Source: a virus. From it: a stretch of DNA of 28,161 nt. Below the pieces are notes generated by a model. It searched no databases. It worked only from the letters and a program-made list of their open reading frames with translations, and had not been told where the DNA came from. How positions within the stretch are numbered: position 1 is the first letter of the stretch; each line of letters starts with the position of its first letter. Made by a program: the position numbers and the translations under genes. This document shows, one piece after another, positions 1 through 28,161 of this stretch. The stretch lies in the IMG/VR virus record IMGVR_UViG_3300034375_009985, positions 1-28,161 of that record; one strand, written 5' to 3'.

Positions 1-1308
1 ACGAAGACATTAGATATCTTTACTGAGATAGACAACCCTGGCCCAAATAGAGGAATTATACAGTTCTTAACCCCAGGATCTGCTAAATTTGCATCATACT
101 ATGTACAGGGTGCATCAAATAATAGCACATGGTTTGAACTAGATATAGAATTTATTGATAAAGGTGGATCTGGCACAGGCCTTACTGACGGTAATGAATA
201 TTGGGTAGGACTTAATGTAATTGGTGATGCAGGTCCATCAGGATCTAGTGGTTCTTCAGGAACTAGTGGAACATCAGGTTCTTCAGGATCTAGTGGCTCT
301 TCAGGATCATCAGGATCTTCTGGATCTTCTGGATCATCAGGAATCTCAGGTTCAAGTGGTTCTTCAGGAACTAGTGGAACATCAGGTTCTTCAGGATCTA
401 GTGGCTCTTCAGGATCATCAGGAATCTCAGGTTCAAGTGGTTCATCAGGAACTAGTGGAACATCAGGTTCTTCAGGATCATCAGGCTCTAGTGGTTCCTC
501 AGGATCTAGTGGAACATCAGGAACATCAGGTGCAGGAACATCTGGTTCTTCTGGATCATCAGGAAGTTCTGGTGTATCTGGAGGTAGTGTAGCTAGATTT
601 AATGGGTATGATGATGGTACTTTAAATACAACTAATTTCGCTACCCAAGGTTTAACATCAGATGTTTTTGTTTCGCATACACAATATGGTTTAGACCCTT
701 CAACCAACTCCCTTTATTACGATCATACGAATAATACTTCTGTTATTGAGATTCTGCAAGATGGATATTATATAATTAGCTCTAATGTTAATTACGTTGT
801 TGGAGCATCTAGGTCTGGGATGAGGTCAACAATGCAGCAAAATCTTTATATTAATAATGTTGTTGTAGATTCTTCTAAGTCTGATACTTACTCAAGAGGT
901 AGCTTATATAATGATGAAATTAATACGATATCCACTGGTTATTTTTATTTATCAGCGAATGATCAAGTAAAAATGAGGGTAACATCAGCACGGATGGATA
1001 GTAGCGGTACTGGAACTGTAGCGGTCACTGATGCTGTTATTAATATTGCTCGGATATCAGGAGCAGCAGCTGCTTCTGGTTCTGACGGAGCACAGGGAGC
1101 AGCAGGAGCAGCAGGAGCACAGGGAGCACAAGGAGCATCAGCAGCATCAATACCGTGTGATGGATCGTGTACGGCTACTGAAGGTGGTCCCCCATCATTG
1201 TACATCGGGGCTGATTCTAGCGTTTATCTTGCAGAACCTCATGTGTGGTTCCGAATTGAATGTGAGGAAACAACATATAACATTCCTGGATACAATTGTA
1301 CACCGTAA
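1..1308 (+). CDS. Collagen-like tail fibre / virion appendage protein, 5'-truncated
   Basis: Frame 1 is open from the first base of the window to TAA at 1306-1308 (435 codons), so the true start lies upstream; the ATG at 820 is internal. Residues 1-76 are an ordinary globular segment. About residues 77-197 are perfect Gly-X-Y triplets, almost all GSS, GTS or GIS, with almost no proline. Residues about 200-354 look like a beta-sandwich of the C1q/TNF type (DGYYIISSNVNY near 255, then YLSANDQVKM, ending VINIARIS). A second, different Gly-X-Y run of GAA/GAQ follows at about 360-380, and the C-terminus holds four cysteines. Collagen stalk plus C1q-like head is known from BclA-like and phage fibre proteins. 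I infer a trimeric surface fibre. It lies next to a glycosyltransferase island, and its Ser/Thr triplets are plausible O-glycosylation sites. Function is inferred from composition and fold pattern only. Confidence 0.75.
   Translation, partial: TKTLDIFTEIDNPGPNRGIIQFLTPGSAKFASYYVQGASNNSTWFELDIEFIDKGGSGTGLTDGNEYWVGLNVIGDAGPSGSSGSSGTSGTSGSSGSSGSSGSSGSSGSSGSSGISGSSGSSGTSGTSGSSGSSGSSGSSGISGSSGSSGTSGTSGSSGSSGSSGSSGSSGTSGTSGAGTSGSSGSSGSSGVSGGSVARFNGYDDGTLNTTNFATQGLTSDVFVSHTQYGLDPSTNSLYYDHTNNTSVIEILQDGYYIISSNVNYVVGASRSGMRSTMQQNLYINNVVVDSSKSDTYSRGSLYNDEINTISTGYFYLSANDQVKMRVTSARMDSSGTGTVAVTDAVINIARISGAAAASGSDGAQGAAGAAGAQGAQGASAASIPCDGSCTATEGGPPSLYIGADSSVYLAEPHVWFRIECEETTYNIPGYNCTP
241..591 (+). repeat. 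In-frame Gly-Ser/Thr-Ser triplet repeat tract with larger direct repeats
   Basis: The coding tract is made of 9-nt units of the form GGA/T-TCW-TCW or GGA-ACT/A-AGT/TCA. On top of the 9-nt unit, longer near-identical blocks recur: about 66 nt starting at 250 returns at 358 (offset 108 nt, 12 triplets), and about 67 nt starting at 331 returns at 412 (offset 81 nt, 9 triplets). All offsets are multiples of 9, so copy-number change would keep both the reading frame and the collagen register. Confidence 0.85.
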
Positions 1309-1329
1309 AAAGTGGAATAGATTAATGTT

Positions 1330-1584
1330 ATGAAGGAAGTACCTATTGTAGACATGTCACTTTTACAAATGTGCAAGAATTTTGTTGGCGATAAAGAAAT
1401 TTCGAGAATTGAAATTATCAATAAGGAGGGTATAGTTTTAAATGCATATGATTATTCCAAATCTACGGGTGATCATATTCCAAGTGTGATTTTTTCTATG
1501 TCCGATATTCTAGGTAATTCTAATTCGATGGTTAGTAACCACAATACAACTCAAAAGGTTAATGAATTCCCAGGATTACTTTAA
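1330..1584 (+). CDS. Small hypothetical protein (84 aa)
   Basis: I do not recognise this gene. It lies 21 nt after the fibre gene and ends in TAA. The start at 1330 follows the A+T-rich leader GATTAATGTT with no Shine-Dalgarno motif, as for most genes here. The 84-residue product is soluble, with no membrane segment or signal peptide. Its sequence suggests a small alpha/beta fold: a strand-like stretch ISRIEIINKEGIVL near residues 33-46, a second hydrophobic stretch at SVIFSMSDIL, and a polar Asn/Ser/Thr-rich C-terminus. Its place directly behind a fibre gene would suit a fibre-associated or assembly factor, but that is positional inference only. Confidence 0.55.
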   Translation: MKEVPIVDMSLLQMCKNFVGDKEISRIEIINKEGIVLNAYDYSKSTGDHIPSVIFSMSDILGNSNSMVSNHNTTQKVNEFPGLL

Positions 1585-1601
1585 ATAATTGAAAACCTTT
1601 G

Positions 1602-1661
1602 GATTGTTTGGCGTATAAGAATAAATCATTATTGTAATTCTATATGAAGGTCCAAACAATC
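1602..1661 (+). promoter_or_regulatory. Inverted repeat enclosing the start codon of the oxygenase gene
   Basis: GATTGTTTGG at 1602-1611 is the exact reverse complement of CCAAACAATC at 1652-1661. Inside it, TATAAGAAT (1614-1622) can pair with ATTCTATA (1637-1644) with one bulged A. The ATG at 1644-1646 lies at the base of the inner stem, so a transcript could fold with its start codon partly paired. This is seen in the sequence; a regulatory role is inference, and the outer stem has only four G-C pairs. Confidence 0.35.
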
Positions 1662-2222
1662 ATTATAGACGATTTCTATAAAAATCCCGATGATGTAAGA
1701 TCATTTGCTTTAGCCCAAGAATTTAGTGCTCGTGGGAATTACCCCGGGCAAAGAACGGTATCTTTTTTAGCAGATAACGTAAAGAATTCTATTCAGGATA
1801 TAATTAGACCTTATGGCGGAGAGGTTACTTGGTGGGGTGATGATTCAACTGGGTCGTTTCAATACACGGTCGCTGCTGATAGATCATGGATTCATAGCGA
1901 TGACACAACAGATTGGGCTGGGGTTCTTTATTTAACTCCTGATGCACCCCTTTCTGCAGGTACTGGTCTTTTTAGACACAAAGAAACTGGCCTTAATAGA
2001 TGGAGAAATTCTGAGCATCCTGATGAGGTAGCTAAAGCATCCCCTGTTAATATAGATTCACAAGATATGACCAAATGGGAGATGGTTGATAAAATTGGTA
2101 ATGTTTATAATAGACTTGTGATTTATCGGGGTGATTTATTTCATGTTTCTTTGGACTATTTCGGACAAGATAAAAATGACGGCAGGCTATTCCAGGTTTT
2201 CTTTTTCAATACTGAAAAATAA
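1644..2222 (+). CDS. 2-oxoglutarate/Fe(II)-dependent oxygenase (DUF6445-like)
   Basis: This 192-residue protein resembles the small phage/cyanophage 2OG-Fe(II) oxygenases. The expected metal ligands are visible: H84-x-D86 in the segment WIHSDDTTDWAG, and the distal H167 in GDLFHVS. R181 in NDGRLFQVFFF is placed to bind the 2OG carboxylate. The conserved stretch LYLTPDAPLSAGTGLFRHK (about 95-113) between the ligands is typical of the family. Family members hydroxylate proteins or small molecules using 2OG and O2; the substrate cannot be read from sequence. The neighbouring Ser/Thr collagen repeat has almost no Pro or Lys, so classic collagen hydroxylation is unlikely there. Its stop TAA abuts the ATG of the next gene, indicating translational coupling with the glycosyltransferase operon. 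Confidence 0.8.
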   Translation: MKVQTIIIDDFYKNPDDVRSFALAQEFSARGNYPGQRTVSFLADNVKNSIQDIIRPYGGEVTWWGDDSTGSFQYTVAADRSWIHSDDTTDWAGVLYLTPDAPLSAGTGLFRHKETGLNRWRNSEHPDEVAKASPVNIDSQDMTKWEMVDKIGNVYNRLVIYRGDLFHVSLDYFGQDKNDGRLFQVFFFNTEK

Positions 2223-3521
2223 ATGCTAATCGTTAAAAGACCGACTGCTATTGTTTTTGGTTGGGATAAGCCGAGTGGGAATTATGAATTCGTTACTACA
2301 GTTTATTCTTCGGTTGAAAATAACATGCAGTGGGTGAATTTGATTTCTATTGACATAATTGATGTAGACCATAAGGTACTATCAGATTTAAACATCAAAC
2401 ACACTCCTGATGTTTTCGTTTTTATTGGTAGTAAGTATGATCAAATGCATTCGCATTTTGATAGAATGGTTATCAAATACGATCAAATCCCAGATCCTGA
2501 CACACTTGCTAATGATGTGGTGGTTAAGACAGTAGACGTTCGTACAAACCCACACATTCCTCTTTTCAGTATTTTTACCCCTGCTTTCAAAACGGGAGAG
2601 AGAATATTTAGAACTTATCAAGGAATAGTAGATCAGAGTGAAACAGATTGGGAGTGGGTTGTTGTAGACGATTCGCCTTCAGACCATAACGACTTATGGC
2701 ATGATCTTCAAAAGATAGCTTCCAGGGATTTAAGGGTTAAACCATATAGAATAACACCAAATACCGGGGGGTTTGTAGGAATGGCTAAGAAGAGGGCCTG
2801 CTCTTTGTCTAGCGGTAAATGGTTGGTAGAACTTGACCATGATGACTATTTATTGGATAATTGCTTGGCTAAAATTAAATCTGCTAGTGATAAATTTCCT
2901 GATGCTGGATTCATTTACAGTGACTGTACAGAAATGTTTGAGAATGGGAAATTTATAAGATATGGTAGCAAAGATGAAAAATACGATGGTAATTTCTATG
3001 GTGTTGAAGGCAACAACTTTAACTTTGGGTATTCTGGACACTCTTGGGTTAATATAAAGGGTAAAAGATATCTAACACATCACTATCCCTCTATAAATCC
3101 GATTACTATTAGATTTAATATTTCAATGCCAAATCATGTTAGGGCTTGGAGGTCTGATATTTATAAAAAAATCGGAGGGCATGCTGAAAGCCTACCAATA
3201 GCGGATGATCTAGAATTAATCATTAAAACTTTTCTCGAAACAAGGATAGTCCATATTAAGGATTTGCTATATGTTCAATATAGAAATGGCTACGGGACTG
3301 TTAACTATAACTCTTTCGAAATTAATAGGATTTCTAGGATTTTAAAAGAACAATATAACGAAGCAATACATAACAGGATAATCGAGTTAGGGTTCCATGA
3401 TTGGGAGTGGGACGAAGAAAAGAGAACTAATAGGCACCAAGAGGCTATAATGAATACTGACCTTAGTGATATAAAGTTCTGGGAGGATGAACAGGTTTTG
3501 AATTATGTATATGATGAATAA
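2223..3521 (+). CDS. GT2-family glycosyltransferase (A) with extra N-terminal domain
   Basis: Residues about 112-300 form a GT-A type catalytic domain of family 2. The nucleotide-sugar-binding segment WVVVDDSPSD has its Asp pair at 149-150, and the metal-binding D-x-D is in LVELDHDDYLLD (D205, D207, D208). The acceptor-side acidic motif is probably SLPIADDLELI, near residue 325. The first 110 residues are not part of a standard GT2 domain and I cannot assign them; they contain alternating strand-like segments (TAIVFGW, PDVFVFIGS). No membrane segments are seen, so it would act in the cytoplasm. The start is fixed by the directly preceding stop (TAA-ATG, no gap), and the end overlaps the next glycosyltransferase. 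It probably transfers a hexose-type sugar to a glycan or virion protein; donor and acceptor are unknown. Confidence 0.85.
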   Translation: MLIVKRPTAIVFGWDKPSGNYEFVTTVYSSVENNMQWVNLISIDIIDVDHKVLSDLNIKHTPDVFVFIGSKYDQMHSHFDRMVIKYDQIPDPDTLANDVVVKTVDVRTNPHIPLFSIFTPAFKTGERIFRTYQGIVDQSETDWEWVVVDDSPSDHNDLWHDLQKIASRDLRVKPYRITPNTGGFVGMAKKRACSLSSGKWLVELDHDDYLLDNCLAKIKSASDKFPDAGFIYSDCTEMFENGKFIRYGSKDEKYDGNFYGVEGNNFNFGYSGHSWVNIKGKRYLTHHYPSINPITIRFNISMPNHVRAWRSDIYKKIGGHAESLPIADDLELIIKTFLETRIVHIKDLLYVQYRNGYGTVNYNSFEINRISRILKEQYNEAIHNRIIELGFHDWEWDEEKRTNRHQEAIMNTDLSDIKFWEDEQVLNYVYDE

Positions 3522-4707
3522 GAGGGCTAAAATTTGCATGAATGCCATGGTAGCTAATGAATCCCGTGTTATTCTGAGAATGCTTGAATCTTGCTATCAA
3601 TACATTGATTATTGGGTTATACAAGATAACGGCTCTACTGATGGTACCCAAGATCTTATTAGAAATTTCTTTTCTCAAAAGGGGATACCTGGATACCTGT
3701 ATGAAACTGAATGGCAATATCCTGGATTTAATCGAGATCACACTTTGCAAGAATGTTTAAAAGCTGATCATGGTTGTGATTGGATTTTAAGGATGGATGC
3801 AGATGAACAACTGGCTGTTGATGATAATTTTGATTGGTCTTTGATTAACGACACATCCATTCAAAGTTTTAATATTACCGCTCAGGACCCGGGTGGAATA
3901 TATTATAGAACTTGGCTTTGGAATGCAAAATTGCCATGGTATTTCAAGCACGACAAAAGGCATGAGACAATTTATCTTTCTGGTCACAAAAAAGGGGAGG
4001 GTAATTTTCAGGTAATTAACTTACCCCGTGGGTTTAGACATGTCATTACAAATGACGGTAAAACTTGGGAAGACCCTTTAAAGTTTTTAAATGATGCTCT
4101 TTTACTTGAAGCTGATCAGGTTTGTTCTGGGAAGATAAAAGAGGATGATTACCATCTTTTCTATATTGGTAAAAGTTATGCTGATATTTATCAGAATGGA
4201 AATCTCCCGTTTGGCAAAAATCATGGTGATGAATACGCTAGAAGGACTATATATTACCTTGAACATTATGTGAGAAGGAAATTCCCAGTTTATGATAATG
4301 ACTCACCTCCTACAGTGTTTGATGAGATGTGTTACCTTTCTATAGTTCTTATCGGACAAGCACATAGATTTATAGGAAATCGAGATCTCGCATATAAAAG
4401 GCTTGAACAAGCTGACTGGTATTGTCCGGATAGAAACGAGCACTGGGTTATTTTGGCAGAGATGCTCTTTGAGGACCAAAAATTTCATAGGATGTATGAA
4501 ATAACATCAATGCTCATGAGAGATGATAGGATATGCCCATTTCCTGAATTTCATTTTTTACTCTGGACCTCTTGTTACAAGGATACCTCTGATTATGTAG
4601 AATTTCTGTACAACGAATCGATGAAATTTGTGGAACTAATTGAAACCCGAGCAGATCAAAATAATTTAAAAACTATGGAAGACGCTTACTTTCCTGGTGA
4701 AATTTAG
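3505..4707 (+). CDS. GT2-family glycosyltransferase (B) with TPR-like C-terminus
   Basis: The N-terminal GT-A domain starts at once: ICMNAMVANESRV is the typical opening of SPBc2/WaaE-type GT2 enzymes, followed by VIQDNGSTDGT (residues 38-48) and the D-x-D motif in LRMDADEQL (D98, D100). Residues about 270-400 are helical and contain pairs resembling tetratricopeptide repeats (AHRFIGNRDLAYKRLEQA, then WVILAEMLFEDQKFHRMYEI), common at the C-end of this subgroup. Three in-frame ATGs (3505, 3511, 3514) lie inside the end of the upstream gene. The last two give shorter overlaps of 11 or 8 nt and are at least as likely as 3505. Cytoplasmic, no signal or membrane segment. Being a second GT2 in one operon suggests stepwise building of an oligosaccharide. 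Confidence 0.85.
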   Translation: MYMMNKRAKICMNAMVANESRVILRMLESCYQYIDYWVIQDNGSTDGTQDLIRNFFSQKGIPGYLYETEWQYPGFNRDHTLQECLKADHGCDWILRMDADEQLAVDDNFDWSLINDTSIQSFNITAQDPGGIYYRTWLWNAKLPWYFKHDKRHETIYLSGHKKGEGNFQVINLPRGFRHVITNDGKTWEDPLKFLNDALLLEADQVCSGKIKEDDYHLFYIGKSYADIYQNGNLPFGKNHGDEYARRTIYYLEHYVRRKFPVYDNDSPPTVFDEMCYLSIVLIGQAHRFIGNRDLAYKRLEQADWYCPDRNEHWVILAEMLFEDQKFHRMYEITSMLMRDDRICPFPEFHFLLWTSCYKDTSDYVEFLYNESMKFVELIETRADQNNLKTMEDAYFPGEI

Positions 4708-4717
4708 ATAAAAACAT

Positions 4718-4993
4718 ATGGAAAACAATCAAACAAAAATAACATCTGAGGAGTTGGAAAAAATTAACTCCTTAAGAACCGAAATTTTAGAAAATGTTGA
4801 ATCGATAGGTAGACTGAATATTAGAAAGCATTTTCTGGTAAAAGAACTCGAGCCAATAGAGGCAACTCTGATATCATTGCTTCAAAAGTCAGAAGAACTG
4901 GACACACAGGAGAAGGATGTAATAGATGAGATCATTCAGAAATATGGGGAAGGCCAGTTAAATTTTGAAACTGGTATTTACACTAAAGAATAA
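4718..4993 (+). CDS. Small coiled-coil protein (91 aa)
   Basis: The product is mostly predicted coiled coil: heptad-like Leu/Ile spacing runs from about residue 12 (EELEKINSLRTEILENVES) through about 75. It then ends in GQLNFETGIYTKE, a short strand-and-turn tail. Similar small coiled-coil proteins with a G-x-x-N-x-x-T-G tail are common, unassigned, in T4-like marine phages. It sits 10 nt after one glycosyltransferase and 3 nt before the next, inside the operon. It may be an adaptor or a fibre-trimerising chaperone; that is a guess from shape and position. No catalytic motif is visible. Confidence 0.6.
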   Translation: MENNQTKITSEELEKINSLRTEILENVESIGRLNIRKHFLVKELEPIEATLISLLQKSEELDTQEKDVIDEIIQKYGEGQLNFETGIYTKE

Positions 4994-4996
4994 TAA

Positions 4997-6049
4997 ATGA
5001 AAGAGATTGAGGCTTTAAGAAAAACCAAATATGAATTGGTAAGAACAATCAATTCTATACAAAAAACATTAGATGAAAAAACCGGTGGAAAAAAGAGAAT
5101 TCTTTTCGTTGCTCCACATCTTTCGACTGGAGGAATGCCTCAATACCTGTACAAAAAAATAGAGTCTTTTAACGAAGAAGCTGAAGTTTATTGCATACAA
5201 TATAGCAATACTTCAGAGGAGTACGTGGTACAAAGAAATAGGATAAAGGATAAAATAGGTGCAAAATTCTATTGTTTGGGTAATGACAAAACCGAGATTC
5301 TTGATCTCATTGAGAAGATTTGTCCCGATGTTATACACTTTGATGATTTTGTCGAATTCTTTGTGGATTCCAAAATCATAGAAAAAATATACGAGACTGA
5401 TAGGCCTTATTTTATAGTTGAAACCTGTCATAGTTCGAATATTTCACCGTTGGATAAAATCTATTGCCCAGATAAACTTATTATGGTAAATGAGTGGATG
5501 TGCGACAGATTTGAAGATCTTGGAATACCTGTTGATATCTTAGAATATCCAATTGAGGACTTCCAAAGGCCGGATAGAGAAACTGCATTGACCGAATTAG
5601 GACTTGACCCTGAAAAAAAGCATATAATAAATATTGGGTTATTTACTCCTGGAAAAAACCAGGGTGAATTAATTGAATACGCTAAAAATCTTGTAGACTA
5701 CCCTATTCAATTCCATTTCATTGGAAATACTGCACCAAATTTCCAGGGTTACTGGCATCCTTTGTTAGCTGATCTTCCGGATAATTGTAAGCTTTGGGGT
5801 GAAAGAAATGATACTGATAATTTCTATAAAGCTGCAGATTTATTTGTATTTACCTCTAATTGGGAGTTAAACCCTATTATAATTAAAGAAACACTATCAT
5901 GGAAACTTCCCATTCTTATGAGAAGGCTAGAGCCTTATAAGGATACTTATGATAATAATCCGCTGGTCACATATCTAAGTCCTAGTGGAGTGTTTAGTGA
6001 TACTGATGACAATATCCAAAAAATTAAAGATATACTCGAATTAAAATGA
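4997..6049 (+). CDS. GT4-family (GT-B fold) glycosyltransferase
   Basis: A GT-B retaining glycosyltransferase of the GT4/RfaB type. After a 30-residue coiled-coil-like leader, the N-terminal Rossmann domain opens with ILFVAPHLSTGGMPQYL (35-51), containing the Gly-Gly loop that contacts donor phosphate. The C-terminal donor domain contains NIGLFTPGKNQGELI (K220 in the GT4 basic position), then ADLFVFTSNWELNPIIIKE, giving the canonical E-x7-E pair at E290 and E298. Length 350 is normal for the family. The leader resembles the coiled coil in the gene just upstream, so the two products might interact; that is inference. Its stop overlaps the next start (ATGA at 6046-6049), a sign of translational coupling with the heptosyltransferase. 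Confidence 0.85.
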   Translation: MKEIEALRKTKYELVRTINSIQKTLDEKTGGKKRILFVAPHLSTGGMPQYLYKKIESFNEEAEVYCIQYSNTSEEYVVQRNRIKDKIGAKFYCLGNDKTEILDLIEKICPDVIHFDDFVEFFVDSKIIEKIYETDRPYFIVETCHSSNISPLDKIYCPDKLIMVNEWMCDRFEDLGIPVDILEYPIEDFQRPDRETALTELGLDPEKKHIINIGLFTPGKNQGELIEYAKNLVDYPIQFHFIGNTAPNFQGYWHPLLADLPDNCKLWGERNDTDNFYKAADLFVFTSNWELNPIIIKETLSWKLPILMRRLEPYKDTYDNNPLVTYLSPSGVFSDTDDNIQKIKDILELK

Positions 6050-7227
6050 GAGAAAGAGGGCTAAAGGTTTACGAGAATTTAACAAAATCAAAAACGGTAA
6101 GGTTTAGACATCCGTATACATTTGATTTTACCTTTGATTATGGACCTAAGGTTGACTGTATAGGACCTAGCAATACTCAGCCATGTACTGTAAAATTTAA
6201 GGATTTAAGAACAGGAACCTATGGATATACTGGTGAGACTTCATCGGGTCTGTTCACTAAACTTTTCAGAAAGTGGTTTACTCCTTGGAGACTTGAAGTA
6301 TACGATGGTGAGGAATTAATTTACGAGAGAGATCTTGAAGATGTTATCTCAGAGGAAAAAGTATGTGTAAGTATAGAAAGCAGCTCACTTGGAGACACGC
6401 TAGCATGGATGCCTGTTATAGAAAAATTTAGGAGAAAGTATGACTGCGATCTCTATGTAACTACATTTTGGAATGAGCTTCTTGCTAACTATTATCCTTT
6501 CATAAGGTTTAGATCACCCGGGTCAAGAGAGATCAATACAAAAGTTATATTTGGTGTGGGGTGGTATGACGAGGATGACCGCGATAGACATAGGAGGGAT
6601 CCGAGATCCATTTCATTACAACAGGTTGCTGGTGATATTTTGGGAATAGAAATTGACGGGGATATACTAAATGATACTGTCCCATCTACAATCCAAAACT
6701 CGACACCTACAATTGAAGGAAAATATGTTTGTTTGGCAATGGATTCTACTGCTAATGCTAAACACTGGCACTATGAGGGCGGCTGGCAGAAGATTACTGA
6801 TTATTTAAATTCAATAGGTTATAAGGTTGTTGTTGTACAAAAGCAGGGAACAAATTTAAATGGAGTGATTGACAAAACTGGAGATATTGATATTTTGCAA
6901 AGAGCCATTGACATTTATCACTCCGCTTTCTTTATTGGAATAGGGTCTGGTCTAAGCTGGCTTGCTTGGTCACTACACAAGCCAGTTGTAATGATATCTG
7001 GTTTTTCGGATCCCAGATGTGAATTTTCTACTAAAAACTATAGAATCATAAACCGCGATGTCTGCCATGGTTGCTTTAGCGACCCATCTATTAAATTTGA
7101 TAAAGGTGATTGGAATTGGTGTCCAAGGCTAAAGGACACAGAAAGGATGTTTGAGTGTACAAAAACAATTACCCCTGAGATTGTACAAAGTCATATCAAC
7201 GATCTGATAAAAGATCACCTATCTTAA
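6046..7227 (+). CDS. TibC/Aah-type O-heptosyltransferase homologue (autotransporter heptosyltransferase family)
   Basis: Strong family signature. A catalytic-region SSLGDTLAWMP (113-123) puts an Asp at D117. The donor-binding segment KHWHYEGGWQKI starts at K239. GVIDKTGD (273-280) precedes FFIGIGSGLSWLAWSLHKPV (295-314), the most conserved block. The C-terminal iron site has four Cys at C340, C343, C359 and C371 (VCHGC, NWC, FEC). Known members (TibC, Aah, BAHTCr) are iron-containing ring-shaped enzymes that add ADP-heptose-derived heptose to Ser residues of autotransporter adhesins. The N-terminal about 100 residues form the beta-rich domain used for subunit contacts in that family. Its length (393 aa) matches TibC (about 400). 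No autotransporter is encoded here; the nearest Ser-rich surface protein is the fibre at 1-1308, so a virion substrate is my inference. It ends the operon. Confidence 0.88.
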   Translation: MRERGLKVYENLTKSKTVRFRHPYTFDFTFDYGPKVDCIGPSNTQPCTVKFKDLRTGTYGYTGETSSGLFTKLFRKWFTPWRLEVYDGEELIYERDLEDVISEEKVCVSIESSSLGDTLAWMPVIEKFRRKYDCDLYVTTFWNELLANYYPFIRFRSPGSREINTKVIFGVGWYDEDDRDRHRRDPRSISLQQVAGDILGIEIDGDILNDTVPSTIQNSTPTIEGKYVCLAMDSTANAKHWHYEGGWQKITDYLNSIGYKVVVVQKQGTNLNGVIDKTGDIDILQRAIDIYHSAFFIGIGSGLSWLAWSLHKPVVMISGFSDPRCEFSTKNYRIINRDVCHGCFSDPSIKFDKGDWNWCPRLKDTERMFECTKTITPEIVQSHINDLIKDHLS

Positions 7228-7244
7228 CCTCTTTTATTTCTACA

Positions 7245-7253
7245 GATATATAA
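7245..7253 (+). promoter_or_regulatory. GATATATAA box, candidate phage late promoter
   Basis: GATATATAA lies in the 69-nt gap after the glycosyltransferase operon, 43 nt before the ATG of the gp14-like structural gene. The same box precedes other structural genes in this window. A 6-bp hairpin (ACAGAC at 7258-7263, GTCTGT at 7272-7277) follows in the leader. Confidence 0.4.
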
Positions 7254-7296
7254 GGATACAGACCGAGCTTTGTCTGTTAATAATATCTTGTAGATA

Positions 7297-9852
7297 ATGG
7301 CTTTTTACCCAGAAAATAGATTTCCAAAAAAAGGTATCCCCGTTTATAACGGCAACGGCGATCAGAGGGATCTTTCGGATCCTAGATTTAGATACCAAGA
7401 CAATTTGGAGAATACTACCAAGGTTTTTCACCAGAGTACAGATAACTATTTTGGAACCACTGGAGCTGCTATGGCACGTGCTGAGCAACTTGGGTGTAAT
7501 GGTTACCACACAGCTCTTGCTGATGATGGTGTTTACTATTACCTCCCGTGTTCTGACGCTACCTGGTATGCTGAAAGAATGCAGCAATTTGAAAGTGCAT
7601 TAAATTTCACATACATAGGTAATTATAGGGTTCTCACTTGGGATAGTCCATTTAATTACGTACAAGCTTTTAATGGGTGGATTATAGAAACCGCCGGTGC
7701 AGTTTTAGGAGATCCAGTAAAACTTGGCGACCCAACCGCAGCTATTCCAAATGACATTGCAATTGATTTTAGATATTCTGTTGACGGGAAAAGTTGGTCC
7801 CTTTGGGCTAATGTTGGAACTGCATTAACGGGATTTTCTCAAGGGTATACTTCCAACAACGATTCTACAATCTTCTCAATTCCACTTGATCCTTCAAAAC
7901 CATTTTACCCGGAATTTAGATTTACTTCCGTTGTAGTAAATACGGACGGAACACTGGCTTATGAGACAGATGAACCTATAGATCCTTCAATAGTAATCCT
8001 TGATTTCGATCTTGATCTTACCTATGCTACTGGACCTAGTGGACCTTCTGGTTCAATAGATAGCTTGGTTATTAATAGGCCTGTACCAAATTGCTCTAAT
8101 GAGAAGTCAAACAGACCAGTTGTTTTTGATGATTGCAACTACACTTTTAATCCCTATGCAATAAACAAGGCTGTTAACCTGTATAAGGATTTAAGCTTGG
8201 TTGTAAACAAGGTATTTGGGTTTGAGACGAATTATTATTCAGTGCAACCACAAGCTAGAGGTAAAGACGTAGTATTGAAGGAGTATACTTTATTTGATGT
8301 TGTAGATGAACAATGTGTGAAGGTAATGGTTCCTTCGAATCAATTTCCAGATAACCGAACAAATTATGATCCCTTCGGAATCCAGTTTGACGAACCGTTC
8401 GAGATTCATATAGATAAGACCTATTTTGAAAGCATTTTTGGAAGAGGCTCACAACCAAGGAAGAGAGATATTATTTACTTCCCTTTAACCAATAGGATCT
8501 ATGAAATAAATTCTACCTACTTGTTCAGGGATTTCATGTATTCTCCAGTTTACTACAAAATAGAGCTTAAAAAATATAGTCCTAAGTCTAATACGTATTT
8601 CAAAGACCCTGCTTACAAAGAGGAATTAGATGGAATTGCACTTACTACAGAAAAGCTATTTGGTGCAGAGGTTGAAGCTGAAGAGCAAAAAATAGCTAAG
8701 CCAGAGCAATACTCCGATAGTACGCAAAGAAGACAAGAGGACCCAACCAGGTCTTATATCTATAAGAATCTTCCTATAGTTGGGTATGATCTCAATAACA
8801 ACTGGACAATAGTGTTTAACAACTACTACGATATGTCGGATGCTTTTGTTTCTGATTCAGAATTCGTATATCAGCCTAACAAGTATCGCGAAGCACTTAG
8901 GTATAAAAACAGACCTCTATTGGAGAGCGATGGTGAGGTATCCTACACCTGTTGGTTTAGTTTGAAGAACTATATTAATGAGGATAGCTTGGCTAAAAAA
9001 CCATACTCTCCAGCACCAATCACAAAAGTCTCAGAGGATGCTAACCAAATTTTATACAGCTCTCACCCATATAAACACAATTTAACCCCATTTAGGCAAT
9101 TTTCGGATAACCCGGAAGGGTATGTTGCAATTAGTACTGATGCTAACCATTCGGGAGGATTCAAGGTTCTAACTACCCCTGATGAGTTTAAATTTTCGGT
9201 TGCAAATCCAAATCTTCCTTATGCTAAGAATACTGCAAATTGGAAAATGCAAAAGGCACAAGCAAGGAATCTAATTGATGGAACCTATATCGATGGCTCT
9301 GGTTTGTTAAAAGGCATGAGGATAGACTTAGTGCATTCTGGTACCAACGATGCTGCAAATAATAATTATGTACAGCAAGGAAGCATTGAGATTATCTTAA
9401 ACGATCTTACGTATGATTCCAGATTGCAATTTACTCCAGAGCAGGGAGAGTGGTATGGATTGGTTGTTAATATAAGTAACAAGTATAAGCAGATGGGAAT
9501 TAACATCTGGAAAATGTCGTATGATCCAACAAATCCAGGTGCACAACAATCATCAGATTTAGTTAAAGTGCACGAAGATTATAGGACGTTAACCAAATCT
9601 TACATTTTTGATGCTCCCTCTGATATTGAGACAAACGTAAACAACCCATTCTATGGGACGGATAATAACGCTTACAAGATTTACACATCCCCGCTCCTTT
9701 TATCGAATGTAAGACTGTTTAAGAACATGATAGATATTGATAAACAATCAATTGTCCTTAACCAGAACACTGTAAGGGATGAACAACTAGCATATATTAT
9801 AGATAACGCTAAACCACAATTGATCCTACCTAAATTCGCAAGAAATAGGTAA
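7297..9852 (+). CDS. Composite virion structural protein with gp14-like neck domain
   Basis: An 851-residue protein with no catalytic motif that I recognise. It has three parts. Residues 1-100 contain a Cys-flanked motif (LGCNGYHTALADDGVYYY then LPC, C67 and C85) that I have seen as a recurrent GCxGYH...PC motif in phage structural proteins. Residues about 303-430 resemble the T4-type neck (head-completion) protein gp14: NYYSVQPQARGKDV, then DPFGIQFDE, then KRDIIYFPLTNRIYEI. The C-terminal 320 residues are beta-rich (WYGLVVNISNKYKQMGINIW), lectin/LamG-like in texture. A short GPSGPSGS sits near residue 246. The position just before both terminase genes is where T4 carries its neck genes. A head-tail connector protein carrying adhesive domains fits best; the middle-domain match is from memory of the family pattern, not a search. 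Confidence 0.55.
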   Translation: MAFYPENRFPKKGIPVYNGNGDQRDLSDPRFRYQDNLENTTKVFHQSTDNYFGTTGAAMARAEQLGCNGYHTALADDGVYYYLPCSDATWYAERMQQFESALNFTYIGNYRVLTWDSPFNYVQAFNGWIIETAGAVLGDPVKLGDPTAAIPNDIAIDFRYSVDGKSWSLWANVGTALTGFSQGYTSNNDSTIFSIPLDPSKPFYPEFRFTSVVVNTDGTLAYETDEPIDPSIVILDFDLDLTYATGPSGPSGSIDSLVINRPVPNCSNEKSNRPVVFDDCNYTFNPYAINKAVNLYKDLSLVVNKVFGFETNYYSVQPQARGKDVVLKEYTLFDVVDEQCVKVMVPSNQFPDNRTNYDPFGIQFDEPFEIHIDKTYFESIFGRGSQPRKRDIIYFPLTNRIYEINSTYLFRDFMYSPVYYKIELKKYSPKSNTYFKDPAYKEELDGIALTTEKLFGAEVEAEEQKIAKPEQYSDSTQRRQEDPTRSYIYKNLPIVGYDLNNNWTIVFNNYYDMSDAFVSDSEFVYQPNKYREALRYKNRPLLESDGEVSYTCWFSLKNYINEDSLAKKPYSPAPITKVSEDANQILYSSHPYKHNLTPFRQFSDNPEGYVAISTDANHSGGFKVLTTPDEFKFSVANPNLPYAKNTANWKMQKAQARNLIDGTYIDGSGLLKGMRIDLVHSGTNDAANNNYVQQGSIEIILNDLTYDSRLQFTPEQGEWYGLVVNISNKYKQMGINIWKMSYDPTNPGAQQSSDLVKVHEDYRTLTKSYIFDAPSDIETNVNNPFYGTDNNAYKIYTSPLLLSNVRLFKNMIDIDKQSIVLNQNTVRDEQLAYIIDNAKPQLILPKFARNR

Positions 9853-9866
9853 TTAACAGAATTGAT

Positions 9867-10640
9867 ATGCCAAGAAGAAAACCGAAACCAGAAAGGGTAG
9901 TCGAAGAAAAGATAAAAGAAAGTCTTGATTCTATACTGCAAGATGAAAATCTTGATTTTGATGCAGTAACAGCAGATGAGCTTCCTAGGCTAAAAACCAC
10001 GGAACTTATGAACTTTAGTGAGGCTACTCAAACTACGGGTACTGATGCTAAGGGGGTTCTTGATTCCATAGTTAAGTTTTATCTTGATGAGAACCTCATA
10101 GACCAAACCGATTACATCGAATACAAGAAGAAGATTGATTCGATGAACATCGCCTCTATGATGCTTCAACTTAAAACTGCACAGCACGCTATAACCAAGC
10201 TACTTGAAGAAATAGATCTTGGAAACGCCAATCCAAGAATGTTTGAGGTTCTTGCACAATTGCAATCTCAAATTATGCAAATGCCTAAAGACTACCAAAC
10301 ATATGTGCAAAAGATGGAGGATGGTTACAAATCAATAGCTACCCAATTGGAGGAAAAAAGCAATTCAGGATCATTTCAACTTGAACCTGGAGAAGACGGA
10401 AAGAATGTCTATAACCCATCCACTAACGAATCTGGGGGAATTAAGGTTAGAGGAACTAAGGGATTAATGGAGGGTTTAAGGGATATTATAGGGGCTGAAA
10501 TTGAGGATGTAAGGGTTGAGGATGTTGACGATAACGCAGTAGTAAATGCTAAAAAGAAAGCAGAAATCGATGCAAGCAGAAACATCTCTTTGGATGAAGA
10601 AGATACTGGCTTGGAGGTAGAAGATGATTTATTTGATTAA
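9867..10640 (+). CDS. Probable small terminase subunit (gp16-like)
   Basis: Assigned mainly on context: it ends 2 nt before the large terminase ATG, the place of gene 16 in T4-type phages. The central helical core (about 95-165) contains ALTKLL-like heptads and NPRMFEVLAQLQSQ (122-135). That matches the gp16 pattern in which an NPRA/MFEV turn links two long helices of the ring-forming core. The N-terminus is basic (PRRKPKPER, residues 2-10) and could contact DNA; the C-terminus (about 215-257) is acidic and likely disordered, ending in EVEDDLFD. Small terminase forms a ring that regulates gp17 ATPase and initiates packaging. At 257 aa it is longer than T4 gp16 (164 aa), mostly through the terminal extensions. 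Confidence 0.65.
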   Translation: MPRRKPKPERVVEEKIKESLDSILQDENLDFDAVTADELPRLKTTELMNFSEATQTTGTDAKGVLDSIVKFYLDENLIDQTDYIEYKKKIDSMNIASMMLQLKTAQHAITKLLEEIDLGNANPRMFEVLAQLQSQIMQMPKDYQTYVQKMEDGYKSIATQLEEKSNSGSFQLEPGEDGKNVYNPSTNESGGIKVRGTKGLMEGLRDIIGAEIEDVRVEDVDDNAVVNAKKKAEIDASRNISLDEEDTGLEVEDDLFD

Positions 10641-10642
10641 CA

Positions 10643-12439
10643 ATGGCCGAAAAAGAAGAGAAAGATTCCAATTACTGGAGTACCAAAAGAATAGAGGAAC
10701 TTCTATTTAGGGTTGAAGAGGAGGGGCTTGATTACAAGTCTGTTGATAACCCCTTTCATGATGGTGACCCAGAGCTTAAGATGTCAAATCTTTTGTATGA
10801 GTATACACAAGACGAGATTTTAGAAATGGAAAGATGCGCAAAAGATGTTGTTTATTTTTCTAAGTACTGTAGGGTCATGACTGATGACGGTCTTTTTTAT
10901 GTAAAACTTCGTGACTACCAAGAATCAGTTCTCCGTGAGTATCAAGCTAATAGATTTAATATATTTTTAGCACCTAGACAGGTTGGAAAATCAATTACTT
11001 CAGCTATTGTCCTTGTTTGGTATCTTCTTTTCAATCACGATAAAAATGCAATGATCTTAGCAAACGTTGGTTCTACTGCAGAAGAACTGATGGATAAGAT
11101 CAAAGCAATAGTAAGAGGTCTGCCGTGGTTCTTAAAACCTGGTATGGTAGTAAACAATGTGATGTCTATGAAGTTTGATAATGGGTGTAGAGCAATTGCA
11201 AAAACTACTACAAAAACATCCGCAATTGGTTTTACAATTCACTTTCTTTATATGGACGAATTTGCTCATATCCACCCAAATTTTATAGAATCGTTTTTTA
11301 GATCAACATATCCTACAGTATCTTCTTCTAAGGTTTCTAGAATTATTATTACATCAACCCCAAATGGAATGAATAAATTCTATGAAATTTATAAAGGTGC
11401 TGTTGATGGTGAAAATAGCTTTAATCCTATAAGGGTTGATTGGTGGCAAGTTCCCGGAAGGGACGAAGAATGGAAAAAACAAGAAATCGCTAACCTAGGT
11501 TCTCAAGAATTGTTTAATCAGGAATACGGCAACCAGTTTTTAAGTTCCTCTACATTGCTTCTAGGATCTAACGAGCTTAAAAAAATTAAAGCAAACGAGG
11601 TTGAATATGAATGGAGGGACATTGATGTTCTAGAGGATGTTGGACTTCCGTATGACAATTTTAGATGGCATCCAAAATTCAGTTTGAATACTGATACTCT
11701 TTTCAATAATAGATTTGTTATTTCGATTGACTTAGCTGGTGGCGGAAAGGGGGATTTTACAGTTCTTAATATTTTTAAGGTGGTACCTCTGCCAAAAAAA
11801 GTAATAGAGGCCATGGATGATTTCCAAGATGAGTCTGACTTTTTCGGGCTTCTACAGGTTGGCATTTATAGGGATAATGAAATTGAGGTTGAGGATTTTA
11901 AAAAAATCCTCGAAGCCTTGGTTGTTAAGTTCTTCAATCCAGAAAATGTAAGGGTACTTTTAGAGATTAACTTTAAAGGTGAATTGCTTATAGACAAGCT
12001 CATTTTAAATGACGACTTTCCTCTCGAAATCTTTGTACACACAAAGCACACAGAATCTGCTAGGACGAGAAAGCCTGGTATAAAGTACAACGAGAAAAAC
12101 AAGATGAAATACTGTGAGATTCTTAGATCTCAGATGAGGATGAATAGGGTAATAATAAACGAATCTACTTGGACTGTACCTGAGTTATTCTCTTTCGGTC
12201 TTAACACTAGGGGAACTTATTCAAGTCAATCTGGACACGATGATGTAGCAATGACGATTGTAAATCTTTCTGGGATGTTTGAATCCTCCGATTTTTATGA
12301 TCTTGTTGGTGAATTGTATGATGAGCTTGGTGAATCTACCTACCGGGATCTTATAGATCTAAAGATGGAAGAAAATAGTGAGGATGGAGAATCAACCAAA
12401 GAGGGAGGGTTCTATAGCTCTTTCAGTCAGTTGCTCTAA
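10643..12439 (+). CDS. terL: Terminase large subunit (gp17-like packaging ATPase/nuclease)
   Basis: The motor of DNA packaging, with both domains intact. ATPase domain: adenine-binding region around RDYQESVLREYQ (90-101), Walker A APRQVGKS at 110-117, Walker B FLYMDE at 201-206, and the coupling motif ITSTPNG at 236-242. Nuclease domain (RNase H fold): D363 in SIDLAGGGKGDFT, E441 in VLLEINFKGE, and D533/D534 in GHDDVAM. Length 598 matches T4 gp17 (610). It follows the small terminase by 2 nt. A structured leader and two GATATATA boxes separate it from the sheath gene. No intron or intein is visible. Confidence 0.95.
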   Translation: MAEKEEKDSNYWSTKRIEELLFRVEEEGLDYKSVDNPFHDGDPELKMSNLLYEYTQDEILEMERCAKDVVYFSKYCRVMTDDGLFYVKLRDYQESVLREYQANRFNIFLAPRQVGKSITSAIVLVWYLLFNHDKNAMILANVGSTAEELMDKIKAIVRGLPWFLKPGMVVNNVMSMKFDNGCRAIAKTTTKTSAIGFTIHFLYMDEFAHIHPNFIESFFRSTYPTVSSSKVSRIIITSTPNGMNKFYEIYKGAVDGENSFNPIRVDWWQVPGRDEEWKKQEIANLGSQELFNQEYGNQFLSSSTLLLGSNELKKIKANEVEYEWRDIDVLEDVGLPYDNFRWHPKFSLNTDTLFNNRFVISIDLAGGGKGDFTVLNIFKVVPLPKKVIEAMDDFQDESDFFGLLQVGIYRDNEIEVEDFKKILEALVVKFFNPENVRVLLEINFKGELLIDKLILNDDFPLEIFVHTKHTESARTRKPGIKYNEKNKMKYCEILRSQMRMNRVIINESTWTVPELFSFGLNTRGTYSSQSGHDDVAMTIVNLSGMFESSDFYDLVGELYDELGESTYRDLIDLKMEENSEDGESTKEGGFYSSFSQLL

Positions 12440-12455
12440 ATAATTTGCTTTATCC

Positions 12456-12464
12456 GATATATAC
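12456..12464 (+). promoter_or_regulatory. GATATATAC box upstream of the sheath leader hairpin
   Basis: First of two GATATATA boxes between terminase and sheath genes, just before a 12472-12505 hairpin. It is 78 nt from the sheath ATG, so it would give a structured leader. Confidence 0.3.
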
Positions 12465-12471
12465 AATTACT

Positions 12472-12505
12472 AACCGAGTAGCATACAAAAATGCTGGTTT
12501 CGGTT
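12472..12505 (+). terminator. Imperfect hairpin between terminase and sheath genes
   Basis: AACCGA (12472-12477) pairs with TCGGTT (12500-12505), and AGCAT (12480-12484) pairs with ATGCT (12491-12495) around an ACAAAA loop, with an unpaired internal loop between. The following sequence has only a short T run, so it may be a weak terminator for the terminase transcript or a stabilising leader structure for the sheath mRNA. Confidence 0.4.
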
Positions 12506-12507
12506 TA

Positions 12508-12516
12508 GATATATAG
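12508..12516 (+). promoter_or_regulatory. GATATATAG box, candidate late promoter of the sheath gene
   Basis: GATATATAG ends 26 nt before the sheath ATG, almost the same spacing as at 18353, 22991 and 25378. A second copy lies upstream at 12456. Confidence 0.45.
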
Positions 12517-12542
12517 TAGGCAAAAATATCTCTTGTACAATA

Positions 12543-15500
12543 ATGGCAAAGAAAATCAAACTGGATTTATCCCAATTTAAAGCATCAGGAGTCTATACGC
12601 TTGAGTTTGACGCTTCAGAAAACGTCATTCTTACGTCTCAGACTATAAGATTGGTGGTGGGATTTTCGAATAAAGGACCTTTTAATGCTCCCGTGTATTT
12701 ACCGGATGTAACTACAGCGGTAGCAATTTTTGGTGATATAGATAAGACTTTAGAGGCTAAAGGATCTTACTTCCACCGCTCAATATTTGCGTGTTTAAAT
12801 ACTGGGCCAGTATTTGCTCTGAATTTGTTGAATTTGAATAATGATATAGATAGCCCTACAGCTGATGTGGTTAACTATTTTGGTTATTCGATTGATACTG
12901 AGCAATCTAACGGGGTTCTTACCTCCAGGCTATATTCCTCCTTCTATAATAAGGAGAGATTTTGGTTTGCTGATACCGATTACTTCTTAGCTACACTTTC
13001 TGCTGTAGATACTGGTAGACTTTTTAACCTTGTTAACCTTGGTAAGGAAGCAATAAGTGTCATTGTTAGGAAATCAACTGATGCGGTTCAACCTTTACAA
13101 GGATATGATGTTTTTGCCTTAGATTGGTATGGAGCGGACAACGTTCCTAGCTTCATGCACCCATATGATTACATTTCGGATTACTTTATAGATGTTATCT
13201 CAGTATCTGGAGATTGGACTGATTACGAGACACTATCTTTAGACCCTAAATGGAGTTCATACTTTACAAGAAATGGATTTATAAAAAGCCAGATCAACAA
13301 TTTCTTATCACAACCTGATGTGAATATTGTTACTTCAACCACAGGATGTTTAATCCCAGATTTTGTTGACCTGAATGGTAATAACCAATACATCCAAACG
13401 CTTATTAACAATAATACTCCTTCTACAGGTTTATTCTGTGCTGTTGATGAAGATGCGATGGATGATATCTGTACTAATCCTTATAAGATTGACCTTGTAG
13501 GACACCACTTAATCGATGAGCTTACAGCAGATAGAGATATTGTTGATGCAAGACTTAATTTCTTAAGCTATGATCAGAATCTTACTGCTGATTACCTATA
13601 TACACAAAACGTTACAACAATAACAGATGCAGCTACCGGTGCTAGTGGATCATCACCAGATTCTATAAATGTTGGTACTCTACTAACTATCGGAGCTACC
13701 TCTACTTACGGTGTAGGAGCTACAGCTTTCGATGCTTATGATCCTTCTCTAAAATATGGAGGTTTACATTATGTGGTAACTAACAGTGGAGTTACTGGTG
13801 CGTCTCTCACTACAGCAGAGAAAAATGAATTGGTATCTTTTGCAACTCCAAGCGCTACCTCTTCGCCTTACATTGTAGGTAGAGTTACTGGACTATCTGG
13901 ATTAACCGGTTCAGTTATAAACCAATTCTCCGAAAACGACCTAGTTAAACTAAGAGTTTCTGGAGTTATTCAGACTGGTGGAGAAGTGCTTCTAACATGG
14001 ACACACCCACTTGATACTGCATCATATTCTGCTCAGGGAGTCTCTGTTACTCCATATAGCAATATGGTGGGGGCATCTGGAAAAATTTCTTCCGGCTATT
14101 ATCAAATCGCATCTTCGGATTATTTAGATATTACAAGTGTAAATCCAGCAACTGGTGCAACAGCAGGTACACCTAATAACGTCTTAACTGGACAGCTTAG
14201 CACTGCATTCTACCAGGACCTTTTATATGGCGAGTTAGAGGATGGCGATCAGATTTGGTTAAACGATACCGGAAGTTCTGTAAACTATATTTCTTACCAA
14301 AGTACTGTTGATAGGGATCAGTTCGCGGTTTCGTATGCTAGAACCTTTAACAATGTTTCTAGGCAAAGTCCAGATCAGCTAACTGACTATCCTGCTTTCG
14401 GTACCGCATATGCATCTGATAATATAGGTGCTTCTGTTAGCAGCGATAAAACGGATATCATTTCTTCAGTAGGTTCTATTAACCAGTTTATCGACGTGAT
14501 AACACAAATAGACCCAACTAACTTTACTATATCGTCTACACCATCATCTCCAATATCGGTTGGCGATCTTGTAGTATCCACCGACCAAGATATTTGTGAA
14601 ACCGTTGGTAGTAATAGACAATATAGGTTAACGAGAGTTACCTCGGTTGCTCAAACCACTACGGCTAACGTTGTCCAAGTAACTACTGCTAGACCAGTAT
14701 ATTACTATGCAGGTAGTCCGATTCAAGTTCAGAAGTTTAAGTCAATACCTCAGTTCACTAGGTCTTTCGACTTCACATACCTGAATGGGTTTACAATGAG
14801 AGATTCTCACAGACCAAATGGTACGGATGCTAGAGTATCTGAACTATTAGATGTAATGTACAACACAAACATTGCAGCGACACTTGCTGCTAAGGACGTG
14901 ATCTCGTTCAGATACATCGTAGATACCTTCAGTGGTCAGATTTTGCCTAACTCTAAATATCAGCTTAGTAAGTTGGCAATGATGAGACAGAAGGCTCTTG
15001 CTTTAATTAACGCTCCTTCGATGGAGCAGTTTAGGGAGTCAACAGACCCTAGGTTTACTGATGCACCAACACAAACTAACCCATATCCTTCACTGAAGGC
15101 ACAATATATTTCGGAAGGTGGTAATTTATCTCTTAATCCTTCTTACACTTTCAGTTTACCTACTGAAGATCAAGGAGCCAAATACGCTGCTTTCTATACG
15201 CCATACTTAACGGTAAGGGAAAATAATAGAAATGTAAACGTTCCTCCTGCAGCTTATATCTCCAACAACTTTGTTAGAAAATTTGCTAATGGCGAACCTT
15301 ACAGCATTATAGCAGGTCAGAAGAGAGGGGTAATCTCAGGACAAAACCTTGTCGGACTCGAATATGATTTCACTGACGAAGATAGAGGATGGTTGGAGCC
15401 AGTAGGTCTTAACCCTATAATTAAGAAGAGAGGCCTTGGTGTAGTTGTCTTTGGTAACCAAACAGCTTATCAAACTGTTAATTCGGCATTTAATTTAGTA

Positions 15501-15827
15501 CACGTGAGGGACCTTCTCATCAGTGTTGAGAATGACGTTGAAGAGATCATGGCTAACTACCTATTTGATTTCAATGAAGATTCTATAAGACTAGAGATCA
15601 AAACCCTTGTAGATAACTACTTAGATGGAGTTAGAGCTGGTGGTGGTATTTATGCTTACCAAGTAATCATGGATTCTTCTAACAACCCTCCTTCTATTAT
15701 CGATCAGAACATCGGTATTATTGATGTAATTATCGAACCTGCTAGAGGTATTCAGAAGTTCATAAACAGAATTACTGTTACAAGAACTGGTGGTATCGCT
15801 GCTGGAGGATTTATCCAATTCGCTTAA
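12543..15827 (+). CDS. gp18: Tail sheath protein (gp18-like), enlarged
   Basis: The contractile sheath subunit. The N-terminus has the family opening SGVYTLEFDASENV, then RLVVGFSNKGPFNAPVYL (36-53). The C-terminal domain (about 940-1094) has the conserved polymerisation core: FGNQTAYQT, EIMANYLFDFNEDSIR, then the final beta strands IDVIIEPARGIQKFINRITV. At 1094 residues it is far longer than T4 gp18 (659). The extra length lies about residues 340-640, a Gly/Ser/Thr/Ala-rich beta-like stretch containing repeated GASG/GATS motifs. By analogy with other sheaths, insertions there face outwards, so this is probably a surface decoration domain. It is followed 49 nt later by the tail tube genes, the T4 order 18-19. 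Likely a highly expressed late gene with its own GATATATA box. Confidence 0.93.
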   Translation: MAKKIKLDLSQFKASGVYTLEFDASENVILTSQTIRLVVGFSNKGPFNAPVYLPDVTTAVAIFGDIDKTLEAKGSYFHRSIFACLNTGPVFALNLLNLNNDIDSPTADVVNYFGYSIDTEQSNGVLTSRLYSSFYNKERFWFADTDYFLATLSAVDTGRLFNLVNLGKEAISVIVRKSTDAVQPLQGYDVFALDWYGADNVPSFMHPYDYISDYFIDVISVSGDWTDYETLSLDPKWSSYFTRNGFIKSQINNFLSQPDVNIVTSTTGCLIPDFVDLNGNNQYIQTLINNNTPSTGLFCAVDEDAMDDICTNPYKIDLVGHHLIDELTADRDIVDARLNFLSYDQNLTADYLYTQNVTTITDAATGASGSSPDSINVGTLLTIGATSTYGVGATAFDAYDPSLKYGGLHYVVTNSGVTGASLTTAEKNELVSFATPSATSSPYIVGRVTGLSGLTGSVINQFSENDLVKLRVSGVIQTGGEVLLTWTHPLDTASYSAQGVSVTPYSNMVGASGKISSGYYQIASSDYLDITSVNPATGATAGTPNNVLTGQLSTAFYQDLLYGELEDGDQIWLNDTGSSVNYISYQSTVDRDQFAVSYARTFNNVSRQSPDQLTDYPAFGTAYASDNIGASVSSDKTDIISSVGSINQFIDVITQIDPTNFTISSTPSSPISVGDLVVSTDQDICETVGSNRQYRLTRVTSVAQTTTANVVQVTTARPVYYYAGSPIQVQKFKSIPQFTRSFDFTYLNGFTMRDSHRPNGTDARVSELLDVMYNTNIAATLAAKDVISFRYIVDTFSGQILPNSKYQLSKLAMMRQKALALINAPSMEQFRESTDPRFTDAPTQTNPYPSLKAQYISEGGNLSLNPSYTFSLPTEDQGAKYAAFYTPYLTVRENNRNVNVPPAAYISNNFVRKFANGEPYSIIAGQKRGVISGQNLVGLEYDFTDEDRGWLEPVGLNPIIKKRGLGVVVFGNQTAYQTVNSAFNLVHVRDLLISVENDVEEIMANYLFDFNEDSIRLEIKTLVDNYLDGVRAGGGIYAYQVIMDSSNNPPSIIDQNIGIIDVIIEPARGIQKFINRITVTRTGGIAAGGFIQFA

Positions 15828-15848
15828 TTTCAAAAAATTGAAAATTCG

Positions 15849-15860
15849 GATAAATATAAA
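15849..15860 (+). promoter_or_regulatory. GATAAATATAAA box before the first tail tube gene
   Basis: A variant of the GATATATA box, 16 nt before the tube ATG. It also contains ATAAATA, part of the T4 late consensus TATAAATA. It could be a promoter or simply the A-rich leader typical of the window. Confidence 0.3.
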
Positions 15861-15876
15861 AAAAGGACAAGACTAA

Positions 15877-16431
15877 ATGGCTGGTTTACCACATTACCAA
15901 AATTCCATAAACTCGGTTAATAAATTTGAGCCGGTTTACCTTAACCAATTTGAGGTAAATGTTATACCACCTGCGGCTGTTTCTGGAGGTCCAGTGCTAC
16001 TAGAACAAGTTGTTTCTGTAAGTGGTTTGGATGTGGATAAAAACCCTAGCTTTGTATCTCAGAAATATAAGTTTGCAAAGAGGAACTATGCTGGAGGTAA
16101 ACCAGATACAACAACTCTGGATCTTGGTTTAAAGTTTACTGTCAACCTTGACGATGCTAATTCAATGTACGTCTTTAAGACGATGAGACAGTGGACCGAT
16201 TTAATTTACAATCCATTGACAGGGGCACAAGGAATTAAAGCAGATTATACTGGGACAATCGTTGTGTCTGTCTTCAATAAAAATGGTGATGTATTTAGGA
16301 GAATTACTCTTAAGGATTGCTTCCCACTAAAAGCAATTGATCCTATGGAGCTAGAATACGTAAATGGTACTACGCTCTATGAGATTAATATGACTTGGGC
16401 AGTTGATTACTGGGACGATTTATTCCTATAA
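15877..16431 (+). CDS. gp19: Tail tube protein (gp19-like), copy 1
   Basis: The inner tube of the contractile tail. At 184 residues it is close to T4 gp19 (163). Family features: N-terminal FEPVYLNQFEVNVIPP (17-32), the central KYKFAKRNYAGG, then RQWTDLIYNPLTGAQG, VVSVFNKNGDVFRRITL and the C-terminal DYWDDLFL. These are the alternating strands of the tube beta-barrel and the loop that packs between hexameric rings. It lies between the sheath and a close paralogue. Start ATG 15877 follows an A-rich leader with a weak AAGGA. Confidence 0.93.
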   Translation: MAGLPHYQNSINSVNKFEPVYLNQFEVNVIPPAAVSGGPVLLEQVVSVSGLDVDKNPSFVSQKYKFAKRNYAGGKPDTTTLDLGLKFTVNLDDANSMYVFKTMRQWTDLIYNPLTGAQGIKADYTGTIVVSVFNKNGDVFRRITLKDCFPLKAIDPMELEYVNGTTLYEINMTWAVDYWDDLFL

Positions 16432-16448
16432 AATATAACAAAGCATAA

Positions 16449-17027
16449 ATGGCAGGTTTACCACATTTTAACAACTCTAAGGCAGCAAGGAATAACTACG
16501 AGCCGGTTTTCTTAAACCAGTTTGAGGTTCTTATAACTCCACCTAACGGTATCAATCTTGCTAATACTACATTTAAGGGTGAGAATATACTTACTCAGCA
16601 AGTGAAGAGTATTTCTGCCTTACAAGTTGATATACAGCCAGCTGATGCTGTTACCCAATATTACAAGTTTGCTGAAAGAAGGTATGCTGGTGGTGAACCA
16701 TCTACATCTGATGTACAGTTTAATATGTCTTTCGAAGTGAACCTTAATGAGGACAATTCTATGGTTCTTTATAAGGTTTTAAGACAATGGTCTGATTTAA
16801 TTTATAATCCATTAACTGGAGCAATGGGTCTTAAAAGAGATTATGTTGGTTCTATGGTAGTTTCTGTTTTTAATAAACAAGGTGATGTCTTCAGGAGGAT
16901 AACACTGAACAATTGTTTCTTGGTAGAGCCAATTACTCCAATGAACCTTTCTTACGATACCGGAGATGCTCTTTATACCATTGATACTACATGGAAGTCA
17001 GATTACTGGAACGACCTATTCCTTTAA
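16449..17027 (+). CDS. gp19: Tail tube protein (gp19-like), copy 2 (paralogue)
   Basis: A clear paralogue of the preceding gene, 17 nt downstream. Both start MAGLPH and share LNQFEV, YKFA, RQW(T/S)DLIYNPLTGA, VVSVFNK, GDVFRRITL and a terminal DYW(N/D)DLFL. This copy has 192 residues, with an insertion of a few residues after ITPPNGINLANTTFKG (near 30-45) and divergent middle strands. The divergence is at protein level, so this is an old duplication, not a recent one. It may form a specialised ring (tail end or initiator) or a mixed tube; which copy is the major tube cannot be told from sequence. Confidence 0.9.
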   Translation: MAGLPHFNNSKAARNNYEPVFLNQFEVLITPPNGINLANTTFKGENILTQQVKSISALQVDIQPADAVTQYYKFAERRYAGGEPSTSDVQFNMSFEVNLNEDNSMVLYKVLRQWSDLIYNPLTGAMGLKRDYVGSMVVSVFNKQGDVFRRITLNNCFLVEPITPMNLSYDTGDALYTIDTTWKSDYWNDLFL

Positions 17028-17080
17028 TACGGAACTTAACTCCAATTTTTTTCTATAATTTCTGGTTTTTTTATACCAAC

Positions 17081-17089
17081 GGTATATAA
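17081..17089 (+). promoter_or_regulatory. GGTATATAA box with small palindrome
   Basis: GGTATATAA ends only 5 nt before the ATG at 17095. TATACC (17072-17077) and GGTATA (17081-17086) form a 6-bp inverted repeat over it. If it is a promoter the transcript would be almost leaderless, or would start translation at the second ATG (17104), so I rate it weak. Confidence 0.25.
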
Positions 17090-17094
17090 AGAAA

Positions 17095-18162
17095 ATGTCA
17101 AATATGTCCGATAATAACCTTTCTCCAGAAGAAATACTCAGGGAAAAAGAAATCGCTGGTGGTATTAAATATGATGAACCAGATGGCTTGAATCTGGATA
17201 CAGAGCTACAAGAAAATATTTATCCAGAAAAGCAGCCCGAAAATACAGAAGACCCTCTTGGTAACATTCATGAAGGTAAAGTTGAAAGTCAACCTTATGT
17301 GCAAGAGGCCGAATCTAAACCATTAGACCTTGGGTGGAAAAACCTCCCGATGGGAATGTTACCCTCTCAGGGATTATTTTATCCGGAAGCAACAAGAATA
17401 GCTATCAGACCAGCGGAGGTCAGGGAAATACGACAATTCTCAACAATAGATGAGGATGACATGCTAGATATAGATAACAAGCTTAATTTCATTCTTGAGA
17501 CATGCTGTAAAGTTAAGTTTGAGGAAAACGGAGGTCTTGTGTCTTACCGGGACCTAAAGCAAGAAGATAGGTTCTTTATCATCATGGCTATAAGGGACTT
17601 AACTTTTGTTAAGGGTGAAAACAGGATTATTGTAAACCCTGAAGGTGGATGCACTACAAAAGGATGCTCTGGGATGGAAGGTATTGAGCTTAGAACTGGT
17701 GTGTTGAGCAATTATGAGATGGATCAGGATTTGCTTAAATATTATTCCACTACCGAAAGAGGTTTTGTTTTCCCTATTAGAAGAATAGGGAAAACTATAA
17801 AAATGTCGCCACCGTCAATTGGTGTAACAAAAGCAATATCATCTTTTGTTGCTGATTGTGTTGCAAAGGGTGAAGAAGTCGACAAGAGTTTTATAAAAAT
17901 AGCTCCCTTTTATTTTAGTGATTGGAGAGGCCTTGATTATTTTAAAATCAAAGAGACTATGGTTTCTTCTTTGGAAGAATGGACAAAGGAGGAGTTTTCT
18001 GCTTATTTTGAATTATCAGAAAAAATCAAGATAGGAACAAATCTAAGGGTAAGAGTAAAATGTGATTCTTGCGGTGCTGGGGAGGTCACCGCTCCAATTT
18101 ACTTTCCCTCCGGGTTCAGATCTCTTTTCGTTATTTCAGATATCTTTAGAGAATTATTTTGA
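17095..18162 (+). CDS. gp26-like baseplate/tail-assembly protein with zinc ribbon
   Basis: A 355-residue protein resembling the T4 gp26 family (Pfam T4_baseplate type). Recognisable segments: LPSQGLFYP (89-97), QFSTIDEDDMLDIDNKLNFILETCCK (114-139, cited in two parts: QFSTIDEDDML and IDNKLNFILETCCK), and DLKQEDRFFIIMAIRDLTF (153-171). Four cysteines in two pairs, C186/C191 and C323/C326, could bind zinc. Residues 1-75 are acidic and probably disordered, absent from T4 gp26 (208 aa). ATG 17095 or 17104 may be the true start. The last codons read TTA TTT TGA; a +1 slip there joins the next frame (see 18157-18163). It lies between tube genes and a tape-measure-like gene, the usual place of a tail assembly chaperone. 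Confidence 0.65.
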   Translation: MSNMSDNNLSPEEILREKEIAGGIKYDEPDGLNLDTELQENIYPEKQPENTEDPLGNIHEGKVESQPYVQEAESKPLDLGWKNLPMGMLPSQGLFYPEATRIAIRPAEVREIRQFSTIDEDDMLDIDNKLNFILETCCKVKFEENGGLVSYRDLKQEDRFFIIMAIRDLTFVKGENRIIVNPEGGCTTKGCSGMEGIELRTGVLSNYEMDQDLLKYYSTTERGFVFPIRRIGKTIKMSPPSIGVTKAISSFVADCVAKGEEVDKSFIKIAPFYFSDWRGLDYFKIKETMVSSLEEWTKEEFSAYFELSEKIKIGTNLRVRVKCDSCGAGEVTAPIYFPSGFRSLFVISDIFRELF

Positions 18163-18337
18163 TCTCAAGTTCCGTCTTTGGAGAGAACACTCAATAGATC
18201 CTAATTGGCTAGAGTCAGTTCCTTTTTATGAATATCAGATTTGGTTAGATAAATTAAACGACTCGGTTGAAGAGGAGAACAAGAGAAAACTCCAGGAGAG
18301 TGGCCAGACCGAGGTCTTTAGCTTTAACAATAAGTGA
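18062..18337 (+). CDS. Downstream frame of the gp26-like gene; likely +1 frameshift extension (gp51-position ORF)
   Basis: Frame 2 is open from an ATG at 18062, overlapping the gp26-like gene by 101 nt, to TGA at 18335-18337. The overlapping part reads as low-quality protein (MILAVLGRSPLQFTFPPG). From 18161 onward it reads like a real helical domain: DLKFRLWREHSIDPNWLESV, then FYEYQIWLDKLNDSVEEEN. There is no good start codon between 18075 and 18161. The simplest reading is that this domain (58 aa) is made as a C-terminal extension of the upstream protein by +1 frameshift, giving a 413-residue fusion. Alternatively it starts at ATG 18062 or GTG 18074 as a separate gene in the position of T4 gene 51. 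The -DPxWLESxPxxE- pattern resembles second-frame domains of tail assembly chaperones. Confidence 0.6.
   Translation: MILAVLGRSPLQFTFPPGSDLFSLFQISLENYFDLKFRLWREHSIDPNWLESVPFYEYQIWLDKLNDSVEEENKRKLQESGQTEVFSFNNK
18157..18163 (+). other. Candidate +1 ribosomal frameshift site (TTT-TGA-T)
   Basis: The zero frame ends TTT TGA. A run of four T lets the Phe tRNA shift forward from TTT (18157-18159) to TTT (18158-18160) with perfect re-pairing, and reading continues GAT CTC AAG in frame 2. The slow UGA stop in the A site is the same arrangement as the prfB +1 site (CTT-TGA-C). A purine-rich AGAGAA (18148-18153) lies just upstream, a weak candidate stimulator. Confidence 0.55.
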
Positions 18338-18352
18338 TAATCGTTAATGTCT

Positions 18353-18361
18353 GATATATAA
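18353..18361 (+). promoter_or_regulatory. GATATATAA box, candidate late promoter inside a palindrome
   Basis: GATATATAA ends 23 nt before the ATG at 18385. It lies within a 6-bp inverted repeat, TCTGAT (18350-18355) and ATCAGA (18361-18366), which could be an operator or chance. Confidence 0.45.
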
Positions 18362-18384
18362 TCAGAAAATAACCCAATCTGTTA

Positions 18385-19803
18385 ATGGTAAACGGATCTG
18401 ACAAATTGCTAAGAGAACTTACTACTCTTTCTTCAAATTTTGATTCACTTTATCAAGAGCTTAAGGAATCTACTAAGGCTAATATAGAATCCTCCGAGAG
18501 TATAAAGAATCTGACAAGTGATATTAAAAAAGGAGCTATGCCCAGCGGGCAAGATTTGGAAAAGGCTTTTAAGGGATTTACCGAGTCTTTTACTAAAACG
18601 ATAACTTCTGAGAATGATAAGCTCATCAGCGATTTAAAGGATAGTATTTCCAAGTCTCTTATTGAATCCTCTTCTAATTTTATTTCAAATTTACCTAGTC
18701 AAATTGCACAAGTAAAAGCCGGAGAGCCAATAGATTTTAAAGGTATCCTGAGTAGTGGTGTAAAAAATGTTTTCTCTGATGTTATACCAAAAATTCCTGG
18801 ACTGAAACAGGGTGGTACTGTTGAGGGTGATGGTATTGCGGTTGTTGGTGAGGGTGGACCAGAGCTTGTTAAGTTAGATAAAGGCAATAAAGTTAGGACT
18901 ATGGAGCAGCAGATGATGGATATGATGCTTGAGGAAGAGAGAGAAAAAAATATAAAACTTGGAAGAATTGTACAACAAAACCCATTGCAAGCTGCACTTT
19001 CTAAGATTACAACCGACTCAAAGCTTATTAGCGAGTTTATAGAGTATTCTAAAAATGACCTAGACGAAAGTGACCAGCAGGAGCTTTTGGCTGATCCTGA
19101 TTACCTAAAGGATGAATTTGATTATTTCCTCAGCGAAAGAGACCGAGAATATTTTACTCAAGAGGATCTTCAAAAGTTATCTTCGGCCTCGAATGCTCCT
19201 AAGGTAGAGACGATAAAGGATACAGAGGTTCTCAAGACTCCAAACCCAAGCGTTCCTAAAGTGGAGACAATAAAGGATACCGAAGTTCTCAAGACCTCAA
19301 CACCAGTTGTACCTCAAAAATCTGAGGTGACGCCTAAACAAGATTTGGTTTCAGAACAATCTAAACTTAAGTCAGGTATATCCGGCGTAAATGATATAAC
19401 AGCTTTGGTTAAATCAAAAATAGAAGATGCAGGGAAAAAAGGATCTGATGCTATAAGTCAAGTTGTAAGTACCTCGCAAGAGCTAAAGGAGAGAGTAACA
19501 AAACCATTTAATAAAGAAAGCGAAGGTAGTGGTGGTTCTAGTGCTAATAAATCTTCTAATGCTTTGGAAAAAATTAATCAAGCAACCGCAGCTCTGAAAG
19601 AATCCTCTTCTCCAACAAGCAGTACACCAGCAAAAAAGTCAAAAGAATCTTCTGCATCAAGTACTCCTGCATCTTCCGACACAATGACTTCTAAGGACGT
19701 AAAGGAGATGAAATCTTTGCTTGCTTCGATATACCAAGCACTTAGATCACCGCTAACAATTGTTAACGACGTTCCGTTTAGACCAACGTCAAACAATTTC
19801 TAG
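18385..19803 (+). CDS. Tape-measure-like tail protein
   Basis: 472 residues. The clearest mark is GGTVEGDGIAVVGEGGPE followed by LVKLDKGNKV (143-170), the short Gly-rich beta motif (GEaGPElv.l..G..V) seen in many phage tape measure proteins. The N-terminal 140 residues are amphipathic helix (LRELTTLSSNFDSLYQELKE and similar). The rest is Ser/Lys/Glu-rich and likely elongated, with a 19-residue tandem repeat (PKVETIKDTEVLKT) at about 272-308 and a low-complexity Ser/Thr tail near 410-445. Position directly after the putative tail assembly chaperone pair supports a tape measure. If all residues spanned the tail, helical rise predicts about 70 nm, shorter than T4. It could instead be another extended tail-lumen protein. 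Confidence 0.45.
   Translation: MVNGSDKLLRELTTLSSNFDSLYQELKESTKANIESSESIKNLTSDIKKGAMPSGQDLEKAFKGFTESFTKTITSENDKLISDLKDSISKSLIESSSNFISNLPSQIAQVKAGEPIDFKGILSSGVKNVFSDVIPKIPGLKQGGTVEGDGIAVVGEGGPELVKLDKGNKVRTMEQQMMDMMLEEEREKNIKLGRIVQQNPLQAALSKITTDSKLISEFIEYSKNDLDESDQQELLADPDYLKDEFDYFLSERDREYFTQEDLQKLSSASNAPKVETIKDTEVLKTPNPSVPKVETIKDTEVLKTSTPVVPQKSEVTPKQDLVSEQSKLKSGISGVNDITALVKSKIEDAGKKGSDAISQVVSTSQELKERVTKPFNKESEGSGGSSANKSSNALEKINQATAALKESSSPTSSTPAKKSKESSASSTPASSDTMTSKDVKEMKSLLASIYQALRSPLTIVNDVPFRPTSNNF
19198..19311 (+). repeat. 57-nt tandem duplication inside the tape-measure-like gene
   Basis: Two units with starts at 19198 and 19255 encode PKVETIKDTEVLKT plus a variable linker. The DNA copies differ mostly at third codon positions, so the duplication is old and the peptide has been kept. 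Confidence 0.75.
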
Positions 19804-19823
19804 CAATTGTTTATAACTTCATT

Positions 19824-19842
19824 TTTTCCCAACGTGGGAAAA
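19824..19842 (+). terminator. Hairpin after the tape-measure-like gene, possibly bidirectional
   Basis: TTTTCCCA (19824-19831), loop ACG, TGGGAAAA (19835-19842): a perfect 8-bp stem between the tail module and the deaminase operon. T-rich upstream and A-rich downstream arms suit a terminator for both directions, though the run of T after the stem on the + strand is poor. Confidence 0.5.
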
Positions 19843-19845
19843 CGT

Positions 19846-19853
19846 TATATTTG
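19846..19853 (+). promoter_or_regulatory. TATATTTG, Bacteroidetes-type -7 box
   Basis: TATATTTG matches the TAnnTTTG -7 element of the Bacteroidetes primary sigma factor, 32 nt before the deaminase ATG. No clear TTG/TTTG -33 element is present at the right spacing, so support is partial. It would allow host-polymerase transcription of the deaminase-sigma operon. Confidence 0.35.
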
Positions 19854-19885
19854 TTTCTCAACTACTTTTTAATCCTGAACCGAGA

Positions 19886-20446
19886 ATGGAAGAAGCATTT
19901 ATTGATCCCTCTGACTTTTTCACCAAAGAAGATCTAGCAAAAGGAGATTATTGGATAGCAAGTCCAAGCCTTAGCAGAGTTATTACCTCGGGTGATAATT
20001 TCAAAGAAATAGACGAAACCTTTTATTCCATTAAGGATAGGAAAATGGATAGGGTCTATCTAGAAATGGCAAAGGTGTGGGCTACTAATTCTTATTGCGA
20101 AAGGATGAAAGTTGGTAGTCTTATTGTGAAAGATAAATCTATTATATCTGACGGCTATAACGGTTCACCCACAGGTTTTCCAAACGTCTGCGAAGATTCA
20201 TCTCACGTCACTTTACCTCATGTATTACATGCAGAGGCTAATGCGATTACTAAGTTGGCTAAGAGTACACAAAGCTCTGATGGTGCGACACTTTATGTTA
20301 CAGTATCTCCTTGCTTTGAATGCTCTAAACTTATTATTCAGAGTGGGGTAAAAAGATTAGTGTTTAAGGAGTTATATAGAAAACTCGAATCGCTTAAGTT
20401 TTTATTCGACGCTGGAATTGAACTTGTTAGATTAAATAATAAATAG
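19886..20446 (+). CDS. dCMP deaminase
   Basis: Zinc-dependent deoxycytidylate deaminase, converting dCMP to dUMP for dTMP synthesis. The active-site zinc motifs are complete: H115-A-E117 (HAEANAI, E117 the proton shuttle) and P142-C143-F-E-C146 (SPCFEC). The upstream NGSPTGFPN (92-100) is the nucleotide-binding loop of the family, including the S/T-G-x-P element. The core begins at DRVYLEMAKVWA (55-66); residues 1-50 are an extra N-terminal segment not usual for the enzyme. An in-frame ATG at M54 (20045-20047) would give a conventional length, but the longer frame has coherent composition, so I kept 19886. It heads the operon with the sigma factor 34 nt later. T4 and many large phages encode such an enzyme; no thymidylate synthase or dCMP hydroxymethylase is in the window. 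Confidence 0.93.
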   Translation: MEEAFIDPSDFFTKEDLAKGDYWIASPSLSRVITSGDNFKEIDETFYSIKDRKMDRVYLEMAKVWATNSYCERMKVGSLIVKDKSIISDGYNGSPTGFPNVCEDSSHVTLPHVLHAEANAITKLAKSTQSSDGATLYVTVSPCFECSKLIIQSGVKRLVFKELYRKLESLKFLFDAGIELVRLNNK

Positions 20447-20480
20447 GAGGTAAAAAAGGAAATTACTGGGGGAATCAAAA

Positions 20481-21098
20481 ATGGCAAAAGAAAAGAATAT
20501 TCAAGTTTTAGCTGAAAGCTTCATTCAGACTAAAGGAGAGAGGGAATTCCGGCCTCTCTATGAAAGGGTAAAACCCGGAGTACTAAACCACTGTTATGGA
20601 ATTCTTAAAGACTTTGAGTTGGCCGAGGATGCTTTCTTAAATGCAATGTCAAAAGTCTGGCAGAAGATAGATCAATATGACAGCGAGAGGGGTAACTTTT
20701 CTACCTGGTGTTATAATATAGCTAGGAACGAATCTCTTTTACTTCTTAAGAGCAGGAAGCGATATATTTCACAAACTTCTGAAGAGATGGAGTACACTTC
20801 GGCGAAAGCTGAGGAAAGAAACCCTTCTTATGATATAGAAGACGACCCTCTCTGGGAATTTCTTTGTGGAGGAAATGATATTGACGATGTTTATGAACAA
20901 GTCATCGACGAGATCAAAGACCTTCCCCTTATCTATCGGGATATTATGATTGATCGTGAGATTAATGGAATGAAATACAAAGATATAGCCGATAAGTATG
21001 GAATAAAGAAGAGGTCTATCGCTACAAGAATTAGAAGAGCCCGTACTAAAATCCGAAAGAAAATGGAGGATGCTATGGGAAAATCTGATTTTAAATAA
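20481..21098 (+). CDS. ECF-like RNA polymerase sigma factor
   Basis: 205-residue sigma70-family protein with only regions 2 and 4. Region 2 spans about 23-95: LYERVKPGVLNHCYGILKD, then AEDAFLNAMSKVWQKI (48-63) and NFSTWCYNIARNESLLLLKS (72-91, the -10 melting/recognition helices). Region 4 (about 137-195) holds VIDEIKDLPLIYRDIM and the helix-turn-helix MKYKDIADKYGIKKRSIATR. It would redirect host RNA polymerase to phage promoters, playing the role that gp55 has in T4, although it is ECF-like rather than gp55-like. The GATATATA boxes in the window are candidate targets. A perfect AGGAGGT (20445-20451) lies 29 nt upstream and a GGGGG (20468-20472) 8 nt upstream of ATG. The stop overlaps the next ATG by one base. 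Confidence 0.9.
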   Translation: MAKEKNIQVLAESFIQTKGEREFRPLYERVKPGVLNHCYGILKDFELAEDAFLNAMSKVWQKIDQYDSERGNFSTWCYNIARNESLLLLKSRKRYISQTSEEMEYTSAKAEERNPSYDIEDDPLWEFLCGGNDIDDVYEQVIDEIKDLPLIYRDIMIDREINGMKYKDIADKYGIKKRSIATRIRRARTKIRKKMEDAMGKSDFK

Positions 21099-21559
21099 TG
21101 GGAAGAATACTAGCTATATTTAGGATATTAAAGATCATTAGGGAGTTAAGGGTATACTCCCAATACAGGTCCACTGTAAAGGATGAGAGCATGAACTCTC
21201 CCTTTTGGACACGGTTGAGGCTGAGACATGATTGGCTTGGTAGAATTTACACTGTTGTAAATTTACCGCCGGAGGTAACACAATCTAGGGATTTCCCTGT
21301 CGATGCAAGACCTGCCTACGTTTTTGAAGAGATTAAATCGGTAAACGACTACTTAACTAAGCTAAATTTGCAAGAGATTATTACTCCCGTACTTAAGCCT
21401 CTACCTGAAACAAACGGGGATTCCTATTTGGTTATTTATTACTTCTTTTTTAGGCATTTGTCTTGGCTTTGGATTTTAAGATTTTTATTAGAGGTAACTG
21501 CTATTACTTTTGTTTTTTTGAAATTGGAATTAATTATAACTTATTTGGGATTTGCTTAA
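21098..21559 (+). CDS. Small hypothetical membrane protein
   Basis: 153 residues, not recognised. The start ATG overlaps the sigma factor stop (TAATG), and its end overlaps the nuclease gene, so it is translationally coupled in the operon. The N-terminus is a basic amphipathic helix (RILAIFRILKIIRELRV, 3-19). The middle is soluble (VVNLPPEVTQSRDFPVDARP). Residues about 109-153 are strongly hydrophobic (YLVIYYFFFRHLSWLWILRF, then LLEVTAITFVFLKLELIITY), enough for one or two membrane spans. H120 and R128 break the hydrophobic stretch. It could be an inner-membrane accessory or lysis-related protein. No motif supports a definite function. Confidence 0.6.
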   Translation: MGRILAIFRILKIIRELRVYSQYRSTVKDESMNSPFWTRLRLRHDWLGRIYTVVNLPPEVTQSRDFPVDARPAYVFEEIKSVNDYLTKLNLQEIITPVLKPLPETNGDSYLVIYYFFFRHLSWLWILRFLLEVTAITFVFLKLELIITYLGFA

Positions 21560-22358
21560 TTTAGAGAAGACAAAACAGGATTATCAAAAGAAGCTAGATA
21601 TTTTTAAGGACTCTAGATTTATTTTTAACGAGTCTGTTCATACATATCATTTTGATGGGGTCAAATATGATTCTGTTACTACCTTTCTTAAAAAGTTTAA
21701 AGTCCCCTTTGATCGTGAGTATTGGGCTAATAGAAAAGCCGATGAAAGAGGTGTAGACGTTTCTGTTATAAAATCCGAATGGCAAGAAAAAGCGAATGTT
21801 GCAAATGCTCTTGGAACCAAGGTTCATAAGTGGATAGAAGATTACTGGACAGGATTGGATCCTGAAATGCCAGAAGACCCGGAAGTTAGGAGTAGGGTCG
21901 AAAAATTCTTAGTCCTTAGAGATGAAAGATTTACAGACCTTGTGCCACTGGAGTCTGAGTTAAAGGTATTTTCGAAAAAATGGAGATTAGCTGGTACTGT
22001 TGATCAGCCATTTTTAATGTGGGACAAGAAAGAGGAAAAACTCTTGTTCTTAATTGGTGACTGGAAGACTAATAAGGAATTCAAAGATGATAAACATCCT
22101 AAGGGAAGGTTTAAAAAACTTCTTCACCCATTTGCGGACCTTTATGAGAACTCACATAATGAGTATTCTATACAGATTAGCTTATATAGACTGATTATAG
22201 AGGAGGAAACAGGTCTTGAAACCCATGGTGGTTTTCTTTGTCATATAGGTCCCCAAGAAAAACCAAAACTCTATCCGGTGAAGGATTTAAGAGAAAGATT
22301 GAAGATATATTTACAACACAACAGGGAAGAAATTGACGTTTTTGACATCTCCGAGTGA
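21552..22358 (+). CDS. PD-(D/E)XK superfamily nuclease (Cas4/RecB-like)
   Basis: 268 residues with the ordered motifs of the RecB/Cas4-like nuclease fold: G88-x3-H92 (GTKVH), the acidic E134/E136 (LESEL), G148-T-V-D151 (AGTVD), D170-W-K172 (GDWKTNKE, the D-x-K active site) and Q208-x3-Y212 (IQISLY). D151, D170 and K172 are the likely metal/catalytic residues. Such phage enzymes act as exonucleases in recombination or host-DNA breakdown; cysteines for a Cas4 iron-sulphur cluster are not present. No in-frame ATG precedes the motifs; the frame opens at TTG 21552, overlapping the upstream gene by 8 nt, so a TTG start is likely. Located in the operon with dCMP deaminase and sigma factor, which points to early or middle expression. 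Confidence 0.82.
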   Translation: MLNLEKTKQDYQKKLDIFKDSRFIFNESVHTYHFDGVKYDSVTTFLKKFKVPFDREYWANRKADERGVDVSVIKSEWQEKANVANALGTKVHKWIEDYWTGLDPEMPEDPEVRSRVEKFLVLRDERFTDLVPLESELKVFSKKWRLAGTVDQPFLMWDKKEEKLLFLIGDWKTNKEFKDDKHPKGRFKKLLHPFADLYENSHNEYSIQISLYRLIIEEETGLETHGGFLCHIGPQEKPKLYPVKDLRERLKIYLQHNREEIDVFDISE

Positions 22359-22399
22359 AACAATACACATAAACAAACTAAAAAATTAAAAGAAATCAA

Positions 22400-22915
22400 A
22401 TGGCAAAAAAGAAAACCGAAGGTAAGGTAGTCGAGCTTGATGCTACTCAAATTGCAGATGCTGTAGGAGAGGAAGCTCTTTCTAGATTAAATACAGAAAG
22501 AATAAAAGCAGCAGAAGAGAATCTTGAGAATGCAAAAAAGAAAGTCGCTACTAAAGTTTATGCAGTCCAATTCGAATCAATGGATCAGATTGATAGATTT
22601 GTTGGGTTCATGGAGCATGAAGCTGAATGGAAAGAAAAAGAGGCACTCGGGGTCATTGAGATCTGTAAAGTTATTAATCAGCTTAAGTCTGATGGTATAA
22701 AAAATAATATTCTTTATCTGCAGGCACTCCCTCTTGAAGCTAGTCATTACTTTATTTCAAAGAAAAGTGGAAGAGGGCTTACCGAAGCAAAAGACTTTAT
22801 CTCATTGCTTAAACCTTTTGAGCAAGGCCTAGAATCTGCTAAAGCTGATGCTAGAGAAATCCAGGATTTGGAGCAGGAATTAGCTGCTGCCCAACAGGGA
22901 TTGGATTTGGCTTAG
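22400..22915 (+). CDS. Hypothetical protein, charged helical (171 aa)
   Basis: Not recognised. ATG 22400 follows the A-rich leader TTAAAAGAAATCAA with no Shine-Dalgarno. The product starts with a basic tail (MAKKKTEGK), then a helix of Ala/Glu/Lys (RLNTERIKAAEENLENAKKK). A compact domain follows (VYAVQFESMDQIDRFVGFME through ILYLQALPLEASHYFISKK), and it ends in a second charged helix (LEQELAAAQQGLDLA). No membrane segments, cysteine clusters or catalytic motifs. It closes the transcription unit, with a strong terminator 25 nt downstream. A structural or DNA-binding accessory role is possible but unsupported. Confidence 0.6.
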   Translation: MAKKKTEGKVVELDATQIADAVGEEALSRLNTERIKAAEENLENAKKKVATKVYAVQFESMDQIDRFVGFMEHEAEWKEKEALGVIEICKVINQLKSDGIKNNILYLQALPLEASHYFISKKSGRGLTEAKDFISLLKPFEQGLESAKADAREIQDLEQELAAAQQGLDLA

Positions 22916-22940
22916 GAACAAAACCATCTATATAAAATTC

Positions 22941-22969
22941 TAGGCTCTGGGTGTCCAGGGCCTATTTTT
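22941..22969 (+). terminator. Strong rho-independent terminator
   Basis: TAGGCTCTGG (22941-22950), loop GTGT, CCAGGGCCTA (22955-22964): a 10-bp stem with a single G-T wobble, followed by TTTTT (22965-22969). This is the best intrinsic terminator in the window and ends the deaminase-sigma-nuclease unit before the next GATATATA box. Confidence 0.85.
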
Positions 22970-22990
22970 AGTGTAAAGATATTTGGTTTG

Positions 22991-22999
22991 GATATATAA
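22991..22999 (+). promoter_or_regulatory. GATATATAA box, candidate late promoter
   Basis: GATATATAA ends 23 nt before the ATG at 23023 and comes just after the strong terminator, exactly where a new transcription unit must start. This makes it one of the best-supported copies of the box. Confidence 0.5.
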
Positions 23000-23022
23000 A
23001 ATAACTAAAATTATAAATAATC

Positions 23023-23316
23023 ATGGTACAGAAATTAAAAGACAACTTCCAATTCATTGTATTGGGGTTTTTAGTATTGGTTTTTTTTAGACAGTGTGGA
23101 GTCAATAGAGATATCGATCGCATTGAAAAGGAGTTAAAAACTTCTAATATCGAACTTAATAATAAGTTGGATTCAATCAATACGCTTACAAAAGCTGAGA
23201 TCAGACATGAAATGAATCAGGTGATGTTCCAATTCCTTATCTATGAAGATGACTTCGATAAAAAGAGAATTTCACTTTCTGAGATTAAAAATAAGATAGA
23301 AGAGAGTGAAGAGTAA
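23023..23316 (+). CDS. Small membrane-anchored coiled-coil protein (97 aa)
   Basis: One N-terminal membrane span (FIVLGFLVLVFFRQCGV, about 10-26) preceded by a short basic/polar segment. A charged coiled coil follows (RDIDRIEKELKTSNIELNNK, then LDSINTLTKAEI). The topology recalls phage spanin or accessory membrane proteins. However, there is no lipobox with a signal-peptidase II site: the Cys at 25 is not followed by the needed small residues in a normal lipoprotein signal. Overlaps the following four-span membrane gene by 11 nt, so the two may work as a pair. Function unknown. Confidence 0.6.
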   Translation: MVQKLKDNFQFIVLGFLVLVFFRQCGVNRDIDRIEKELKTSNIELNNKLDSINTLTKAEIRHEMNQVMFQFLIYEDDFDKKRISLSEIKNKIEESEE

Positions 23317-24094
23317 ATCAAAACTGGTAAGCGGGTTTATCATAACTACCTTTGTGTCTCTGTACCTTATGGTGTCTGTGATATCCACTATCCACGTTAT
23401 CGACTTCTTTAAGCTTTCCAATCCTACTTGGTTAGCAATTTCGTTAGCTATTGCATTTGAGGTTGGTGCTGCAGCTTCCCTTGCTTCTTTGATTGCAATG
23501 GAGAAGATGAACAAATCCCTTGTATGGTTCCTATTCATACTTTTAACAGCAATGCAGGCTATGGGGAACACGTACTATGCATTTGTTAACCTTGGTGATT
23601 ATAGTTCATGGTCTGAGCTATTTGGTTTGATTGAGGAGGAGAGAGTTTTCCAAAAGAGAGTGCTTTCAATTGTTTCTGGTGCTATTTTACCTATCGTAGC
23701 ACTTGGCTTTATCAAGTCACTGGTTGACTATATTAAACCAGAGGAAGTTGAAATAGATGGTGGTGCATCGGATGAATCTTGGAATTCATCAGTTGACGCC
23801 GGGTTGGATGATGCTGATGATATAAGCGAACCTCTAATTTATGATTCTTCTTTAGATATGATTAAACCTGATGTTATGTCTTCACCTGTCTATGAAGAAT
23901 CACCTCAAGATGATTTCTATGGAGCACAAGCTATCGAAAAAGAAATTGCGGAAGAACATGCGGAGGTTAAAAATTCAATTATGGAGGATAACGTTGAGGT
24001 AGTTAATGTAAATGCGAACAAAATAAACCCGCGTATTAGACCTAAAGTGGTAGAAATGCCGGAAAATCCCGACATAAACCCTACAAGACTTTAA
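23306..24094 (+). CDS. Four-span membrane protein with long acidic cytoplasmic tail
   Basis: 262 residues starting at GTG 23306; the first in-frame ATG lies inside the first membrane span, so GTG is favoured. Predicted spans: about 8-31, 42-65, 71-94 and 117-141. The remaining 120 residues (from KPEEVEIDGG) are acidic and largely disordered, ending in a basic-proline stretch (NPRIRPKVVEMPENPDINP). The small-residue-rich second span (SLAIAFEVGAAASLASLIAM) suggests packing into an oligomer. It overlaps the upstream single-span gene and is followed 1 nt later by a structural-looking gene. It could be a host-envelope or infection-vesicle protein; a holin is possible but the tail is unusually long. 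I do not recognise the family. Confidence 0.6.
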   Translation: MKSKSKLVSGFIITTFVSLYLMVSVISTIHVIDFFKLSNPTWLAISLAIAFEVGAAASLASLIAMEKMNKSLVWFLFILLTAMQAMGNTYYAFVNLGDYSSWSELFGLIEEERVFQKRVLSIVSGAILPIVALGFIKSLVDYIKPEEVEIDGGASDESWNSSVDAGLDDADDISEPLIYDSSLDMIKPDVMSSPVYEESPQDDFYGAQAIEKEIAEEHAEVKNSIMEDNVEVVNVNANKINPRIRPKVVEMPENPDINPTRL

Positions 24095-24095
24095 G

Positions 24096-24770
24096 ATGAG
24101 TGCAAATATAGGTGACAATTTAGAAATCTTCGGGGGTGGATCTAGCAAAGGTGGAACTGGATCAGGCACTCCTTTCGGCTATGGCGATAGTAACCCAGCA
24201 TTAACGACAGGTCAGTCTGGTCCTTTTGATACTAGATATACGTTAATTGCTAACACTCCTGGGTCTATGAGAAGAGTAAATCTTACCTTCTCAAACTATA
24301 ACGATCCACACGAGGTAAGGATATTTCAGACTTCGATGAATGTTACCTATCAAGCAGATATAGATGAAAAATTGGATCTTTCTGAATATTTTCACCCTTT
24401 GCAGTCATTTTCAGGATACCAGAGACAATCTTTTGTGATCTCCCCTGACACCTCTATTAATTTGGATCCTGGAGATTTTGACACTACTCTGGGTGAAGTA
24501 AGTCTTGTTATGGCAAGAGCTCATTATTATGCTGATGCTGAGGAAGACCAAAGAATTCTCTACTGGCATTATAACAGTGGATTAAGATACATCATGTCTG
24601 ATATGATGATGCTTACAGGCCAAGTTAAACCTGATGCTTCCTGGAAGGGGTGGCAAACTCTGCCTGATATGGATGACCAGGTTGGATATACTGGGGCAGC
24701 TACTGGTGGATTTGTATTTTCAAATCCTACTGAATATCCGGTTAAACTTACAATATTAACAGCAAGCTAA
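24096..24770 (+). CDS. Beta-rich small protein A, paralogue of the next gene
   Basis: 224 residues, not recognised. After a Gly-rich N-terminus (IFGGGSSKGGTGSGTPFGYG) the sequence is beta-rich with no membrane segment or catalytic motif. The last 70 residues match the end of the next gene in order and spacing: YWHYNSG, MMMLTGQ, GWQTLP and GGFVFSNPTEYPVKLTI. This indicates a common C-terminal domain. The repeated FSNP-x4-VKL ending is like a beta-sandwich edge. Likely a virion decoration or baseplate-associated protein, judging by composition and by position among structural genes. Start ATG is 1 nt after the previous stop. Confidence 0.6.
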   Translation: MSANIGDNLEIFGGGSSKGGTGSGTPFGYGDSNPALTTGQSGPFDTRYTLIANTPGSMRRVNLTFSNYNDPHEVRIFQTSMNVTYQADIDEKLDLSEYFHPLQSFSGYQRQSFVISPDTSINLDPGDFDTTLGEVSLVMARAHYYADAEEDQRILYWHYNSGLRYIMSDMMMLTGQVKPDASWKGWQTLPDMDDQVGYTGAATGGFVFSNPTEYPVKLTILTAS

Positions 24771-25315
24771 TGGCAACAAGACCTATTATATGTCCACCTC
24801 AGACTATTGATGGATTTCTTTTTAGAAAGGATAAGTTTGTTCTGGAGGAGGATTACAATATCACCAATTTTTTTGACTTTAGTGACTTACGGGACGAGGT
24901 AATTTCCTATTCAAGACTAAAAGTAACCCTTAAAAGGAATAAAAGTGTAAAGATAAGTCAAACTGACATTGGGGACTCTAACGGATTTGTTAAATGGATA
25001 GCAGTTAAGGTAAAGTACCCAGCTCCTAGAAATCCGATTCTTTATGGATCCCAGACACCTATTATACCGGGAGTCCCAACTCCAACAAACGGTACCCCTC
25101 AAGTCAAGAAATACATCTATTGGACATATAGAGGAAATACATATAATGTCGGGGAACTAATGATTCTAACTGGTGGAAAGTTAGGGTCAACAGATTCCGA
25201 AAAAACTGGATGGAACCTCAGTGAGGATTTCCTGCCGTATGAAGACGGAGGAATTACGTTCAGCAACCCTCACACTGACATTGACGTAAAGCTTGAAATT
25301 ATTATAGCAAGATAA
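24770..25315 (+). CDS. Beta-rich small protein B, paralogue of the previous gene
   Basis: 181 residues, start overlapping the previous stop (TAATG). Its C-terminal 70 residues repeat the domain of the neighbour: YIYWTYRGNTYNVG, LMILTGG, KTGWNLS and GGITFSNPHTDIDVKLEI. The N-terminal 100 residues are different (ICPPQTIDGFLFRKDKFVLE) and contain a Pro-rich linker (GSQTPIIPGVPTPTNGTP). The shared C-terminal domain joined to unlike N-termini suggests two related virion parts, for example two decoration or fibre-tip subunits. No function can be given. Confidence 0.6.
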   Translation: MATRPIICPPQTIDGFLFRKDKFVLEEDYNITNFFDFSDLRDEVISYSRLKVTLKRNKSVKISQTDIGDSNGFVKWIAVKVKYPAPRNPILYGSQTPIIPGVPTPTNGTPQVKKYIYWTYRGNTYNVGELMILTGGKLGSTDSEKTGWNLSEDFLPYEDGGITFSNPHTDIDVKLEIIIAR

Positions 25316-25341
25316 GTTTTTCCAAAAAATACGATTTGGAA

Positions 25342-25351
25342 GAATATATAA
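25342..25351 (+). promoter_or_regulatory. GAATATATAA box, weak late-promoter candidate
   Basis: A near match to the GATATATAA box, 57 nt before the last gene and upstream of the better copy at 25378. Possibly a second promoter. Confidence 0.2.
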
Positions 25352-25364
25352 TGGAAAAGTTTCA

Positions 25365-25382
25365 ATATCACAGGTGTGATAT
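25365..25382 (+). promoter_or_regulatory. Perfect 8-bp palindrome over the promoter box
   Basis: ATATCACA-GG-TGTGATAT is a perfect inverted repeat whose right arm merges with the GATATATAG box at 25378-25386. The 2-nt centre is too short for a good RNA hairpin, so a dimeric DNA-binding protein site is more likely. Confidence 0.4.
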
Positions 25383-25386
25383 ATAG
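25378..25386 (+). promoter_or_regulatory. GATATATAG box, candidate late promoter
   Basis: GATATATAG ends 22 nt before the ATG of the 917+ residue gene, in line with the other copies (22-26 nt at 12508, 18353 and 22991). Confidence 0.5.
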
Positions 25387-25408
25387 AAAGCAAAAAAACA
25401 CAAGTAGA

Positions 25409-28161
25409 ATGGACTTACTTAATCAATTAAAAACTCTTAGGGAAACAACCACTAATCCTGAGGTTAAATCGATTTGCGAATCTCACATTAATAAAATACA
25501 AAATGGGGAATCTGTAAATGAATCCGCAATCCTTGAATCTGTTGACCAGGTAGTAAAGGAAAGTGAAGGCGAAACCGCTGCAAATCCTATCGAAATGCTA
25601 AGACAGCAAGAAATAGAAAGATCTAAATCAGCAGCTCAAACACTAATGGAATCTTGGGGTGGTATTGGATCTAATACTTCTAAAAATTCAGGATCTTATG
25701 TAGACGGTAAGAAGGAAGAGGAACCTGAGATCTCAAACATCTCTGAAAGCTTAAAGGAGGTAGCGGAAAAAGATGCTTCTGCTAAAGCTTTCGTTGATTC
25801 TCAAGCTGTTAACAATTTAGGTATTTATGAGTCTATTCTATCTTTGAAAGGTACAGGCATCTATGAGCATCCAAATGTAAAGGTCCTTTGTGAGAAATTT
25901 ACTCACCTTTTAAAGAATAACAATATCCCAGAATTTCTACTTGCTGAATCTTTTGTGCAAGAACTACAAAACTTTAACTGGGATAACAAGGTAAAATCTG
26001 CACTTGAAGGCTTGAACGAAAGGATTTCTTCTCTTAGACCCGAGATTGAGGTTTCTAAAGCTTTATATTCTATTGAGAAGAATGCTGGAGCTGATTTCTA
26101 CTCCCCTGTAACCGAATCTCTGAACAAGTGGTTGGTATCAGAGAACAAGTCCGTTGCTCTACTTTCAAAAGAGATCTCTAGATGGTCTTTTAATCCTGTG
26201 GTAAGAAACCTTGTAAACAACCTTTCTTTGATGGAGTCTTCTGAGACTAAGCTTAGTATTCCTGTTAGCAACGGAAATTCTTCGGTTAGAAAGGTTTATT
26301 CTCCAGTCCATGTTAGTGGAGGTAAAACCGTATTTACTATTGGTAGTAACGTATTTGAAGGTAACTCAGAAGGAATTAAGAGACTTTCAAATGTTGAGTA
26401 TGCTGCATTACCAGAATCATTTAGATCCTTACTAGAGTCATTCTACTCTCCAATGGTTAAGATAAACGAAAGTGGTTTAAGCTTCTATGTTGGAAACAGC
26501 AGCTTTAAGATTGTTGAAGAGTCTGATTCAGTATCAATCTATTCCAAAGAGAATAAGATTAACTTTAGTGACACTACACAGTTGGCAAAGCAGATAGCTT
26601 TGGAAATATCTGGAAGCTTGGGAGTTAATGAATCAAAAGCAGTTTCTGACATCATTAATCTTTACAACAACTTCTCAAATGTTGTTGAGCTTGATTTCGC
26701 TAAAAGATTAGAGTCCAAAGTTTTTGAAGGTGTATCAGTAAACTTGATCAAGTGGAATTCAAACCTTTACCTTAACAGGATCAACGAAGGAATGAACGAG
26801 AATTCTTTATTCCAAGTAAATGGTACACAAGCTACTTCAATGGTTAAGGATCTTATGAAATATGATATTTCTGAAGGATTAACCGAGTTCTTGGATGGTG
26901 AGAATAGAATTAAGTCAATCATGCTTAACGATAGAAAGCAAATTATTGACAATATTTCTATTGTGGAAAATGAGATTAACAAGATCTCACAAGCAATGGC
27001 TACAAACCCACTTTACGAAAACTCTAAAGAAATGGCAAGAGCCAAGCATATGCTTGAGCAAGAACTATCTTCGCTTAGAAAAAAATGGGCGGCAGTTAAC
27101 GAGGAGATTGAAAAAATCGAATCATCTTCTGTAGAAGTAGATGATCTTAACGAGGATCAGAAATTCACGGTTGGTGATTACGTAAAGGTAAAAGAGTCTG
27201 GAAATACTGGAAAGATTATTTCTATGGATAGCACCTCAGGTTCTTACACGGTCTTAATGGATAACGGAAGAACTGGTGATTTCAGGATGGATGAAATCGT
27301 TGATATTGAAGAAGCTCTAAAATCTGCTGGTGAAGAAAATCAGGAAGCTGATGAAACTCAAGAGGAGGTTAAAGAGAACGAAACACCTATTGAAACTACT
27401 GAGGAAAATACGGAGGATGCTTTAGAAGAGTCCTCACAGGATATGGCGGTAGCTCCTGAGAACAAAACAGCATCTGAAAAAGATAAAACTCCAGCTGCTA
27501 CCCTTAAAGCAAATACTTCTGAGGCACCTGCAGCTAAGGATCAAGATGAAGCCGGTAAAAGGGACATCGAGAAAGAAGATCATGCTAATCTAGAAGAAGC
27601 ACCGGAAGGAAGTGAGAAGGAAACAGACTATAGCGTTAAGCTTAAGGATTCTTTGGTTGATAAGATTGGATATAACGTAAATGAAAATACAGAGGAAGCG
27701 GAGTCAGCTGATAATGAAATGGCTACAGCTCCTTCCGAAGGAAATTCAGAACTTTCCGAAAGAGACGTTGAAAACACAGATCAGCAATTAGCAGAAGCCC
27801 CAGGCGGAAGAACACACGCAGATTACGATGTAAAGGCAGCAAAGGCAGATGAGAAAAACCCAGATATGGTAAAGACCGATCCAGAAATGGCATCTGCCCC
27901 TGGCGATGGTACTGATAAGGAATTACATCACGAAGTTGGTGGAGAGATGGGATATAACATCGACGAAGCTGATGACATGGAAAAAACAGATCAACAATTA
28001 GCAGTTGCCCCTGGCGGTGAGCACAAAGCAGAATATGATGTTGAAGTAGCTAAGGCAGAAAAAGCAGCAGCCGATATCATGAAAACTAACCAGGAATTAG
28101 CAGAAGCACCAGCAGCTGGTACTGAAGCAGAAACTGATTTAGAAGTTAACCCAGAAATGGG
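25409..28161 (+). CDS. Large structural-type protein with KOW-like domain and acidic Ala-Pro repeats, 3'-truncated
   Basis: Frame 2 is open from ATG 25409 to the window end (917 full codons, no stop), so the gene is longer. It starts MDLLNQLKTLRETTTNPEVK. Residues about 1-560 are alpha-rich with no membrane segment or enzyme motif. A coiled coil lies near 515-575 (IDNISIVENEINKISQAMAT, then MLEQELSSLRKKWAAVNEEI). Residues about 579-635 look like a KOW/SH3 barrel (FTVGDYVKVKESGNTGKI, then YTVLMDNGRTGDF). From about 675 onward the protein is acidic and disordered, with repeated TDQQLA-x-APGG-type units. Regular use of a narrow codon set suggests high expression. It could be an internal head or core protein or an extended virion protein; I do not recognise it. 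Confidence 0.75.
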   Translation, partial: MDLLNQLKTLRETTTNPEVKSICESHINKIQNGESVNESAILESVDQVVKESEGETAANPIEMLRQQEIERSKSAAQTLMESWGGIGSNTSKNSGSYVDGKKEEEPEISNISESLKEVAEKDASAKAFVDSQAVNNLGIYESILSLKGTGIYEHPNVKVLCEKFTHLLKNNNIPEFLLAESFVQELQNFNWDNKVKSALEGLNERISSLRPEIEVSKALYSIEKNAGADFYSPVTESLNKWLVSENKSVALLSKEISRWSFNPVVRNLVNNLSLMESSETKLSIPVSNGNSSVRKVYSPVHVSGGKTVFTIGSNVFEGNSEGIKRLSNVEYAALPESFRSLLESFYSPMVKINESGLSFYVGNSSFKIVEESDSVSIYSKENKINFSDTTQLAKQIALEISGSLGVNESKAVSDIINLYNNFSNVVELDFAKRLESKVFEGVSVNLIKWNSNLYLNRINEGMNENSLFQVNGTQATSMVKDLMKYDISEGLTEFLDGENRIKSIMLNDRKQIIDNISIVENEINKISQAMATNPLYENSKEMARAKHMLEQELSSLRKKWAAVNEEIEKIESSSVEVDDLNEDQKFTVGDYVKVKESGNTGKIISMDSTSGSYTVLMDNGRTGDFRMDEIVDIEEALKSAGEENQEADETQEEVKENETPIETTEENTEDALEESSQDMAVAPENKTASEKDKTPAATLKANTSEAPAAKDQDEAGKRDIEKEDHANLEEAPEGSEKETDYSVKLKDSLVDKIGYNVNENTEEAESADNEMATAPSEGNSELSERDVENTDQQLAEAPGGRTHADYDVKAAKADEKNPDMVKTDPEMASAPGDGTDKELHHEVGGEMGYNIDEADDMEKTDQQLAVAPGGEHKAEYDVEVAKAEKAAADIMKTNQELAEAPAAGTEAETDLEVNPEM
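27431..28161 (+). repeat. Degenerate Ala-Pro repeats in the C-terminal tail of the last gene
   Basis: Units of the form (T/A)(D/N)xx(L/M)AxAP appear at about 27434, 27581, 27707, 27776, 27875, 27986, 28085 and 28147. The last full units alternate in spacing, 99, 111 and 99 nt, so two different units make a 210-nt (70-residue) higher-order repeat. TDQQLA...YDV...AKA units alternate with T(D/N)xE(M/L)A units. The array continues past the window. Confidence 0.75.

Follow-up and report, generated by a model that had tools for sequence, protein, structure and literature searches.

Fibre gene and glycosyltransferase cassette

The window analyzed here comprises positions 1 to 28,161 of the IMG/VR virus record IMGVR_UViG_3300034375_009985. 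It starts with a fibre ORF (1-1308, plus strand, as are all the features described below) that is truncated at the 5' end, the contig beginning inside the gene. The visible N-terminal domain (1..222), whose homologues in L003 and L008 lie in the interior of longer fibres, is followed by a stalk (223..582) of about 40 Gly-(Ser/Thr)-Ser triplets, nearly all of them GSS or GTS, with Ser in the third position nearly throughout. This Gly-X-Y run (fibre residues 75-194) matches the Pfam Collagen profile (5.4e-18; 65 bits against a cut-off of 27.2). The ORFs and the Collagen match bear out the first-pass annotation, which had placed a Gly-(Ser/Thr)-Ser fibre directly before a glycosylation operon; its estimate of roughly 40 triplets is correct for the visible part but has to be read as a lower bound. 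Because the N-terminal domain of the window fibre is an internal one in L003 and L008, and because the Gly-X-Y runs in the fibres of close relatives reach 193 triplets, the stalk is probably longer than its visible portion.

Downstream of the stalk, structure modeling and Foldseek searches predict a TNF/C1q-like trimeric beta-sandwich head (580..1059): the model, of moderate confidence (pLDDT 62.6), is all-beta, and its best matches are TNF-family ligands and the exosporium proteins BxpB/ExsFA (E about 1e-5). The remainder of the gene (1066..1308) encompasses a second, short Ala/Gln collagen-like piece and a C-terminal cap that is conserved in L008, L009, L010, L014, L023 and L105. In two of these, the near relatives L009 and L010, the visible 3' part of the fibre consists mainly of GAQ triplets with GSS interspersed.

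The genes behind the fibre form a compact cassette. The first of them, orf84 (1330..1584), encodes a small, fast-evolving protein for which family searches gave no significant match, and which retains 32-37% identity in relatives, compared with about 90% for their structural genes. The next gene (1644..2222) encodes a DUF6445/phrog_1644 protein, a candidate Fe(II)/2OG-type oxygenase on the basis of an HxD...H motif; the motif, which makes oxygenase activity plausible, is present in 11 of the 13 aligned rows and degenerate in L112 and L096. Two GT2 glycosyltransferases follow, namely GT2 a (2223..3521; PF00535, 1.2e-10) and GT2 b (3505..4707; PF13704/PF00535), the latter with weak similarity to the SunS peptide glycosyltransferase (0.001). 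After the small orf91 (4718..4993), which is kept beside the GT4 gene in relatives, come a GT4 glycosyltransferase (4997..6049; PF00534, 1.5e-11) and a TibC/AAH-family protein O-heptosyltransferase (BAHT; 6046..7227). Neighboring genes abut or overlap at their start and stop codons (2222/2223, 3505/3521 and 6046/6049), the end of the GT4 gene overlapping the start of the BAHT gene by 4 bases. Thus, an operon of an oxygenase, two GT2, a GT4 and a TibC-like enzyme, as originally described, is present with respect to the GT2, GT4 and BAHT genes; orf84 and orf91 have to be added, and the oxygenase assignment is motif-based. As the GT2 pair and the DUF6445 protein occur just in near relatives and a few others, they are optional modules. 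The GT4 is the core partner of BAHT: 36 of the 57 distinct phage BAHT proteins also contain a GT4 domain.

The TibC-family enzyme and its phage relatives

The window BAHT scores 271.6 bits against the TIGR04414 equivalog profile (cut-off 200), which is also matched by all 20 members of set A1. In a PDB search, TibC was the sole strong relative of solved structure (6e-56), and the model of the window enzyme (pLDDT 87.8) matches the TibC fold over its full length, including the N-terminal barrel region (TM 0.83), with WaaC-type enzymes far behind. Mapping of the TibC residues with assigned functional roles (PMC4358343) onto 64 distinct phage BAHT domains showed that the catalytic Asp110 (D117 in the window), Lys230 (K239), Trp305 (W305) and the four-Cys iron finger (C340, C343, C359, C371) are present in all 64, and the donor-site Thr226 (T235) in 63. 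Accordingly, the window enzyme is, by family membership, a true TibC/AAH-family protein heptosyltransferase and is predicted to transfer heptose to Ser.

The resemblance to the characterized enzymes (PDB 4RAP, 4RB4) is nevertheless incomplete. The adenine-contacting Arg286, retained in the window as R286, varies in phage enzymes outside the window lineage: it is found in just 22 of the 64 domains, with Thr in 28, and hence the donor may vary among phage BAHTs. The beta-hairpin thumb that mediates dodecamer ring formation in TibC, and that TibC needs to act on its own substrate, is 9 residues shorter in the window enzyme according to the alignment, and the model shows no thumb hairpin. A thumb of 20-23 residues, compared with 31 in TibC, is typical of phage BAHTs (51/64), most of which thus lack the dodecamer-forming element. 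Given that the thumb is reported to be conserved in bacterial BAHTs, the phage enzyme is a variant rather than a textbook member of the family. A further difference is that GT4 and additional domains are usually attached to the phage proteins.

The partner of the enzyme differs as well, being a collagen-like GSS fibre instead of a strand-loop-strand autotransporter. The autotransporter target repeat (TIGR04415) was detected in none of 50 BAHT-containing phage records, compared with 11 of 23 bacterial BAHT genomes, and AIDA-like repeats were accordingly rejected as a phage-borne substrate. Conversely, bacterial BAHT loci are devoid of GSS runs, save for the 5 most phage-like of 72. With regard to the donor, a search of 50 BAHT records for ADP-heptose synthesis genes yielded weak rfaE-domain matches in 7, all below the cut-off (one of them, in G042, directly behind BAHT), so that a phage-supplied ADP-heptose is not supported.

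Association of BAHT with Ser-rich fibres

Co-occurrence was assessed in samples of large viral records: 50 selected for Ser-rich collagen, 50 for Pro/Ala-collagen, 30 taken at random and 35 selected for BAHT. The records are related to an uncertain degree, and lineage effects are lessened rather than removed in the following figures. BAHT was found in 26 of the 50 GSS-collagen records but only in 1 of the 50 Pro/Ala-collagen records (Fisher 6e-9) and, among records of at least 60 kb, in 21/29 and 0/15, respectively. A single random record encoded BAHT (1/30), and the same record was the sole carrier of a GSS stalk, the two being about 5 kb apart. In the reverse direction, 26 of the 35 BAHT-selected records contained GSS runs. 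The co-occurrence of GSS/GTS fibres with TibC-like genes, suggested at the outset as a check, thus holds both ways. Physical proximity is apparent too: the distance between BAHT and the fibre is 10 kb or less in 15/26 cases against 5.7 expected (2.6 times; p=5e-5), and when phage BAHTs are clustered at 50% identity, a GSS run is located no more than 10 kb from BAHT in 14 of the 22 clusters. The window fibre shares the Gly-X-Y stalk with the known phage collagen-like tail fibres (PF01391; phrog_5073, phrog_6320, phrog_1806), but its type is rich in Ser and associated with a cassette for protein glycosylation, unlike the Pro/Ala type (1/50).

The association is not strict. GSS records without BAHT make up 24/50 of the sample, including 8/29 of those of at least 60 kb, many records being fragments; about half of the GSS-fibre records thus lack the enzyme, which is therefore not obligatory for such fibres. 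A limited local search near the GSS fibres of these records revealed almost no other transferases. One BAHT record (G079/L502) has a Pro/Ala-type collagen fibre nearby. The Ser/Thr content does not differ between the fibres of BAHT-positive and BAHT-negative phages, and both show the same preference for Ser in the Y position (median Ser about 0.8, Thr 0.02-0.04), which is therefore only suggestive.

Proposed mechanism and alternative explanations

Considering the enzyme family, the catalytic residues, the co-occurrence, the proximity and the domain fusions, we believe it probable that the window encodes a virion fibre together with its own O-glycosylation cassette, in which BAHT initiates, and GT4 extends, a glycan on the fibre serines. 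In the model that we infer for the acceptor, the donor, the order of steps, the benefit and the roles of the accessory enzymes, the TibC-family enzyme would act inside the infected cell, ahead of virion assembly, placing a sugar, probably heptose drawn from host ADP-heptose, on the Ser hydroxyls of Gly-X-Ser triplets. GT4, translationally coupled to BAHT in the window and fused to it in most distant relatives, would add the next sugar, and optional lineage-specific enzymes would extend or cap the glycan (the GT2 pair and the oxygenase-like DUF6445 protein in the window; GT25, GT32, GT9, an FkbM methyltransferase and a pyruvyl transferase elsewhere). The initial proposal that the TibC-like enzyme starts, and GT2/GT4 extend, a glycan on the fibre is thus supported for BAHT and GT4 by co-occurrence, proximity and fusions, and unsupported for the GT2s, given their narrow distribution. 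The benefit could be a stiffer proline-free stalk or a shielded one; the initial proposal also names mimicry of host polysaccharide as a possible role.

O-glycosylated collagen-like surface filaments are represented by BclA of the Bacillus exosporium and by mimivirus collagens; BclA combines a collagen-like stalk of GPT triplets with a TNF/C1q-like trimeric head and is modified by transferases other than BAHT. The window fibre resembles these proteins in its collagen-like stalk and, as proposed here, in O-glycosylation, and BclA possibly also in the predicted head, but differs from BclA in having proline-free GSS triplets with Ser in the Y position and BAHT instead of BclA's transferases.

The cassette might instead glycosylate another virion protein (capsid, tail tube or a different fibre), the GSS fibre being a mere neighbor in a variable host-interaction region. 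There is a precedent in mycobacteriophages, where phage-encoded transferases are likewise thought to decorate the virion, and the C-termini of capsid and tail-tube proteins are reported to be glycosylated (Freeman et al. 2023, as cited in PMC12619734); the system proposed here differs in its TibC-family initiator and Ser-rich collagen stalk. Some BAHT records, such as LR756504, lack a strict GSS run, and BAHT and the fibre are at times more than 25 kb apart. We nevertheless regard this explanation as unlikely because the association is two-way, specific to Ser-rich as opposed to Pro/Ala collagen fibres, and spans most BAHT clusters. Shared ancestry, whereby one group of large aquatic phages would simply possess both GSS fibres and BAHT without a functional link, gains some credence from the uncertain degree of kinship among the records and from the larger size of those containing BAHT. 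It is hard to reconcile with the persistence of the effect in the stratum of at least 60 kb, the number of BAHT clusters with a nearby GSS run, the range of genomes, among them those of a Microcystis phage (190 kb) and of a phage of 735 kb, and the physical proximity, and appears very improbable.

Remodeling of host surface glycans or of a host autotransporter, resulting in superinfection exclusion, agrees with the published interpretation of such phage transferases as modifiers of the host O-chain, including the host-surface role proposed for pelagimyophage glycosyltransferases (PMC7029224), and with the distant similarity of the GT2s and GT4 to polysaccharide-synthesis enzymes, e.g., colanic and teichuronic acid transferases. 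However, BAHT belongs to a protein O-glycosyltransferase family that is distinct from WaaC-type LPS enzymes in both sequence and fold, the compact operon is placed among structural genes, and the partner with which BAHT co-occurs is a Ser-rich fibre of the phage itself. The phages also lack the autotransporter target repeat, although a host copy would escape that search. Altogether, a host target seems quite unlikely. Modification of phage DNA, a known role of some phage glycosyltransferases, has a negligible chance of being the function here: family searches found no base-modification family in the operon, the characterized BAHT enzymes target protein Ser, and the associated gene encodes a fibre.

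Thus, the many large, mostly aquatic phages that combine long Ser-rich collagen-like fibres with a TibC-type enzyme, often encoded nearby and usually paired with or fused to a second sugar transferase, probably glycosylate these fibres themselves. It also seems reasonably likely, albeit with less assurance than for the window itself, that a dedicated system for O-glycosylating the virion is common to large aquatic phages. In it, a thumb-less TibC-family enzyme would prime the Ser of Gly-X-Ser on stalks of up to at least 600 triplets, and multi-domain GT4-BAHT-methyltransferase proteins would cover the proline-free collagen with glycans in bottle-brush fashion; such a collagen would be a type of substrate new to the enzyme family. 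Phage glycosyltransferases are usually interpreted as modifiers of host O-antigen or DNA; fibre glycosylation offers a specific, testable alternative for many environmental phages, names both the substrate and the initiating enzyme, takes the TibC family beyond autotransporters, and possibly accounts for how long, proline-free, Ser-rich stalks stay stable or masked. Searches of open-access papers for BAHT or TibC in phages, and for glycosylated phage collagen fibres, yielded no description of this link, which therefore appears, provisionally, to be novel. In the isolated Microcystis phage Mel-JY01, an unannotated GSS fibre ORF (2-3052 of its record) precedes a GT4-BAHT fusion at a distance of 1.7 kb, which makes fibre glycosylation directly testable.

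A serine-rich fibre and the adjoining gene cassette

The fibre ORF (1-1308) opens with one N-terminal domain, followed by a stalk of roughly 40 Gly-X-Y triplets, nearly every one of which is GSS or GTS. Beyond the stalk come a head, a short Ala/Gln collagen segment and, at the C-terminus, a conserved cap. The window starts within this gene, and the N-terminal domain matches one that lies inside the longer fibres of relatives, indicating that the fibre is truncated by the contig start. In close relatives, the Gly-X-Y runs reach up to 193 triplets. The model of the head (pLDDT 62.6) matches TNF-family ligands and the Bacillus exosporium proteins BxpB/ExsFA, and on the strength of these matches the head is predicted to adopt a trimeric C1q/TNF-like fold, which is common on collagen-like stalks. 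The adjoining cassette (1330-7227), in which the genes touch or overlap, is real, as is the fibre, in agreement with the first-pass annotation.

Co-occurrence of serine-rich fibres and TibC-like enzymes

The last gene of the cassette (6046-7227) encodes a TibC/AAH-family protein O-heptosyltransferase (BAHT; TIGR04414). The association of such enzymes with serine-rich fibres was assessed in three samples of viral contigs, selected by a DNA pattern of eight G-(S/T)-(S/T)-type triplets (GSS), by a Pro/Ala collagen pattern, or at random via an arbitrary 14-mer, with TIGR04414 searched across the whole records. BAHT was detected in 26 of the 50 GSS records compared to a single one of the 50 Pro/Ala-collagen records (Fisher p=6e-9), and among records of at least 60 kb, in 21/29 and 0/15, respectively. 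Only one of 30 random large records (G144) encodes BAHT, and the same record is the sole one among these 30 with the GSS pattern, located about 5 kb from BAHT. Reverse sampling gave a concordant result, with the GSS pattern present in 26 of 35 BAHT-selected records. Where both are present, no more than 10 kb separates BAHT from the sampled fibre in 15 of the 26 records, against the 5.7 records that uniform placement would give (p=5e-5). Single-linkage clustering at 50% identity yielded 22 BAHT clusters, in 14 of which a GSS run occurs no more than 10 kb away; thus, the association extends across many BAHT groups, beyond one close lineage. The co-occurrence proposed as a test in the first-pass annotation is therefore borne out in both directions, and these sequence comparisons strongly support the view that, in phages, the BAHT/GT4 pair is functionally linked to Ser-rich collagen-like fibres. 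Both the chemistry and its benefit to the phage are inferred.

Among BAHT loci from bacterial assemblies, GSS runs are present in only 5 of 72, namely the five most phage-like. These five (L521-L525) are contigs in gammaproteobacterial MAGs (L524 comes from a 308-kb contig) with a phage-type BAHT, and are probably phage contigs binned into the MAGs. The AIDA/TibA strand-loop-strand target repeat (TIGR04415) is found in 11/23 bacterial BAHT genomes versus 0/50 phage BAHT records, a comparison that is indicative only because phage genomes are much smaller.

Several observations sit uneasily with a link between fibre and BAHT. BAHT is missing from about half of the GSS-fibre records, for which fragmentation accounts in part (median 51 kb versus 87 kb), and eight GSS records of at least 60 kb lack it as well. 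The Ser content of the fibres is the same with and without BAHT, so that BAHT alone does not explain the Ser-richness. In one BAHT record (G079), the fibre near the enzyme is of the Pro/Ala type, and another (LR756504) contains no GSS run by the strict pattern. In L009 and L010, close relatives of the window, the visible part of the fibre consists mostly of GAQ triplets with scattered GSS.

In the GSS fibres of the 50 sampled records (G001-G050), Ser and Thr are about equally frequent at the X position, and the Y position is Ser with hardly any Thr; the exception is L173, a GSS fibre locus without BAHT in which the fraction of Thr at Y is 0.93.

The BAHT and its partner enzymes

The window BAHT scores 271.6 bits with TIGR04414, the AAH/TibC equivalog model (cut-off 200), versus only 25 bits with the heptosyltransferase I model, which rules out an LPS heptosyltransferase. 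TibC is its sole strong relative of solved structure (6e-56), and the AlphaFold model (pLDDT 87.8) matches TibC over the full length (TM 0.83), followed by GT9 and WaaC-type enzymes with E about 1e-9. Of the residues singled out by the TibC structure, most of which were also mutated in that study (PMC4358343), Asp117, Thr235, Lys239, Trp305 and the four iron-finger cysteines are kept, and these agree in 63-64 of 64 distinct phage BAHT domains. The assignment to the TibC family is firm. The adenine-contacting Arg286 is retained in the window BAHT and replaced in most distant phage BAHTs, where the nucleotide donor may accordingly differ. The hairpin thumb closes the TibC dodecamer and carries tip residues that TibC needs to act on TibA. 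In the window BAHT, this thumb is shorter by about 9 residues, and it is short in 51/64 phage domains, so no ring would be expected. Phage BAHTs differ from those described in partner, predicted oligomer and fusion partners.

The GT4 and BAHT genes of the window overlap by four bases. When BAHT proteins are made distinct at 70% identity, a GT4 domain belongs to the same polypeptide in 36 of 57, and some proteins additionally contain FkbM methyltransferase, GT25, GT32, GT9 or pyruvyl transferase domains; together, these arrangements suggest that the enzymes act one after another on a single glycan, with BAHT as the proposed initiator and GT4 extending it. Both GT2 genes and the DUF6445 gene are present in near relatives and the odd record L502, and they seem to provide optional tailoring. 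The protein with the DUF6445 domain, previously labelled an oxygenase, has an HxD...H motif that is kept in most homologues and lost in two, so that this activity is likely, not proved. The BAHT phage records do not consistently carry genes for donor synthesis, which likewise sits uneasily with the proposed link; in G042, a large viral record, the gene immediately after BAHT encodes an RfaE-domain-II-like nucleotidyltransferase (81415-81783) that could provide an activated sugar or alter the glycan. One BAHT protein (L481, 1175-5311, from G007) appears to be interrupted, between its GT4 and BAHT domains, by an intein with a LAGLIDADG domain (approximately residues 278-612).

Named phages and the setting of the window

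In the isolated Microcystis phage Mel-JY01 (PP395634.1, L505), a GT4-BAHT fusion is annotated as 'methyltransferase FkbM', and just upstream, a collagen-like fibre frame of 1016 residues (2-3052) with long GTS/GSS stretches is unannotated, antisense ORFs being listed instead. The window holds the same trap: the long Pro-rich antisense ORF at 99-707 (minus strand) across the GSS repeat is almost certainly an artefact of the codon pattern of the repeat. The 735-kb phage LR756501 likewise encodes a BAHT fusion, and a GSS run lies a few kilobases from it. The open-access literature searched yielded no description of a link between phage BAHT and collagen fibres.

The window, which is a complete IMG/VR record of 28,161 bases, encodes T4-like late genes, including a head-closure/neck protein, the large terminase and a tail sheath. 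The terminase is 31-39% identical to those of the closest phages in the annotated collection, which include uncultured huge phages, Sphingomonas phage PAU, a Flavobacterium phage, Lak phages and Tenacibaculum phages. The last protein (25376-28159), cut by the contig end, contains C-terminal degenerate Glu/Ala/Asp-rich repeats. At two other loci, the large terminase contains an insertion (L501, 10222-12585) or is split into two ORFs (L114, 3860-7469), possibly reflecting an intein or intron.

Follow-up and report, generated by a model that had tools for sequence, protein, structure and literature searches.

A T4 gp26-like phage gene with a conserved gp51-like extension in the +1 frame and a probable shift site at UUU_C

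Comparative analysis of a phage gene related to T4 gene 26 suggests that two tail chaperones are made from one start, in the manner of lambda G and GT, through a +1 slip of the ribosome at UUU_C; we assign to this reading a probability of about 0.7. The fusion itself, of a gp26-like protein with a gp51-like domain encoded in the +1 frame, is real on comparative evidence. The gene lies in a 28-kb virus record (hereafter the window, i.e. the whole stretch of 28,161 nucleotides that was analysed), which also carries terminase and large tail sheath genes and comes from a T4-related phage with a host probably among the Bacteroidetes. We infer that most ribosomes stay in frame 0 as far as the stop at 18160 and so make a gp26-like protein of 355 amino acids, and that a fraction of them slip +1 at UUU_C (18103-18106), where the P-site tRNAPhe would move from UUU to UUC while the A site holds a minority codon, CCC in the window and CGC, CGT or CAA in relatives. 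The slipped ribosomes would then read 76 further codons, ending in the gp51-like helical domain, to give a protein of 413 amino acids, and refolding of an mRNA hairpin just behind the ribosome would probably stimulate the slip. The role of the short form would be to coat the tape-measure protein, that of the long form to recruit tail tube subunits; binding of the putative chaperones to these two partners is suggested by gene order, protein architecture and the lambda precedent. The features concerned, all on the + strand, are as follows.

15877-16431 and 16449-17027, +: tail tube genes in tandem, ahead of the gp26-like ORF (PHROG tail tube, each at E about 2e-9)
17095..18162, +: gp26-like frame-0 ORF, the putative 'G' product, 355 aa (PHROG_150; PF12322 in relatives; structure model)
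18071..18092, +: hairpin in the mRNA, stem 18071-18076 / 18087-18092, loop 18077-18086
18081-18085, +: SD-like GGAGG in the hairpin loop
18103..18108, +: proposed +1 shift site TTT_C(CC), P-site TTT to TTC, C 18106 skipped
18107..18337, +: +1-frame extension after the proposed shift, 76 codons and stop (dual-coding signal, fusion translation)
18124..18129, +: CTT_TTC, runner-up shift site (CTT in 33/34, TTC in 34/34)
18128..18334, +: gp51-like helical domain, +1 frame (PHROG_634, profile match, helix prediction)
18157..18162, +: TTT_TGA, the frame-0 stop and the shift site of an earlier sequence-only reading; present, with a last codon that varies among relatives
18385..19803, +: probable tape-measure gene, downstream (PHROG tape-measure matches weak, E 0.025-0.05)

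The two protein parts and their conservation

The 355-amino-acid frame-0 ORF ends in TTA TTT TGA, and the +1 frame is then open for 58 codons, to 18337, as the sequence-only reading had described. Also upheld is its proposal of a +1-frame fusion in which a gp26 homologue gains a second domain, the gene lying between those for tail tube and, probably, tape measure. The order of tail tube, gp26-like/+1 fusion and weak tape-measure match fits the placement of G/GT-type genes; in Cr30, a single small gene separates the gp51-like ORF from the annotated tape measure downstream. The two tandem tail tube genes of the window have diverged from each other. Just downstream of the tail genes are a dCMP deaminase gene (19886-20446) and a gene for an RNA polymerase sigma factor (20481-21098; PHROG_1740, E 6.9e-23). 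At the other end of the window, a long collagen-like repeat (221-800 on the + strand, 99-707 on the - strand) is open in more than one frame and on both strands, and probably belongs to a fibre protein.

Profile comparisons indicate that the frame-0 protein is a homologue of gp26 and the +1 extension a homologue of T4 gp51. The former matches PHROG_150 (T4 gp26, 'baseplate hub') with an E value of 9.5e-6; the frame-0 proteins of relatives match the Pfam family T4_baseplate (PF12322) at 1.5e-10 at best, and profile-profile comparison with gp26 profiles gives E 1e-4 and a probability of 57%. Frame-0 and +1 parts were structure-modelled separately. The frame-0 model has a pLDDT of 85, falling to 42 in the tail, at the end of the overlap, and its BFVD matches are baseplate hub assembly proteins of T4-like phages. 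The +1 domain, predicted to form two long helices (7-21 and 33-58, pLDDT 81), matches PHROG_634 (T4 gp51, 'baseplate hub assembly catalyst') at E 1.5e-5 in the window and is matched in 24 of 31 relatives; against the gp51-like domains of T4-like phages, profile-profile comparison gives E 1.8e-9 and a probability of 96%. Sequence and fold searches of the PDB returned no significant match, including none to a tail chaperone, the HK97 tail chaperone 2OB9 appearing in the fold search at E 6.2 only.

Relatives were collected by tblastn and by scans of collections: close ones (71-98% identity), intermediate ones (31-70%), one Bacteroidetes MAG contig and distant ones (about 20-36%), the last comprising Lak, huge phages and phages of Chryseobacterium, Flavobacterium, Tenacibaculum and Sphingomonas. 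Among close, intermediate and distant relatives alike, the second domain lies in the +1 frame after the gp26-like ORF wherever the contig continues, and some 40 distinct relatives keep this continuation, Lak megaphages and others with identities as low as about 20% among them; in one of the two Lak phages examined, it requires that TAG be read as Gln. Searches that used two very divergent alignments (A1 and A2) as queries gave no usable pattern. In the +1 extension of the 735-kb phage LR756501 (L037, 3823-4126), about 25 extra residues, resembling a duplication or an insertion, stand before a second VFSVF-like segment. No conserved start codon for the +1 extension was found in the window's clade, and seven relatives (L124, L136, L133, L137, L145, L150 and L037) have no ATG, GTG or TTG in the +1 frame ahead of the conserved segment. 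The downstream domain that had been predicted from the single sequence is conserved in relatives and of the gp51 family; and alignment of relatives, proposed as a check, upheld a conserved +1 continuation and a start that is not conserved. TTT_TGA, on the other hand, is not conserved throughout: the last frame-0 codon may be TTT, CTT, ATT, TTA, GAA, AAG or AAA.

Dual coding and the position of the slip

Comparison of relatives indicates that the +1 frame is translated in the overlap, before the frame-0 stop. Over the last 10 codons, nucleotide diversity at frame-0 positions 1, 2 and 3 is 0.41, 0.13 and 0.11 among 34 non-redundant relatives. Counted on a parsimony tree, changes at these positions number 28/9/11 there versus 21/20/33 just upstream (Fisher p 0.003); in the region whose +1 reading is beyond dispute they number 220/129/63. 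The number of substitutions per codon, about 13 upstream, drops to 2.9 within the overlap. Variability passes from the third to the first positions of frame 0, which are the +1 wobble positions. Since the position that varies freely is the +1 wobble, ribosomes would already be in the +1 frame before the stop, and TTT_TGA is excluded as the main site. The +1 sequence upstream of the stop, which had been judged poor-looking, turns out to be the opposite: its last 15 or so codons (S-x-L-F-S-L-F-Q-I-S-L-E-N-Y-F) encode residues among the most conserved of the family.

The onset of this constraint was located in 25 representatives by testing frame-0 third bases, codon by codon, against random synonymous codons; the codons are drawn independently and relatedness is ignored, the flanking null regions serving as control. 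Counting codons back from the stop, there is no excess conservation between -24 and -20, and little or none between -45 and -30. The excess sets in at -19 (TTT, 25/25), is weak at -18 to -16 and strong from -15, so that the +1 frame appears to be under selection from about 18 codons before the stop; a second block of synonymous constraint lies upstream, at codons -27 to -25 (xxG GAG GTC). At codons -18 to -12, frame-0-synonymous changes outnumber +1-synonymous ones by 20 to 8, and +1 reading could therefore begin a few codons later.

At the onset, all 33 relatives have TTT followed by CCC, CGC, CGT or CAA. Codon -18 is CCC in 21 of 21 cases when it encodes Pro, CGC or CGT in nine of nine when it encodes Arg, and CAA in the three with Gln, so that the first base, C, alone is common; in the relatives' genes, CCC makes up 16% of Pro codons and CGC plus CGT 12% of Arg codons. 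TTT_CGT occurs in four relatives. TTT_C is found at the same place in 10 of 14 distant or divergent relatives, among them Lak (TTT_CAA), Sphingomonas phage PAU, Tenacibaculum phage pT24 and huge phages (TTT_CCC) and MaF61 (TTT_CGA); it is absent from L038, L039, L043 and L234. Within the window's 7608 codons, the proposed site is the only in-frame TTT_CCC. TTT_C is a plausible +1 site, in that the P-site tRNAPhe could re-pair with its cognate codon UUC while a minority codon stands in the A site, and it is probably the exact place of the slip. A shift there would yield a 413-amino-acid fusion with the junction between APIYF and PPGSDLFSLFQ; the predicted junction peptide of the window gene is ...APIYFPPGSDLFSLFQ..., or, written longer, ...EVTAPIYFPPGSDLFSLFQISLENYFDLK.

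Three other explanations have to be weighed against a shift at TTT_C. The sequence-only reading had the ribosome slip +1 at TTT_TGA while the stop codon occupies the A site, as at prfB. TTT_T does permit perfect re-pairing, and most close relatives have NTT_T. However, the +1 frame is under selection some 18 codons ahead of the stop, distant relatives end frame 0 with non-slippery codons (GAA TAA, AAG TAA or TTA TAA), and no SD sequence lies 3 nt upstream, which also undoes the prfB analogy; where TTT_TGA is conserved, it is because of the +1 Phe codon. The predicted fusion length of 413 amino acids stands, with the junction placed at TTT_C by the best model rather than at the stop, where we consider a slip highly improbable. 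A stop-site shift entertained for the Lak phages is unneeded, TTT_CAA being present there too. Hardly more credible is a separate gene for the +1 ORF, with a start of its own (e.g. GTG 18062) or reached by reinitiation. An ATG in the gp51 frame stands two codons past the gp26 stop in 69 of 69 cyanophage-like loci, and gp51 of P-SSM2 is annotated in this way. In the window's clade, however, no start is conserved and seven relatives have none before the conserved segment, which itself begins inside the overlap; close to the junction, no start is seen in the gp51 frame of HTVC008M or LPCS28 either. The ATG claimed at 18062 is in fact a GTG, and the ATG at 18060 belongs to a different frame, which a TGA closes at once.

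The remaining candidate, CTT_TTC, lies seven codons after TTT_C and was an early working hypothesis for the main site. The shift there would be either +1 (CTT to TTT, prfB-like) or -2 (a tandem slip, TCT_CTT_TTC to CTC_TTT). CTT is kept in 33 of 34 members and TTC in 34 of 34 despite their being minority codons, both tRNAs would re-pair after a -2 shift in most members, the place is homologous to the -1 heptamer T_TTT_TTY of T4-like phages, and +1-synonymous changes predominate only downstream of it. But third bases are already constrained upstream (xxC at -15, xxT at -13), as if these codons were read in +1; nor is TTC a slow codon, and distant members have ATT, ATA or GTC at this place. It was demoted because the constraint begins at TTT_C and dual coding explains the conservation of CTT_TTC; we regard it as unlikely.

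Upstream of TTT_C, the constrained block at codons -27 to -25 coincides with a hairpin loop; in the window the hairpin is GCGGTG(CTGGGGAGGT)CACCGC, and its stem ends 10 nt before TTT. The stem is AGCTGTGA(..)TCACAGCT in L113, ATCGAGG(..)CCTCGAT in L137 and GGGGAT(..)ATCCCC in L150. Under synonymous-codon randomisation the hairpin is extra stable across relatives, with a mean z of -2.2 for 26 sequences versus -0.45 to +0.19 for nine control windows; the window's own hairpin is unexceptional, at only -0.8. Pairing of the stem in a fixed register is moderate (79% versus 30-63% when slid, with few double changes), in part owing to register shifts of the stem from lineage to lineage. The loop GGAGG is kept in 28 of 33 relatives. 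It lies 17 nt upstream of TTT, outside both spacings at which an SD sequence stimulates frameshifting, 3 nt for +1 and 9-14 nt for -1 (PMC5009743). No shared RNA structure was found downstream, where z-scores scatter from -3.5 to +0.9. Our best guess is that the 5' stem loop refolds and pushes the ribosome forward, as proposed for T4 gene 60.

T4 and the -1 relatives

T4 genes 26 and 51 are on opposite strands. T4 gp51 matches the gp26-type profile from end to end and has the gp51 domain in frame with it, while gp26 is without that domain; T4 gp51 would thus be a ready-made fusion and gp26 the short form. At the place of the heptamer, T4 gene 26 has TTC TTT. Gp51 of the T4 type is present in about 1,340 phage records. 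In T4, gp26 and gp51 are listed as baseplate hub and hub assembly chaperones, the function of gp51 being unknown (PMC3004832); gp51 is absent from the phage particle, and the review literature holds T4 to be without G/GT frameshifting. Our comparisons suggest that the two are counterparts of G and GT separated by gene duplication, and a fused form encoded as a separate paralogue would explain this apparent absence. The link drawn by the sequence-only reading between gp26/gp51 and the tail-chaperone scheme is therefore supported, but its treatment of T4 26/51 as one region is not.

Other phages, namely P-SSM2, S-PM2, HTVC008M, phiM12, KVP40, phiW-14, Cr30, LPCS28, Mendera and Ah1, encode the gp51 domain in the -1 frame, and their gp26 ORF ends at an in-phase T_TTT_TTY, the canonical -1 heptamer; this is found in all 69 distinct cyanophage-like loci. 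The picture is less clear in these phages than in the +1 clade, and reinitiation may contribute, because many of them have the above-mentioned ATG just after the gp26 stop. In Vibrio phage D506 (L239, 2124-2160) the heptamer is lost, CTT_TTC stands instead and a TAATG overlap is present; its gp51 may be a separate gene. In Cronobacter phage LPCS28 (L236, 2229-2393) and Aeromonas phage Ah1 (L238, 2259-2426) the gp51-like domain is unannotated, perhaps having been missed because there is no junction ATG.

If this reading is right, frameshifting, be it -1 or +1, persists in many relatives of T4, and the old question of T4 hub and tail assembly becomes directly testable. It would also correct gene calls in many phage genomes, where the gp51-like domain is missed or assigned a start codon, and would offer a stop-independent bacterial +1 signal for mechanistic study. 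In the open-access literature, to which our search was confined (subscription papers and preprints being outside its scope), no earlier report linking gp26/gp51 to frameshifting or tail chaperones was found.

Comparison with known systems

Frameshifting in lambda G/GT and its counterparts in long-tailed phages is usually -1, with -2 in Mu and probably +1 in HSTV-2 (PMC5009743). Listeria phage PSA, which had been invoked as a +1 precedent for tail chaperones, uses +1 frameshifting for its capsid and tail-shaft proteins rather than for a tail chaperone. Like lambda G/GT, the window gene would give a short and a frameshift-extended product and follows the tail tube genes, before a probable tape measure; it shares with genes of this type a conserved extension in another frame without its own start and a conserved slippery sequence (TTT_C, or T_TTT_TTY in the -1 sister group). 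Unlike them, its parts belong to the T4 gp26 and gp51 families, and the shift would be +1, at UUU_C, with an upstream hairpin. The domains are homologous to those of T4 gp26 and gp51 (PMC3004832), but T4 has two genes on opposite strands where the window phage has one gene and a frameshift.

As for the signal itself, influenza A PA-X shifts at UUU before CGU. As in PA-X and prfB, a P-site codon would slip +1 with re-pairing, and UUU_CGU of PA-X is the TTT_CGT of four relatives. However, PA-X has no evident stimulator, whereas a conserved 5' hairpin is present at the window site, and prfB shifts at CUU_U and needs a stop codon and an SD sequence 3 nt upstream. In T4 gene 60, too, a hairpin lies upstream of the shift, and by refolding at the mRNA exit it could push the ribosome forward (PMC5009743); there a long coding gap is bypassed, whereas one base would be skipped in the window, where it is the position of the hairpin that suggests its role. 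We see an even chance for the most far-reaching reading: a bacterial +1 signal with a new layout in which UUU_C precedes a minority sense codon, 10 nt past a hairpin with a GGAGG loop, stop-free and with the hairpin as refolding motor as in T4 gene 60; and a G/GT pair made in three ways across the T4 superfamily, by -1 frameshifting, by +1 frameshifting and, in T4, by gene duplication.
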